Shown piece by piece: positions 1 to 64,000 of a stretch of DNA of 64,000 nucleotides. Every line of letters begins with the position of its first letter. The stretch's first letter is position 1. Where the stretch lies: NCBI GenBank assembly GCA_003225005.1, contig QIAN01000082.1, positions 10,158 to 74,157 on the forward strand, read 5' to 3'. The position numbers and the translations under genes are program-made. Source of the stretch: Acidobacteriota bacterium. GTDB taxonomy: Bacteria; Acidobacteriota; Terriglobia; Terriglobales; Acidobacteriaceae. The notes beneath the pieces are model-generated. The model saw only the letters and a list, made by a program, of their open reading frames with translations, was not told the DNA's origin and did no database searches.

Positions 1-221
1 CCAGTGCCCGTGGAAGGCAGCGGCGTTGTGGCCAAGATTGTCTCGCAGCGGCTGTAGTGATTCACCGTTAGCAAGCAAGAACTTATGGCACTCACGTCGC
101 CATAGTACGCATACCATTCGATGAGGAACGTGCCATTGCTATCCTTGGATGTTGCGAGATGCCCTTCACCCAGGTAATCGAACACGAGGTCGGTGCGGCC
201 GTATGCGATTCGATCAATCAT
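1..221 (-). pseudogene. Ankyrin-repeat-type protein, N-terminal part, frameshifted
   Basis: A minus-strand reading frame begins at the ATG at 221-219, preceded by a strong Shine-Dalgarno (GGGAGGAG). It starts MIDRIAYGRTDLVFDYL and runs to about residue 46 (near position 84). There the sensible protein jumps to another frame that continues FLLANGESLQPLRDNLG and then HNAAAFHGHW to the window edge. Helix-loop-helix text such as LLANGESL with NAAAFHGHW is typical of ankyrin repeats. Seen directly: the good ribosome site and the frame change. Inferred: this is a single-frameshift gene, either a pseudogene or a sequence error. The rest of the gene lies outside the window, so its length and state are unknown. 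Confidence 0.55.
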
Positions 222-363
222 GACAGCTCCTCCCAGTGCGTTCACCAATGAGCAGCGAACGACTTTAGGATAAAGCACCGCAACGCATTGGATTGCTGAT
301 GTCGTAAAATCGCCTTCGCTCACAATCGGGTCAATGCATGAGTGAGAAAATGAGGAGTCAACG

Positions 364-888
364 ATGACGGTATCTGTCTTTGTCGGCACCAGCGTCGACG
401 GCTTCATCGCGCGCCCGAACGGTGATCTTGACTTTCTGCCGCCGGGCGGAGGCGAACCCCACGGCTACAACGAGTTCATAGCAACTGTCGACGCGATTGT
501 GATAGGTCGCAAAACCTTCGAGACGGTTCTGGCCATGGAAGACTGGCCCTATGGTGACAAACGCGTGGTGGTCCTGAGTAGTCGCCCCGTCGACCTGTCA
601 CGGGCCGGAGGCGTTGTGGAACAGAAGGCCGGGCCTCCGGCTGACATCGTTTCGCAGCTTGGTGCCAGCGGAGCCCACCACCTCTACGTCGACGGTGGGA
701 TGACGATTCAAGGGTTCCTGCGGGCGGGGCTGATTCAACGCCTTATTATCACCCGTGTGCCGGTGCTCATTGGAGGCGGAGTTCCTCTCTTCGGCACACT
801 GCCGCGCGACATTCGGCTCCGTCACATAGTCACTCGGCACTATTCGAGCGGTCTGGTTCAGAGCGAGTACCAAGTTGCCGCCGAGTAG
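364..888 (+). CDS. Dihydrofolate reductase family protein (RibD C-terminal fold)
   Basis: A 174-residue protein with the small RibD-C/DHFR-like fold: N-terminal strand and loop VFVGTSVDGFIARPNGDLD, then DAIVIGRKTFETV and a C-terminal half with LYVDGG and LIITRVPVLIGGGVPLF. These are the nucleotide-binding and active-site segments of the YyaP/YwjB type of NAD(P)H-dependent reductases. The length is normal for single-domain members, which are not the folate enzyme FolA itself. The substrate cannot be told from sequence. The start is supported by GAGGAG about eight bases upstream. It stands alone, with no obvious operon partner. Confidence 0.85.
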   Translation: MTVSVFVGTSVDGFIARPNGDLDFLPPGGGEPHGYNEFIATVDAIVIGRKTFETVLAMEDWPYGDKRVVVLSSRPVDLSRAGGVVEQKAGPPADIVSQLGASGAHHLYVDGGMTIQGFLRAGLIQRLIITRVPVLIGGGVPLFGTLPRDIRLRHIVTRHYSSGLVQSEYQVAAE

Positions 889-997
889 TCGCTTGCAGCT
901 TTCGCGGCGTGCTTCAGAGGAGACCGACACAGAAACGTAGGGGGAGGCGCGGTAATCTCGCGGGTCGAAGAACCTATTCCGCCCGTGCCGCGGTAGT

Positions 998-1238
998 TCA
1001 CTCCTCGCGCAGCAGTATCATAGGATCAACCAACAGCGCACGCCGCGCTGGAATCGGCCAATCCCACAGACTCTACGCCAGAAACCGTTTCCAGAGCGTC
1101 GATCATGCGTCTTTGCGTTGGGGATCGCCGCTGCAATCTCCCGCACTCAAGTCTGTATCTACCAGATTGTATTTGGATTCTTCCCGGATTGCCCTGATGT
1201 GGCTCTCTGCAGGAAAGTGACTCTCGGTCACGGGGCAC
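998..1238 (-). pseudogene. Remnant of an ADOP-type permease gene
   Basis: On the minus strand one frame reads MIDALETVSGVESVG, like the conserved LPGVESVG segment in the middle of ADOP permeases. About 20 residues later a neighbouring frame reads DWPIPARRALLVDPMILLREE followed by a stop at 998-1000, matching the ADOP C-terminus ([17 protein letters not shown] in the copies at 17.7-36 kb). The central and C-terminal signatures are thus joined with about 300 residues missing and a frame change, so this is a decayed relic. It lies in the otherwise empty stretch between the reductase and the TonB receptor. Confidence 0.65.
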
Positions 1239-1334
1239 AATTCTCTTGACTGACGACCCCAGCCCAATGAAAGATGCCGACTATCACTTTTTGTTTGTGA
1301 CTGGGGTCACATCTAGGCTTCTGGGGAGATTACG

Positions 1335-4300
1335 ATGGCAGGCGAACGTCTCGTACGCTGCGCATCAGTTCTGCTCGTTTTTGGGTTGTTCGTGGTCACC
1401 GGCCTGCCCGCTTTTGCACAAACGATTACCGGCGATATCACGGGCGTAGTGACCGACCACACAGGCGCCGTCCTACCCAATGCGACGGTCACCGTCGTAA
1501 ACACCGGAACGAACTTATCCCGTTCAGCCACGACCAACGACGCCGGCAACTACCGCATTCCGAACCTCTCCATCGGTGAATATAAAGTTACGGCCATCGC
1601 GCAGGGCTTTACAACCGCAGTGATCACTGCTGAAGTGCGTGCCGGCGCCATTGTGCAGGCCAGCTTCAAGATGGCAGTTGGCCAGCGCTCTGAAACAGTG
1701 GAGGTGGAAGGTTCGGCCCCGATGACCGAGCTTTCGCCCAATCTAAACAATTACGTTGACAGCCTGAAGATTGAGAACGTTCCGCTCAACGGGCGCGATT
1801 TTAATTCGTTGTTGGCGATCACTCCGGGTGTGCAGCGCGATCCGGGCGGCGGGTTCCTCGCCATCAGCATCAACGGCTCACGAACCACGTCCAACAACTA
1901 CTTCATCGATGGCCTGTACAACAACGACCGTTACTACGGCGACTCGGCCATCAATCAGACTGGAATTCTCGGTATTCCGGCGGTTACATTTCCGCCGGAC
2001 GCCATTGAGGAATTGAGCGTGCAGGAGACACCCTCCGCGGAGTTTGGCGTCAAAGGCGGAGCTCCGATCTTGTTGAGCATGAAGAGCGGTACCAACACCT
2101 GGCACGGCGGAGCGACCTGGATCAATCACAGCGGTATTGGCGATGCCGATAACTATTTCGCCAACCATAATTCCGACAACTGTCAGGGTCCCGGTGAATG
2201 CCGCCCGACTCCGATCCACAACAACCAGTTCCACGCCAACATTGGCGGGCCGATTATTCCAGACAAAGCGTTCTTCTTTCTTTTCTACGAAGGTCAACGT
2301 AATAAGTCTGAATCGGTCAAGAGCAGAAGAGTTCCTACTCAATACGCGATTGACGCCGCGAAGGCGGACATCGCTGCTAATGGCCTGACCATTGATCCGG
2401 TTGGACAAACTCTGTTGAACTATTTCCCGGTCGACACCAATCTCGCGGATCAGAATCCTGTGGTGCCGCCGGGGGCTACTCCCTCAACTATTCCTGGTTT
2501 GGATGGTGTAGGCCTCTTCACCCAGCACACTCCAAGCACAGCCAGCAACAACGAATTTGGAGTAAAGTTCGATTACAAGCTCAACCCATCGAACTCGCTC
2601 GCGGTGCGATACATTTTCGGGGATAGCTTGCAGAATGGTCCGCCGTTCGCCGGCCTGCCGCCCAACCCGGCCTTCGCACAAAACATCTTCAACTCGATTG
2701 CTCCCTCACGTGCGCAGATGGCTGGCGCGAGCTGGACTTGGAATATCAGCAACAACAAAATCCTGGAGAGCCGCTTTGGTTACACGCGCTTTTCGCAGCT
2801 CATTGACGTCAACAACAAGATCGATCCCAAAAGCCTGGGCATCGACACTGGTCCTCTTGGCGCTGCAGACTTCGGAATTCCCTACGTGTACATGTATCAC
2901 CTTGGGTACGGCGGATACATCGGCGGAGTTCAAGGCTATCCTCTAGTTACCCGTCCGGATGCCACCTACGATTGGTCGGAACATTTCTCATGGGTGAAAG
3001 GAAATCGCACCATCAAATTGGGAGGGAACTTCCAACGCGCCTATACCAACAGCATTCGGAACGAAGCCCGGACTGGTTTGACGGTCGGCTACTTCAGTTA
3101 CTATGCACCGTATGGCATCTCGCCGGGGTATTACGGCTATGGCGAGGATCTGCAGAACGATGTTGAGCAGTTGCTGCTGGGGAAGGCTGATCTTGCGAAT
3201 CGCAGCTTCGGGAATACTCATCGCCATATCACACAGAACAGCGTGGGATTCTATGCCCAGGACGACTGGAAAATAAAGCCACGTCTCACGCTTAACTATG
3301 GCTTGCGCTACGAGATTAACGGAACGATGCGGGACACCAATAATTTGGAGGCGCTGTTCGACCCGGTAAAGGGCTTCCTTAAGGTGGGCACCGATGTCGG
3401 CGGAATCCATCACGTGGACTACCGCGATTTTGGACCACATCTAGGTTTTGCGTGGGACGTTTTTGGGAATGGCAAAACGGCGGTGCGAGGTGGCTACTCG
3501 TTGTCCTTCGACGTAGCCAATTTCGGCGCCTTGGCGTCACCTTATTCCTTCTCCCACGCCCACACAGGGGTCTTTACGCAGGCGAATCTAGGATTTTTCA
3601 ACGTCACCAACTCTTCGGATGCGGGCGTTGGCCTCAGCTCTACTTTTCCCAGCGATCCGGCTGCGAGCTGTTACAACCCCGATCCTTCTGTCAGATCTGG
3701 CGATTACGTGTGTTTCGACTCGTCCGCAACGAATAGCTCATTGTTTGGTGCGGCCGCGTCGACAGGGGTTGCGCCATATAACGCGTTCTCAGTGCTCAGG
3801 AATTTCAAAACACCTCGCTATCACAACTTCAATCTCAGCATCCAGCGAGAGCTTCTCCGGAACAACGTCGTCACCGTCACCTACTCGGGACAACGCGGGC
3901 GAGACTTGATCCTTTATTACGATGCCAACGCCTCGCCAGTCGGCAGTATAGACCCAAAAACTGGCGATGTGTGTACGTCGGAAGCGGCGTGCGATCCCGA
4001 CCGACCTCTATCGAGCAAATTGGTCGATCCCGTAACTGGGGGTCCACTGATACGGCATTTGATTACCGCGACGAACGCGGGCACTTCGCAATACGATAGC
4101 CTGCAGGTCTCCTACAACCAGCGCGGTTGGCACGGTCTGGATACCCAGTACAACCTGACCTGGAGCAAGTGTTTCGACCTGAATTCGGTAAACCGTGGAG
4201 GTCAGGGGAACTATCCGCAAATCAATAATGACAATCCCGTGGACAGCACTGCCTTGGCCCATCCAAACTTTCAAAATAACCGCGGCCTTTGCGACCACGA

Positions 4301-4862
4301 CGTTCGCCTCAACTTCAACGTTGGCGGAGTTTACGAACTTCCTGCTATCCCACACCTCAGCAAGTGGGCCGGAAAAGGATGGCAGTTGAGCACAATTTTC
4401 ACCGCGCTCAGTGGCCACCCGTTCAGCGTCTTTAAGAACGGCAGCGGTGATCCATCTGGACAGGGATTAACCGGTACTGCAATACGGGGGGACTTTGGCG
4501 GTGGTCCCATCACCTATCACACACGCAATCCGGACGCATATCTGGTGGCAAATTTCGTTACGCCTGATCCTGGCACGGTCGGAAACACCCCGCGTAATTT
4601 TCTGATATCGCCGGGACTGGCTCAGTGGGACTTGACTCTGGCCAAGAACACCAAAATTAATGAAAAGTTGATGGTGGAACTGCGCTGGGAGGTGTACAAC
4701 GTCCTGAACCGGGCGAATTTCTCTCGCTTCAGTTTCGACAATGGCATAAACGACAGCGGGTTCGGTACCCTGGCGGAGACGCCGGATGTGGCCGCCGGCA
4801 ACCCGGTGATCGCACAAGGGGGGCCGAGAAACATGAACCTTGCCCTTAAGATCAAGTTCTAG
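1335..4862 (+). CDS. TonB-dependent outer-membrane receptor with carboxypeptidase-regulatory-like N-terminus
   Basis: A 1175-residue outer-membrane protein. The N-terminus is a signal peptide (MAGERLVRCASVLLVFGLFV, cleavage after about AFAQ, residue 29). Residues about 30-115 form a CarboxypepD_reg-like beta-sandwich (GDITGVVTDHTGAVLPNATV, then NAGNYRIPNL-type text). A plug domain follows (about 130-250, with VPLNGRDFNSLLAITPGV and SINGSRTTSNNYFIDG). The remainder is a beta-barrel ending in ALKIKF with a terminal Phe. This Oar/SusC-like architecture is heavily expanded in Acidobacteriota, often tied to polymer or peptide uptake, but the substrate cannot be told here. No classical TonB box was identified. 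The sulfatase-like gene follows with only 28 bases between. Confidence 0.92.
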   Translation: MAGERLVRCASVLLVFGLFVVTGLPAFAQTITGDITGVVTDHTGAVLPNATVTVVNTGTNLSRSATTNDAGNYRIPNLSIGEYKVTAIAQGFTTAVITAEVRAGAIVQASFKMAVGQRSETVEVEGSAPMTELSPNLNNYVDSLKIENVPLNGRDFNSLLAITPGVQRDPGGGFLAISINGSRTTSNNYFIDGLYNNDRYYGDSAINQTGILGIPAVTFPPDAIEELSVQETPSAEFGVKGGAPILLSMKSGTNTWHGGATWINHSGIGDADNYFANHNSDNCQGPGECRPTPIHNNQFHANIGGPIIPDKAFFFLFYEGQRNKSESVKSRRVPTQYAIDAAKADIAANGLTIDPVGQTLLNYFPVDTNLADQNPVVPPGATPSTIPGLDGVGLFTQHTPSTASNNEFGVKFDYKLNPSNSLAVRYIFGDSLQNGPPFAGLPPNPAFAQNIFNSIAPSRAQMAGASWTWNISNNKILESRFGYTRFSQLIDVNNKIDPKSLGIDTGPLGAADFGIPYVYMYHLGYGGYIGGVQGYPLVTRPDATYDWSEHFSWVKGNRTIKLGGNFQRAYTNSIRNEARTGLTVGYFSYYAPYGISPGYYGYGEDLQNDVEQLLLGKADLANRSFGNTHRHITQNSVGFYAQDDWKIKPRLTLNYGLRYEINGTMRDTNNLEALFDPVKGFLKVGTDVGGIHHVDYRDFGPHLGFAWDVFGNGKTAVRGGYSLSFDVANFGALASPYSFSHAHTGVFTQANLGFFNVTNSSDAGVGLSSTFPSDPAASCYNPDPSVRSGDYVCFDSSATNSSLFGAAASTGVAPYNAFSVLRNFKTPRYHNFNLSIQRELLRNNVVTVTYSGQRGRDLILYYDANASPVGSIDPKTGDVCTSEAACDPDRPLSSKLVDPVTGGPLIRHLITATNAGTSQYDSLQVSYNQRGWHGLDTQYNLTWSKCFDLNSVNRGGQGNYPQINNDNPVDSTALAHPNFQNNRGLCDHDVRLNFNVGGVYELPAIPHLSKWAGKGWQLSTIFTALSGHPFSVFKNGSGDPSGQGLTGTAIRGDFGGGPITYHTRNPDAYLVANFVTPDPGTVGNTPRNFLISPGLAQWDLTLAKNTKINEKLMVELRWEVYNVLNRANFSRFSFDNGINDSGFGTLAETPDVAAGNPVIAQGGPRNMNLALKIKF

Positions 4863-4890
4863 GCGCCTCGCAAGCCGCGGGAGTCTGGCT

Positions 4891-6933
4891 ATGCTAGACT
4901 CCCTTTTTCGTATGCGGTTATTTCGGGTTCTGGCAGTTCTGCTGATTCTTGAGGTGTGCTTCGCCGCACAGCCGCCTCGTTCTCCTCGCAAGCCCACTGC
5001 TGCATCGCTCGATTCCGCGCACCCCAACATCATCCTCATCACCCTCGACACCACCCGCGCCGACCGCATGGGATTCCTCGGCTCAAAGCGTGGGCTGACG
5101 CCGAACCTGGATGCGATGGCTAAGCAAGGAATCGCGTTCTCGCGCGCCTACTCGCACGTTCCGATCACCACCGCATCGCACACCACGATTCTTACCGGGA
5201 CTTATCCACAGTTCAACCGGGTCAACGATTTTGGCATCCCGCTCTCGCCGCGGCTTCCCTACTTGCCTGATCTGTTGCACGCGCAGGGCTATCACACCGG
5301 CGCATTCGTCGGCTCGCTGATTCTTGATCCGCTGGACGGGACAGCGCCTGGCTTCGACCGTGGATTCGAAGTGTACGATGCCGGTTTCCACCTGCGGCGG
5401 CACGGCATGGATCGCTACAAGTCGGTCGAGCGCCGTGCGGGCGACGTGGTGAATCACGCGCTGGCGTGGCTCAGCCAGTTGCCGAACGGACCTTTTTTTC
5501 TGTGGGTGCATCTTTACGACGCGCACGATCCCTACGATCCGCCTGCGCCGTTCAAGGCGCGGTTCGCCTCGCAGCCTTATGACGGTGAAATTGCCTATGC
5601 CGACTCGGCCGTCGGCAAATTAATCGACGAGATCCGCAAGCACGGTCTTTATGACGAAACGTTGATCGCGGCGATGGCAGACCACGGTGAGTCGTTGGGT
5701 GCGCACGGCGAAAATACGCACGGAATCCTTCTTTATGACGAAACTCTGCACGTGCCCCTGCTGTTCAAACTTCCTGCCTCGCATGCTGCGGGCAAACGGA
5801 TCGACGCGCGTGTACGTCTGGTGGATGTGGCGCCCACCATTCTGCAGGAGGCCGGACTCCCGGTGCCGAAAGAAATGCAGGGTGAGTCGTTATCGGCAAT
5901 GATGACGAAGAAGTCGGCAGCGGGCCCTGATGGCACCGCGGCAGGGGATGAAGATCGGTCTGCCTACGCCGAGACCGACTATCCGCATCGCGCCTTCGGC
6001 TGGAGTTCACTGCGAGCCCTGCGTTCGGGAAAGTATCTCTACGTTCGCGCCCCGGAGCGCGAGCTCTATAACCAAACCAGCGATCCCGACGCTGCGCACA
6101 ATCTCGCAGGTGGCGCGAAGGCGGTTGCGGATACGATTGCCGCCCAACTGGATGCTTTTCGATCGCGAACGAGCCAGACGCTGGTCGAATTGGCCAAACC
6201 CGATGCCGAGCAGACGCAGAAGCTGCAAGCGCTCGGCTACGTCGCTTCCAATGCGGCGGAGTCGCGTGACGACGAGAAGCTCACCGGCGTCGATCCCAAG
6301 ACCAAAATTGAAATCTCCAACCTGCTGCACGACGCGATGTTCGACGTCGAGGATGCTCGCTATCAGGAGGCTGTCCCTCTGCTGAAGCGTGTGCTGGCGG
6401 AGGAGCCGAACATGCCCGTCGCAAACATGCAATACGGAATGGCGCAGGCGCGTCTGAAAAATTACGCCGAGGCGCTTCCTCCGCTGCAGAAAGCGTCTCA
6501 ACTGCTTCCCGACAACGGCATGGGACGCTATGAACTCGGCCTGGCGTTGTTTGAGACGGGCGACTGGAAGGGTGCGGCCCCGCAGTTTGAGGCGGCCGTA
6601 GGACGGGCGCCAAAGTGGGCGGACGCTCATTTCTCGCTCGCGGCCGTCTATGCCCGCATCGATCGTGTTCCAGAAGCCCTGACCGAACTGGACACCACTC
6701 TCAGCCTCACCCCCAACCACTATCGCGCCAACCTGCTGCGCGGAAGAATCCTGTCGCTCGAAGGAAATGCGGCAGGCGCCGTCGCCAACTTGGAGGAGGC
6801 AGCCCAGGCTCAACCTGATTCGCGTGAGGCCCATCTCTTCCTGGCTGACGCATACGCGCAGTTGGGGAGAACCTTCGATGCCCAACGTGAGCGCGCCCTG
6901 GCTCAGAGCCTGCCCGCACCGGCGAAGCCATAG
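4891..6933 (+). CDS. Alkaline-phosphatase-superfamily (sulfatase-fold) enzyme fused to C-terminal TPR repeats
   Basis: About 680 residues from the ATG at 4891, chosen because an upstream in-frame ATG at 4840 would overlap the receptor gene. Residues 9-26 are a signal peptide or anchor. The sulfatase fold follows: metal-binding NIILITLDTTRADR (Asp53), TPNLDAMAKQG, a second metal site in MADHGESLGAHGENTHG, and a C-terminal ELYNQTSDPDAAHNLA block. Residues about 480-675 form TPR repeats (AVANLEEAAQAQPDSREAHL and similar). At the nucleophile the usual Cys/Ser-x-Pro-Ser-Arg reads Thr93-Thr-Ala-Ser-His97, so the formylglycine residue of true sulfatases is absent. It may act as a phospho- or phosphonate hydrolase/transferase, or be non-catalytic. 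Confidence 0.85.
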   Translation: MLDSLFRMRLFRVLAVLLILEVCFAAQPPRSPRKPTAASLDSAHPNIILITLDTTRADRMGFLGSKRGLTPNLDAMAKQGIAFSRAYSHVPITTASHTTILTGTYPQFNRVNDFGIPLSPRLPYLPDLLHAQGYHTGAFVGSLILDPLDGTAPGFDRGFEVYDAGFHLRRHGMDRYKSVERRAGDVVNHALAWLSQLPNGPFFLWVHLYDAHDPYDPPAPFKARFASQPYDGEIAYADSAVGKLIDEIRKHGLYDETLIAAMADHGESLGAHGENTHGILLYDETLHVPLLFKLPASHAAGKRIDARVRLVDVAPTILQEAGLPVPKEMQGESLSAMMTKKSAAGPDGTAAGDEDRSAYAETDYPHRAFGWSSLRALRSGKYLYVRAPERELYNQTSDPDAAHNLAGGAKAVADTIAAQLDAFRSRTSQTLVELAKPDAEQTQKLQALGYVASNAAESRDDEKLTGVDPKTKIEISNLLHDAMFDVEDARYQEAVPLLKRVLAEEPNMPVANMQYGMAQARLKNYAEALPPLQKASQLLPDNGMGRYELGLALFETGDWKGAAPQFEAAVGRAPKWADAHFSLAAVYARIDRVPEALTELDTTLSLTPNHYRANLLRGRILSLEGNAAGAVANLEEAAQAQPDSREAHLFLADAYAQLGRTFDAQRERALAQSLPAPAKP

Positions 6934-6992
6934 CTTCGTTCCGCCGCAAGTGCGTGCTAAACTTTCGCCCTTAATTGACTTCAGGAGGCCTC

Positions 6993-9833
6993 GTGGTCCG
7001 ACTCACGATTGTGTGGATATCTTCGCTTGCATTGTTCGTGCTCCCGGCGGTTGCGCAAAGCCCGGACCTCCCCGAGCCCGGTTCTGTCGAGGCAATCGCG
7101 GCGGCTACGACGGATCCACATTTTGTCTCGCCCTGGGTCTCCTACGTCCCCCAATCAAGTACGGTTCCCTCTCCCGAGAAATTTCTGGGCCGGATCATGG
7201 GCGCTCCAGGAGAATTATTGGGCACGCAGAAAACCTATGCTTACGCCCGTGCCCTGGCTGCTGCAAGCCCTCGAGTTCGCGTCTTCACGATCGGGCATAG
7301 TGAAGAAGGGCGGGAAATCCTTATGCTCGCCATCGCAGACGAGGCGGGTATCCGTGATCTCGATCGTCTAAAAGCCGCCACCGCGGCATTGGCGGATCCG
7401 CGCCGTACTAGCGCAGCGGCTGCCGAGAGGCTGATTGAGACCTCCCGCCCTATCTATTACTTCAATGCTGCTCTGCATTCCGATGAGACCGGGTCAACCG
7501 AAGCCATGATCGAACTGGCGTACCGGCTGACTGCATCGGAGCAGCCTATGATCCAGCGAATCCGAGAAAACGTAGTCGTGCTGATCAATCCCATTTCCAA
7601 TCCTGACGGCCGGGACAAAATGGTGGACTGGTTCTACCGCTACCTCAAGGGCAAAACTGACCGCACCGCTCTTCCCCGCCAGTCGCCGCCCTACTGGTCG
7701 AAGTACACCTTCGTGGATATCAACCGCGATACGCACCAGCAAACGCACGAAACCACAAAAGCCGTGCACCGTATGTTTCATGAGTGGCACCCCACCGTCG
7801 TGCACGACCTGCATGAGGGGTTACCACTGATGATGACGTGGAACGGCACGGGGCCTTATAACCCCAACATTGACCCTATTACCTATGCTGAATTTCTTGA
7901 ACTCAGCTTTCACGAAGTACAGGCTCTCACGGCTATGGGGATGCCTGGCGTTTCGACGTGGAATTTTGGGGAAGCATTTGCTCACCTCTATCTCGATTCC
8001 GTCGCCATGAATCACAACAGCATTGGACGTGGCTACGAGACATTCGGCAACGGCAGCGCGGAAACTGAGCGTCGGTCAGTTCCTCAATCCGACACAACGA
8101 TGGAATGGTACCGCCCTGTTCCTTCCCCACGAGAGGTCACCTGGTCGGCTCGCGACAATCTCAACTACCAGGAAACGGGCGCCCTCGCAGCGCTGGACGA
8201 AACCGCCCGCCGTTCCAAAGAAATGGTGCGCAATTTCTACAGAAAGGCATGGGATTCGTGGCAGAAAGGACTGACGCAGCCGCCCTGCGCGCTTTTGATT
8301 CCGGAAGATCAGGGAGACCCGGCCCGGGTGGCACAAATGATAGGGCGGCTCGTGGGCCAGCGAATCGAAGTTGACCGGGCGCAGAGTGCCATTCAGCTTA
8401 AGGAAGGCAACTTTCCAGCTGGAACCTACGTGGTTCGCCTCGATCAGCCCTACCGCAACTACGCTGTCGATTTGCTTACCCCGCAGCACTACCCGAAGGA
8501 CGGAGAAGCGCCCTATGATGATGTCTCGTGGGAACTTCCCGCTCATTACCATCTGCAGGCAATACCTACTGCTGACGCGTCCATTCGCAACGTTGCGCTG
8601 CTGCGGCTGACCGGTCCGCCGCGTCCAACTGGACGCGTCATCGGTGCGGGTCCCACTTATCTGCTGAAAGATACTGGACAAGAATCGCTTCTCGCCGCCC
8701 GCTATCATCTGGCTGATTTCGAAATTCAAATTGCCGAACGGGACTTTGAGGAAGGCGACACGAAGTTTCCCGCCGGATCATGGATTCTTGCCAGTCAAGC
8801 CGGATTGCACGAGGCCATTCTCTCCACCGCTGCGGAACTGGGCCTCGACTTTATCCAAGTTTCTACTCCACCGGATGTGCCTTGTCACAAAGCGAAAACG
8901 CCGCGCATTGGTGTTTGGGTTCCGTGGGCTGATACTGATTCGATCGGGTGGATACGTTACTCGCTGGATCAGCGCAAAGTTCCTTACACGTATCTGCGCG
9001 ACGAGGACATTCGCGTGGGCAATCTCCGCGCGCGCATCGACGTCCTGCTTTACGGACATGTTGACCTCGAACTGGCTGAGCAGATTGAGGGTCTACCGAA
9101 GATCTGGTCGCCGATGCCTTTCAAGAAGACCGCTGAGACGCCCAGTTTCGGTACTCCCGCCGAATCCGACGACATTACTGGAGGCATTGGCTACGAAGGA
9201 CTCGCACAGATCCAACATTTCATCGAAGATGGAGGGCTGATGGTAACTCTCGGCAGCGGGACCATGCTGGCGCTGGAAGGCGGACTGGTGCGTTTTGTCC
9301 GCCGTTCTTCCGGGGGCGTTCCCCGTAGCACGGCGGGCGGCGGCGCCGCCTCGTCAGCAGCGTCCCAGCAGGCAGCTACGCGGACTCCAGGCGCGCATGT
9401 TCGGGTCACTTTCGACCGCGCGTACCATCCCATCGCATACGGCTATCCCGCGCACACCTACGTCTTCCGACAAAACTTCCCGCTGTATAACATCCCTCGT
9501 CAATGGCTGCGCATGGCCTATTGCACTACGTGCCTGGACGGTCCCGAAGATCGCAGCGGGATGGTGATGGAATGGGGTGATACCGACGGGAAACCGTTCG
9601 TCGAAAGCGGCCAGGCATGGGGAGAAGAGAACCTGATCGGTCGGCCTGCAATCTTGGACATGCCTGTGGGTAAGGGGCACGTCGTCTGTTTCAACTTCAA
9701 CCCGATGCACCGCGATTTGAACCGCGGCGACCAGCGTTTGCTTTGGAACGTTCTCCTGAACTGGCAGGCAATCATTGCGGGTCAGCCGAAGTCTGCCAGA
9801 GTCTCGTCGTCCGCACCTGCACCCGAGGAGTGA
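6993..9833 (+). CDS. Secreted M14-type zinc carboxypeptidase-like metallopeptidase
   Basis: About 946 residues. The start is taken as GTG at 6993, four bases after a perfect AGGAGG; the longer TTG start at 6975 would lie upstream of that ribosome site. A signal peptide (TIVWISSLALFVLPAVAQ) precedes an M14-type domain. HSDE in AALHSDETGSTEAM (about residue 163) supplies the HxxE zinc pair and HPTVVHDLHEG a later histidine. SYET-like text GRGYETFGNGSAETE follows. Residues about 450-930 form a long C-terminal region of unknown role, interrupted by a low-complexity Gly/Ala/Ser linker (GGVPRSTAGGGAASSA). It is exported and probably periplasmic or outer-membrane. Substrate unknown. Confidence 0.85.
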   Translation: MVRLTIVWISSLALFVLPAVAQSPDLPEPGSVEAIAAATTDPHFVSPWVSYVPQSSTVPSPEKFLGRIMGAPGELLGTQKTYAYARALAAASPRVRVFTIGHSEEGREILMLAIADEAGIRDLDRLKAATAALADPRRTSAAAAERLIETSRPIYYFNAALHSDETGSTEAMIELAYRLTASEQPMIQRIRENVVVLINPISNPDGRDKMVDWFYRYLKGKTDRTALPRQSPPYWSKYTFVDINRDTHQQTHETTKAVHRMFHEWHPTVVHDLHEGLPLMMTWNGTGPYNPNIDPITYAEFLELSFHEVQALTAMGMPGVSTWNFGEAFAHLYLDSVAMNHNSIGRGYETFGNGSAETERRSVPQSDTTMEWYRPVPSPREVTWSARDNLNYQETGALAALDETARRSKEMVRNFYRKAWDSWQKGLTQPPCALLIPEDQGDPARVAQMIGRLVGQRIEVDRAQSAIQLKEGNFPAGTYVVRLDQPYRNYAVDLLTPQHYPKDGEAPYDDVSWELPAHYHLQAIPTADASIRNVALLRLTGPPRPTGRVIGAGPTYLLKDTGQESLLAARYHLADFEIQIAERDFEEGDTKFPAGSWILASQAGLHEAILSTAAELGLDFIQVSTPPDVPCHKAKTPRIGVWVPWADTDSIGWIRYSLDQRKVPYTYLRDEDIRVGNLRARIDVLLYGHVDLELAEQIEGLPKIWSPMPFKKTAETPSFGTPAESDDITGGIGYEGLAQIQHFIEDGGLMVTLGSGTMLALEGGLVRFVRRSSGGVPRSTAGGGAASSAASQQAATRTPGAHVRVTFDRAYHPIAYGYPAHTYVFRQNFPLYNIPRQWLRMAYCTTCLDGPEDRSGMVMEWGDTDGKPFVESGQAWGEENLIGRPAILDMPVGKGHVVCFNFNPMHRDLNRGDQRLLWNVLLNWQAIIAGQPKSARVSSSAPAPEE

Positions 9834-9934
9834 GACCCAGTTTTATGTAACTTGCGCAATGCGGCCTTGGCAACACGGCTGGGTCGATGTGTTCGAGGAA
9901 CAGTCACCGTGGCTCAGGAACTCATCGCGCAGCT

Positions 9935-11410
9935 TCACATAGCGGGTTCCGCAGTTACCCACTTCTTCCTGAGCCTGTACAGCAATACGCCGATAATCAG
10001 CACGATGCCGGTTGATCCGACGATCTTTACGAAGGCCAACACTTTGTTAGGCTCATCGGCCGCCGGAATCAGAGACAAGGCGATCGTCAGCAAAGTGGTA
10101 CAGAAGCCCAAGGAAGCCATCATCAGGGCAACCGGCTTGCCACCCGGCACGCGAATCACGTCGGGTCCGACCGGCTCACGTTGCAATTTGAACATGGCGG
10201 CGAAGAGATAGAGGAAAGGAATGAAATACGTGATCACGCTCATGCTGACCAGAACGTCGTAGGCGCCTTTGACGCTGGTGCCCGCTTGCCCCAGAACAAT
10301 AAAGACCACGCCAAATGCGGCTTGCGTCAACAGAGCAAACCAGGGCGTTCGCCAGCGGGGATGGAGCGCCCCGAAAATCGGGGGCAGAAAACGATCGAGG
10401 CCCGCCACAAAGGGTAGGCGCGCGACTGCAGCAAGAAAGGCTCCCGCGGCGCCCAGGTTGCTGAGGACGATCAGGACGGCTGCGAAGGGAATAATGCCAT
10501 TGTATCCAATCCGTTGTGTCGTTTTGGATATCGCCTGCATTAGGCCCTGCAAGTTGCTCACTTCCGATTGAGGCAGCGCGAGCAGGACGGCTACAGTTCC
10601 AAGGATGTAACACAATACGACGGTTGCGCCGGCGGTAAAAAGTGCAAGCGGAATGGATCGCCGCGGATTCTGGATTTCGTCGCCCATAAAGGATGCGGCT
10701 TCGCTTCCGGCGAAGGCAAAGATCAGCACGGACCAAAAGAGGACGTCCTTGAGTCTGAAGCTGGGAACGAGCGCGCTGGGAGCGAAGGAGGTGGCGGCAC
10801 CGAAGCGGTGCCACGCAATAAGGCCCAAGGTAACAATAATTGCCACCGGCACCCACATGGCGAGCGCCCCTAGGTTGTGCAGCCACGTGCCAACGTCCAA
10901 GCCAATGATGTTCAGGATTGCCACCACCGCCATCGCGAGCACGGAAAATACAATGTAATATCTCGCGTCGGATGAGAGATGCATCGTGGTGCGGGGAAGA
11001 ATGAACAACGCGTTGCCGGCGGCAAAATAAAGAACCGTGGGAAAATAAGGCAGATTGCATGCCCAGTATGTCCAAGCGGACATGAATCCGGCAAAATCGC
11101 CAAAGGCGTGTTTGCTCCAAACGTACAAACCGCCTTCGTTGGGATAACGCGAAGAAAGCTCGATCACGGAGAGGGCGAGAGGCGTGTAGAAGACGAGCCA
11201 GGCACCGATCCAAACTGCTATCGCACTAGGGCCAGCGGCGGCGGCGGTGGCAATCCAGCGCAGGCTGATGCCGGTAACCACGTAGAAAAACACCAGGTCC
11301 CGGAAGGCGAGTACACGCCGGGGCCGTTGGGGATCGGTCGCCTCGGCAACAGAAATACTCGGCCCGGCGAGGTTCAGATTTTCAGGCGGATTGCACGGTG
11401 GTTTCTTCAC
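9935..11410 (-). CDS. APC superfamily amino-acid permease
   Basis: A 491-residue polytopic membrane protein with about 12 hydrophobic segments. The signature of the amino-acid/polyamine/organocation superfamily is clear: GISLRWIATAAAAGPSAIAV in TM1 and ELSSRYPNEGGLYVWSKHAF between TM2 and TM3, then FAGSEAASFMGDE in TM6. It is closest in style to the glutamate/GABA or aspartate-type exchangers, but the substrate is not determinable. The start is a GTG at 11410. It lies 26 bases downstream of the homocysteine-methyltransferase-like gene on the same strand, suggesting cotranscription and a link to amino-acid or methylated-amine metabolism. Confidence 0.9.
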   Translation of the reverse strand: MKKPPCNPPENLNLAGPSISVAEATDPQRPRRVLAFRDLVFFYVVTGISLRWIATAAAAGPSAIAVWIGAWLVFYTPLALSVIELSSRYPNEGGLYVWSKHAFGDFAGFMSAWTYWACNLPYFPTVLYFAAGNALFILPRTTMHLSSDARYYIVFSVLAMAVVAILNIIGLDVGTWLHNLGALAMWVPVAIIVTLGLIAWHRFGAATSFAPSALVPSFRLKDVLFWSVLIFAFAGSEAASFMGDEIQNPRRSIPLALFTAGATVVLCYILGTVAVLLALPQSEVSNLQGLMQAISKTTQRIGYNGIIPFAAVLIVLSNLGAAGAFLAAVARLPFVAGLDRFLPPIFGALHPRWRTPWFALLTQAAFGVVFIVLGQAGTSVKGAYDVLVSMSVITYFIPFLYLFAAMFKLQREPVGPDVIRVPGGKPVALMMASLGFCTTLLTIALSLIPAADEPNKVLAFVKIVGSTGIVLIIGVLLYRLRKKWVTAEPAM

Positions 11411-11436
11411 TCGGTGAATTCCTGGCTCCGTCTCGG

Positions 11437-12438
11437 CTACTTCTTTACTGCGCCGGCCACCTTGTCATGATCGTAGTATTCATACGCCGACATTGGCTTT
11501 GCACCACCCTTCATCCACAAACGTGAATCTTCGGAGAGCTTGCCCAACACACGAGCCATCTCCCGTATGTGAGCGGCAACGGCACCGCAGCAAGCCCCGA
11601 TGTAGTTGATTCCGATCTCGCGCGCTCGCACCGAATAGTCGGCCATTTCTTTGCGCGTGAGTTGCAGCGGATCGAGCGCATAAGGAAATTCCGGTAAGCT
11701 GGTGAAGTCCGGTCTCTCCTTCGGCGTGCGGTAGGCAGTGGGCTGACATCCAAGATAGCCCGACACCGCCCGGCGCATCTGCTCCATAGCAGGCAGCATG
11801 TGTTCCGGCGGCCGTAAGCAATTCATGCCGACGATATCGGCGCCGGCATCGAACAACGCTTTCGCCGCCTCGGCTGCAGTCTTTCCTTCGGCGGTCTCGT
11901 CTTTGTTCTCGAAGCAGATGGTTACCATGGTAGGTAGCCCAGTCTTCCTCGCCCGCTCGACGGCGATCAGAGCTTCGCCCAGCCAGGAAAAAGTCTCCCC
12001 GATAACGAAATCAATGCCTTCACCCACCTGCACCGCGAGCTGCTCATCGAACGTCCTGCGGACCCGATTGGCTGCGGAGGGACTGTTGGGTTCATACATC
12101 CATGTCAGACTTAGATTCCCCGCCACCAGGCATCTATCCCCCGCAACCTCACGAGCGATACGGACAGCGGCACGATTCAAGTCCTCCAGGCGATTCTCCA
12201 GACCTACGGTTGCCAGTTTGTCGCGACTGGCATAGAACGTGAGCGCCTGCAGAACGTCGGCCCCTGCTTCACGAAACTCAATGTGCAGTTCACGAAGGGC
12301 ATCGGGATATGTGAGTGCCACTTCGGGCGTGAACGGACCCGCGCGAACCCATCCACGCTTTTCAAGCTCCAGCAAATAGCCGCCATCACCGAGGACCGGT
12401 CCTTCCTCGAGTCGCTCAAGAAGACCTCTCTTTTTCAT
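11437..12438 (-). CDS. Betaine-homocysteine S-methyltransferase-like enzyme
   Basis: A 333-residue pterin-independent homocysteine S-methyltransferase family protein. Zinc-thiolate ligands are visible: Cys207 in GMNCLRPP, and Cys283-Cys284 in YIGACCGAVAAH. The N-terminal GDGGYLLELEKRGW and EAGADVLQALTFYASRDKL segments match betaine-homocysteine methyltransferases better than the MMUM/YagD type. The reaction is methyl transfer from a betaine-like donor to homocysteine giving methionine, in the cytoplasm. AAGGAGCG lies about eight bases before the ATG. The next gene upstream on this strand is a decayed sarcosine/DAO-type oxidase, so this may once have been a betaine or sarcosine utilisation group. 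The exact methyl donor is inferred. Confidence 0.85.
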   Translation of the reverse strand: MKKRGLLERLEEGPVLGDGGYLLELEKRGWVRAGPFTPEVALTYPDALRELHIEFREAGADVLQALTFYASRDKLATVGLENRLEDLNRAAVRIAREVAGDRCLVAGNLSLTWMYEPNSPSAANRVRRTFDEQLAVQVGEGIDFVIGETFSWLGEALIAVERARKTGLPTMVTICFENKDETAEGKTAAEAAKALFDAGADIVGMNCLRPPEHMLPAMEQMRRAVSGYLGCQPTAYRTPKERPDFTSLPEFPYALDPLQLTRKEMADYSVRAREIGINYIGACCGAVAAHIREMARVLGKLSEDSRLWMKGGAKPMSAYEYYDHDKVAGAVKK

Positions 12439-12522
12439 GCATCGCTCCTTTTCCTGACTTTTGCGCTGACCCCTCAGCTACTTTCATGAGGCGCTCGGCC
12501 GTTAGCTCAGCCGGTCGACATG

Positions 12523-12540
12523 GCCGCCGGGGACGGCGGC
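12523..12540 (-). terminator. GC-rich hairpin between the decayed DAO gene and the methyltransferase gene
   Basis: A six-base-pair perfect stem (GCCGCC / GGCGGC) with a six-base loop lies just after the stop of the DAO pseudogene on the minus strand. There is no following T run, so it is at best a weak or factor-dependent pause site. Confidence 0.25.
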
Positions 12541-12549
12541 ACCACAAAC

Positions 12550-13340
12550 CTAGTCGTCTTTGTACTCGTATTCCGCCTTGATAGTAAGCCCCTCGGCAAA
12601 CCGACCGAGCCAAAAAGGGCTGATGTCAACGGTTTTGCCGCATCTATCGAGCAACAGTTCAGACATGACTAGCCCGATTGCCCGAGAAATCTTGAATCCC
12701 ATGCCAGAAAAACCGGCGCACACAAACAGGCCGTCCACTCCTGGAATTTCCCGCAGAGGCGGGCGCGAATCCGGCGTCATCTCACAGACGCCCGTAACTC
12801 CGCACATAATTTCAGCATTCTGACGTTTCCGAACACGGCGGCAGCCATGCTCGATGAGTTCTTCCAGGGATTCTACCGAAGCGTTTTGCAGAAAATTCTC
12901 CGGGTCTACGCCGCGGTGGCCGTTGAAATCCCCGACCAGAAAATTGTCGAGCCCGTCGGTAAGTTGCAGTGGCGGAGTCGATGCACGCACATCCGTTCCC
13001 TTTCATCCCCGGCGCATTCCTCAGAATCGCTACCTGATGATATTCGGACTCAATCGGCAGATCGTACGCGACCTGCCGAAACAGGGGTACCCGTGGCAGC
13101 AACCACCACCGGCGCGTCGATCTCTCGGTACTAACCCCACGGATGTGCTCATGTTCTAACCGAAAGTTGGAAGCACGGGTGCGGGGCAGACACTCGCCCC
13201 ATGCCCACACAATCCTTGTCCAGGACGATGATGCTCCCCGGCTTGCGCTGCGCGAGGTGAAATGCAATCGATGCGCCCATCACGCCGGCTCCCAAAATTA
13301 CGATGTCAGCAGTCTTCGGCGCAGAGTGGCCGTTGTTCAT
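12550..13340 (-). pseudogene. FAD-dependent DAO-family oxidoreductase (sarcosine/glycine-oxidase-like), decayed
   Basis: The ATG at 13340 opens a Rossmann FAD site (TADIVILGAGVMGASIAFHL) that stops after about 63 residues. A second frame then carries VAYDLPIESEYHQVAIL, with IDAPVVVAATGTPVSAGR in yet another frame. A third frame (12990-12550) gives the normal C-terminus with GVTGVCEMTPDSRP, then GVDGLFVCAGFSGMGFKIS. Together only about 260 residues remain of the usual 380-400, so there are at least two frame changes plus an internal deletion. Its ATG overlaps the stop of the upstream phytoene-desaturase-like gene (ATGA), showing that the two were once translationally coupled. Confidence 0.8.
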
Positions 13341-14965
13341 CCGTCAGCTCCGTTAAAGTGCCATTTCTTCACATCTCGCAAGACCTGATGAGCCGCATTG
13401 TGACCGGGAGCGCCAGTGACTCCGCCACCGGGATGCGCTCCCGCGCCGCACAGATACAGCCCCGCGATTGGCGTCCGGTACTGCGACCACCCAGGGACAG
13501 GGCGCATGAAGAATAACTGTTCGAGCGTCAAGTCACCGTGGAAAATGTTCCCTTCCGTCAGACCATACGTCCGCTCTAGATCAAGCGGGGTTAGGACTTG
13601 TCGCGCCACAATCGCACCAGGCACATTCGGAGCATACTCGGCAATTTTCTTCACCACGCGATCGCCCAGAAGTTCACGCTTTTCGTCCCACGTACCCTCC
13701 CGCAGGCGATAGGGTACGTACTGCACGAAGCACGTCAAGATGTGCTTGCCCACCGGGGCAAGGGAAGCGTCCGCATTAGAAGAGACCACACAATCTACCC
13801 ATAGTTCCTCCGGGATCTCACCGGACCTGGAGATGGCATAGCAGCGCTCCGCAAACTCAAGCGACGAAACCACGGTGTAAAACGTACGCTCCAAAGGAGT
13901 GGCGTTTCGAGGAGTTCCGGTGAAGCGCGGTTCCTCCGCCATCACCATATTTACCTTCGCACATGGGCCATCCATCTTGATTCCACGCACTGCACGGACA
14001 AAATCTTCGGGAAGTTCGCTGGCTGGGATCATCCTCAGGAACGTACTCTTAGGGTCGGCGTTTGAGAGCACGAGCCTGCCACTAATCTCCATTCCATCTT
14101 CAAGAACCACACCGCAAACCCGCCCGTTCCGCACAGCAATCTGTGCCACCGGAGCAGAAGTCCGAATCTCAGCACCGAATTGTCGTGCCGCTGCCGAAAG
14201 CGCCTGAGTGATGGCGCCCATCCCCCCCATTACATGCCCATAGAAGCCTTGCAGTTCATGTCCCCCGCCACTCAGCAAATGAAAAAGCAAACCGATCGCA
14301 GTGCCTGGTTGAAATGGCCCGCCATGCTTGCCGTAGACGTTGTTGGCGAGAAATAGGGTCTTGATTTTGTCGGATTCATAATGGCGATCCAGAAAGTCAC
14401 CCAAACTCCCGGTCAAGAAGGAGATGAGCTGCGAAATTTCCGAGTTGGAGATCGCCCGGAATCGTCTGGCAACCCGAAACATATCCGACCAACCTTGCAG
14501 GCTGCGCGTATCGATTTCCGGCGGTGGCTCCAGAAAGAATGGCTGCAAGTAACGAGCCAATTTTTTCAGCTGATCGTCGATGCGTACAAAAGCCTCGGCA
14601 TCTTTGAAAGATATCTTGCGAAACTCGGCGGCAGCCCGATCCCGGTCCGCCCACCATGGCACCACTTGACCATCGGCGAAAGGTACCTGAATCGCGGGAT
14701 CGCACGGTATCATGCGAAGCCCGTGCTCCGGCAGATTGAGATCGCTGATCACTTCAGGCCGCAGCATGCTCGCAATATAAGAAGTAGTGGACACGCGGCA
14801 GCCGGGGGCAATTTCCTCCGTCACGCAACAACCGCCTACGATATGTCGGCGTTCGAGGACGAGCGTCGACATTCCGGCACGCGCCAGATAAGCGGCGGCG
14901 GTCAGCCCGTTGTGACCACCGCCCACCACAATCGCGTCGTAACGCTGTCTGGAATTGGGCGCCAC
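13337..14965 (-). CDS. Phytoene-desaturase-like FAD/NAD(P) oxidoreductase (CrtI/PYROXD2 type)
   Basis: A 542-residue protein starting with a dinucleotide-binding motif, VVGGGHNGLTAAAYLARAG, and the adjoining LERRHIVGGCCVTEEI of the CrtI/PYROXD2 amine-oxidase-like superfamily. The C-terminus carries the second FAD-contact block (GLYLCGAGAHPGGGVTGAPG). The length is normal and no damage is seen. Members are used in carotenoid desaturation but also in many undefined dehydrogenations. No carotenoid gene lies nearby, so carotenoid synthesis is not supported. The neighbouring DAO and homocysteine-methyltransferase genes suggest an amine-oxidation context, as inference. Confidence 0.87.
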   Translation of the reverse strand: MAPNSRQRYDAIVVGGGHNGLTAAAYLARAGMSTLVLERRHIVGGCCVTEEIAPGCRVSTTSYIASMLRPEVISDLNLPEHGLRMIPCDPAIQVPFADGQVVPWWADRDRAAAEFRKISFKDAEAFVRIDDQLKKLARYLQPFFLEPPPEIDTRSLQGWSDMFRVARRFRAISNSEISQLISFLTGSLGDFLDRHYESDKIKTLFLANNVYGKHGGPFQPGTAIGLLFHLLSGGGHELQGFYGHVMGGMGAITQALSAAARQFGAEIRTSAPVAQIAVRNGRVCGVVLEDGMEISGRLVLSNADPKSTFLRMIPASELPEDFVRAVRGIKMDGPCAKVNMVMAEEPRFTGTPRNATPLERTFYTVVSSLEFAERCYAISRSGEIPEELWVDCVVSSNADASLAPVGKHILTCFVQYVPYRLREGTWDEKRELLGDRVVKKIAEYAPNVPGAIVARQVLTPLDLERTYGLTEGNIFHGDLTLEQLFFMRPVPGWSQYRTPIAGLYLCGAGAHPGGGVTGAPGHNAAHQVLRDVKKWHFNGADG

Positions 14966-15589
14966 CCTGGTAGTGTATCCCCACTGATGTGCTGGCCGCG
15001 GGCAGCTTGCAGTACCGAAAAAACCCTGGAAATTGCATGGAAATCAAAATAAGGCCTGGATAAGAGAGCATCCCTACCATCCATACCGTTTCGAAGGGAA
15101 AGCGGGATATTCAGAGTGGTTGCGGTGGAGAAAGTCTTAAGTGTGGCAGGAACTAGCTTGCGAGCGATCCTCCTGCCCGATCGCGAAAGTTACCAATCAA
15201 GGCTGTCCTGTGCGCAGCTGGGCGTGTCGGCACCATCGTTCCTTCGCCTACGTGCCTTGCCTCTCCTTATGGGAAGTGTTCTGTACGAGGTCGCGTGAAC
15301 GAATCACTTGGGAGTGAACCAAGTCGGCGCGGATAAAACCCATTCGAAGGTTACGCCGTGATGCGCCGAAAGGTGCACGAAGACCCGTTGTGACCTTGGG
15401 CGCCGTTCCAATCACGCTCCAGTCAGCTCTGCCCAAGCTCTAATCGTGCGTCACCAGGCCTTCGTATCTGGGCACCGTGCTCATTCCTCGATCCATCCGC
15501 GGATTCGCGCCTCCGCTCGCAGTCACGAACAGGGATTAGGAATCGCTATTTCGGGGTTCTAAACAAAACCTTCCGGCTCTGATCAGTGT
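14966..15589. other. Non-coding stretch upstream of the efflux operon
   Basis: About 620 bases between two divergent genes. Short frames occur on both strands but none has a ribosome site or recognisable product. I see no RNA gene, repeat or convincing sigma70 promoter in it. Confidence 0.4.
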
Positions 15590-15605
15590 TGTTCGGTCAT
15601 GGACA
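15590..15605 (+). promoter_or_regulatory. Upstream activator site 1 (dyad, TGTTC-N6-GGACA)
   Basis: TGTTCGGTCATGGACA is an imperfect dyad (TGTTC against GGACA, 4 of 5 symmetric positions). The 17-base unit recurs at 15610 with 14 of 17 identities, exactly 20 bp further on. It is centred near -125 relative to the predicted sigma54 start, a normal place for an NtrC-class enhancer. Confidence 0.6.
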
Positions 15606-15609
15606 CCCT

Positions 15610-15625
15610 CGTTCGGGAATGGACA
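15610..15625 (+). promoter_or_regulatory. Upstream activator site 2 (dyad, CGTTC-N6-GGACA)
   Basis: CGTTCGGGAATGGACA is the second copy of the enhancer-like element. It lies two helical turns from the first, so both would face the same side of the DNA, and is centred near -105. The likely binder is the NtrC-class regulator encoded at 38645, by position and class only. Confidence 0.6.
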
Positions 15626-15695
15626 CTCAATCCTGCCGCGATACGCTTGATACGAAGTTATCTTCCGTGTTTTCACCATTTGGCCCTCCTGAAAG

Positions 15696-15712
15696 TTGGT
15701 GCAGCGGTTGCT
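15696..15712 (+). promoter_or_regulatory. Sigma54 (-24/-12) promoter of the ADOP efflux operon
   Basis: TTGGTGCAGCGGTTGCT fits the sigma54 consensus YTGGCACGRNNNTTGCW at 14 of 17 positions, with GG (15698-15699) and GC (15710-15711) in the required spacing and an intact TTGC block. The deduced start of transcription is near 15723, only about three bases before the adaptor ATG at 15726, so the transcript would be almost leaderless. Support comes from the two tandem dyads upstream and the NtrC-class regulator encoded in the same block. Confidence 0.65.
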
Positions 15713-15725
15713 TACGAGCAAAGCA

Positions 15726-16985
15726 ATGGACATCGCTCGGCCTGAATTCAGGCTCCAGAAGCGCCGCCGACAGATCGTTCTTTTCGGGGCCGGAGCCGTG
15801 CTGGTTGTGGCGGTATCGATTGGGGTCATGAGGCTGAAGCCGGCGGCTCCCTCCGTCGAGCGCGGAACCGTGTGGACCGATCTCGTGAAACGAGGATCCA
15901 TGCTGCGGCAGGTGAGGGGACCGGGTTCGTTGATGCCGGTGCAGGAAGCGGTTCGTCAGATTCCCGCCGAAACCGAAGCGACGGTAGTGCGTATTCGTGT
16001 GCTGCCGGGCACGCAGGTGCAAGCTGACACCGTTCTACTCGAGATGAGCAATTCGCAGGTCGAGCAAGCAGCGATTGACGCGCAGCTTCAATTGAAAGCG
16101 GCCGAAGCGGAGTATCAAAGCCTGCGTGTGCGGCTCGACAGCGACCTCATGACCCAGAAAGCCGGCGCCGCAACCGTGAATGCGGACTACAGTCAGGCGC
16201 AACGACAGGCCGACACGGACAAAGCGCTTTACGACCTCGGCGTAATTTCAGGTCTGGCTTACAAGTCATCCAAGGGCAAAGCGGACGAACTCACCACCAG
16301 AAATGACCTCGAAGGGCAGAGGCTGACGATCAACAAGAAAGCCATCGAGACACAGCTCGCGCAGGAGCAGGCGAAGGTAGACCAGGCGCGCACTCTCGCC
16401 GCACTAAAGCAAAAGCAACTCGATGCGCTTAGAGTTCGAGCTGGCATCGGCGGGGTGTTGGTCGATCTCCCCATGCAGGTAGGCCAGCACGTTCAGCCTG
16501 GAACCATGCTGGCCAAAGTGGTGCAGCCAGAACACCTGATGGCCGCATTGAAGATCGCGGAAACGCAAGCGCGCGATGTGCAGTTTGGCGAGCCCGCATC
16601 GATCGACACACACAACGGCATCATCAGCGGCACGGTGATGCGGGTCGATCCTGCAGTACAAAACGGAACCGTCACCGTGGACGTCAAACTAACAGGCGAA
16701 CTGCCCAAGGGAGCCCGGCCCGATCTCAGCGTCGACGGAACCATCGACCTGGAGCGGCTGGACAATGTGCTTTATGTGGGGCGGCCGGCATTCGGACAGG
16801 AAAACAGCACCATCAGCCTGTTCAAGATGGACACCGATGGCAAAGAGGCCGTGCGCGTCCCGGTCAAGGTGGGACGCGAATCGGTGAATTCAATTCAGAT
16901 TTTTGAGGGACTTCACGAAGGCGACACCGTAATTCTTTCCGACATGTCGCGGTGGGACAAGACGGATCGTATCCGCCTTGAGTGA
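15726..16985 (+). CDS. HlyD/MacA-family periplasmic adaptor (membrane fusion protein)
   Basis: About 419 residues from the ATG at 15726; an upstream TTG at 15696 lies inside the promoter and is not credible. A short basic N-terminus (RLQKRRRQ) precedes one membrane anchor (residues about 14-32). Then come the first half of the lipoyl/barrel-sandwich domain (VRIRVLPGTQVQADTVLLEM), a long coiled-coil hairpin (about 110-235, QLQLKAAEAEYQSL to ALKQKQLDAL), the second lipoyl half (VDLPMQVGQHVQPGTMLAKV) and a beta-barrel with membrane-proximal domain. It should link the inner-membrane permeases to the TolC-type channel encoded downstream. It is the first gene of the efflux block and the only adaptor in it. 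Confidence 0.92.
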   Translation: MDIARPEFRLQKRRRQIVLFGAGAVLVVAVSIGVMRLKPAAPSVERGTVWTDLVKRGSMLRQVRGPGSLMPVQEAVRQIPAETEATVVRIRVLPGTQVQADTVLLEMSNSQVEQAAIDAQLQLKAAEAEYQSLRVRLDSDLMTQKAGAATVNADYSQAQRQADTDKALYDLGVISGLAYKSSKGKADELTTRNDLEGQRLTINKKAIETQLAQEQAKVDQARTLAALKQKQLDALRVRAGIGGVLVDLPMQVGQHVQPGTMLAKVVQPEHLMAALKIAETQARDVQFGEPASIDTHNGIISGTVMRVDPAVQNGTVTVDVKLTGELPKGARPDLSVDGTIDLERLDNVLYVGRPAFGQENSTISLFKMDTDGKEAVRVPVKVGRESVNSIQIFEGLHEGDTVILSDMSRWDKTDRIRLE

Positions 16986-17017
16986 AACTTACATCACGAA
17001 TTCGAGGCAAATAACTT

Positions 17018-17743
17018 ATGACCGAAGCGGGGCAACCACTGATCCAGATTCAGGACCTGACCAAAGTCTTTTACACCGACGAGATCGAAACCCACGCACT
17101 CTCCGGAGTGCACCTTTCCATTAATAAAGGAGAGTACGTGGCAATGTCGGGCCCTTCAGGGTGCGGCAAATCGACGCTGCTGTCGATCATTGGCCTGCTG
17201 GATACGCCCACGGAAGGACAGTACTCGCTGAATGGGAAGACAGTCGAGAATCTCGATTTTGCCGAACGCTCGCGGATTCGCAATCAAGAGATCGGATTCA
17301 TCTTCCAGAGTTTCAACCTGATCGGCGACTTGACTGTGTATGAAAACGTCGAGCTGCCGCTCACGTATCGGCAGAGAATGCCTGCTCCGGACCGCAAGAA
17401 GCGGGTGATGGAGGCGCTGGAACGCGTGGGCATGGCGCACCGCCTCCGGCACTATCCATCGCAGCTTTCCGGCGGCCAGCAGCAGCGTGTCGCCGTGGCG
17501 CGCGCTCTGGGCGGGAAGCCTTCCATCCTGCTGGCGGACGAGCCTACCGGAAATCTCGACTCGCGCAACGGCGAAGCCGTGATGGACCTGCTGCAGAACC
17601 TGCACCGCGAGGGCGCAACGATCTGCATGGTGACGCATGATCCGCGCTTCGCCAAGCATGCGCAACGGGAAGTGCATCTGTTCGACGGCAAGGTGGTGGC
17701 GGAAGAAGCACTGAAAAAGCTGATGGCGGATGTGCACGCATGA
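17018..17743 (+). CDS. ABC transporter ATP-binding protein (MacB/LolD type)
   Basis: A 241-residue nucleotide-binding domain. Walker A is GPSGCGKST (residues 45-53), with Q-loop text IFQSFNLIGDLTVYENVELP, the signature LSGGQQQRVAVARAL, Walker B ILLADEPTGNLDS with a normal D-loop Asp, and the switch histidine in MVTHDP. It belongs to the mechanotransmission (MacB/LolCDE/FtsE) group that pairs with FtsX-type permeases. The stop overlaps the start of the first ADOP gene (ATGA), implying translational coupling. It is the likely engine for most or all permeases in the block. Confidence 0.95.
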   Translation: MTEAGQPLIQIQDLTKVFYTDEIETHALSGVHLSINKGEYVAMSGPSGCGKSTLLSIIGLLDTPTEGQYSLNGKTVENLDFAERSRIRNQEIGFIFQSFNLIGDLTVYENVELPLTYRQRMPAPDRKKRVMEALERVGMAHRLRHYPSQLSGGQQQRVAVARALGGKPSILLADEPTGNLDSRNGEAVMDLLQNLHREGATICMVTHDPRFAKHAQREVHLFDGKVVAEEALKKLMADVHA

Positions 17744-20244
17744 GCGGGTTATTACAAGACGTGCGTTACGCCATCCGGCAGCTTCGCAAGAGTCCCGGCT
17801 TCACCGCGGTGGCCGCTCTCACTCTGGCCCTAGGCATCGGAGCAAATACAGCTATCTTCGGACTGCTCGACCAGGCGCTTTTGCGCAGCCTGCCGGTGAA
17901 GGAGCCAAATCGGCTCGTCGTTTTGCGATATTTCGGGAGTAACACCGGACACCTCAGTTCCCGTTCCGACAATCAGCTCTATTTTTCCTATCCCATGTAT
18001 CGCGATCTTCGCGACCGCAATGCGGTGTTAAGCGGGGTCCTCGCAACGAACTGGACTCAGGCCGGCTTCGAGTGGCGCAACCAGCCGGAACTTGTCGCGA
18101 CGGAATTGGTCTCCGGCAACTACTTCGACGTGCTGGGGGTGCAGCCGGCGTTGGGTCGCCTGTTCGTGGCTTCTGACGACACCGTGCCCAACGGCAATCC
18201 CGTGCTGGTTTTGAGTTTCAACTATTGGCAACGACGATTTGGCGGGGACCACAGCATTCTGAACCAGGGCGTTTTAGTAAATGGTCACCCGTTCACCGTA
18301 GTCGGTGTGGCTCAGCAGGGTTTTCACAGCGTCGTCATGGGAGACACCCCAGACCTATTTGCACCGATGATGATGAAATCCCAGGTCATGCCGGGGGATG
18401 ACGACCTGGAAAACCGCCGTTCGAGCTGGCTCAACATCGTTGCCCGGCTAAAGCCGGGCGTCAGCCGCGAACAAGCGGAGGCAGCCATCAATCCATTGTG
18501 GTATGCGATCCGTGCCGACGAACTGAAACAGATGGGGCACACTACAGATAGTTTCCGCGAGAACTTCTTGGCCAAGTCCCACCTTTCACTTCTTGAGGGT
18601 ACAAAAGGACTTTCCCCGCTTCGTGGGGATCTCGAAACGCCCCTGCTGATTGTAATGGCGATGGTGGGCCTGGTCGCATCGATGGCATGCGCCAATGTGG
18701 GCAGCCTCTTGCTGGTCCGCGCGGCGGGCCGCTTGCGCGAAATGTCTGTGCGTTATGCGCTGGGCGCCAAACGCAGACGGGTGATTCAACAACTTCTGGT
18801 GGAGGGGTTATTGCTAGGACTAACCGGCGGCGTCCTCGGAATTATCTTGGCGCCGCAGATCTCAGCCGTGTTGATCACCATGCTCTGGGGCGGCACCGGA
18901 ATGGAGTTGCCGCTTTCATCGCACGTTGATTTTAGAATCCTGCTTTTCAACTTCACTCTGGCAGTCACCGCGAGTCTGTTCTTCTGCCTGGCTCCGGCTG
19001 TACAGTTTTGGCGGCCCAATCTCGCGCCCGCGCTCAAACAACAAGTCATAACCGGAGGAGGGCCGGTTCGCTTCCGGCGCATCGCCGTTGGCGTGCAAGT
19101 CGGATTGAGTCTTGTATTACTGGTCGGCGCCGGCCTGTTCACGCGCACATTCGATACCCTGCAGTCGCTGGATGTGGGATTCGTCACCGATCATCTGGTT
19201 ACTTTCAGCATCGATCCGTTTCTCGCCGGTTATCAACCCACACAGACTCTCGAGGTTGACTCACGAGTGCTACGCGCACTGGCGGCCCTGCCGGGGGTGC
19301 GCTCAGTCGCCGCTACGACCGACTCGGAACTGGCAAATAACAATTGGGGGAACAACATCACCCTCGCGGGCTATGCGGCAAAAGAAAACGAAGACATGAA
19401 CGTCGAGCACCCGAAAGTAAATCCCGGCTATTTCTCCAGCATGGGAATGCCGCTGCTTGCGGGGCGCGAGTTGACCGATGCGGATCGAGCTGGAACCCAG
19501 AAGGTGGCGGTGGTCAACGAAAGCTTCGCGCGGCATTTCTTCGGTGAGCCACAGCGCGCGCTGGAGCACTATCTGGCCAATGGCAGCGGGAACGTGAAGC
19601 CCGACATCGAAATCGTTGGCATCGTTAAGGACGCAAAGCACAGTGGCGTTCGCAAGGATATCAGACGGACTGTGTTCACTTCCTATCTGCAGGATGCCGA
19701 CCCGGGCGAGATGACCTTCTACGTTCGCACGTTTCAAGCACCGCAGAGCGCCGAAGAGACGATCCGCAGCGCTATGCAGTCACTTGATTCGAAACTGGTA
19801 CTCGACAGCTTCCGAACTATGGAGGAGCAAATCGACGACAACTTGACCACGGAACGGGTCATCGCGCTGCTGGCGGTGAGCTTTGGAGCGCTCGCCGCGC
19901 TGATGGCCGCCATTGGCTTATATGGAGTGTTGGCATACTCGACCGCGCAGAGGACGTCTGAAATCGCCATTCGGATGGCGCTGGGTGCGAGCCGAGCCTC
20001 GGTTGTGCGCGTGGTCATGGTTGAGGTGTTATGGCTGACGGGAATTGCCATTGCCGTAGCGCTGCCGGCATCGTTGTTGCTGGGAATGACGGTGCGCAGC
20101 CAGTTGTTCGGGATTTCGAGCAGCGATCCGCTTACGTTGTTCCTGGCTACGCTCATCATCCTGCTGGTGGCGATTGCTTCCGCGCTGGTGCCGGCGTGCC
20201 GTGCGGCCAAGATCGATCCCATCATGGCGTTGCGCTACGAATAG
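17740..20244 (+). CDS. ADOP permease 1 (double MacB-like/FtsX permease)
   Basis: An 834-residue inner-membrane permease of the acidobacterial duplicated orphan permease family. It has the N-terminal family motif ([18 protein letters not shown]), TM1 with [12 protein letters not shown], a first periplasmic MacB-type domain (about 50-290), a first FtsX domain with three helices (about 300-430), a central helix ([14 protein letters not shown]), a second periplasmic domain and a second FtsX domain (about 705-825), ending [11 protein letters not shown]. One chain therefore carries both permease halves. Its start overlaps the ATPase stop, so here the family is not an orphan but sits with an ATPase. 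Confidence 0.93.
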
Positions 20245-20260
20245 CAGTTCGAGGTTGAAT

Positions 20261-21202
20261 ATGGAAACTCTGCTGCAAGACATTCGTTGCGGTGTTCCCA
20301 TGCTGATGAAAAGCCCCAGCAGCTTCACGGCGATCGCAGTGATCACTCTGGCCCTCGGCATCGGGGCCAACACGGCGCTGTTCTCTGTGATCAATCGCGT
20401 GTTGCTCAGCCCGCTGCCCTTTCCCGAGCCAGATCAACCGGTCACGCTGCACGAGAACAAGCCCAACTTCGAAGGCGGCTCCGTTTCTTATCCGAACTTC
20501 CGCGACTGGCAAAAGGACAATCACACATGTAATCCCCTGGGACACAAGGTTCGCGACATCAAGACGATCATCGGCGTTGTAAAAGACAGCAAGTACACCA
20601 GCGTCGATGAGAAGCAAATGCCTATGGCCTATTTCGCGCGCTTTCAGAATGTGAACGCCGTCCAGACGCTGCACTTTGAAGTCCGCGTTAAGGGCGAACC
20701 GCTGAACATGCTCCCGACAATTCGGCGCGTGGTTCATGACATTGCCCCCAACGTGCCGCTGGTCAAACCGATGACCCAGCACGCCCAGTTCGAAGAATCT
20801 TACTCACAACCAAGAATGTTTGCCCGTCTGGGTGGTTTTTTCGGAGTGCTCGCAGCGCTCCTGGTCGCGACCGGTCTTTACGGAACGCTGTCGTATCGGA
20901 CGAACCGCCGCACTCGGGAGATCGGAACTCGCATGGCGCTTGGAGCCCGACGCAGCGAAGTACTGTGGATGATTATGCGCGAGAGCCTGCTCGTCAGGAT
21001 GGCCGGTACGGTAGTGGGTTTTCCGCTCGCGCTGCTGTCTGCAGGGTTTCTCCGCTCGATGCTTTATCAGTTGTCTTCCTTCGATCCGCTCAGCTTCGCG
21101 TGCGCGATCGCTTGCGTCGCACTCGTTGGAGCCGGAGCAGCTTTCCTGCCGGCATGGCGCGCTGCGAGGGTAGAACCCATGGTCGCGTTGCGGTTCGAGT
21201 AG
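20261..21202 (+). CDS. ADOP permease 2, internally deleted but in frame
   Basis: A 313-residue open frame from the ATG at 20261. Residues 1-90 are a normal ADOP N-terminus ([21 protein letters not shown]1 [12 protein letters not shown], start of the periplasmic domain to [11 protein letters not shown]). After about residue 90 the sequence resumes at [13 protein letters not shown], which belongs to the second periplasmic domain, and continues through a complete second FtsX domain to [11 protein letters not shown]. About 490 residues, including the first FtsX domain, are missing without breaking the frame. It could be a minimal single-FtsX permease needing dimerisation, or a dying gene whose frame matters only for coupling. 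Confidence 0.75.
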
Positions 21203-21217
21203 TAGGGAGGTTTGTAA

Positions 21218-23665
21218 ATGAATGGAATGTTTCAGGATCTTCGTTTCGCGGTGCGCCAACTGCTGAAGAGTCCCGGCTTCGCGGCTGTGGCGGTGATTAC
21301 GCTGGCCCTCGGAATCGGCGCGAACACCGCCATCTTCAGCGTGGTGAACGGTGTGCTGCTTCGACCCTTGCCATTCAAAGACGCCGACGAACTGGTTCGC
21401 ATCTGGCATACGCCGCCTGCGAGAAGCTTTCCGGGAATGACGACATTTTCCGTCTCAGCGGCGAACTACGTTGACTGGGAACGCCAGAATCAGGTCTTCG
21501 AAAGGATGGCGATCTATACCGGCCATGGTTTCACCCTAACCGGAGGCGGCAAACCACAGCAACTCTTTGCCTGCGCTGCAACTTACGGTTTCTTCAAAAC
21601 GTTGGGAGTTCAGCCGATGTTAGGCCGTGAGTTTTCTCCCCAGGAAGATCAGCCCGGTCACTCCGATGTCGTGATTCTGAGTTACCGCCTGTGGCAGGAG
21701 CAGTTTGGCTCCAATCCCGCCATCGTAAATCAGAAGATCAACCTCGACGGCCACAACGTCCTCGTCGCTGGCGTCATGCCGCGCAGCTTCCGCTTCCCCG
21801 ACTTTGCGGAAATGTGGACGCCCATGGCGTGGACCGACAAAGAAAAGGCCGTGCGAGGAGAGCACCACTCTGTCGTCATCGCCCGCCTCAAGCCCGGCGT
21901 CGATCTGAAGCAGGCGCAGGCCAATATGAACACGATCTCCAGCCGCCTGGAGCAACAGTATCCCGACGATAACAAGGGGTGGGGCGCTGTAGTTGTTCCG
22001 CTGCATAACGATCTGGTCAGCGACGTCCGCCCCGCGCTGCTGCTCTTGCTCGGCGCGGTGGTATTCGTTCTCCTTGTTGCTTGCGTCAATGTCGCCAATC
22101 TCGCGTTGGCGCGAACGTTCAGCCGCCGCAAAGAAATCGCGATTCGCACCGCTCTGGGCGCCAGTTCGGCGCGTGTACTACGCCAGGTTCTTACTGAATC
22201 GGTACTTTTGGCGATCCTCGGAGGAGCACTCGGCCTCACCTTCGCGCAATCCGGAATTCGCCTGATCACTGCTTTTCTGGCGGACAAACTGCCCCGGTCG
22301 ATTGAAGTCGGTCTTGACGCCAAGGTGCTCGCCTTCACCGCGATCATTTCGTTGCTCAGCGGAGTCATCGCCGGAGTTCTCCCCGCTCTGCGACTCGCCA
22401 AAGGTGAAGTGAACCTGGCACTCAAGGAGGGCCTCGGGCGCACATCCGCAGATTCCAGCGGTCACGCCACGCGCAGCATCCTGGTTGTCGCCGAGGTCGC
22501 CCTCTCTCTGGTGCTGCTGATCGGCGCGGGGCTCATGATCCGCAGCTTTCAGCAACTGCACGCCGTGTATCCGGGCTTCGATTCCCATGGCGTTCTCACC
22601 ATGTCCGCCTCGGTCGCGCGCTCGAAGTTTCCCCAGCCCGCGCAACAAGCCAATTTCTTTGAACGAGTGCTTGCGCGCGTGCGTACTCTGCCTGGAGTCG
22701 AATCCGCCGGCGTGATTGACGACGTGCCTTTGGACAACGGCGGTTCGCATCAGCCCATCGCAATCGAAGGCCGTCCTGTTGTCGCCATGTCGGAGCAGCC
22801 GGAAGTCGATGTCCGCCTGGTCAGTTCCGGCTACATGAGCGCGATGCGAATTCCGATTCTGCGCGGCCGCGACATCAACGATACGGATGTCGCGGGAAGG
22901 CCCGCCGTGATTCTGATTAGCGAGTCCATGGCGCGGCAGTTTTGGCCGGGCGAAGACGCTCTGGGCAAGCGCCTTACCCTGACTTTCTTCCCGGACGCAG
23001 TACGCGAAGTGGTCGGAATCGTGGGCGACGTGAAGCTCGACAGCCTCGACCAGACTCGTCCGACCGCGACTCTGTACTTTTCGCTGGACCAGATTTCCGT
23101 TCCCGCAAATGGAGGATGGAATTCCTTCCCTATGACGCTGGTCGTCCGCTCTACCACAAATCCCGCCGGCATCGTCAGCGCGGTCGCGAATGCTGTCCAC
23201 GAAGTGGACCGCGATATTCCGGTGCGGGACATTTTCACTATGCAAGATCTGTTGGAAAACTCGCTAACTCAGCAACGATTCAACATGCTTCTTCTTGGTG
23301 TCTTCGCCGGACTCGCCTTGCTGTTGGCGGCGATTGGGATCTACAGCGTGCTCTCGTACAGCGTGAAACGGCGCGTGCAGGAAATCGGAATCCGTTTGGC
23401 CTTGGGCGCCCGTATTAGCGATGTTCTTCGCATGGTCATTATCGAAGGCATGAAACCGACCCTGCTGGGTGTCGTCATAGGAACCGCCGGCGCCTTGGCG
23501 ATGGGGCACATTTTGTCGAGCCTCATCTACGGCGTGAAGCCCACCGATCCCGTTACTTTCCTGGCGGTGGCGGTTCTTCTTGCCGCGATCGCGCTCTTTG
23601 CCAGCATTATTCCGGCATATCGGGCGGCCAAGGTCGATCCCATGGTGGCGCTGCGCTACGAGTGA
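21218..23665 (+). CDS. ADOP permease 3
   Basis: A full-length 815-residue duplicated permease. It starts [20 protein letters not shown] with TM1 [16 protein letters not shown]. The first FtsX domain lies near residues 265-400 ([20 protein letters not shown]), the central helix is [14 protein letters not shown], the second FtsX domain lies near 690-810, and the end is [12 protein letters not shown] good ribosome site (GGGAGG) precedes the ATG by about eight bases. The gap from permease 2 is 15 bases. Periplasmic domain sequences differ markedly from those of the sister copies, so substrate ranges may differ. Confidence 0.93.
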
Positions 23666-23674
23666 GGATACCCA

Positions 23675-26104
23675 ATGGAAACAATCTATCAAGATGTTCG
23701 TTATGGATGGCGCATGTTGGGCAAGAGTCCGGGATTCGCCCTGGTGGTCGTGCTGATGCTGGCGCTGGGGATTGGCGCCAATACAGCCGTGTTCACGGTT
23801 CTCAGCGCAGCCTTGCTGCGGCCGCTTCCCTTCGAGAAGCCGGGGGAACTAGTGCAGGTGTGGGAGACCCGCACCTCGGGCGCGTTTCAGCAGATGGAAG
23901 CGTCTTATCCCGACTTTGTGGATATGCGAAACAGCCACGTGTTTGCGCAACTCGGCGGCTACTCGCGGACCACAATGACGCTGTCGCAGCCGAGCGGCGC
24001 GGTGCAGGTAACGGTCGCGATTGCGAGCACGGGATTCTTCGAGACCCTTGGCGTGCGTCCGGTGCTGGGGCGCAGTTTCGCGCCATCCGAAGAAACGGAG
24101 CAAAAGACCGCATCGGTTCTGCTGTCCCATGGCGGATGGCAGAGGCGCTTTGGCGGCGATCCTGCCGTCGTCGGGAAGACTCTGACTCTGGATGGAGTGC
24201 CGTCCACGATAATCGGGGTGCTTCCCAGGGACTTCCAGTTTGGCCCCACAAACTCTGCCGATTTCTGGCAATCGCTGCAGGTTTCAGGTTGGCGGCTACG
24301 AAGAAATGCGCATTGGCTGTATCCCATTGGCCGGCTTAGGTCAGGAGCTTCATTGCAGCAGGCGCAATCGGCTCTGTTGAGCGTGACCCATCGGTTGGAG
24401 AGTCAATACCCTGATTCCAACGCAGGTGTAGCGGTGCGACTCTTCTCTCTACGAGAAGAGCTCCTGGGATCGATGAGGCTGGTCGTCATCGTGCTGATGT
24501 CGACGGTGGGGTTTGTGCTCCTGATCACGTGTGCCAACGTCGCTGGCTTGCTATTGGCGCGATCAGTTCCCCGGCAAAAGGAGATTTCCATTCGGAGCGC
24601 GCTGGGTGCTGGCCGGGCTCGAATTGTTCGTCAACTCTTAACGGAGAACGTACTGCTGTCGGTTGCTGGTGGAGTCGCGGGCCTGCTGGCCGCCTATTGG
24701 GCCGTTCCGACGCTCGTTGCCGCAATTCCAGAGACCGACCTTCTCGCAATGCCAGCGCTGCAGGGACTGAGAGTACAGGGAGAGATTCTGTGGTTCTCGC
24801 TCGCGCTGTCACTGCTGACCGGGATTCTGTTTGGGTTGGCCCCGATTTTCGAAACCTTCAAGATTGATCTTCGCCAGTCGTTGCAGCAAGCTGGGCGCAC
24901 GGCAACAGGATCCTTTCCTCATCGCTTGCGGGGCACGCTTGTGATCTCGGAAGTGGCTCTGGCGGTTGTGCTGCTGGTGAGTGCGGGCCTGATGCTCAAG
25001 AGCCTGAAGCGCGTATTGAACAACGATCCCGGTTTTAACACAGAAAACCTCCTGACTCTCGCGCTCTCCCTCCCGGACAAAGCGTATTCCGATGGCCGGC
25101 GCCAGCTGGGGTTCCAGCGCCAGTTGCTACAAAGAACCAATAGCCTGCCCGGAGTGAAAGAAGCCGCGGCAGTGACCATCATTCCGCTGTCCGGGGCGGG
25201 CAACACTTCGCGGTTTGATCTGGTTGGTCACCCCAAGAGCGGCGGTGGCGAGGAGTATGAAGCGAACACTCGTTCTATCACTACGAATTATTTTTCGGTG
25301 ATGGGAATTCCATTGCGGGCGGGCCGCTTCTTGAATGCTGAGGACACCGAGAAATCGACGCATGTCATCGTAATCAATCAAGCTCTGGCGGATGCCGTAT
25401 TTCCCCATCAAGACCCGCTCGGCAAGCAGCTCAACTTCACTTACACCAACGATCCGAACGTATGGCAAATCGTGGGAGTGGTGGGTAATGAAAATGTTGG
25501 CTGGTTGGACCGGAATCCCAGCCCTGTGATCTATGAGAGCTTCGATCAGGATCCGCCGTCCTATTTCAGCTTGGTGGTGCGAACCCAACAAGATCCAGCG
25601 ACGCTGGCCAGCGCAGTAACCCGTGCCGTCAGGCAAATTGACTCGGGGGTACCGGTCTACGCCATCGCCAGCATGGCACAAATCATCTCGGAATCTCCCA
25701 CGATCCTGCTGCGTTCCTATCCCGCATACTTGCTAGGCGCGTTTGCCGGCTTGGCTTTGCTGCTAGCGGTGCTGGGCCTTTATGCCTTGCTGGCATATTC
25801 GGTGGCGCAACGTACCCGTGAGTTGGGACTCCGCATGGCGCTGGGCGCGCAGCAGAAAGATGTTCTGCGCCTCATTCTCAACAACGGTGTGAGGCTGGCC
25901 CTGATTGGAGCGGCCCTGGGAGTTGCCGGTGCAGTGGCAGCCGGGCAAGTGATTGCCAGCTTGCTATTCGGCGTCACACCGACGGACGCGACCACATTTG
26001 CGGGGGTATGCCTCGTGCTCATGATCTCCGTACTCCTGGCCAGCTATGTCCCAGCTTATCGCGCGACCAGGGTCGATCCCATGGTGGCTCTGCGCTGCGA
26101 ATAG
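23675..26104 (+). CDS. ADOP permease 4
   Basis: A full-length 809-residue member, starting [20 protein letters not shown], with TM1 [16 protein letters not shown]. The first FtsX block begins about residue 265 ([20 protein letters not shown]), the central block is [14 protein letters not shown], and the second FtsX block ends [12 protein letters not shown], with Cys in place of the family's usual Tyr near the end. The gap from permease 3 is nine bases with GAGGA as ribosome site. Transmembrane and C-terminal blocks are conserved, whereas the periplasmic parts are clearly diverged from its neighbours. Confidence 0.92.
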
Positions 26105-26116
26105 GAGGAATTGAAA

Positions 26117-28543
26117 ATGAACGGCGTGCTCCAGGACCTGCGATACGCAGGTCGTCAAATCCGAAAATCACCGGAATTCGCATTTACGGCTCTGCTCTCT
26201 CTTACGTTAGGAATTGGGGCCACGACTGGCATCTTCAGCGTAGTGTACGGAGTCTTGCTTAATCCGTATCCCTATCGAGACCCAGAGCGCATGGTCCACG
26301 TGGAGTTGCGCGACAAGAGCGACCGGGGACCTTTGCTCTTCGTCAACGGCTTGGAGTATCAGGAACTCCTGCGAGCCTCTTCCATAGACGATGTCTTCCT
26401 CGAAAATCAGCGGCAAGAAACCCTTACAGGTCGCGAGTTCCCGATCTCCGTCAGGGAGGGCCAGTACTCGTCCAATCTCTTCACCTACATGGGAGTGCCT
26501 CCTGCGCTGGGACGCGAGTTCGCACCGGCCGATGCTCTTGGCGGCAAAGTCTCTCCTGTCGCGGTGTTGAGTTACCTTTTCTGGCAGCAACAGTTCGGTG
26601 GAAATCGGAATGTGGTTGGGCAGACAATCGAGCTTGACCACGTCCTCTATTCCGTCATCGGCGTAGCGGCCCCCCGTTTCACCTGGGGCGACTCGGACGT
26701 GTACGTACCCGGAACGCCGACAGCGGATCCGCACGATTACTGGATGTCTTTCATTAAGCTGAAGCCGGGCGCGAAGCATCCGGCGGCCGCAGCGGAGTTA
26801 CAGGTCCTTGTCAATCGTTTCGTAAAGGACGACCCCAGGGATTTTCGGCGCGATCGAAAGGTGGCAATCGTCACGCTCAACGAAGAGGTGCTGGGCCACT
26901 TTTCTGGGACGTTGGTGCTCCTGTTCGTGGCCGTGATCGCGCTCTTGGTGATTGGGTGCGCCAACGTTTCTATTCTGCTGCTGGCACGAGGAATTGCGCG
27001 GCAACACGAACTGGCCGTTCGCGCTTCGATCGGCGCCAGCCGCGTTCGTCTGGTGCGGCAACTGCTCACCGAGTCCGTCCTGCTTTCATTCGCGGGTGCG
27101 GGACTCGGCGTGTTGGCGGCCTACCGTGGGGTGAGCACCCTGTCTTCCATGCTCCCCCTCTATTCGTTTCCGCACGAGGCGGCGATTCGCGTAAATGGAA
27201 CCGTGCTCGCGTTTACCGCAGCCGTCGCCGTGATTACCGGTATCCTTTTTGGAATCTTGCCGGCCTGGCAGCTTTCACACCCACCCATTAGCGAGCTGAT
27301 CCAAGCAAACAGCACGAAGGTCACGGGAAGGGCGGGCAACCGTAACACACACCGGCTCTTAATCGCCGGACAGGTGGCCCTCACCCTGCTGCTCATGGCC
27401 GGCGCTGGAGCCGCAATGAAGGTGTTTCTCGGTCTGACTCACACGCCTTTGGGCTTCGATCCCGATCATATCTTTGCGCTGAGCGTCGCCCTGCCAAAGG
27501 GAGCATATCCGACCTGGCAGGCACGCTTGAATGCAAACGAGGTGGTTCGTCAGGCCATAACGGAAGTGCCGGGCGTAGAGAGCGCCAGTGTCTCAACGAC
27601 ATGGTTTCCACCTTTCAGTGGCTTCAGCGCCAAGATCGACATCCGGAGCAAACCATCGCTGACCGGTGCGGAAGCGGCTTTGGCACTGGTGAGCCCGCAG
27701 GAATTTTCTACGTTGCACATTCCGCTCCTGGCAGGCCGAATCTTCAACGATGTGGAGGTCGGTCGCGCTGCTCACTTGGCCCTGGTGAACCAGGCGTTCG
27801 TGAAACAGTTTCTTGCCGGCGCGGACCCGATTGGTCAGGGAGTTCGCAGTCCAATGCTCAAGGTCGAGCACCCTGACCTGCTGCTAACAAAAGCTCCAGA
27901 CGATTGGCTGGAAGTGATTGGAGTTGTAGCAGACGCGCGCAATGACGGACTGGATCATCCAACGAAGCCCGCCGTCTTTCTTCCTTACAGCTTCGTTTTG
28001 CCACTGGACGAGGCACTGGTTGTGCGCTCTGCTGGCAATCCAGAGGCGGCAATACAGTCGGTGAAGCGGCGCCTGCGCGACATGAACCCCGATATGGTGG
28101 TCGGCAACGCTCACACGCTGACCTGGTGGTTGGATACACAAGGATGGGGACAGGGCCGCTTCATTGCAACCCTGTTCTCACTCTTTGCGGTTCTGGCACT
28201 CGCTCTGGCCGCGACCGGACTCTATAGCATTGTCTCGTTTGCCGTGACGCAACGCACGCAGGAGGTCGGCATACGAATGGCTCTGGGCGCACCGCGCGCT
28301 AACATTCTGCGCTTGGTAATCAGTTCGACGGCCGTAATGCTTGCCGCAGGTGTTGTGGTCGGGCTTGGGCTCAGCGTAGTGCTGAGTCGCGTGGTCGGGT
28401 CGTGGGCGGGGGGCAGTCCGCGCGATCCTGTAACTTTGCTTTCGGCGGCGCTGGTTCTGGTTCTGGTGTCCGTAGTCGCCTGCGTCGCTCCAGCCTGGCG
28501 CGCCGCGTCCGTCGATCCTGCGGTGGCGCTACGGTACGAGTAG
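26117..28543 (+). CDS. ADOP permease 5
   Basis: 808 residues from the ATG at 26117. An AGGAGG eight bases upstream fixes this start over the TTG at 26111. The N-terminal membrane motif is unusual for the cluster: [20 protein letters not shown] instead of [10 protein letters not shown]. The first FtsX domain ([20 protein letters not shown]) and second FtsX domain ([20 protein letters not shown]) are complete. The end is [12 protein letters not shown]. It appears intact and is among the more diverged copies. Confidence 0.92.
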
Positions 28544-28550
28544 GAACCAA

Positions 28551-30977
28551 ATGAACAACCTCATCCAAGATCTTCGTTATGCGTTGCGGCAGTTGCGGAA
28601 GAACACAGGCTTCACCGCCGTTGCATTGCTCACGCTCAGCCTTGGCATTGGGGCTAATACCGCAATCTTCTCCGTCGTCCACGCCGTCTTGCTCAAGCCG
28701 CTCCGATACCACGATCCGGACCGCGTGGTACTCGTCACCGCGGGAGCTACGCCGGTGCGGTTCGAGGAATTGTTGGCGGCCAGCCGCTCCAACACAGAGA
28801 TCGGGTCCTTCGCTGGCCCTGAGGACATGGCACTATCCCGCATCGTCGAGCCGCGAGTGTTGAAGAGTGCACGCGTTTCGGCAAACTTCCTCCGCATTCT
28901 GGAAGTAAGTCCACTGGTGGGACGTAGTTTCTTACCGGAAGAAGACAAGCCGGGGGCGTCGGAAGTGGCGATGATCAGCGCGGAATTGTGGCGGGAGCAG
29001 TTCCGCGGAGATCCCTCGATCGCCGGCAGGACGGTGACGCTGGCAGGCATCGAGCGCACGATCATCGGCGTGCTGCCAGCAGAATTCCAATTTCCGTTTT
29101 CAGGTACGGATATGTGGGTGACGAGGCCGTCGGAGTGGTCGGTGATCCCCCCTCAAGGCAGGCCCCTCAGTCCGATCTTGAGTGTGTTTGGCCGCTTGAA
29201 ACCGCACGTGGCGATTCAGCAAGCGGCTGCTGAACTGGCCGTTTTGGATCGTCAATACGCCGCGGCTCATCCCGGAATGCTGGATGCGAAACCGGACTCA
29301 CCTGAAACTGTGCGGCCCTTCAAGGACCAACTGGTTTCTGACGTGCGTTCGGAATTGTGGATGCTATTCGGTGCAGTCGGGTTTGTGCTGCTGATCGCGT
29401 CCGCGAACATAGCTAGCCTGCTGCTGGCGCGCGCAACTTCCCGTTCGCGGGAATTCGCTGTTCGCGCAGCGATTGGGGCTGGGCCCGGACGGATCATCGG
29501 GCAACTACTCGCCGAGAGCATCTTGCTGGCATCTGTGGGTGGCGCGTTGGGCATGGGGCTTGCGGCATGGAGTTTGAGCGCTATCAGAAGGATGATCTTT
29601 GTGGATCTGCCGCGGGCTGGAGAAATCCACATGGACGCCACCGTCCTTGGATTCGCAGTGGCGCTCTCGGTCGGCACGGGCCTGCTGTTCGGGCTGGTAC
29701 CTGCGATGGCCGCTTCCAGACAGGATCTCGCCTGTGTCCTGAGGGGAAGCGGAGAGGCGACGAGCGCCGCCGGCTCAACACGACGGCTGCGTTTTGGACC
29801 GCGAGGGCTATTGGTGGCGGGGCAGGTAGCACTGTCGATCGTCTTGCTGATTAGTGCGGCCCTGCTGATCGAGAGCCTGGCTCGTGTGTGCCGGGTCGAT
29901 CCCGGATTTCAGACCTCTCACCTCCTGACGATGAACATCGCGTTGCCGTCCGCGCGCTACGACACAGACGAGAAAAAGGCGGCGTTTTATGAGGAACTGG
30001 TTGAGCACGCAGGATCGGTGCCTGGAGTCCGCAGCGCCGCGGTAACGCTGAACCTTCCGATGACTGATGGCTGGGTGGGACAGCCGGTGCAGTCGGCTGG
30101 AACACCACCCCTGAGACTGAACGAGCGCCCGATCGGAGTCATCCAAGACATTACGCCAGAATATTTCCGCACCCTGGCTATTGCGCTGAAGCGAGGACGA
30201 GAGTTCACAGCGCATGACAACGCGCGGTCCGTTCCAGTTGCAATCGTCAACGAAAACTTGGCGCGCCTGTTCTGGCCCCAGTACCCAGCGGGATCGAATC
30301 CCATCGGCCAACCCATCCTTATTGGCTCGAATACCCAGCCAGTAGAGATCGTCGGCATAGCTGCGAACGTGCGTCAATATGGCCGAGATGACAATCCGAA
30401 GCCGGAGGTATATCTGCCTTGCGCACAGAAGCCTCCCCTATCTGCAATGCTTGCCGTGCGAACAGACGGCAATCCGCTCTCATTTGCCAACGCGGTTCGC
30501 GGCCAGGTACGGGCGATCGATCGCGACCAGCCAGTTTCGGCGGTCGCATCGATGGACGATTTAGTGGAAGCCTCCGAGGGGCAACTTCGACTGATGATGA
30601 CGCTGCTGGGGACATTCGCCGGGGCGGCTGCACTTCTCGCCGTGATTGGACTCTACGGCCTCATCTCTTATTCAGTCGTGCAAAGGACAAAGGAAATAGG
30701 GATCCGGCGGGCATTAGGCGCGCAAAGAAGCGACATCCTTTCCCTCATGGCGGGAGAGATCGTCCGCCTCACGTTGACTGGTGTTGTTCTCGGGATCGCC
30801 GGTGCCTTCGCTCTGACTCGACTGCTGAAGGACCTGCTATTCCGGGTCAGAGCCACCGACCCGACCACGTTTGTTGGTATTGCAATCCTGTTCGTTCTGG
30901 TCGGAGTGTCCGCCAGTTATGTCCCCGCGCGCAGGGCGGCTAAGGTCGACCCCATGGTCGCACTGAGATACGAGTAG
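28551..30977 (+). CDS. ADOP permease 6
   Basis: 808 residues, starting [22 protein letters not shown]1 is normal ([17 protein letters not shown]), but the segment after it is shorter than in the sisters ([19 protein letters not shown]), with no Trp-rich stretch before the first periplasmic domain. Both FtsX domains and the central helix ([14 protein letters not shown]) are intact, and the end is [11 protein letters not shown]. It begins seven bases after the previous stop with TAGGAA as a weak ribosome site, so translation probably relies on coupling. Confidence 0.92.
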
Positions 30978-30994
30978 ACGTTTGGAGTCTTTCG

Positions 30995-33451
30995 ATGACT
31001 GGATTGTTTCAGGATGTTCGCTACGCGCTTCGCCAATTGCGCAAGAGCCCGGGATTCACGTCGGCTGCCGTGCTGATGCTGGCGTTGGGTATCGGTGCTA
31101 ACACAGCCATTTTCAGTATGGTCAATGCCGTTCTTCTAAGGCCGCTGCCGTACAAAGAGGCTGACCGGCTGGTGATGGTGTGGGAGCAGAATCCCCATCG
31201 CGGTTGGCTTGAGAACGTTGTTTCGGCAGCGAACTTCCTTGACTGGAAGAAGCAGAACGATGTGTTCAGCGACATGGCTGCGTTCGAATCGAACTTCTTC
31301 AATCTCAGTGGAGGCAACAAGCCCGAGGAGATTGCCGGTGAACGCGTGACCACTAATCTTTTTTCTGTTCTAGGTGTTCGGCCTCTGCGAGGCCGACTAT
31401 TCCTGCCAGAAGAAGAGAAGCGGGGCAGCTCTGCGGTGATTGTGAGCTACGGACTTTGGCAAGAAAACTTCGGAGGCGATCCCGAACTCGTCGGGAAACC
31501 AATCTCGCTGAACGGCCTGGCTTATACGGTTGTGGGCATTCTGCCGGCGACCTTTGCCGACGATTACTCTCGATCGTTCGCGCGGCACTCACGCGTCTGG
31601 ATATCTGGTCTGGATCTTCAGCCCGAAGGCCGGGAGTTTCACGACTACCACGCCATCGCGCGACTCAAGCCGGGTGTAACGCAGGCTCAGGCGCAGACAG
31701 AGATGGACACGATTGCCAGCCGGATCGAGCAGCAATATCCCGAGTCAAAAGGTTGGGGCGTGGCTCTCGTAGGACTGCATGACCAGGCGGTGAAGTACAC
31801 GCGTCCGGCCCTTCTCGTCTTACTGGGTGCGGTCGCTCTGGTGCTGTTGATCGGGTGTGCCAATGTGGCCAACCTGCTGCTGGTGCGCGCGACAGGACGT
31901 CAGAAGGAGATCGCGATCCGCACAGCGCTGGGCGCCACCCGCGCACAAATTGTGCGGCAATTCCTGGTGGAGAGTTCGCTGCTGTCGATGATGGGGGCGG
32001 TACTGGGACTTGTTCTTGCCGCCTGGGGATCGGAAATCCTGGTGAGGCTGATGCCTCCCGATACGGCGAGAGTTGAAGGAGCGGGAATCAACGGTCTCGT
32101 GCTTCTTTTTACCGTCGTGATTACACTCGGAACGGGAATCGCATTCGGGCTAGTTCCTGCATTGAGTGCGTCCAGAGCCAAGATAAGCGAGACACTGAAA
32201 GAAAGTGGCCGAGGTTCGAGTCAGAGTACCAGCGGCCGCAGGCTACGGGACGCGCTCGTAGTCTGCGAGTTTGGTCTGGCATTAGCGTTACTGGTTGGAG
32301 CCGGCTTAATGATTAAGACGCTGGTGCATCTCGATCGGGTCGACATCGGCCTTGATCCGGAGAACCTTCTGACCATGAAGGTGCCGCTCGAAGGCCCGCA
32401 GTATCAGGATCAACGGCGACAGGTGGAATTCTTTCAGCAGCTTCTAGCCCGCGTTGAGGCGCTGCCGGGAGTCGAAGCCGCAAGCGTGACTCGTGGCGTT
32501 CCGATGTATGGCTGGGCAGGCTGGAGCTTTGTGACAGCTGATCATCCGAACCCGCCCGCGGGCGAGACGCCTGACGCGAACTATGTCGTCATCGGACCGC
32601 ACTATTTCCGGACGATGGGAATTCCATTACGCCTGGGCAGGCCATTCTCTGATGGCGACACGCCAACTTCGGAGCGAGTCGTGATTGTCAGCGAGTCACT
32701 GGCTCACAAGCAGTGGCCGGGAGAAGACCCCATCGGAAAGCGCCTTAAGGTAGGTGCTGACCCAAGCAACAAGAGCCTACCATGGCTTTCAGTAATTGGT
32801 GTGGCCGGAAACGTCAGGAGTGAGGGTCAGTATGCGCCCTTCGTGCCGGAACTATACGTCCCCTACACGCAACATCCCTGGATTCTGCGGCCTCGCCACA
32901 TCGTAGTCCGCAGTGCCTCCAGTTTGTCTGCGATCGTTCCTGCCATCCGTCACGAAATTGCAGCTCTGGACAAAAATGCCCCGGTTTCGGAGATCAGTAC
33001 CATGAAAGAGATCATAGCGGGCCCGGTACTTCAGGGGCAGACCGTCATGTGGTTGCTCGGTGCCTTCGCGGCCCTGGCGCTGATTCTTGCTGCCATAGGA
33101 ATTTACAGCGTCGTTTCTTACGCAGTGACCCAGCGGACGCACGAACTCGGCATTCGGATGGCCCTGGGCGCGGATCATCGAGCTGTCGTGAATCTGGTAG
33201 TGCAGCAGGGCCTGTTTCTGGCGATGATTGGCGTCGTAACAGGCTTGGCGGGAGCGTTGGCCATGGCCCGTTTCGTCTCCAGCTTGCCGTTCGAGGTGCG
33301 ATGGTTGTTGCTGTTCGATGTGCCACCGACAGACACGCTGACGTTCGTCAGCGTGTCCGCAATCCTGACCATCGTGGCCTTCTTGGGCAGTTATGTGCCG
33401 GCCCGACGCGCGGCGAAAGTCGATCCCATGGTGGCGTTGCGTTATGAGTAG
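30995..33451 (+). CDS. ADOP permease 7
   Basis: 818 residues, starting [20 protein letters not shown], with both FtsX halves present. In the last FtsX domain, between two helices, there is an extra hydrophobic stretch ([18 protein letters not shown]) where the sisters read a short YGVxPTDP loop. This lengthens the periplasmic loop before the final helix. The end is [11 protein letters not shown]. The gap from permease 6 is 17 bases with GGAG about nine bases before the ATG. Confidence 0.92.
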
Positions 33452-33460
33452 GAGATTGAA

Positions 33461-35971
33461 ATGACCGGAATACTCGAAGATCTTCGTTATGCCCTGCGGC
33501 AGGTACGCACGAATCCGGGGTTTACGGCCGTCGCTCTCCTCACTCTGGCGCTTGGTATAGGCGCCAACACCGGCATTTTCACTCTGGTTAATGCTGTGTT
33601 GTTGAAGTCCCTGCCGGTGCCGAACCCTGAGCAGCTTTTCCTTGTCCGCCAGGGTGACCGGTTTGCCGAGCAAACCCGTGTGTCTTATCCGCTTTATGAA
33701 CGGATGTTGAACGCCATGCCTCGATCCGCGAACCTGGCTGCAGTGACTCGGCCCGGTGACTTCTACTTGAGAACTGGAACTAGTCAGCCCGAGATGAGCA
33801 AGGGGCAACTTGTTTCGGGAAACTATTTTCAGACCTTCGAGACCTATCCTGTCCTCGGCAGACTCCTGACCCCAGAAGACAATCGAGTCATCGACGGTCA
33901 TCCGTCGGCGGTGATCAGTTACGGCTCCTGGAAGCGCCGCTTTGCTGGTGCACCTGACGTGATTGGGCGCGAACTGATCATCAATAGCCTGCGCTTCACG
34001 ATTGTCGGGGTGACAGCGGCAGATTTCTTTGGGGAGGAACCGGGAAGGGCGCCGGATTTTTGGCTCCCGCTCATGATGCAGTCGTCTCTTCACTACGCCC
34101 AGCATTACAGCAAGAGCACGGCGGCCGATGAGGACAAACCCTGGGTGTTCGAGGAAGACATCACTTGGGTGGGACTGATCGTCCGAGCAAGGAATCGAAG
34201 CGAGCTGTCCCACATTTCCGGCATCCTCAACCAGCTTGTCTCCGAAGACCTTGAGCGACACGGGATCCGAGCAAGTGCGGCCGAAGACCAGCGGGCTCGT
34301 CTCGAAAACCAGCTCGTGCTCGAGCCGGGTAGTCAGGGGACGAAGGCGCTGCAGCGCGAGTTCTCGCAACCTCTCCTGGTACTGAGCGGAATGGTAGGCC
34401 TGGTTCTGCTGATCGCGTGTGCGAACCTTGCCAGTCTGCTGTTGGCGCGAGCCACGACTCGGGCGCGCGAGATTGCTGCACGCCTCTCGATCGGCGCCAC
34501 ACGAAGCCGCCTGGTTCGACAGCTTCTGACGGAGTCCCTGCTGCTCTCAATTTTCGGTGGTCTGCTCGGAATCGGGGTGGCTTATTGGTGCGACACGGTC
34601 CTGCCTGGGTGGGCATCGGGCGGATCATTGCCCATTCCGCTCGACCTAGCGCCTGATATGCGCGTTCTGTTGTTCAGTATCGTCGTCGTGCTGGCCACCG
34701 GAATTCTCTTCGGTTTGGCTCCGGCTTTCCACGCAACAAATATCGCACCAGTACACGCTCTCAAAGCGAACGCAAGTTGGGCCTCCAGCACGCAGCGCAC
34801 GGGGGCCCAATGGTCGCTCCGGCAGACTCTGGTCGTCGCACAGTTTGCATTGTCGTTAGTCCTTCTGGTTGGCGCTGGGTTGTTCATTCGCACTCTCAGA
34901 AATTTCGTGAGGCTCGACCCCGGTTTCGATCGTGACCATATCCTTACTGTCTGGCTCGATACAAATATCCGGCACTACGACCACGGTCAACTGCTTTCGT
35001 TTTATCAGAAGGCACTTGATCGCGTGCAAGCGCTCCCCGGTGTGCACTCGGCGTCTCTGGCGACATGTAGCATCGCCTCAAACTGCAGGAGTGCTAGCGA
35101 TATTTACTTGCCAGGAGGCACCCACCTTGCGGCTACGCCGCAGACGAACATTGTCAGTTTGCACTACTTCGACAATGTCGGGATCCCGCGCCTGCGTGGG
35201 CGCGACTTTACGCTGGCAGACAATGAGAAAGCCTCACACGTCGCAATGATTAATCAGAGCCTGGCCCGTGAAGTGTTTGCTGGTGTAGATCCTATCGGCC
35301 AGCACTTTGGTTATGACCCCGGGTCTGCCAACGAGTTTCAGATCGTAGGAGTGGTGGCGGATGCATTGGTAAACGGCGTACGCGAAACTGCGCCGCCCAT
35401 GATCTATTTCCCTCTATTACAGGCCGTGACGAACGTTCAGAGTCTCGACGTGCGCGCCGCAGGCAATCCCGCACCGCTCACCGAACAAGTCCGCCAGGCG
35501 CTTACGAGCGTCGATCCTGATCTTCCCATCGGAGACCTTACTACCCTCGCAGAACAGGTCACCAGCAACCTGGGGCGGCAAAAGCTCATCGCGCGACTGA
35601 CCGCAATCTTCGGCGCTCTGGCACTCGCTCTCGCGTGCCTTGGTCTTTACGGGGTGATGTCTTACACTGTCGCGCGCCGGACCGGCGAACTCGGAATTCG
35701 ACTGGCTTTGGGAGCTCCGCGCAACGCAGTTCTCTGGCTTGTGCTGCATCAGACGCTGGTATTGATCAGCGCTGGTGTTGCTGCGGGATTATTGCTGTCG
35801 TTTCTTGCCGGGAGCACGGTCACAAGCCTGTTATTTGGCCTGAGTGCGTACGATCCTGCCACCCTCTTGGAAGCAACGGTGGTTCTGACGTTGGTGTCTT
35901 TCGGTTCGGGTCTAAGACCGGCGTGGCGTGCCGCTCACCTCAATCCGACAGAAGCTTTGCGCGTGGAATGA
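33461..35971 (+). CDS. ADOP permease 8
   Basis: 836 residues, the last and longest permease. It starts [20 protein letters not shown] with TM1 [20 protein letters not shown], and has complete first (LSGMVGLVLLIACANLASLL) and second FtsX domains. The C-terminus has drifted to AHLNPTEALRVE, losing the [10 protein letters not shown] tail shared by most of the others. Its first periplasmic domain is longer, with an Asp/Glu-rich portion around KSTAADEDKPWVFEEDI. The second ATPase gene follows after 19 bases. Confidence 0.92.
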   Translation: MTGILEDLRYALRQVRTNPGFTAVALLTLALGIGANTGIFTLVNAVLLKSLPVPNPEQLFLVRQGDRFAEQTRVSYPLYERMLNAMPRSANLAAVTRPGDFYLRTGTSQPEMSKGQLVSGNYFQTFETYPVLGRLLTPEDNRVIDGHPSAVISYGSWKRRFAGAPDVIGRELIINSLRFTIVGVTAADFFGEEPGRAPDFWLPLMMQSSLHYAQHYSKSTAADEDKPWVFEEDITWVGLIVRARNRSELSHISGILNQLVSEDLERHGIRASAAEDQRARLENQLVLEPGSQGTKALQREFSQPLLVLSGMVGLVLLIACANLASLLLARATTRAREIAARLSIGATRSRLVRQLLTESLLLSIFGGLLGIGVAYWCDTVLPGWASGGSLPIPLDLAPDMRVLLFSIVVVLATGILFGLAPAFHATNIAPVHALKANASWASSTQRTGAQWSLRQTLVVAQFALSLVLLVGAGLFIRTLRNFVRLDPGFDRDHILTVWLDTNIRHYDHGQLLSFYQKALDRVQALPGVHSASLATCSIASNCRSASDIYLPGGTHLAATPQTNIVSLHYFDNVGIPRLRGRDFTLADNEKASHVAMINQSLAREVFAGVDPIGQHFGYDPGSANEFQIVGVVADALVNGVRETAPPMIYFPLLQAVTNVQSLDVRAAGNPAPLTEQVRQALTSVDPDLPIGDLTTLAEQVTSNLGRQKLIARLTAIFGALALALACLGLYGVMSYTVARRTGELGIRLALGAPRNAVLWLVLHQTLVLISAGVAAGLLLSFLAGSTVTSLLFGLSAYDPATLLEATVVLTLVSFGSGLRPAWRAAHLNPTEALRVE

Positions 35972-35990
35972 AAACGAAATCAGGAGATGC

Positions 35991-36701
35991 ATGATCCAAC
36001 TGAAGAATCTGGAACGCAGCTACAAAACTCCCGCAGCCCAAACCTGGGTGCTTCGGCGCATCAACCTGGAGATTCGCGAAGGGGAATTCGTCACTATCAT
36101 GGGACCCTCCGGAGCGGGAAAGTCATCCTTACTGAACGTGCTGGCGCTCCTCGACGACCAGTGGACGGGCGAGTACTGGTTCCGCGAGCAAGGCGTACAC
36201 GACTTGAAGCGCAAGCAGCGGGGCGAACTGGCGAAGAGGAATGTCGGAATGGTCTTCCAGAGCTACCACCTGCTCGACGACCTTACGGTTCAGGAAAACA
36301 TCGATTTGCCGCTTTCTTATAAAGACATTCCGCGCGCTCAGCGGCAGAGCATGGTGGCCGACACCCTCGATCGCTTCCAGATCGTGGCGAAGAAAGACCT
36401 GTATCCCAGCCAGCTTTCCGGCGGCCAGCAGCAACTTGTGGGAATCGCACGCGCCGTAATCCACAAGCCATCGCTCCTGCTCGCCGATGAGCCCACGGGG
36501 AATCTGCATTCCGGCCATGCCAAGGAGATCATGGAACTCTTCCGTGATCTGAACCAACAGGGGACAACCATCGTGCAAGTCACTCACTCGGAAGCGAATG
36601 CGTCTTACGGAAGCCGCACGATTCAACTAGGGGACGGATGGTTGGTTGGCGATACAGCCAATCCTGCACTGCCTCAGCCGACGGAGGTCAGCGCATCGTG
36701 A
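35991..36701 (+). CDS. Second ABC ATP-binding protein of the block (variant signature and D-loop)
   Basis: 236 residues from the ATG at 35991, chosen because CAGGAGA precedes it and the longer frame would run into permease 8. Walker A is GPSGAGKSS (residues 38-46) and the Q-loop is VFQSYHLLDDLTVQENIDLP. The signature reads LSGGQQQLVGIARAV, with Leu where the first ATPase has Arg. Walker B is LLLADEPTGNLHS, so the D-loop Asp is His. The switch region is QVTHSEA. It is clearly related to the first ATPase but is not a recent copy. It may pair with some permeases or form a heterodimer with the first ATPase. The changed residues may be a subfamily trait rather than damage. Confidence 0.92.
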   Translation: MIQLKNLERSYKTPAAQTWVLRRINLEIREGEFVTIMGPSGAGKSSLLNVLALLDDQWTGEYWFREQGVHDLKRKQRGELAKRNVGMVFQSYHLLDDLTVQENIDLPLSYKDIPRAQRQSMVADTLDRFQIVAKKDLYPSQLSGGQQQLVGIARAVIHKPSLLLADEPTGNLHSGHAKEIMELFRDLNQQGTTIVQVTHSEANASYGSRTIQLGDGWLVGDTANPALPQPTEVSAS

Positions 36702-38638
36702 GGTTCCCGGGTTCTGGTTTCTGGCAACGAGGAATCGCCATGCTTTGTGTGTACGGAATGCTAACTGGCAACCTTCGGGCGCAGGTTCGAACATCGTCCC
36801 AGACGCAGGGTTCAACTACATCGCCCGAGAGCGGTGTGCCGCTTCGGTTTGAGATGCCAAAATCTCATAATCCGTTCAATGCCTACTCGCCCGACTCGGT
36901 GCCGGAGCCCGCACTTGCGAACTCAGCGCGTCTTCTCGAACTCATACGGGATGGCAAGCTCTATCTTTCGCTGAAAGACGCGATCGATCTTGCTCTAGAA
37001 AACAACCTCGATTTGGCCATTGCCCGCTACAACCTACCCATCGCCGATACCGACATTCTGCGTACCCGGGCAGGCGGATTCTTCCGCGGCGTGAACACCG
37101 GAGTGGTGCAGGGAACTCCCGGTGGGGGTGTGGGAGGTTTTGGCACGGGGGCTCCTGGGGCAGGGGCTGGCGGCACGTCGAGCGGCGCTGGTGGCGCGGG
37201 TGCAGGCGCCTCGGGTTTGGTTCAATCCACGCTCGGAACTGGCACTGCGGTGTCGTCGTATGATCCCGCGGTTACTGCCTCCATCGGAGCTGAACATCAA
37301 ACCACCCCACTGGCCAACCTGAAAATTTACGGCGTGCCTTCGCTCCAATTGAATACCGGTCAGACCACATTCGGTTACCTGCAGGCGTTTGCCACAGGTA
37401 CGAGCGTTTCTTTCCAGTTCAACAATAACCGTCAGTCGACCAACAGCCCTTTCCTCTTTCTGTCGCCCGCCACAAGCTCAATGTTTCGCTTTACGATCCA
37501 GCAGGAATTATTGGCAGGCTTCGGCTTCGGGCCGAATCTGCGATATCTTCGCATCGCTCGCAACAACAAGAAGATTTCCGACATCGCCTTCAAGGACCAG
37601 GTCATCGCCACGGTCACGCAGATCGAAAACATCTATTGGGATCTCGTCAGTGCCTACGAGCAGACTCAGGTCAACGAGCAATCTTCGGCCTTCGCGCAGC
37701 AGACTCTCGATAATGCTAGGAAACAGTTGAAACTGGAGAGCATTCCTGAGATCGATGTAATGCGGGCAGAAGCCGAACTTTCAAAACGTGATCAGGATTT
37801 GACGATTGCGCGCACGAGCTTGCTACTGCAAGAAACTCTCATGAAGAATGCCGTCACCAAGAATTTGTCCGATCCGCTTCTGGAGGCAATGCCAGTCATT
37901 CCAACGGAGAGCATGCAGACTGACCAGACACAGGCAACTTCACAGATTCAGGATTTGATTGCTCAAGCCTTGTTGCACCGTCCAGAACTGGCTGAGACCG
38001 ATGTGGACCTGGTAAACCGCCAGATCAGCCGGAAAGCGGCGCGCAATGCATTGCTGCCATCGCTCTCACTAGTAGGCTTCTACGGGGGGTCAGGACTCGC
38101 AGGCCCACTGAATCCTCTGTGTCAAGGATGCACTTCGAGTGTGCCGGTTGATTTCGCGGGAGCACTTGGAAACACGTTCAACAATACTTCTCCCGATTAC
38201 TATATTGGGTTGAACCTGAACATCCCTATCCGGAATCGGGTCGCTAAGGCTGATCAATTTCGTTCCGAGCTTGAGTATCGCCAGGCCGAGCTGCGCCGGG
38301 AGCAACTGAAGAAACAGGTCCGCATCGAGGTTCGCAATGCGCAATATGCGCTTGAACAGACTGGCGCGAGGGTAGACGCTGCGCGCAAAGCACGAGACTT
38401 GGCTCAGCGTACATTCGACATCACGAAGAAGGAACAGGAATTGGGGGCGGGATCGAGTAATCAGACCCTCACCGCCCAGCGCGATCTTTCGCTGGCTGAG
38501 TTAGATCTGGTCAGTGCGAGGACCATCCATGAGAAAGCCAAAGTCGAGCTTGATCGCGCAACCGGGGCGACTTTGGAACATAATGGCATCCAGATCCAGG
38601 ACGCGCTGAACGGGACCGTCGGCACGGCGAGTCCATAG
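36698..38638 (+). CDS. TolC-family outer-membrane efflux channel
   Basis: About 646 residues from the GTG at 36698, which overlaps the ATPase stop (GTGA) and has GGAGGT nine bases upstream. The signal peptide runs through MLCVYGMLTGNLRAQ. Two outer-membrane-efflux-protein repeats follow: YLSLKDAIDLALENNLDLAI opens the first, HRPELAETDVDLVNRQIS the second, with long coiled coils. Between about residues 125 and 170 there is a Gly/Ala/Ser-rich insert (GGGVGGFGTGAPGAGAGG) that is unusual for TolC proteins. It should form the outer-membrane exit duct for the adaptor and permeases of this block. Confidence 0.92.
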   Translation: MRFPGSGFWQRGIAMLCVYGMLTGNLRAQVRTSSQTQGSTTSPESGVPLRFEMPKSHNPFNAYSPDSVPEPALANSARLLELIRDGKLYLSLKDAIDLALENNLDLAIARYNLPIADTDILRTRAGGFFRGVNTGVVQGTPGGGVGGFGTGAPGAGAGGTSSGAGGAGAGASGLVQSTLGTGTAVSSYDPAVTASIGAEHQTTPLANLKIYGVPSLQLNTGQTTFGYLQAFATGTSVSFQFNNNRQSTNSPFLFLSPATSSMFRFTIQQELLAGFGFGPNLRYLRIARNNKKISDIAFKDQVIATVTQIENIYWDLVSAYEQTQVNEQSSAFAQQTLDNARKQLKLESIPEIDVMRAEAELSKRDQDLTIARTSLLLQETLMKNAVTKNLSDPLLEAMPVIPTESMQTDQTQATSQIQDLIAQALLHRPELAETDVDLVNRQISRKAARNALLPSLSLVGFYGGSGLAGPLNPLCQGCTSSVPVDFAGALGNTFNNTSPDYYIGLNLNIPIRNRVAKADQFRSELEYRQAELRREQLKKQVRIEVRNAQYALEQTGARVDAARKARDLAQRTFDITKKEQELGAGSSNQTLTAQRDLSLAELDLVSARTIHEKAKVELDRATGATLEHNGIQIQDALNGTVGTASP

Positions 38639-38644
38639 TTAAAC

Positions 38645-40057
38645 ATGCAGCCTTTTGCCAAGTCGGAAGAGATTCTCACCGCCACCGCGCTAAACAGTAG
38701 CAAGGTCCGCCCCCGTATCCTGGCTGCGGACGACCAGCAGCATGTTCTCGAAGCCATCGATCTTCTCCTGCGCCCGCAGGGATACGAAGTGGAGACGGCG
38801 CGATCCCCGGCCCTGGTTCGGGAGGCACTGACCACCGGCTCCTACGATGCCCTCCTTATTGATCTGAACTATACGCGGGATACAACTTCCGGTCGGGAAG
38901 GCCTCGACCTCCTTTCTGAGGTCGTTGCCATGGATAACACGACGCCCGTCATCGTGATGACGGCCTGGGCCAATATTGACCTGGCAGTGGAAGCCATGCG
39001 CTGCGGGGCACGCGACTTCCTTCAGAAGCCTTGGGAGAACGAACGGCTCCTTGTGATCCTGAGGACGCAGGTCGAGCTTCATCGCGCACTCCGTGAGGCT
39101 GAGCGCCTGGCAGCTCAGAATCGCCTACTCCAGACCGAAGGCCGGCCTCAGTTCATTGCGACAGGGCCTGCGATGCAGCCGCTGCTCGGCGCTATGACAC
39201 GCGTGGGTCCCTCGGACGCAAATGTGTTGATCACAGGCGAGCATGGCACCGGCAAAGAGGTGGTCGCGCATACGCTCCATGCCCTGTCTGCCCGGGCGTC
39301 CCGTCCCATGATCGCCGTAAACACCGGCGCTGTGCCGGAAGGACTATTTGAAAGTGAACTCTTCGGGCACGTGAAAGGTGCGTTTACCGACGCCCGTTCC
39401 GATCGCATCGGCCGATTCGAACTGGCCGACGGTGGAACCATTTTTTTGGACGAGATCGGCAACGTACCAATGCATCAACAGGCGAAGCTGTTACGCGTGC
39501 TCGAGGCGGGTGAGGTTGAGCGGGTCGGCTCATCTCGCCCCCGCCGTATCGACGTGCGCGTAATTTCCGCCACCAACATCAACCTTCGAGCGGCGTGCAC
39601 TTCCGGGCAGTTTCGCGAAGATTTACTGTTCCGTCTGAATACAGTTGAGATGCACGTGCCCGCATTACGAGAACGCCGGGAAGACATCCCTGTTCTCGCA
39701 GTTCACTTTCTTTCACGCTACGCATCACGTTACCGGCGGCCCGTCCAGGGATTCGAGGCTTCCGCGTTGCAGCTGTTGATGCAATACTCCTGGCCAGGAA
39801 ATGTCCGCGAACTCGAGCACACGCTCGAGCGTGCGGTCCTGATGTGCCGTGGAACTGAGATTGAACGCGCCGACTTGGGATTGGACTCACTGCGCCAGCA
39901 TGGCCAGAACCTGGAAGATCTCAGCCTTGAGTCTGTGGAAGCCATTCTGATCCGCAAGGCGCTGCAGCGTTCTCACGGTAATATAAGCCAGGCCGCCGAG
40001 GTGTTGGGGCTCAGTCGCGGAGCTCTTTATCGGCGGATGGAAAAGTATGGGCTCTAG
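38645..40057 (+). CDS. NtrC-class sigma54-dependent response regulator
   Basis: 470 residues in three domains. The receiver (about 24-140) has acidic pair Asp29-Asp30, phospho-acceptor Asp73 (LLIDLNYT), Thr106 and Lys128. The AAA+ sigma54-activation domain (about 165-400) has Walker A GEHGTGKE (198-205), the sigma54-contact loop reading GAFTDA (245-250) instead of GAFTGA, and Walker B GGTIFLDEIG. The C-terminal Fis-type helix-turn-helix is ISQAAEVLGLSRGALYRRM. It begins six bases after the TolC stop. Its likely target is the sigma54 promoter and tandem dyads at 15590-15712. Confidence 0.95.
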   Translation: MQPFAKSEEILTATALNSSKVRPRILAADDQQHVLEAIDLLLRPQGYEVETARSPALVREALTTGSYDALLIDLNYTRDTTSGREGLDLLSEVVAMDNTTPVIVMTAWANIDLAVEAMRCGARDFLQKPWENERLLVILRTQVELHRALREAERLAAQNRLLQTEGRPQFIATGPAMQPLLGAMTRVGPSDANVLITGEHGTGKEVVAHTLHALSARASRPMIAVNTGAVPEGLFESELFGHVKGAFTDARSDRIGRFELADGGTIFLDEIGNVPMHQQAKLLRVLEAGEVERVGSSRPRRIDVRVISATNINLRAACTSGQFREDLLFRLNTVEMHVPALRERREDIPVLAVHFLSRYASRYRRPVQGFEASALQLLMQYSWPGNVRELEHTLERAVLMCRGTEIERADLGLDSLRQHGQNLEDLSLESVEAILIRKALQRSHGNISQAAEVLGLSRGALYRRMEKYGL

Positions 40058-41486
40058 CCCGCTGGGGAAGCCGAATCCCACGCTCCGGAAACCTCCACGC
40101 ACGCGGGTCCGCCTGTTGTATGAACGGCGGATCAGTCTCTTCTCACTGTTTGTCGCCCTACCCGGCATGCTCCTCAGCGGCGTCTTCATCTGGTTGCAGG
40201 CTTGGTCTTTGGAGTCCAGGTTCGCGCTGACCTTCGTCGAATTGTTCGTGTGGTGGCTGCTGGCGATGGCGTTGCACGAGCAAACCACGCGGCCGCTGCA
40301 GACCCTAGCTAATGTAATCGCCGCCCTGCGTGAAGAGGACTATTCTTTCAGAGCCCGCGGTGCAGCCGTGGATGATGCGCTAGGCGAGCTGTCCCTTGAG
40401 GTAAATGCCCTGGCCGACCTGTTGGCCGAGCAGCGTATTCGAGCCATTGAAGCCACCGCACTGCTGCGCCGCGTAGTCGAAGAGATTGAAGTGCCGTTGT
40501 TCACATTCGACCCGGATCAGATTCTCCGTCTGGTCAACTCAGCCGGAGAACGGCTGCTGCAGCAGCCCTCCGTGAGACTTCTGGGTCGCACCGCCAAAGA
40601 GATTGGACTGGACAGCTGTTTGTCCGTGGAAAGCGGCACTTTGGTTCCTTTGCACTTCCACGGCCCGAGCGCGCGCTGGCTGGTGCGCCGGAGTTCATTT
40701 CGGCAAAAGGGCGTGCCACACACTCTGATCGTTTTATCAGACGTGAGCCGCGCTCTGCGGGAAGAAGAACGCGACGCCTGGCAACGTCTGATTCGTGTGC
40801 TCGGGCACGAACTGAACAATTCACTTACGCCCATCAAGTCGATCGCAGGTAGTCTGAATGCTCAGCTCTCCCAGACCGTTCTCGATGCGGATGCACGGCA
40901 GGACTTTCAACGCGGGCTGGCCATTATTGGAACGCGGGCCGATTCCCTCAATCGTTTCCTGCAGGCGTATCGTCAACTCGCCCAGATGCCCCCACCCGTT
41001 TTTCGCAAGATTGCGCTCCACCCGATTGTCGAGCGAGTTGCTGGACTCGAGACCAGATTGCGAGTGCAGGTTGTTCCCGGTCCTGACATCCACTTGATGC
41101 TTGATCCCGATCAGTTCGAGCAGATGCTCATCAACCTGGCGCGAAACGGAGTCGAGGCGGCCCTGGAACCACGGTGCGCTGAAAACGGATCTCAGGAGGC
41201 CATGAATACGCCTTCGCCGCGTTTGGACCCTCAGGTCGTGATGCATTGGGACCTCACCGAGAAGGACCTGGTTCTCACCATCGACGACAACGGACCCGGA
41301 TTTCTCAATCCCAGCAATGCGTTTGTTCCCTTCTACACAACAAAGCCCGCGGGAAGCGGCATTGGCTTGGTCCTCTCCCGACAAATCGCCGAAGCCCACG
41401 GCGGCTCGATTGAGCTCCTGAATCTGAGTGACAAGAAAGGATGCCGGGCGAGAATCGTGCTGCCACGAGCCCAGCCTGTTACGTAG
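40047..41486 (+). CDS. Sensor histidine kinase, cognate of the NtrC-class regulator
   Basis: 479 residues, overlapping the regulator gene by 11 bases. Two membrane helices near residues 31-50 and 58-76 have almost no periplasmic loop (SLFVALPGMLLSGVFIWLQA, then FVELFVWWLLAMAL), suggesting sensing within or near the membrane. A HAMP-like linker, a PAS-like domain (about 135-240), a HisKA box with phospho-acceptor His254 (LGHELNNSLTPIKS) and an HATPase domain (LINLARNGVEAAL; TIDDNGPGF; PAGSGIGLVLSRQIAEAHGG) follow. It resembles NtrY-type kinases. Adjacent coding strongly implies that it phosphorylates the regulator. Confidence 0.93.
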   Translation: MGSSPLGKPNPTLRKPPRTRVRLLYERRISLFSLFVALPGMLLSGVFIWLQAWSLESRFALTFVELFVWWLLAMALHEQTTRPLQTLANVIAALREEDYSFRARGAAVDDALGELSLEVNALADLLAEQRIRAIEATALLRRVVEEIEVPLFTFDPDQILRLVNSAGERLLQQPSVRLLGRTAKEIGLDSCLSVESGTLVPLHFHGPSARWLVRRSSFRQKGVPHTLIVLSDVSRALREEERDAWQRLIRVLGHELNNSLTPIKSIAGSLNAQLSQTVLDADARQDFQRGLAIIGTRADSLNRFLQAYRQLAQMPPPVFRKIALHPIVERVAGLETRLRVQVVPGPDIHLMLDPDQFEQMLINLARNGVEAALEPRCAENGSQEAMNTPSPRLDPQVVMHWDLTEKDLVLTIDDNGPGFLNPSNAFVPFYTTKPAGSGIGLVLSRQIAEAHGGSIELLNLSDKKGCRARIVLPRAQPVT

Positions 41487-41710
41487 CCGACTCAGAGCGG
41501 GTGGTACGTGTTCCACGGGTGGGCGAGTGTGAGGACAAGCTGTTCGCTTGGCTGCCGCGAGAAGGGTAGTCCCCGCGACCCTAATAATTGACTCACCGCT
41601 GACCCGACACAGTACCGAACCTTCGCTGTTGTCGAAGGAACCGAACTGCTAGAGCTAGAAAGACGAAACACTTTGGGCAGTCCTCAGCTCGCTTTGGAAC
41701 CTGATGCTTG
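41487..41710. other. Short intergenic region after the efflux operon
   Basis: About 220 bases with no gene. A six-base-pair hairpin (CCTTCG/CGAAGG, 41620-41638) is present but has no T run, so it is not claimed as a terminator. Confidence 0.35.
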
Positions 41711-42045
41711 TTACAGCCTTTCTCGCGCCTCCCTCAGCTTGTCCGAGTCGGCCCGGTCGATGAGCCGCTGGATGTCCTCGGCCGTCAGCGGTTCCCCGTC
41801 GCTTGCTTGAAGAGCACGTTGAGCAGGATCGCCCCGAGTGGCCACCACCTCGGCCATGAGCACATTGAACTCATCGCTGTCCTGGTCGCCTTCGCCGGCT
41901 GACCGTTCGCACTTGTCAGCATCACCTCGCGACACCACTCACCTAACGTCTTGGCCGCCATTTGGGCCGCTCGCTCCATTTGGGCATACTCTTCTTCGCT
42001 TACCTTTGTCCCAATGGACCTGGTGCGGAGACTGGGCTTCATCAT
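41711..42045 (-). pseudogene. MobC/ribbon-helix-helix-like small protein, multiply frameshifted
   Basis: The frame from 42045 starts SLRTRSIGTKVSEEEYAQME and continues AAKTLGEWCREVMLTSANGQ, like mobilisation-accessory (MobC-like) or ribbon-helix-helix DNA-binding proteins. The sense then passes to a second frame (EFNVLMAEVVATR), back to the first (AILLNVLFKQATG), and again to the second (GEPLTAEDIQRLIDRADSDK) ending at 41711. At least three frame changes in about 110 codons show clear decay. If the family call is right, it is a footprint of a former mobile or integrative element. Confidence 0.6.
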
Positions 42046-42149
42046 GAGCGTTATCCTGGCTCAAAAGAGCAACTCAGCCAATGAATAAGTTCGCGAGCGC
42101 TGGCCCGGATTCCGGCGCTCTAGCCAAAATTTGGCCCAGCAGCCTTTTT

Positions 42150-42221
42150 TTCCAAGAGGTTCGCGCACGGTAACCGGAGGTTAGCGCACAGCACCCATCC
42201 TGGGGTGACGTGTCCCCACCC
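42150..42221 (-). repeat. Dispersed hairpin repeat, copy 1
   Basis: A 72-base element whose minus strand contains GACACGTCACCCC, ATGGGTGCTG and an imperfect hairpin (GCGCTAACC-TCC-GGTTA). A second, clearly related copy lies in opposite orientation at 44192-44262. This looks like a REP-type interspersed element. Confidence 0.65.
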
Positions 42222-42342
42222 TTCTTCCGGTGCGAAGCACCGCGTTCTTACAGCCACCATTCTCAAGGGCCAGTGCGTCCCACAGACGGCGCACTTCCGG
42301 AGCCTGCCACGCCCGTCGAAACAGATGTCCTGATTGACTGCC

Positions 42343-42654
42343 ATGGATACGGGCATGTTAAGAGATACGCTTCGCACCAAGATGGGCACACTTTGTGCTC
42401 TATTTTCCATGCGCGCAAATGGTCCGTCTTTCATCCGCCTGACTGTTCTGACCGGCATGGGGGCAAGTCTCGCCCTGATGTCAGCCAAGGTGTTGCTCTA
42501 TCGTGCTCTGTTGGCGATACGAGGCAGGCCGGGCAAAGTGCTCGGAACGGCAGGCCTGCTTGTCCTGTATGGATTTCTTGTCCAATGGGCGACGCGCAGT
42601 GGCCTTTCCGCGGCGAGAGCTCAGCGGTCATCTTCAACCGGAGATCGGAGCTGA
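42343..42654 (+). CDS. Uncertain small hydrophobic ORF
   Basis: About 103 residues with a hydrophobic middle ([19 protein letters not shown] and [18 protein letters not shown]). There is no clear ribosome site, no recognisable family, and it lies between decayed genes. It overlaps the end of the kinase fragment on the other strand. It may be a real membrane peptide, a fragment of a lost gene, or chance. Confidence 0.2.
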
Positions 42655-43112
42655 CGACGGCGATAATCCAGAATCTTGGCGTGCCCACGTTCGGTGACAA
42701 AAATATTGGCCGGCTTGATGTCGCGATGAACGATGCCTTTGGAGTGGCCAGCGTCCAGCCCATCGGCGATCTCTATGCCGAGCGACAACAGGGTTTCAGT
42801 TTCCAGCGGACGCCCCGCAATGCGGTGCTTCAGCGTCAGCCCGTCCAGAAACTCCATGGCGATGAACCGTTGGCCTTCGTGCTCACCGATTTCGTAGATG
42901 GTGCAAATATTGGGATGGTTCAGGGCCGAAGCCGCCCGAGCCTCGCGGCGGAAGCGTTCCAGCGCCTGTGGGTCTCGCGCGACATCCTCGGGAAGGAATT
43001 TGAGCGCCACAAATCGGCCGAGCGAGGTGTCTTCGGCCTTGTGGACCACACTCATGCCACCTCCGCCCAACCTCTCTAGGATCTGGTAGTGCGAGATGAC
43101 TTGGTCAATCAT
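42621..43112 (-). pseudogene. Ser/Thr protein kinase, truncated within the catalytic domain
   Basis: 163 residues starting [20 protein letters not shown]. The PknB-type kinase N-lobe is intact: glycine loop LGGGGMSVV, Lys in VALKFLPE, C-helix Glu in [12 protein letters not shown]. The catalytic loop [10 protein letters not shown] is also intact. The similarity ends abruptly at AKILDY, exactly where the DFG metal motif should follow (LDFG), and a stop comes soon after. The whole C-lobe and any sensor domain are gone, so it cannot be an active kinase. The coding remnant is otherwise well preserved, suggesting recent truncation. Confidence 0.8.
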
Positions 43113-43165
43113 TCACAAGACATGCGGCTATCGAGTCGCTTCATCTTACGGATGGGGCATCATAG

Positions 43166-43414
43166 TCAACGAATGAAGACCGTGTCGAACCCGGAACACT
43201 TGCTTTGTGAACGGCGTAACCGCGGAAGTGGCAGTACCTGTTCGAAACGCCGCAACCGGTCGGCGTCCCTTGCCAGCGCGTCTGGCAGCTCTTTGATCGC
43301 GACGTCACGCCCGAGTCGGGTATCCCGCGCGCGGTACACCTCGCCCATGCCTCCAGCGCCGAGCGGAGACTGGATTTCGTAGGGACCGAGTCGTGTGCCA
43401 GAGGTTAGTGCCAT
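43166..43414 (-). pseudogene. Second Ser/Thr kinase, N-terminal fragment only
   Basis: Starting at the ATG near 43414: [20 protein letters not shown], then [20 protein letters not shown] and [13 protein letters not shown]. This is the glycine loop and N-lobe of another PknB-type kinase, of the kind common in Acidobacteriota. Homology ends at RRFEQ, where EA..AAL would normally continue, and the rest ([11 protein letters not shown]) is unrelated. Only about 70 of the usual 260 or more kinase residues remain. It lies directly upstream of the other truncated kinase on the same strand. Confidence 0.75.
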
Positions 43415-43511
43415 ACGTGGGCGCAATTATAGCCTCCGCAGCATGTTGGAGAGGATGCAACGATTTTGGGTGTGTTGTCGGCAACCCTTACCTCACCGGA
43501 TTACGGAAGGT

Positions 43512-43924
43512 TTGCGCATTCACGTCCTTGAACTGGACGTGACCGACGACGCCTCGGTCGAGCTGGCTGTGGATGCCGCCGTCGCCAAAAGTGGCCGCAT
43601 CGACGTCGCCATCAACAACGCCGGCTACTACTCTCGGGGCTAGAGGAAGCTGTCACCACGGAACAAGCGCAGCGTCTCATGGACACGAATTTCTTCGGTC
43701 CGGTTCGCGTAAATCGCGCCGTGCTTCCGCACATGCGACGCCAACGCAGCGGCGTGCTTATGCACATCAGCAGCGGTTCTTCCTTCTGGGGGTTTCTATT
43801 GCGCCAGCAAATTTGCACTCGAGGCGCTGGCCGAGGCCTACAGTTACGAACTTGCCGCGCCAGGAATTGAATCCGTGATTGTCGAACCCGGCGCTTATGA
43901 GACTCCTGTTTTTGGCATACAGTG
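43512..43924 (+). pseudogene. Short-chain dehydrogenase/reductase remnant
   Basis: Three successive frames carry SDR pieces: LELDVTDDASVELAV with GRIDVAINNAGYYS (conserved NNAG), then MDTNFFGPVRVNRAVLPHM and GVLMHISSGSS (catalytic Ser region), then ASKFALEALAEAYSYELAA with IESVIVEPGAYETPVFG, ending at a stop near 43924. The N-terminal cofactor motif (TGxxxGxG) is missing and the catalytic Tyr-Lys motif (YxASK) is split at a frame change. There are two frame changes plus a 5' truncation. Confidence 0.75.
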
Positions 43925-44191
43925 ACGTGGCTCCCGCACCTCTCCTTTGGCACCAGAGCCCCGGAGGGCAACCTGCCAAGGAATCGCCGACCGGAAACTC
44001 ATCGCGTCCGATGAGCACTGGGAGCGGGTTGCCGCTCCCAGCTTTGGCCGAGTCTTACATCGGAGCGATAGATTTCCTCATGCCTCAAATGGCGGTTGTA
44101 GCTCCTGCGGAGCCGAGGTTCGAGATCCTGTCTGCCCAAAGTGCCCTGTCGGGGTGAGGGTCAAAACCCTGCCATGCTGCGCATGGGGTGA

Positions 44192-44262
44192 GGGGTGGAC
44201 ACGTCACCCCCGAATGGGTGCTGCAGCGCAACTTGCGGTTAGCGCGCGCGAACCTGTTTAAA
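44192..44262 (+). repeat. Dispersed hairpin repeat, copy 2 (inverted relative to copy 1)
   Basis: A 71-base element sharing GACACGTCACCCC, ATGGGTGCTG, GGTTA and GCGCGAACCT blocks with the minus strand of 42150-42221. With copy 1 it brackets the kinase and dehydrogenase remnants. Confidence 0.65.
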
Positions 44263-44388
44263 CCAGAGGGGGCCGAGAGTGCCCCAATCTTGCCGAATGC
44301 GGACACAGTGCGGACACAGAGGGAGACTCGGACACGGACGGACATGGGGCACTTCAGAATAACCGCATGAATACAGGTTAAGACTTGG

Positions 44389-44459
44389 CTGCCCCCCAGG
44401 GATTCGAACCCCGATATGCTGATCCAGAGTCAGCTGTCCTGCCGTTGAACGAGGGGGCA
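44389..44459 (-). tRNA. tRNA-Gln (anticodon CTG)
   Basis: A 71-nucleotide cloverleaf on the minus strand. The acceptor stem is TGCCCCC / GGGGGCA with the U1-A72 pair typical of glutamine tRNA and discriminator G. The anticodon stem is GCTGA/TCAGC with loop CTCTGGA, giving anticodon CTG. The T arm is CGGGG-TTCGAAT-CCCTG. The 3' CCA is not encoded. Confidence 0.93.
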
Positions 44460-44502
44460 GAAGTTTGCGGTTGGACGGGGCTTTGTGCGGCAGCCCTTGT
44501 TG

Positions 44503-44531
44503 ATTCTATGGTTCTGACGAATCGCGGTCAA
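44503..44531 (-). promoter_or_regulatory. Sigma70-type promoter of the tRNA-Gln gene
   Basis: On the minus strand TTGACC (44531-44526), a 17-base spacer and TAGAAT (44508-44503) form a strong housekeeping promoter. The predicted start is about 37 bases before the tRNA. Confidence 0.7.
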
Positions 44532-45551
44532 CCGGAACTCGCCGAAAGATCTGGTCTTCGTTTTAAAGGCGCTTTTTTGCGCGCCTTCGAGTTCGACGGT
44601 CCTCGCTAGAGCGTTGCCCGTGAGGAAAAGATCTGTGGCGCAACCCTCTCGGTTCGTTAGCGCGCTCTGTTCGGTCAGCCGTTGTACTGGAAGGAACCGC
44701 CCGTGGTACAAAACGTCCTCCCCGGCCCCCGAATCAAACAGATGACAGACAAGAAGGATTGGCAGATCCCTTGCGCATTTGCAACCACCCATCACACTGG
44801 AGAACAGTTCTACCTCTGCGGACGAAGACGGGCAAGCCGTCCACTCCGCGAGCTACGCCAGGCAGATTGGGAAGAAGAAGAAGAAGAAGACAGGGACTAA
44901 TCCGCGGCCTTCGAATCGCTGGCCACGGCCGCGTATTTTCTGGTGAGAAAAGACATCCTCAGCCGAACCTCTTCTTGATCGTCTTTAATGACAGCTTGAA
45001 GCAGTGCAGGAGTTGCTCGACTCTTGGATTACAGAATTCACTGTATTGGGAAAGCGTTCTGCGATCAGCAAAAATCACGGTGGCGAATTATTTCATCCGC
45101 AAGAGGAGCGTTCGTGTTTAATGTTCAACTAGTGCGGACGCTAAGGCGGCGAACAGTTTATGCAAATCAGCTTCAAGATCAACCGAACTGCGTTGTCAAG
45201 TGCTTTGCAGCCATAAACTTGCGTGCTTGCCGGGCGCCTAACTGGTGGCGCCGCGCTCAAAACGCCGGTCCGCAGCGCGCGTTCAGCAACTACGGGCCTC
45301 CGCGACTTCGGCAAAATTGCAAAATATGGCCTGTAAGAAATCCCGTATTCGTAGCCCACTTGATCTTGATGATCTGCTCTTCGCTATCTCATTGCTACAC
45401 TGAGGTTTGTGCGGCATCCGTTTTTGGAACTTCGCATGCAGTGGCAAAACTGTCCAAGGAACGTTAATTTCTTAGGTGTTCCGAGAAGCGCAGGTTTCTA
45501 CATGCATGTCCGGGTTGTGACCGCTAACGCGATTACGGAGGGGCAAACGCA
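44532..45551. other. About 1 kb with no convincing gene
   Basis: Several short frames on the plus strand (for example one with its ATG at 44742 that ends in a Glu run) lack ribosome sites and recognisable sequence. A GAA trinucleotide run lies inside. I cannot assign anything else here. Confidence 0.35.
44871..44890 (+). repeat. (GAA)n simple repeat
   Basis: Six to seven consecutive GAA units, a slippage-prone microsatellite in a gene-poor stretch. If the overlapping short frame were coding it would read as a Glu run. Confidence 0.7.
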
Positions 45552-45755
45552 ATGATGAAAGACAGCAAGCCCGACTGGCGCCTACTCTGCGAACAAGCCG
45601 CTAAAGAAACAGACTTCAACAAGCTCCTGGAGTTAACCGCTGAGATTACCCGACTACTGGACCAGCGCGAAGAATGCCTGGAAGCCTTGGCTGAGCGCGT
45701 CGGAGCTCGATTCCAAGCACCAATGTCGACGGTTCTCTCCACCCGTGAGAATTAA
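45552..45755 (+). CDS. Small conserved-looking protein of unknown function
   Basis: 67 residues, starting MMKDSKPDWRLLCEQAAKET, then KLLELTAEITRLLDQREECL. It is highly helical and charged, with heptad-like Leu spacing, and resembles small acidobacterial hypothetical proteins of the form PDWxxLCEQAAxExDxxKL. A strong ribosome site (GGAGGGG, 45538-45543) precedes the ATG. It has no operon partner. It is likely real, and may be a helical adaptor or regulator, but no function can be stated. Confidence 0.6.
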   Translation: MMKDSKPDWRLLCEQAAKETDFNKLLELTAEITRLLDQREECLEALAERVGARFQAPMSTVLSTREN

Positions 45756-46029
45756 GAACTTCCTGGGCCTACGCTGCCGTACAGAACTTCTTCGCCCTTG
45801 ATCCAAGGCTAGCTCCCATCTTCTTCGTCGAAAAAGGTCGAAAAAGTCGGCACTCATCGATGTGCATGAGGGCGAGGCAGGAGGTATGTCTACCGGCAAG
45901 TGAAGTGACTTCGTTCTTGTTAGCCCTCGCGGCGGCAGGGCTTTAGTTTAGGAATTTAGGAAAGATTAGAGTCGTCAACAAACACAAACCCAGCTCTCAT
46001 GAGCGGCGGCTTCATGTGCAGCTTTTCGG

Positions 46030-46917
46030 TTATTGGTTAGGGATTAACTTGACGTCGCAATTGGCAATGCATTTCACCGTCTGCAGCTCGATTTCAGCCT
46101 TCTTCCGGGAAGAGGCGCCCGCATCGGGCATGATGACAATCGACTGCGGTCCATCCGCCAAATTGAACAAACAATCGAAGGTCATCGACTGAACGCCGCG
46201 CTGCTTGCAAGAAGTATTGTCGAGTTCCGATCGTAGCGTTGACGGGTTGTCGTAGACCTGATCGGCGGCTTTGGAAGGCAGAACCGCAATTGTCATGGGC
46301 ACGGGGGCTTTGATCTTCACGCTGAGGTGCTGTCCGTCACGTTCGGGGGTAAGCAGGCTGTAGATCTTTGGCACTGAACTTACTTCATACTTCTCTTTCA
46401 CCAGACGAATCCACTGGAACTCCGGCTGAATGCAATTCTGCGTGCAGTTCCAGCTGTAATACTGAATGTGCAGGTCGTTGGGCGAAACGAATTGCCTAAC
46501 GTTGTGACCCCAAACCGCCCCGATTCCGCTGACGATGGCACGATCGGGCGTTCTCTCATCGTGAATCACCAGAACCATCGGCCGGTCCGACGGAAGATGG
46601 CATTCATAAGTAGTGCTGACCACGTGCTCGCGCAAGCATCGGAATTCGAGTTGTCTCATCAACTCGGGATGCTGCAGGGCATTGTTCCATTCGTCGCTCC
46701 AGACCATGGCGATGGTGAGAGGCTGCCGCGCTTCGATATCGACGTGAATGTTTCCGCCCTCGGGCGCGGGGTGATACACACGGCCGGTGTGATAGTCAGC
46801 GGGATCGAGTTGGACAGATTCATCGTTAGCGCGTGTCCAGTCGAAGACTCGTTGTTGAGCATACGAGGGCGCGGCCAGGACAAAGCTCAAGAGCGCGAGG
46901 CTGAATATTTTTCTCAT
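46030..46917 (-). CDS. Secreted protein of unknown function with an internal duplication
   Basis: About 295 residues from the ATG at 46917; an upstream GTG at 46929 is also possible. A clean signal peptide (MRKIFSLALLSFVLAAPSYA) is followed by two related units. The first has PLTIAMVWSDEW, PELMRQLEFRC and YECHLPSDRPMVLVIHDE. The second has PMTIAVLPSKAAD, STLRSELDNTSC and FDCLFNLADGPQSIVIMPD. Each holds a Cys pair likely to form a disulfide, and further pairs occur (NCTQNC, CIANC). It is exported, probably periplasmic. I do not recognise the family. Codon use and length appear healthy amid decayed neighbours. Confidence 0.75.
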   Translation of the reverse strand: MRKIFSLALLSFVLAAPSYAQQRVFDWTRANDESVQLDPADYHTGRVYHPAPEGGNIHVDIEARQPLTIAMVWSDEWNNALQHPELMRQLEFRCLREHVVSTTYECHLPSDRPMVLVIHDERTPDRAIVSGIGAVWGHNVRQFVSPNDLHIQYYSWNCTQNCIQPEFQWIRLVKEKYEVSSVPKIYSLLTPERDGQHLSVKIKAPVPMTIAVLPSKAADQVYDNPSTLRSELDNTSCKQRGVQSMTFDCLFNLADGPQSIVIMPDAGASSRKKAEIELQTVKCIANCDVKLIPNQ

Positions 46918-47070
46918 ACGAAGTACCACGCTATTTTAAGAATAGGTTCAGCTTCCCTTACAAGCTCAATCGTCCGGCGAGCGTTACGCTCGTAACGGTA
47001 TGGGGCGCTCAGGATTACCGCGTCTCTGCTGCGTGCGGCACCTAACAGTTTTCGACAGCAACCTCGAGGC

Positions 47071-48721
47071 ATGGATCGGCTTCCAAGGTTCATGCCTTCC
47101 GCTGCGATTGCGTCTGCCGCCAGATTGTTGACGCAGCAGCGGCGTGGGCGGGGCCGATCAGGCAGAATGGCCTTGATACTGATACTGGCGGCAGCCACGT
47201 TGTGCGTGGCCGTGTTGCTGTGGAGCCGATTGTGGCCGTTCGCGGAAGCACCGGTGCTGCAGAATCTGCGGGAGGCAAGCGATAGCCAGGTGCAGGTCCG
47301 TGCCTTTCATCGAACGTACTTCCCTTTTCCAGGCTGCATTTTGGAAGGAGTAGTGTTTTATCACGGCTCGGGCGTCGGCAAGCCACTCATCACGATTGAG
47401 AAGTTGACAATCCGGGGCACGTACCTGGGTCTTCTCTCGAAGCACGCCGGCCGAATTACCGCTGAGAGCATGCGCGTATTCGTTCCAGCTTTCGGCACTG
47501 GGGAAGCCTTTCACACGACACCCTCAAAAATTACGATTGACGAGATTGTGGCCAATGGCGCATCGGTGGAGTTTGCTTCCCGGAATGCGGACAAACAACC
47601 GTTACGATTCGACGTTCACGAAGCGTCCCTGCGTGACGTGGGATGGAAAGGACCTCTTACCTACCACCTGAAGGTCCGCAATCCTGAGCCCCCGGGTGAA
47701 GTGACGACTTCTGGCAAGTTCGGCGTGTGGAATAAGAGCGACCCGGGGCAAACGCCGATCTCGGGCGAATACAAGTTTGAGCAAGCCGATTTGGGCGTCT
47801 ATCAGGGCATTGCGGGCCAGTTGTCGTCAACGGGAAAGTTCGGTGGGACACTCGGCCACATCGACATCTCGGGCACCACGAACACTCCCGACTTTGAGGT
47901 GAAATCGGGCAAACATCCCGTGAAGTTGATCACGGAGCGCCTACGTCGACGGCACCAGCGGTAACACATTCTTGAAGCGCGTGGATGCCCACTTTTTGAA
48001 AACCCACATCGTAGCGCAGGGCAGCATCGCGAAATCTCCAAACGGCAAGGGTAAAACCGCACTAATCGATCTAACATCGAGCAACGCACGCATTGAAAAC
48101 ATCCTGCAACTGTTCGTGAAAGTGGACCGCGCGCCCATATCGGGTAGCGTGACTTTGCGGGCCAAGGCAGAGATTCCTCCCGGACATCGACGCTTCCTGG
48201 AGAAAGTGAAGCTGCGCGGCAGTTTTGGAATCGGTGCCGGAATTTTTTCTAAGCCCTCCACCCAGGAAGGCGTGAACGAGCTAAGCGCGGGCGCGCGCGG
48301 CGAGAAAGATTCAGCCGATCCCGAGACCGTGCTCACCGACCTTACGGGGCAAGCAGTGCTTGAGGAGGGCACCGCGAAGTTCTCCGATCTTTCTTTCGGC
48401 GTTCCCGGTGCAGCCGCGCGCATGCATGGAACCTACAATCTGATAAGCCACAAGATCGACTTGCGCGGACAGATGCAAGTCGACTCGAAGATTTCGAACA
48501 CAACCAGCGGAGCGAAGGCGTTATTGCTGAAAGTGATGGAACCATTTTTCAAAAAGAGGCACAATGGAGAGGTCGTGCCGGTGCGAATTTCCGGGACGTA
48601 TGAGCATCCGACGTATGGCCTGGACTTGAACGACAAGACCGCACAGGAGGTCCCACCGCCCTCGCATACGCCCTCTAGAAGCCCCTTAGCCCCGCCCAGC
48701 GCAGCCAAGCCCAACCAGTAA
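47071..48721 (+). pseudogene. AsmA-like membrane protein gene with a single frameshift
   Basis: The first frame (47071-47964) gives one N-terminal membrane helix (MALILILAAATLCVAVLLW, possible start at 47167), then AsmA-type repetitive beta text (LITIEKLTIRGTYLGLLSKH; VFVPAFGTGEAFHTTPSKIT). Near 47938 the protein passes to another frame that reads AYVDGTSGNTFLKRVDAHFL and continues to 48721 with KLRGSFGIGAGIF and ARMHGTYNLISHKIDLRGQM, a hallmark AsmA end. Everything else is intact, giving about 550 residues in all. The one-base shift is therefore either very recent or a sequence error. The family is involved in envelope lipid transport. Confidence 0.75.
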
Positions 48722-48925
48722 TTGACATCGCCGTGACAATTACAAATCGATGTATGGGCAAAATATTCCGAGCGATAGAAGTCGTTTACAAGCTCAATCG
48801 AGGCCTTCCACCTCCATCTTCACGGTCGTACCGACGCCCAATGGACACCCTAAGCCTTACCAAAACGACCTGCACACTCTGTCTCCGCGTCCTCGCCTGC
48901 CGACATCTGGGCCGTAGGCTAGACC

Positions 48926-49905
48926 GGCATACATTTTGATGGCACCAAGTGGACCACCTTTTTCCTGCCCAAGATCGTGGGCCACAACACGAGTAAATTG
49001 GAGGGAGTCGTTGATTTCGCTCCCAATAACGTCTGGGCCGTTGGACCTAGCGGCATCTCTCTCGGCAATGGCAATCAATCGAGCATTTCGATGGTTCCAA
49101 GTGGAGCCTCTTCCCCGGTCCCAAGTTTCAGTCCACCGACCAGCCCGCCCTGGAATCCTTGACCGCAGTCTCCCCGAGAGACATGTGGGGCGCGGGCTTC
49201 ATCTTGACCAACAATGGGGAAATCTCTGTTTCCTCTTTTCGAACACTTCGATGGCATGTCCTGGAAGGCCTTCGAAACGTTCGATCAGGGTGCCGCTATC
49301 TATGCCGTGTCTGCCGACGCGAACAACTATGTCTGGGCCGTGGGAACGTTAGCCTTTGGCGCTATCGTCATTGATCATTTCAACGGCACTTCCTGGAGCG
49401 TCGTCTCCAGCCCGAGTCAGGTTCGGGAGAAGACGTGCTCACCGGCGTGACCGCGCTGGCTCCGAACAACGTCTTGGCCGTGGGCTTCTACGCCAAGGAC
49501 GTAAATACCGACCGCCCGACCAAGACCCTCATCGAGCACTGGGGCGGCTGCAGTTGGAAGGTTGTCTCCAGTCCCAACATCGGACCTCACTCCGTGCACC
49601 AATCCAACCACCTCGGGGTATTACCACGGTCTCAGCCAACGACGTTTGGGCCTTCGGTGACTACTACGCTGCCGACGGCTCGGGTCAAATCTTTACGCTA
49701 GTGCTGCACTGGGACGGAATCAACTGGAAGATTGTTCCTAGCCCGAGTCCGGCCAACTGTAATACCCGGGAGACATCCTGTTCGGTGGGACGGTCATCCC
49801 GCAGGCAATCTTTGGCTGGTAGGCAACCAGTTCGGAAGAACGCTAGTCCTCAATGCCACCGGACAGTTCGGGCGGCGTTCGCGCCACCAGGACTGATCAG
49901 AACTG
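48926..49905 (+). pseudogene. Beta-propeller-type repeat protein, heavily frameshifted
   Basis: At least six repeat units are spread over three frames. Each has a core like IEHFDGSKW followed some 30-45 residues later by a NNVWAVG-like strand: HFDGTKW..NNVWAVG, IEHFDGSKWS..DMWGAG, EHFDGMSWKAF..NYVWAVG, DHFNGTSWSVV..NNVLAVG, EHWGGCSWKVV..NDVWAFG, LHWDGINWKIV..LWLVG. The regular spacing of about 55-65 codons suits a six- or seven-bladed propeller, probably secreted. The N-terminal signal region (48733-48925) cannot be read in any frame, so the gene is dead. It ends against the next minus-strand gene. Confidence 0.65.
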
Positions 49906-49906
49906 A

Positions 49907-51166
49907 TCAGATTAGCGCTGCCACCACATTGCATAATGCGGCCTCGATTCCTTCGGCCGTGGGCACGCCGCCTTGAGCCATGTCCTTGCTTCCGCCGTAT
50001 CGGCCACCGAGCCTGGCCATCGTCTGCTTCATCAGCGTTGCCATATCGAACGGCAGGCCGGGCGACTGAGCAAAGACCAGCGCCGGCTGCTCCAATGTGG
50101 TCGCGAGCAATGCGACCGCGTTGGAACTTCGGCGCGTTATCTTTTGCGCCAGCAGTTTGATGAAAGCCAGATCACGATCAGGGAAGTTCCGCGCAATTAG
50201 CTTGCGACCATTGGATTCGGTTTCTGTAGCGAGCATGGACTCCGCGAACGCAGCCGCAAGTTCTTCTCGCGACTGCTCGAGTTGTTTGCGCAAGGATTTG
50301 ATCTCGTCAAGGGACTTGCGGACTTGCTGGGGCAACTCCCAGAGATGCGACGAAAACAGCACGGCGGCATCGCTGAGCGCGGTGAAGTCGCGGCGGGCGG
50401 TGGAGACGGCGCGCTGGCCGCAGACGAACCCAACGCGCCATCCCTGCCGGGCCTTTTCCGTCTTGCGTAGCAAGATGCAGCCGACCTGTCCGGTGGCCCT
50501 GACATGCGTTCCGCCGCATGCAGTGAGGTCGAAGTCGTGGATATCGATTAGGCGTAAATGATCGCGCTCCGCTGGGGGAAGTTTGCGTAGTCCAAGGGTC
50601 GCCGCTTCATCTTGGGCAACGTAGCGGACTTCTACCGGTCGATTTTCCTGAATGATTTCGTTCGAGAGGCGCTCGGCGGATTCGACCTGCTCTCGGGTCA
50701 GCAACGGCACGTCCAGGTCCACGGAGCAATACTCGTCGCCCATGTGAAAGGAAACCGTCGACATATTAAAGAGCCGCACAAACGCAGCGGAGAGAATGTG
50801 CTGCCCGGAATGCTGCTGCATGTGGTCACGGCGGCGGGCAGGATCAATAAGACCGCGAACGCGGCTTCCCTTCTGCAGCGTGAGTTTGTTTTTGGCGACA
50901 ACTGGTTCGAGATAGTGAACGATCTGCCCATCTTCCCTCTCGGCGACTTCCATAACTCTCAGCTTTTGCAATTCGGCAGTAGGTGAAGTCGCGTCGGGAA
51001 TGATCCATCCCGTATCGCAGGGCTGGCCTCCGCTGGTGGGATAGAAAACGGTGCGGTCGAGAATCAGAGCAGGGCGCAGATCCTCGGCTGTCGCAGGCTG
51101 TAGCTCACGCACTTCGGCGTCAAATGCGTCGAGAAACGAATCGTGATAGTAGAGATGCTGGGTCAT
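49907..51166 (-). CDS. AlaX-type alanyl-tRNA editing hydrolase with DHHA1 domain
   Basis: A 419-residue stand-alone editing protein related to the AlaRS editing domain. The N-terminal barrel has FYPTSGGQPCDTG. The zinc and catalytic site is HMQQHSGQH (His119, His123) with CGGTH further on. A coiled coil (about 275-310) leads to a C-terminal DHHA1 domain ending GGRYGGSKDMAQGGVPTAEG. It should hydrolyse mischarged Ser-tRNA-Ala or Gly-tRNA-Ala in the cytoplasm. The length fits the long AlaX-II/DHHA1 class. It lies 26 bases downstream of threonine synthase on the same strand and could be cotranscribed. Confidence 0.9.
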   Translation of the reverse strand: MTQHLYYHDSFLDAFDAEVRELQPATAEDLRPALILDRTVFYPTSGGQPCDTGWIIPDATSPTAELQKLRVMEVAEREDGQIVHYLEPVVAKNKLTLQKGSRVRGLIDPARRRDHMQQHSGQHILSAAFVRLFNMSTVSFHMGDEYCSVDLDVPLLTREQVESAERLSNEIIQENRPVEVRYVAQDEAATLGLRKLPPAERDHLRLIDIHDFDLTACGGTHVRATGQVGCILLRKTEKARQGWRVGFVCGQRAVSTARRDFTALSDAAVLFSSHLWELPQQVRKSLDEIKSLRKQLEQSREELAAAFAESMLATETESNGRKLIARNFPDRDLAFIKLLAQKITRRSSNAVALLATTLEQPALVFAQSPGLPFDMATLMKQTMARLGGRYGGSKDMAQGGVPTAEGIEAALCNVVAALI

Positions 51167-51192
51167 AGTTTCTTACAAGATAAACGCTGAAT

Positions 51193-52416
51193 TCAATATG
51201 GGCCGATGATTCCGCCGATTTGGCGCCCCGGTGCTTTCGCGGGAGCTGCCGGCACGGGAGCGGGTGCTGCACTGGCCTGATCAAGCACATCGAGATATTT
51301 CAGTCCGGAACCGGTGTTGAACAATACAACGATATCGTCGGGCGCAAAGAAACCGCTTCCCAGAAGGTTGCGGTAGGCTGCAAGCGATGCCGCACCTTCA
51401 GGAGCAGCAAAAATGCCTTCGATGCGTGCCCAGTGGCGAGTAGCCTCAAGAATTTCTTTGTCAGTAACCGCGAGAGCGGTGCCTCGACTGTTCTTTAAAA
51501 TATCCAGAATCAAGTAGTCGCCGTAGGGTTTTGGGACGCGGAGACCGGAAGCCGCAGTTGCGGCGTTCATCCACATTTCGGAGGTGGACTTTCCTTCATC
51601 CCATGCTTTAACGATTGGAGCACAACCTATTGATTGCACGGATACCATCTTTGGCCGCTCCGACTCGATCCAGCCTAACTGTTCCATTTCGTCGAAGGCC
51701 TTCCACATGCCGAGCAGGCCAACGCCGCCGCCCGTGGGATAGATGATTCCTTGAGGCAGCTTCCATCCGAGTTGTTCAGCCACTTCGTATCCCATCGTCT
51801 TCTTGCCTTCGACGCGGAAGGGTTCTTTCAGAGTGGATACGTCGAACCATCCTTCCTTCTCCGCGCGCTGTGCAACTATGCGGGCACAGTCGCTGATCAG
51901 GCCATCGACCAGCGTGACATGAGCGCCGTAATAATCGGACTCGATGCGATTGGCCATGGGAACATCTTTGGGCATGAAGATGTGTGCTTCAAGACCAGCC
52001 GCGGCGGCGTATGCAGCGAGCGCTCCCGCGGCGTTGCCCGCGGAAGGAATTGCGAGCTTTTTGAGTCCGTAGTGCCGCGCCATCGTGACGCACGCAGAAA
52101 GTCCGCGTGCTTTAAACGACCCCGTGGGATTGAGCCCTTCGTCCTTGATGAAGACGTTGGGATATTCCCGGCTCGCAAGCATCGGGGTGAAGCCTTCGCC
52201 GAGCGAGACAGGGGAAGCATAAGGGAGGATCTCGCTGTAACGCCACATCGTGGCAGTGCGACCCGCTAGCTTTTCGCGCCTGAAGCCGCCTCTTATCGCG
52301 GAGAAATCATAGCGGGCATATAGCGCTCCGCCGTCTTTAGGGCAAACGGTTTGAGGACGGTCCGCGGGAAGGCGCTGGCCACAGCGCGTGCACTCGAGGT
52401 GGGAAAGGCGGGACAT
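51193..52416 (-). CDS. thrC: Threonine synthase
   Basis: A 407-residue PLP enzyme converting O-phosphohomoserine to threonine. A short N-terminal zinc-ribbon-like stretch (CTRC at 9-12, Cys25) precedes the fold-type II core with PLP lysine Lys102 in PTGSFKARG, phosphate-binding PTGGGVGLLGMW and the SAGNAAGALAAYAAAAG segment. A Pro/Ala-rich tail (ASAAPAPVPAAPAKAPG) is unusual but outside the fold. Length and motifs match the threonine-synthase class with an N-terminal ribbon rather than threonine dehydratase. It is likely the main ThrC of the organism. Confidence 0.9.
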   Translation of the reverse strand: MSRLSHLECTRCGQRLPADRPQTVCPKDGGALYARYDFSAIRGGFRREKLAGRTATMWRYSEILPYASPVSLGEGFTPMLASREYPNVFIKDEGLNPTGSFKARGLSACVTMARHYGLKKLAIPSAGNAAGALAAYAAAAGLEAHIFMPKDVPMANRIESDYYGAHVTLVDGLISDCARIVAQRAEKEGWFDVSTLKEPFRVEGKKTMGYEVAEQLGWKLPQGIIYPTGGGVGLLGMWKAFDEMEQLGWIESERPKMVSVQSIGCAPIVKAWDEGKSTSEMWMNAATAASGLRVPKPYGDYLILDILKNSRGTALAVTDKEILEATRHWARIEGIFAAPEGAASLAAYRNLLGSGFFAPDDIVVLFNTGSGLKYLDVLDQASAAPAPVPAAPAKAPGRQIGGIIGPY

Positions 52417-52458
52417 GAGCAGAAAAGTTTAGCAGAGCACGCAGACAGAGGGTGGCTC

Positions 52459-52970
52459 TCAGCAAATCGCATCGTCGCGTAACGCGCTCTCTGCCTGACG
52501 GTTCTCGATGGGATCCTCGCGACGATGGCGCTCGCGACGCCCTCTGAGCCCCCCTGGCGTCTTCCGCAGAGACCAGATCACGACGGAGGTTATGAGCCAA
52601 GCGAGCGTGGCGCAGATCATCACCAGACAAGTCGATAGAAGAAGCGTAAGCCGCCCTACGGCGACCGCAAATGCAATGAGACCAATACTTCCGATCGCCG
52701 CACCAGCGGCGTCGAGACCAGCGGCTTCCCTGCCACGGATTGTTCCGTCCAAGCCGCGTTGCTCTTTTTTTGTTTCTTGTGTTTTTCAACTAGGGTCGCA
52801 CTGCCTGGGAAAATCGCCGGAAACGCCAGGAACAAGCCTCCGACTCCGGGACCCCATTTGTTGGCAATCAATCCGGCGGCGACTGTGACGGCTCCGCCGA
52901 ATGCAAACCTGAGAGCATATTCGTACCACCTGGTTTCTCCGAGAGCTGAGAGATCCAGGCTTATTTTCAT
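52459..52970 (-). pseudogene. DUF3147-like small membrane protein, frameshifted
   Basis: Starting at the ATG at 52970, MKISLDLSALGETRWYEYAL is followed by RFAFGGAVTVAAGLIANKWG, two helices and PAIFPGSATLVEKHKK. The sense then moves to another frame (DGTIRGREAAGLDAAGAAIG, continuing SIGLIAFAVAVGRL and a last helix to WSLRK). The two frames together give a normal protein of about 150 residues. Its ATG overlaps the end of the gene upstream on the same strand. Confidence 0.65.
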
Positions 52971-53175
52971 TGGCTTATCTCAAGGCTGCGCACCCAAAGC
53001 CCGAAGGCAGCAGCCATCCATATGAGGATCGACGAAGCTGTAACGGCAAGGGCCGGCAGCTTGTGCGCGCTCCAAGAAGTCCGGCGAAGCTCTTGGGCTT
53101 GAGCAGATCACCAAGAACGGCGAAGAATGAGACCACAGTGCCGCCAACCACGAATCTTATGAAGAGCTCTTTCAT
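52967..53175 (-). pseudogene. DUF3147-like membrane protein, second copy, frameshifted and shortened
   Basis: MKELFIRFVVGGTVVSFFAV leads to LGDLLKPKSFAGLLGA, the typical first half of a DUF3147 protein. From there the sense passes to a neighbouring frame reading LPALAVTASSILIWMAAAFG and LWVRSLEISQ, with a stop overlapping the next ATG. The middle of the protein seems to be missing. It is paired with the related gene downstream, so this was a two-gene membrane unit. Confidence 0.55.
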
Positions 53176-53266
53176 GGAAACCTGATTGAATTTCGCCGAT
53201 CACTCATCGCCCTTCATTGGTTGCCATTCGGGGTAATCAGAATCACTCCGTGCGCTCCGGCAGGCT

Positions 53267-53807
53267 TATTTCATTCCCCTCTTGATCAATTTTCGGGCAG
53301 CGTTCGGCCCCTTGACCGCGATGACCCGAAATTTCTCATCCGAAAGGTCGTGATAGTTAATAAAAAACTCTTCAAGCCACGGCAGAATTCGTCTCCAAGG
53401 TCGCGGATTTGTTTAATGTCGGCCCAGCTGTGATTTTGCTGTTCAATGGCGACGAGCCGATCGTTACGTTCTTTTTTCCTTATTACCCTGCTCTCCCTCA
53501 ATAACGCCGATCACGCGACACTTCAATACGCACCCGGGAAAGGCAGGTTCATCCATCTGAACTAAAACGTCGAGTGGATCTCCGTCTCCACCTTTCGTAG
53601 AGGGCAGAAATCCGAAGTTGTAAGGAAAAGCCATTCCCGCCGGCAGTACCTTCTTCAGTTCGAACACTCGATTGTCAGGATCGAAGGCATATTTGTTGCG
53701 ACTGCTCTGGGCGTTTCGACCACCACCTTAAAGAGCTTCTTGTCATCCTCATCGCGGGGGGAAAGAAGGGAAGGGTCCGCTAGCGAACGTTGGCGCTTCT
53801 CGGGCAT
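53267..53807 (-). pseudogene. Inorganic pyrophosphatase, multiply frameshifted
   Basis: The ATG at 53807 opens MPEKRQRSLADPSLLSPRDE to VVVETPRAV. A second frame gives RNKYAFDPDNRVFELKKVLP and AFPYNFGFLPSTKGGDGDPL, then DVLVQMDEP, the pyrophosphate and metal-binding signature (GDGDPLDVLV). A third gives KERNDRLVAIEQQNHSWADI. A fourth ends LEEFFINYHDLSDEKFRVIA and VKGPNAARKLIKRGMK with a stop at 53267. At least three frame changes occur in about 180 codons. Catalytic Asp residues are still readable, but no continuous protein can be made. Confidence 0.8.
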
Positions 53808-53929
53808 AGGGCTCCGGAATTCTGCAGTCTAGATGCTTCCCGCGAGATGCAGGTTGCTGGCCCGAATGCTCGCCCCAAGCACATGGATCCCGTGTGCTAT
53901 TTGCGCAGTTCCCACCATGTGAAAGCGAG

Positions 53930-54679
53930 CTATTTACTCTGTACGCTGAGGCGCGCTAGAAGCGCGTAGGCCTTGCGAAACCAGGGGCGTTCCCGACGGC
54001 GGAGGTAGCCAGGCATGTTGCGCCTTTTGTGGAGGATTTTCTGAGTCCACTGGCGAGCTTCGGCGATGCGTCCCTGGGCCTGTAGCAAGAGAGCATAGTT
54101 ATAGTAGGTTTCTGACATGGTCGAAATCTTGGTGGCCTGTTGGAAGAGAATTTCCGCTCTTTCCGGCTGGCCGGTGTTGGCGTAGGCGTGAGCGAGAAGC
54201 GCAGGAGCGCGGTAGAAATCATATTTGGGGTCGGCGGCCACCGCGCGCTCAAGGTCGGGGACAGCGGCAGCGAAATCTTCGAGTTCGACTTCGGCTATAC
54301 CGCGGCGATAGAACGGATCTGGAGAATCGGTTCGAGCGCAGATGGCTTTGTCATAGCAAGCGCGGGCGCGGGAGAAATTGCCGTCGTCAAGGTGGAGGAG
54401 TCCCAGTTCCTCGTAGTTGCCGGCCGAGGGATTGTCGAGAATGGCTAATTCGAGTTCGCGGATGCGCTTGCGACGGGGGAATACCTGGAACGAAGTGCGC
54501 AGCAAACCTGCATCCGGAGCGACCTCCACGGCGATATAGACGAGGGCGCCGAGCCAACCACCAATGAGAATAATAAAGAGCCAGTATGTGTCCGGACGGC
54601 GTCGGATGAAGTGAACGATGGCAATTCCCTGGAGCAGAAAGCCCCACCAGGAGAAGACGAAAAAAAGAAGCGAGCCCAT
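53930..54679 (-). CDS. Membrane-anchored TPR protein
   Basis: About 249 residues starting at the ATG at 54679; the longer frame would run back through the methyltransferase gene. Two N-terminal membrane helices (FFVFSWWGFLLQGIAIVHFI and YWLFIILIGGWLGALVYIAV) resemble the PLDc_N-type hairpin. A cytoplasmic TPR array follows (about 85-225: EELGLLHLDDGNFSRARACY; YRRGIAEVELEDFAAAVPDL; LLAHAYANTGQPERAEILFQ). It is probably a scaffold; its partner is unknown. It is 29 bases downstream of the RNA methyltransferase gene and likely shares its transcript. Confidence 0.8.
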   Translation of the reverse strand: MGSLLFFVFSWWGFLLQGIAIVHFIRRRPDTYWLFIILIGGWLGALVYIAVEVAPDAGLLRTSFQVFPRRKRIRELELAILDNPSAGNYEELGLLHLDDGNFSRARACYDKAICARTDSPDPFYRRGIAEVELEDFAAAVPDLERAVAADPKYDFYRAPALLAHAYANTGQPERAEILFQQATKISTMSETYYNYALLLQAQGRIAEARQWTQKILHKRRNMPGYLRRRERPWFRKAYALLARLSVQSK

Positions 54680-54708
54680 GGATGAAGCGAGAATATAGCA
54701 TGCGCCGT

Positions 54709-55500
54709 TCAGGGCAGCGATTTTTCCCCTGATCGAATCTTCCACAGGATTTGGCGGAGGATGCCGAGCCATACCTCGGCGTCCCCGACCGGGATGTTGA
54801 GGCGGCGGACCAGGCGGCGAACTTTCACTTCGGTCGCGGCCCCAGCGCCGGGATTCCAATACCGGGTAGCCCGGAGCACGTCGAAGAGCACGCTGGTGAT
54901 GCGCTCGACTTCGACCATTGGCGCGGACTGGTGTGAGTCCAGCCCTTGACTCTTTCTCGATTTCTGCGATTTCGCCTTTTCCGACAGGTGGGTGGACTTG
55001 ATTTGGGAGTCGCGAACAAGTTCATATAGGCAGACAGCCACCGCCTGTCCCAGGTTCATCGAGATATTTTCTTCGCGCGTGGGAATACGCACCAGCCAGT
55101 GGCAGTGGCTCAGGTCGGCATTGGAGAGGCCGGCCTTCTCCGAACCGAACAGCAAGGCAACTGGGCCGGAGGCGAGCTGCTTAAGCATGAGGCGTGCTCC
55201 ATATTCGATGGGCCGAAGCTGATGGTGCAACTCGCGGTTGCGGACGGCAGTAGTACCGACGACTAGAGAGCAGTCAGCAACGGCCTCGTCCACGGTTCCA
55301 TACACTTCGGCGTTTGCAAGCAAAGCTGACGCTCCGACCGCGGAACGAGCTTGACGAAATGCGACCTCATATGGATTGACGACTCGCAAGTGGTGGAATC
55401 CGAAGTTGCTCATGGCGCGCGCAGCAGCGCCTATGTTGAGCGGATTGCGCGTCCGCACCAGGACGACACGCAGATGATCAAGTTCTAACGAGACAGTCAA
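54709..55500 (-). CDS. TrmJ-type tRNA 2'-O-methyltransferase (SpoU/TrmH family)
   Basis: 263 residues with the trefoil-knot SPOUT fold: NPLNIGAAARAMSNFGF (motif 1), LLFGSEKAGLSNADL (motif 2) and RIPTREENISMNLGQAVAVC (motif 3 with the SAM-binding knot). A C-terminal dimerisation extension (about 195-263) fits TrmJ/TrMet(Xm32), which methylates the 2'-O of position 32 in the tRNA anticodon loop. A charged linker (SEKAKSQKSRKS) separates the parts. The exact target is inferred from family resemblance. Confidence 0.87.
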   Translation of the reverse strand: MTVSLELDHLRVVLVRTRNPLNIGAAARAMSNFGFHHLRVVNPYEVAFRQARSAVGASALLANAEVYGTVDEAVADCSLVVGTTAVRNRELHHQLRPIEYGARLMLKQLASGPVALLFGSEKAGLSNADLSHCHWLVRIPTREENISMNLGQAVAVCLYELVRDSQIKSTHLSEKAKSQKSRKSQGLDSHQSAPMVEVERITSVLFDVLRATRYWNPGAGAATEVKVRRLVRRLNIPVGDAEVWLGILRQILWKIRSGEKSLP

Positions 55501-55571
55501 GAAATGATTCTAAGGCAGGGGTCAGGCTTCCGGCGTTAGGCTTTAGCAGTGCAAACTCAAGCGGCGACAGG

Positions 55572-56462
55572 ATGTTAAAATTGCAAATGGTGAAGCTTTC
55601 GAAGCCTTCCATTCGGCTGCTGGCGACCGATATCGACGGCACGCTACTTAATCCCCAGTTTCAAATTTCTGAGCGCGACTTGGCCGCCCTCCGGCGGGCG
55701 CATGCGGCGGGCATCGAGGTCGTGCTGGTTACCGGCCGACGTCATACCTTTGCGCTGCCTATCGCGCAGCAACTTGGATTCGATTTGTGGCTGATCAGCT
55801 CAAATGGGGCGGTCACGCGCTCGCTCACCGGGGAGACGTTTCATCGCGACATGATGCCAGCCGAGACTTGCCTCCGCGTGTGCCATGCGATGCAAGAATT
55901 TCGTGGCAATACCGTTCTTACATTTGACAAGGAATCCCGGGGCGCGATCGTGCTGGAGCACATGGACGAACTGAGCACGAGCATCCGGCGGTGGCTGGAA
56001 AAGAATATGGAGTTTATCGAGTTCGTGGTGCCCCTTGAGGATTCGCTGGTGACAGATCCGGTGCAGGCCATGTTTTGTGGATCGATGGCGCGCATGGAGC
56101 AGGCTAGGCGTGGGCTGAAGAACGCAGGACTGGATGGGCAAGTCACTGTGTTACGAACGGAGTATCCAGCGCGCAATCTCTCCATGATCGATGTATTGAA
56201 CGGAGGGTGTTCGAAAGGTCACGCGTTGCAGCGCTGGGCCGAACATCGCGGTCTTAGTCGAGAACAGGTCATGGCCATCGGTGATAACCATAACGATGTG
56301 GAGATGCTTGAGTTCGCCGGACATGCGGTTATCATGGGGAATGCCTGCGTAGAGTTGCAGGCACGCGGCTGGACACCGACGCTGCCGAACGATCAATGTG
56401 GGGTGGCCGCGGCAGTGGAGGAAGTGCTCGAAGGCACGAGAAGTTCAGTGGTTGGCGACTAG
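55572..56462 (+). CDS. Cof-type HAD-superfamily phosphatase
   Basis: 296 residues with HAD motif I DIDGTLLN (nucleophile Asp20 if the ATG at 55572 is used; a second ATG is at 55587), motif II LVTGRR, a large type-C2 cap, and motifs III/IV (KGHALQRWAEHRGL, AIGDNHNDVEMLEFAG). Cof-like enzymes dephosphorylate sugar phosphates, flavin or pyridoxal phosphates, and the substrate cannot be told. The lytic transglycosylase gene follows 16 bases later on the same strand. Confidence 0.88.
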   Translation: MLKLQMVKLSKPSIRLLATDIDGTLLNPQFQISERDLAALRRAHAAGIEVVLVTGRRHTFALPIAQQLGFDLWLISSNGAVTRSLTGETFHRDMMPAETCLRVCHAMQEFRGNTVLTFDKESRGAIVLEHMDELSTSIRRWLEKNMEFIEFVVPLEDSLVTDPVQAMFCGSMARMEQARRGLKNAGLDGQVTVLRTEYPARNLSMIDVLNGGCSKGHALQRWAEHRGLSREQVMAIGDNHNDVEMLEFAGHAVIMGNACVELQARGWTPTLPNDQCGVAAAVEEVLEGTRSSVVGD

Positions 56463-56478
56463 TTTTTAGCGGTTCGTG

Positions 56479-57315
56479 ATGAAAAGGCTGATTCAGGTCG
56501 GATTGTCGTTTGGCATGTTGTTGGGGGCGTCAGCAGTTTCCTGCTTCGCTGCCGACCTGGCGGTTCTGCGGAATGGCTTCTCGATCCGCCACGAGCGGCG
56601 CCAAGTGCTCGGCGGTGTGACGCGGCTTTTCGTGAGCGCGGATGGATCAAGCTTCGTTGATGTACCCACGGCAGAGATTGAGCACTTCGAAGCAGCTCTG
56701 GCAGATCCAAAGCCTGCGGCGACGCAGAACCCAGCGGAGGCGCGGAGCGCACATTTGAACGTCGCGAATCTGAATCAGACCGACCTCAGTGAGGTAGTAA
56801 ACTCAGCTAGCAATCGCCACCGGCTCGACCCGGATCTGGTCAATAGCGTCATCCGGGCGGAGAGTGGCTTCAATGTCCGGGCAGTGTCGCGGAAAGGTGC
56901 ACAGGGACTGATGCAACTCATGCCGCAGACTTCTTCGCAGTTAGGCGTGGAAAATGCGTTTGACGCTCAGGCAAACGTGGAGGGCGGTACGCGGTATTTG
57001 CGCGAACTTCTTGAGCGCTACAACTTTGACTTGGTCAAGGCGCTGGCCGCCTACAATGCGGGGCCCCGGCGGGTAGAGCAGTTCGGCGGCGTGCCTCCAT
57101 ATTATGAAACCCGCGCGTACGTGGCGCGCATCGTGCGAGACTTCAATCGAAAGAAACTAGCGCAAAAAAGCGTGGCAACGCAACCCGTCGCGCCGCACAA
57201 GAGCGCTCCTAAGGCTTCGCCTGTAGGTTCTGCGAGTAGGGCGGCTACGAAACAGCAAACTCCGAATTCCTCCGCTCGGGCTAAATGGTCCTCTTCAAAA
57301 CAGCGGAATGAGTAG
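56479..57315 (+). CDS. Lytic transglycosylase (SLT domain), secreted
   Basis: About 278 residues. The ATG at 56479 is preferred over the adjacent GTG. A signal peptide (residues 1-24, LGASAVSCFA) is followed by a short N-terminal beta region and an SLT/goose-lysozyme-like domain (about 100-215) with catalytic Glu128 in VIRAESGFN, SRKGAQGLMQLMPQTS and VKALAAYNAGPRRVE. A basic Ser/Ala/Lys-rich tail may bind wall or DNA. It should cleave the glycan strands of peptidoglycan. It runs on from the HAD phosphatase gene. Confidence 0.9.
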   Translation: MKRLIQVGLSFGMLLGASAVSCFAADLAVLRNGFSIRHERRQVLGGVTRLFVSADGSSFVDVPTAEIEHFEAALADPKPAATQNPAEARSAHLNVANLNQTDLSEVVNSASNRHRLDPDLVNSVIRAESGFNVRAVSRKGAQGLMQLMPQTSSQLGVENAFDAQANVEGGTRYLRELLERYNFDLVKALAAYNAGPRRVEQFGGVPPYYETRAYVARIVRDFNRKKLAQKSVATQPVAPHKSAPKASPVGSASRAATKQQTPNSSARAKWSSSKQRNE

Positions 57316-57481
57316 GTTGGGAAATCCATCCTTAGGGAGATTGTTTCTGTCTCTCAGCACTAGGCAGTGAAAGCACTAGCCGTGTCCTCCGAATTTGACC
57401 GGTATTGTCGTGTCATTTACCTTTGAACGTGCCGTTTCCAGCTCCGCGGAATCGGGACGATTTGGCGGAGCGGTCCCCTTC

Positions 57482-58561
57482 ATGGACAAAAAGCGCATCG
57501 TGGTGAGTGCGGTCGTCTTTCTCATTCTCGCCATTCTTGTTTACTTGCAATATCGGCACTGGCAGAGCTTTGACTGGGGCACGTTTTGGACTCAAACCCA
57601 TCGGATCAACAAATTCCAAGTGGTGTATGCCGTTGCGCTTATCTACATCGCTTATGCCCTGCGGGCCGTGCGCTGGAAGATTTTTCTGGAGCCAGTTCGG
57701 CCGCAAGCGACGATCGTGAGTTTGGTATCGCCCACGCTGATCGGCTTCGCGGGGCTCGCCCTGCTTGGGCGCGCCGGCGAATTCATCCGCCCGTACCTGA
57801 TCGCCCGGCGGCAGGATTTGCCTTTCTCTTCGCAACTGGCGGTCTGGGCGGTCGAGCGAATCTTTGATATTGGCGCATTTACGCTGTTGATGGTGCTGGC
57901 GATTTTCTTGCCCAGCGCATTGCCATCGATTCCGCACCCGGAGTACTACGTCCGCTTTCGTGAAGCCGGATTTGTTCTTATTGCTCTGGTGGCCGTGATG
58001 ACCGCCGGTGCTGTGGTCATCGCGCGATATGGCGAAGCGATCGCACAGTGGGTGGAGGAGCGGTTTGGGCATCTGTCCTCCAGTCGGCACGCGGCCAGCC
58101 TTGGGCATCGGCTTGCGCAGAGGGTGCGAGAGTTTCGGCTGGGGCTTAACACAATTCGTGGACCGGTTTCATTGCTGTGGCTGACGTTGGTGTCGGTAGG
58201 CATGTGGTACATCATCGCGCTGGCATACAAGGCAGTGACGCATTCGTATGGCATGGATGCCCTGGATATCCCACTGGCACAGATCCTGATTCTAATGGGC
58301 TCGAGCATGGTCGGCTCAATGCTGCAATTGCCCGCGGTGGGCGGTGGTTCGCAGATGGCGACGATTGCGACTCTTTCGAGTGTGTTTGATGTGCCTCCGG
58401 AGATGGCAGCCAGTTGCGGAATTTTGCTTTGGCTGGTGACCTTTGCGGTGGTAATACCAGCGGGTTTGTTCCTGGCGCATCTTGAGCGCCTATCGTTGCG
58501 AAAGCTGTCGGAGGAAAGCCATCGGGCGGAGAAGGCGGAGTTGGAAGCGCCAGGGGCGTGA
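57482..58561 (+). CDS. LPG-synthase-TM-type integral membrane protein (UPF0104)
   Basis: About 359 residues from the ATG at 57482; the region before it is not protein-like. Some eight membrane helices are present, with the LPG_synthase_TM family signatures ALRAVRWKIFLEPV in the first half and GLALLGRAGEFIRPYLIARR, VWAVERIFDIGAFTLL, and LPAVGGGSQMATIATLSSVF in the last part. Such proteins are flippase-like and are often found without the aminoacyl-transferase domain, as here. The substrate is unknown. Confidence 0.87.
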   Translation: MDKKRIVVSAVVFLILAILVYLQYRHWQSFDWGTFWTQTHRINKFQVVYAVALIYIAYALRAVRWKIFLEPVRPQATIVSLVSPTLIGFAGLALLGRAGEFIRPYLIARRQDLPFSSQLAVWAVERIFDIGAFTLLMVLAIFLPSALPSIPHPEYYVRFREAGFVLIALVAVMTAGAVVIARYGEAIAQWVEERFGHLSSSRHAASLGHRLAQRVREFRLGLNTIRGPVSLLWLTLVSVGMWYIIALAYKAVTHSYGMDALDIPLAQILILMGSSMVGSMLQLPAVGGGSQMATIATLSSVFDVPPEMAASCGILLWLVTFAVVIPAGLFLAHLERLSLRKLSEESHRAEKAELEAPGA

Positions 58562-58867
58562 ATTTCGTGTCTCTTGCGCCGCCGCAGGCAGAGCATTTCC
58601 TCGTGCCGCGCTTCCAGGGGGTGAGTCACTCCTCATTTGCCAAACACACAATCGAGCCGTAAGCTTCGTTCTTCTTGCGGCGCGGGTAGGCACCTTTGGT
58701 CGGGCTGAGAGGCCTCGACCCCCTGTTACAATTTCAATTTGCTACACAAAAAACAGACTCCTCCTTTCTTCGCCTTCGCTCAGGCGCAGGAATGACAAGG
58801 TTTCCGGTGTCGCCGAGTTACGAAGTGCAAGCGGATACGAAGAATTGAACTTTGAACCATCAGCGCC
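58562..58867. other. Intergenic region with a possible nrdR promoter
   Basis: About 300 bases with no gene. A TACAAT box at 58727-58732 is a fair -10 element for the gene at 58868 but has no good -35 hexamer at the right distance. No repeat or RNA gene seen. Confidence 0.35.
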
Positions 58868-59359
58868 ATGAAATGTCCCTTTTGCGGATTTGCGAATGAT
58901 AAGGTGGTCGACTCGCGCGAGAGCAAAGAGGCGGAGTCCATCCGCCGCCGGCGCGAGTGTCTGAAGTGCGGCAAGCGATTTACTACCTACGAGCGCATCG
59001 ACGAAATCCCTTACATGGTCGTGAAGAAGGATGGCCGGCGGGAGAAGTTTGACCGCCAGAAGGTGCTCAACGGTCTGCTGCGCGCTTGTGAGAAGCGTCC
59101 GGTACCAATCAGCAAGCTGGAGCAGATTGTGAACGAAGCGGAGTCGTTCGTGATCGATTCGGCGGAACGCGAGCGCAAGACCAGCGAAGTCGGGGAATTG
59201 ATCATGAACCGGCTGCGGCGCCACGACAAGGTAGCGTATGTGCGCTTTGCCTCAGTCTATTTGGATTTCAAGGATGTCAAAGAATTCATGGATGAGTTGA
59301 AAGATTTAGTGAAGGCGAAGGAAGTCGCGGAGGTCGGAAAGAAGAGCATCAAGGCATAA
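58868..59359 (+). CDS. nrdR: Transcriptional repressor NrdR
   Basis: 163 residues. The N-terminal zinc ribbon has Cys3, Cys6, Cys31 and Cys34 (MKCPFCGF; CLKCGKRFTTYER). The ATP-cone domain (about 48-138) has KKDGRREKFDRQKVLNGLLR. It binds NrdR boxes upstream of ribonucleotide reductase genes in response to ATP/dATP. The length is normal. Isocitrate dehydrogenase follows after 16 bases and may be cotranscribed. Confidence 0.97.
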   Translation: MKCPFCGFANDKVVDSRESKEAESIRRRRECLKCGKRFTTYERIDEIPYMVVKKDGRREKFDRQKVLNGLLRACEKRPVPISKLEQIVNEAESFVIDSAERERKTSEVGELIMNRLRRHDKVAYVRFASVYLDFKDVKEFMDELKDLVKAKEVAEVGKKSIKA

Positions 59360-59375
59360 ACGAGCACCGAGTTTT

Positions 59376-60416
59376 ATGAGCCACAAGGTAACGCTGATTC
59401 CCGGCGACGGCATAGGCCCCGAAGTAACCAAGGCAACGGTGCGCATCCTGGAAGCAACCGGCGTGAAGTTTGATTGGGAAACTTTTGCGGTGGGTACGGA
59501 AGCTTATGAGAAGTCCGGCGAGTACATCCCCAAGGAAGTGATTGAGTCGATCGAGAGCACGCGGGTGGGATTGAAAGGTCCGGTGACAACTCCCATCGGA
59601 GGGGGATTTTCCAGCATCAACGTCGCCCTACGCCAGAAGTTTGAACTCTATGCGAATTTCCGGCCGATTCGCAACTTACCTCATATTCCTACGCGCTTTC
59701 CCGACGTCGATCTCATTATTGTGCGCGAGAATACTGAAAGCCTTTACTCCGGATTGGAGCACGAGGTTGTGCCCGGCGTAATCGAAAGTCTGAAGATCAT
59801 TACGGAAAAAGCCTCGACTCGCATTGCCCGCTTCGCCTTCGAATATGCCCGGAAGAATCAGCGCAAGAAAATCCACGCCATCCACAAGGCGAACATCATG
59901 AAGCTGTCGGATGGTTTATTCCTGCGCTGCTCGCGCAACGTGGCGAAGGAGTATCCCGAGATCACGTACGGCGAGCACATCGTGGATAACACCTGCATGC
60001 AGCTGGTAATGAATCCCTATCAGTACGACATGCTGGTAATGGACAATTTATACGGCGACATCATTTCAGACTTGTGCGCCGCCTTCGTCGGTGGCCTGGG
60101 ATTCGTGCCCAGCGCCAATCTCGGCGACCACTGTGCAATTTTTGAAGCAGTGCACGGCTCAGCGCCGGACATTGCCGGCAAGAATCTGGCAAATCCGACG
60201 GCGCTATTGCGATCAGCACTGCTGATGCTCCGCCACTTGGGCGAACATGAGGCAGCCACCCAGATCCGCAACGCGCTGGAGAATGTTTATCGGCACAAAG
60301 ACAAGCTGACGCGCGACATCGGCGGCAAGGCTGGAACGTCACAGTTTGCCGATGCTGTGATCGAGGCTATGGCGGAAGCCGAGACTCACAAAGCCGCTGC
60401 GCCGTCCCGCGCCTGA
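59376..60416 (+). CDS. NAD-type isocitrate dehydrogenase (isocitrate/isopropylmalate dehydrogenase family)
   Basis: 346 residues of the beta-decarboxylating dehydrogenase family. Substrate-binding Ser in FSSINVALRQ, VRENTESLYSGLEHEV, the YGDIISDLCAAFVGGLG metal-binding Asp region and FEAVHGSAPDIAGKNLANP are all present. The pattern with GLEHEV and SSINVALR is that of isocitrate dehydrogenase of the NAD-dependent, eukaryote-like subfamily rather than LeuB. It catalyses isocitrate to 2-oxoglutarate in the TCA cycle. Cofactor choice is inferred from family resemblance. Confidence 0.9.
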   Translation: MSHKVTLIPGDGIGPEVTKATVRILEATGVKFDWETFAVGTEAYEKSGEYIPKEVIESIESTRVGLKGPVTTPIGGGFSSINVALRQKFELYANFRPIRNLPHIPTRFPDVDLIIVRENTESLYSGLEHEVVPGVIESLKIITEKASTRIARFAFEYARKNQRKKIHAIHKANIMKLSDGLFLRCSRNVAKEYPEITYGEHIVDNTCMQLVMNPYQYDMLVMDNLYGDIISDLCAAFVGGLGFVPSANLGDHCAIFEAVHGSAPDIAGKNLANPTALLRSALLMLRHLGEHEAATQIRNALENVYRHKDKLTRDIGGKAGTSQFADAVIEAMAEAETHKAAAPSRA

Positions 60417-60670
60417 GTCTCTTCTGAATCTCTGCACCCAGCTTTTGCCCAAGCCGCCGTGCTCTTCACACCGCCCGAACCGCCTCGATGTGCTTCCGGA
60501 CGACTCCATCTGGCCATCTCAAAGGGGCCAGGATTGAGTGCAGCCAGGGCAGATTATTGGGCTCATACTGAGTCAAACCCAACCCGCCCACACTCTAGTT
60601 CGTGGACTTCCGTCAGGTGTTTCCTGTGCTCGTTCGACTTTATGATTTGACCGAGGAACAAGGGAGAACT

Positions 60671-61321
60671 ATGAACAACAGATCAGCGATAGTGGCCGTG
60701 GCTGCCTTGGCCTGTTCATTCCTATTGGCAGGCTCAGCTCTAGCGCAGGGGGGCGAGTTCGTCGGGGCCGAGTGGGGTGCTCCGGGAAACCGTGTAGATG
60801 TAACGGCTCGCGTGCGTACCTTCGTCCACGACGGAGTCCTGCAGTTCGAGGTCACGCGCTTTAACCTTGGGATCGATCCGGCACCGCACCAGAACAAGAC
60901 CCTGACCATTCGCGTGCGCCATTGGGACGGTGGCGTCAAGGAATACAGCTATCCGGAGAGAAGCACGGTCAATCTGGAACTGGATCCCGAAAATCGAGGG
61001 GAGCGGCGCGAGGAACACGCGCGGCAGGAACGGGGTGAAGAGCACAACCGCGACGATCGTCGTGAAGAGAGCTATGAACACCGGGGACGAGGACTTCGGA
61101 TTCTTCGCGCCTACTACGGAGCCGAAGGGCAATTTATAAATGTAACCGAGGCCTTGCGCAGCCGCATTGATCACGGCAGACTCTACCTTCGCGTGGATAA
61201 CTACAGCATGGGAAGCGATCCGCTGCCCGGAGCTCGCAAGTGGCTGCGCATTCTCTACTCCTATGAGGGCGAGCGCAGGAACGTGACCGTTCCGGAGAAA
61301 ACTGAGCTGCAGCTCCCGTAG
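60671..61321 (+). CDS. Secreted DUF3395-like duplicated protein
   Basis: About 216 residues from the ATG at 60671, preceded by AGGGAGA. A signal peptide (residues 1-27, ACSFLLAGSALAQ) is followed by two related modules: FVGAEWGAPGNRVDVTARVR..FNLGIDPAPHQNKTLTIRV and LRAYYGAEGQFINVTEALR..YSMGSDPLPGARKWLRILY, each resembling the DUF3395 (DnaJC11-type C-terminal) fold. They are joined by a linker of about 40 residues that is very rich in Glu and Arg (GERREEHARQERGEEHNRDD). It is exported, with a possible structural or carbohydrate-related role. No function is known. Confidence 0.7.
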   Translation: MNNRSAIVAVAALACSFLLAGSALAQGGEFVGAEWGAPGNRVDVTARVRTFVHDGVLQFEVTRFNLGIDPAPHQNKTLTIRVRHWDGGVKEYSYPERSTVNLELDPENRGERREEHARQERGEEHNRDDRREESYEHRGRGLRILRAYYGAEGQFINVTEALRSRIDHGRLYLRVDNYSMGSDPLPGARKWLRILYSYEGERRNVTVPEKTELQLP

Positions 61322-61351
61322 CAGACGTCACCCTTACACTGTCAACCCTGA

Positions 61352-61385
61352 CAAACCCATTTCAGGCAAACCCATGCAAACCCAT
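61352..61385 (+). repeat. Three direct repeats of CAAACCCAT upstream of the ferrochelatase gene
   Basis: CAAACCCAT occurs at 61352-61360, 61367-61375 and 61377-61385, just upstream of the ferrochelatase promoter at 61394. The array is compact and could be a regulator binding region or a small tandem-duplication scar. Confidence 0.5.
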
Positions 61386-61393
61386 CTCTGGCA

Positions 61394-61422
61394 TTGACTC
61401 TCGCATGAGATGAGAGTAAATT
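61394..61422 (+). promoter_or_regulatory. Sigma70-type promoter of the ferrochelatase gene with palindromic operator-like spacer
   Basis: TTGACT (61394-61399), a 17-base spacer and TAAATT (61417-61422) form a good housekeeping promoter about 25 bases before the ATG. Overlapping the spacer, ACTCTC (61397-61402) and GAGAGT (61412-61417) form a perfect six-base inverted repeat 21 bases long in all. This is a position where a repressor would block RNA polymerase. Confidence 0.65.
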
Positions 61423-61447
61423 CGCCGGTTCTGGGGAATCTGCAGGA

Positions 61448-62491
61448 ATGGCGAAGACAACGCGCCGTGTGGGGGTAGTTCTGTTTCAGCTGGGCGGGCC
61501 AGATTCGCTAGCTGCGATAGAGCCGTTTCTATATAACCTCTTCTGTGATCCGGACATTATTGATTTTCCCTTTGCCCGCATCGGGCGCAAACCCCTTGCA
61601 AAGTTGATTTCCGCTACCCGGTCGCGCAAAGTTCAGCATCATTACGCGACCATCGGCGGCGCCTCGCCCATTCGGAGGTTCACCGAACGGCAGGCACGGG
61701 CGCTCGAAGCGGAATTGGCAGAGCTGGGATTGGAGGCGCGGTGTTTTGTCGCTATGCGCTACTGGCATCCGTTTACTGCCGAGGCTGTGGCTCAACTACG
61801 GGCCGCCGCCTGCGATGAGCTGGTATTGCTACCGCTGTATCCGCAATACTCCTCTACTACGACCGGCAGCAGCTTGAACGAGTGGCGGCGGCTGTTTGAT
61901 GAGAAGATCCCGGTGCACTGCGTAGAGTATTTCTACCGAAATGAAAGGTACCTTGACTCGCTGGTGCAAAAGATTGATGACGCCCTCGCTCGTTTCCCGG
62001 TGCCGGCGCGGGCCGAAATTGTCTTTAGCGCCCACAGTGTTCCCCTGGCATTGATTGCAAAGGGTGATCCCTACCAGTGGCAAATCGAGCACACCGTGAG
62101 TTTGGTAATGAATCGCGGTGACTGGACGAACCGTCACCGGCTTTGTTATCAGAGCAAAGTAGGAGCGAGCAAATGGTTGCAACCTTCCCTGCACCGCACG
62201 CTGAAGGATCTGGCTGCGGAACACGTGCGGGAAGTTTGCGTCGTCCCGATCTCGTTTGTGTCCGATCACGTGGAAACGCTGGGTGAGATTGACCATGAGG
62301 CGCGCGAGGAAGCGCGGCGGCTGGGCATTAGTCAATTCGAGATGAGTAACGGATTAAATGATTCTCCAAAATTCATACAAGCCTTGAGCGAGATGGTGCT
62401 GACGGCCGTAGGCAAAGAGTCAACGCCTAATTTTTCGATGGCGGCTCCAGAAAGTAATCCGACTGCGCCAACGCTTTTGGTTGCCGGCTGA
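61448..62491 (+). CDS. hemH: Ferrochelatase
   Basis: 347 residues, inserting ferrous iron into protoporphyrin (or coproporphyrin) in the last step of heme synthesis. Seen: VVLFQLGGPDSLAAIEPFLY at the N-terminus, LPLYPQYSSTTTGSS, catalytic His196 in FSAHSVPLALI, the VPISFVSDHVETLGEID block and a normal length. Which porphyrin is used cannot be told here. The start is supported by the promoter at 61394 and GCAGGA before the ATG. The location next to bc-complex genes fits the heme demand of respiration. Confidence 0.95.
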   Translation: MAKTTRRVGVVLFQLGGPDSLAAIEPFLYNLFCDPDIIDFPFARIGRKPLAKLISATRSRKVQHHYATIGGASPIRRFTERQARALEAELAELGLEARCFVAMRYWHPFTAEAVAQLRAAACDELVLLPLYPQYSSTTTGSSLNEWRRLFDEKIPVHCVEYFYRNERYLDSLVQKIDDALARFPVPARAEIVFSAHSVPLALIAKGDPYQWQIEHTVSLVMNRGDWTNRHRLCYQSKVGASKWLQPSLHRTLKDLAAEHVREVCVVPISFVSDHVETLGEIDHEAREEARRLGISQFEMSNGLNDSPKFIQALSEMVLTAVGKESTPNFSMAAPESNPTAPTLLVAG

Positions 62492-62531
62492 TTTGCTACG
62501 AATGTAAGTCTTCATTCTTAGGAGGGGACTC

Positions 62532-63176
62532 ATGGCGGTTACGGAGGGCGAAAAGCCCACTCCGAACCCGGAAGCGCCAGCGCCGGCAGCTAAAAGCGCG
62601 GTCGATGCCACGAAGTATGTGGGCACGCCGGCAGTAGGCACCTCAAAAGCGGCCGCGTCTGCGGGAGTGGCCGCAGTCGGTCCGTCAAATACGGAAATCG
62701 ACAAGCGGCGCCGGCGCCTGGTCTGGGTTTGTGTCACCGCCTTCTTGGGAGCTTGGTTCCTCGCTTTCTTCCGTTTCTTTCTGCCGCGTACCCTTTTCGA
62801 ACCCAATGCAGTTTTCAAGATTGGCTATCCTTCCGAGTTCGCGCTCGGAGTCGACACCAAGTTTCAGCAGCGATACCGCATATGGGTCGATCGTACGCCC
62901 GATCGCCTATTTGTGATTTACGCCCGCTGCACGCACTTGGGCTGCACTCCCGACTGGAAGCCGAGTGAAAATAAGTTCAAGTGTCCTTGCCATGGCAGCG
63001 GGTATGACAGCGAAGGAATTAATTTCGAAGGGCCGGCGCCGCGCCCCATGGATCGCGCTCATGTTGAATTGGCGCCCGACGGACAAATTATTGTGGATAC
63101 TTCGCGGCTGTATCAGTGGCCAAAGGGACAACCCAGCAAGTTTAATGATTCGGGAGCGTTCTTGACCGGCGTGTAA
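62532..63176 (+). CDS. Rieske iron-sulfur protein of a cytochrome bc complex
   Basis: 214 residues. A Pro/Ala-rich N-terminal tail leads to a twin-Arg basic stretch (DKRRRRL) and a single membrane anchor (about 64-84). The C-terminal Rieske domain has cluster ligands Cys133/His135 (CTHLGC) and Cys151/His154 (CPCHGSGY), with the disulfide pair Cys138 and Cys153. It carries electrons from quinol via a 2Fe-2S cluster. A strong ribosome site (GGAGGGG) precedes the ATG. Cytochrome b follows after 71 bases. Confidence 0.93.
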   Translation: MAVTEGEKPTPNPEAPAPAAKSAVDATKYVGTPAVGTSKAAASAGVAAVGPSNTEIDKRRRRLVWVCVTAFLGAWFLAFFRFFLPRTLFEPNAVFKIGYPSEFALGVDTKFQQRYRIWVDRTPDRLFVIYARCTHLGCTPDWKPSENKFKCPCHGSGYDSEGINFEGPAPRPMDRAHVELAPDGQIIVDTSRLYQWPKGQPSKFNDSGAFLTGV

Positions 63177-63247
63177 GTTTCAGGTTGCGGGTTCCGGCTT
63201 GAGGAGCTGAGCAGTCGCTCTCAGAACGATGGATTTCAGGACTATTC

Positions 63248-64000
63248 ATGGCTGACGAAAATAATCCGAACAGTACCAACGGGAAAAACGGCGGAAAAGT
63301 AGGCCTACTGGAAAAAGTGAAGGCTGGTGTGAAAGAGCACATCCAGGGCCTTAAGACCGACATTCCTGCCAAGGCGAAAGAACAGATCGAAGGGTTGAAG
63401 GATCCAACCAAGACCCAGGTCTACACCTCCATCTTCCGCCACAAGCACGATGACACGCCGCGCAACCGCGCGTTGGGTGTGCTCTCGAATGTGTTCCTGC
63501 ATCTGCATCCGGCAAAAATCAACCGCGACGCCGTGCGCTACAGCTACACCTGGGGCATGGGCGGAATGACGTTCTATTTGTTCATTGTGCTGACCTACAC
63601 CGGGGTGCTGCTGATGTTTTACTACCATCCCAGCAAGGTTCAGGCGTTCCGCGACGTGCTCTATCTGGAGCACGATGTTCCCTTCGGCAAGATCTTGCGC
63701 AACATGCACCGCTGGGCCGCACACTTGATGGTGATTGGCGTCTGGCTCCACATGTTTCGTGTGTTTTTAACCGGCTCATATAAGAAGCCGCGCGAATTCA
63801 ATTGGAACATCGGCGTGCTGCTGCTGGTGTTCACGTTGCTCCTTTCCTTTACCGGATATCTGCTGCCCGACGATCAACTCGGATTCTGGGCCGTGACCGT
63901 GGGCACGAACATGGCGCGAGCTACGCCGCTCCTCGGGCACGAAGGGCCGTTCGGCTCGATGCTCGGGATGACGCCTTACAACGATGTGCGCTTTGGATTG
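63248..64000 (+). CDS. Cytochrome b (N-terminal part), cut by the window end
   Basis: The first 251 residues of a bc-complex cytochrome b. Membrane helices begin near residue 104 ([20 protein letters not shown]). Heme ligands His154 and His168 sit 14 apart in [20 protein letters not shown], as in the second helix of b6/b proteins. [17 protein letters not shown] opens the next helix. Upstream is an unusual hydrophilic N-terminal extension of about 90 residues, rich in Lys ([20 protein letters not shown]). The frame is open through 64000, so the C-terminal part lies outside. Confidence 0.92.

Follow-up and report, generated by a model that had tools for sequence, protein, structure and literature searches.

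MacB and LolC/LolE are single-FtsX permeases of the type VII ABC class. Permeases of the ADOP family (TIGR03434) have two FtsX domains, owing to an internal duplication, and the family was named "orphan" for the absence of ATPases. Among the papers listed in literature searches on Acidobacteria, none dealt with ADOPs to judge by its title, and the one listed for duplicated orphan permeases was a Dyadobacter species description. No literature was found on MacB + FtsX permease ABC transporters in Acidobacteria.

The window, meaning the whole 64,000-nucleotide stretch of DNA that was analysed, carried an ADOP array between positions 15696 and 41486. The array lay within an operon with a HlyD-type adaptor, two ABC ATPases, an outer-membrane efflux protein (OEP), a sigma-54 response regulator and a histidine kinase, and this gene set has the predicted layout of a tripartite efflux system. 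The sharing of an operon by ADOPs and ABC ATPases is contrary to the "orphan" in the family name. Between two full-length ADOPs of the array was a short gene, hereafter the mini gene (20261–21202). Below, G000 is the window's own genome, other G codes are relative genomes and L codes are scanned loci. A and B are the two adjoining full-length ADOP genes of the relative G051 to which the two ends of the mini gene were aligned (Table 1).

Table 1 Features of the operon around the mini gene, and the short or broken ADOPs discussed in the text.
Feature	Location	Strand	Remarks
HlyD-type periplasmic adaptor	15696..16985	+	operon start
ABC ATPase of the operon	17018..17743	+	precedes the array; 98% identical to that of G051
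Full-length ADOP, 834 aa	17740..20244	+	directly upstream of mini gene; TIGR03434 878 bits
Gene A remnant (aa 1–89), from the start codon through N-terminal helix and TM1 to the first periplasmic residues	20261..20528	+	DNA and protein alignment to G051 A
Filler GT, 2 nt, at junction	20529..20530	+	outside both alignments
Gene B remnant, with the final ~100 residues of the second periplasmic domain, then the FtsX domain and the stop	20531..21202	+	ungapped DNA alignment to G051 B
Full-length ADOP, 815 aa	21218..23665	+	directly downstream of mini gene; 78% ortholog directly after G051 B
G051 single-FtsX ADOP, 392 aa	L050 5077-6252, contig C71	-	TIGR03434 1–184 + 608–813; in homologous operon
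G046 single-FtsX ADOP, 404 aa	L095 1791-3002, contig C34	-	TIGR03434 1–189 + 600–813
G017 frame-broken ADOP in array	L039 7787-10279		B relative
G004 frame-broken ADOP in array	L036 3-2506
G000 incomplete ADOPs	L056, L057		split frames
G000 incomplete ADOP	L059		apparently out-of-frame internal deletion
G000 incomplete ADOPs	L058, L060		remnants
G000 incomplete ADOP	L062		stop, close to contig end

The mini gene had 313 codons in an unbroken frame, with no internal stop or frameshift. Its protein joined an ADOP-type TM1 to an ADOP C-terminal half with a single FtsX domain. PF02687 (FtsX) matched one stretch only (residues 193–306, 64.1 bits, cut-off 25.5), so that it had one FtsX domain in place of the two typical of ADOPs. 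TIGR03434 matched in two stretches with 333.4 bits, below the curated whole-protein cut-off of 622.3. In the genome search, profile positions 1–90 and 581–803 were found in one open frame, and about 490 positions (~91–580) are therefore missing from the protein. MacB was matched among PDB sequences, over residues ~195–311. The mini protein thus resembles ADOPs in the source of both its pieces, in TM1 and the C-terminal FtsX half, and in its place in an ADOP array, but differs in its single FtsX domain and lost middle. With MacB and LolC/LolE it shares a TM1, a periplasmic stretch and an FtsX domain. Unlike them, it has lost most of the periplasmic core, has no fused ATPase, and originated by fusion within a duplicated family.

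In G051, a genome of the same genus, full-length A and B adjoined on contig C71 and were followed by the same next gene as in the window. The end of A (817 aa) met the start of B, with a four-base ATGA overlap if the first ATG of B is used; the B start aligning with relatives was 12 nt after this first ATG. At the DNA level, nucleotides 1–268 of the mini gene aligned to nucleotides 1–265 of A, with one 3-nt gap, and nucleotides 271–942 aligned ungapped to nucleotides 1816–2487 of B. The protein comparisons gave the same partition. Residues 1–88 (the N piece) had 90% amino acid identity to G051 A, 84% to G011 A and 61–82% to A-type frames at eight further loci. Residues 91–313 (the C piece, 223 aa) were 86.5% identical to full-length G051 B. 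Their identity was 62–73% to the B genes of G047, G012, G004, G059, G056, G016 and G017, 55% to one B-type gene of G050, and 76% over 137 residues to a further G017 B gene, whose frame was broken. The wrong pairings scored lower, with 55% over 60 residues for the N piece against G051 B and 31% for the C piece against the C-terminus of G011 A.

These alignments make it almost certain that the mini gene originated from two genes, the start of A being joined to the end of B. The first-pass annotation had described TM1 joined in frame to a single-FtsX half within a polycistronic array, and this anatomy stood. Its derivation, by which one ADOP had lost its first FtsX domain and about 490 residues internally, was rejected, as the N and C pieces belong to two paralogs and the deletion of about 4.0 kb ran across both. 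Measured against G051, 4000 nt were missing from the window and the 2-nt filler was present. Of A, the terminal ~89% was lost in the fusion, and of B the initial ~73%. The breakpoints shared a few bases at most and no long repeat was common to both, so the deletion looks illegitimate. With full-length A and B adjoining in a relative, the event can be followed almost to the single base.

The operon was also conserved past the array, where the second ABC ATPase, the OEP and the two-component genes were 89–93% identical between the window and G051. A point against the two-gene origin is that A and B were adjacent in G051 only. In G011, A directly preceded the ortholog of 21218–23665; in G004, two ADOPs stood between B and this ortholog; in G047, A and B were on separate contigs; and the arrays upstream of A differed between the window and G051.

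To find the junction elsewhere, we searched 45 genomes of the genus (E≤1e-35, at most the best 50 candidates per genome scored) and 399 genomes of the class (E≤1e-55, best 5 candidates per genome), two overlapping sets that both included G000. Among the candidates scored, residues 1–313 were spanned in one frame by G000 alone; as only these best candidates were scored, a weaker copy of the junction may have been missed. The check proposed in the first-pass annotation, a search for the same junction in related genomes, was thus negative within these thresholds. In the 45 genus genomes, strong matches to the N piece (68–86%) and to the C piece (55–86%) were always in different frames, except in G000. 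A few weak matches (34–52% identity) had their start at residue 18, 40, 66, 79 or 84, ahead of the junction. Three loci in which query residues 1–313 were matched (L064, L065 and L068) were rejected as fusion copies, their frames consisting of the C-terminal end of one gene and the N-terminal start of the next. The window ADOP at 30995–33451 was rejected as a mosaic; its appearance was an effect of the locus edge, and its relative in G011 was full length. One record titled Betaproteobacteria (L070) carried an A-type ADOP with 65% identity over the N piece, either a misbinned contig or a transfer.

Selection was estimated with a branch codon model, in which the mini branch comprises everything since the split from G051, and so spans time before and after the fusion. 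Omega on this branch was 0.084 for the N piece (88 codons) and 0.123 for the C piece (223 codons), no different from the background values of 0.067 and 0.107 (p=0.73 and 0.71, respectively). The joint omega was ~0.125 (grid set 0.08–0.20), and omega=1 was rejected with p=9e-6. On the same branch the intact downstream ADOP had an omega of 0.08 (0.04 in its first 88 codons, 0.10 in its last 223). For the N piece the test had low power, the intact A branch of G051 having an omega of 0.228 with omega=1 not rejected (p=0.51). The branch as a whole is not neutral, and to this extent the first-pass annotation is supported, but the branch includes the time before the fusion, which may be recent. With neutrality since the fusion and a background of ~0.1, the grid would require the fusion to be no older than about a tenth to a sixth of the branch.

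The N piece had a few radical changes at conserved sites (Y10C, R13P and L60P), and the codon inserted at residue 20 fell on a conserved site as well. The ancestral residue at the three substituted columns was held by 60, 66 and 53 of about 66–68 family members. Three of the four polarised N-piece changes cost at least 6 profile bits, whereas among 135 changes in the downstream ADOP 6 did so (Fisher p=7e-4), a test on n=4 substitutions chosen after the changes were seen. The same four profile values stayed within 0.1 when the sister was left out, and a rank test against the first 88 residues of the downstream ADOP gave p=0.018. The C-piece changes did not differ from those of the neighbour (p=0.24). 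The fit to the profile was within the family range for both pieces: among full-length ADOPs, 14 of 66 fitted less well than the N piece and 33 of 65 less well than the C piece. The pattern of substitutions suggests a decay of the mini gene. No relative sharing the junction, by which the changes could be dated against the fusion, was found in the 45 genus and 399 class genomes within the thresholds used.

We surveyed short ADOPs at 8 loci of G000 and at another 24 loci (15 + 9) that had short frames or served as controls. The survey was not exhaustive: some short rows, G055:C700, G050:C707 and G021:C181 among them, lay outside it, and at contig edges many incomplete ADOPs were unclassable. In 29 scanned loci, some of them overlapping, there were 77 full-length ADOP frames and two that lacked only the middle, in frame, one in the window and one in G051; the remaining ADOP frames were frame-broken, truncated or edge-cut. 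The 392-aa gene of G051 was the ortholog of window 23675–26104 (88–93%, part by part), and its collapse lay between the VGV motifs of halves 1 and 2. The 404-aa gene of G046, a relative of window 33461–35971 (60–75%), was collapsed near the same VGV repeat. Like the mini gene, both are in frame, join TM1 to the second FtsX half and come from the same genus. They differ in that each is a within-gene collapse near the VGV motif, whereas the window holds a two-gene fusion at non-equivalent positions. Judged from their reading frames, at least three predicted single-FtsX ADOPs (window, G051 and G046) have arisen in the genus, from different genes. Within a single genus, duplicated permeases have thus apparently returned on more than one occasion to forms with a single FtsX domain, and such returns would be a natural test of the need for the ADOP duplication and of whether half-permeases pair with full ones.

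Two other origins for the junction were weighed. An internal deletion in a single ADOP that was already a mosaic, A-like in its N half and B-like in its C half, is conceivable in that array order and content vary between species, and the weak matches starting before the junction could be taken in its favour. It is nevertheless very unlikely, as among the matches listed for the 45 genus genomes strong matches to the two pieces never shared a frame outside G000, and as A and B stand in the required order before the same next gene in G051. An artefact of assembly, with reads of A wrongly connected to reads of B, would be easiest to imagine in a draft genome of 550 contigs such as this one. Against it, the junction has no long shared repeat and has filler bases, and the A piece has its own substitutions and codon insertion. 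Elsewhere in G000 the N piece was matched at 54% at best and the C piece at 39%, or at 45% over residues 168–313 at one place; close copies of A and B are therefore absent from the assembly, and we regard an artefact as the most improbable of the explanations. In the two-gene account, a single illegitimate deletion of ~4.0 kb in the tandem array would have joined the start of the upstream A to the end of the downstream B, which would have landed in the frame of A by a one-in-three chance. The first-pass annotation had argued that decay would usually break the frame; since a single deletion keeps it one time in three, this argument is weak and the open frame alone tells little. The product would still be translated from the A start within the efflux operon, and would insert with TM1 and TM2–4, without most of the periplasmic domain. 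The mini gene is probably a young, largely dispensable relic of the fusion, with a putative, still translatable product.

As to the protein itself, we lean toward a relic rather than a selected permease, since most of the periplasmic core has been lost and some N-piece changes are radical and at conserved positions. PF12704 (MacB_PCD) scored 13.2 bits against the whole mini protein and 15.3 bits against its first 190 residues, below the cut-off of 27 and over 26 of the 207 profile positions, compared with 90.9 bits for half 1 of A and 49.4 bits for half 2 of B. In MacB, the periplasmic domain contacts the adaptor. The rival reading is a selected small permease, in which the fusion restores the four-TM single-FtsX topology of MacB and LolC/E and the half-subunit pairs with itself or with another ADOP on the ATPase of the operon. 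The low branch omega, the well-kept FtsX domain and the independent in-frame forms from other parent genes in G051 and G046 speak for it; the low omega, the intact frame, the ordinary C-piece changes and the profile fit speak against a relic. It remains the less likely reading, since the G051 form retains a match to MacB_PCD (59.6 bits) that the window form has lost, the N-piece changes fall on conserved sites, and the omega covers the whole branch and cannot be dated to the time after the fusion. The AlphaFold2 models were of low confidence, with a mean pLDDT of 44.9 for the window form (alignment of 15 rows) and 35.7 for the G051 form (5-row alignment). The broader proposal, that in the ADOP arrays of Acidobacteria functional single-FtsX permeases arise again and again from duplicated ones by neighbour fusion or internal-repeat collapse, and that the 313-aa protein is such a selected half-permease on an operon ATPase shared with full-length ADOPs, is more doubtful still. 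Translational coupling, by which the frame would be kept for translating the downstream ADOPs and the mini protein itself would be unneeded, fits the short spacing of 15 nt from the mini stop codon to the start of the following gene and the near contact of A and B in G051. It is improbable, however, given the chance of retaining a frame and the GGGAGG that the next gene has before its own start. The arrays of G004 and G017 contain frame-broken ADOPs, so an open frame is not needed at every array position. If the mini gene is only a relic, it is still a clean example of turnover in tandem permease arrays.

Six further ADOPs in G000 were broken or remnants, and permease decay is therefore common in this genome. 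In G134, a member of the class, a 150-aa in-frame remnant (L094 39-488, minus strand) covered ADOP profile positions 2–45 and 733–813.
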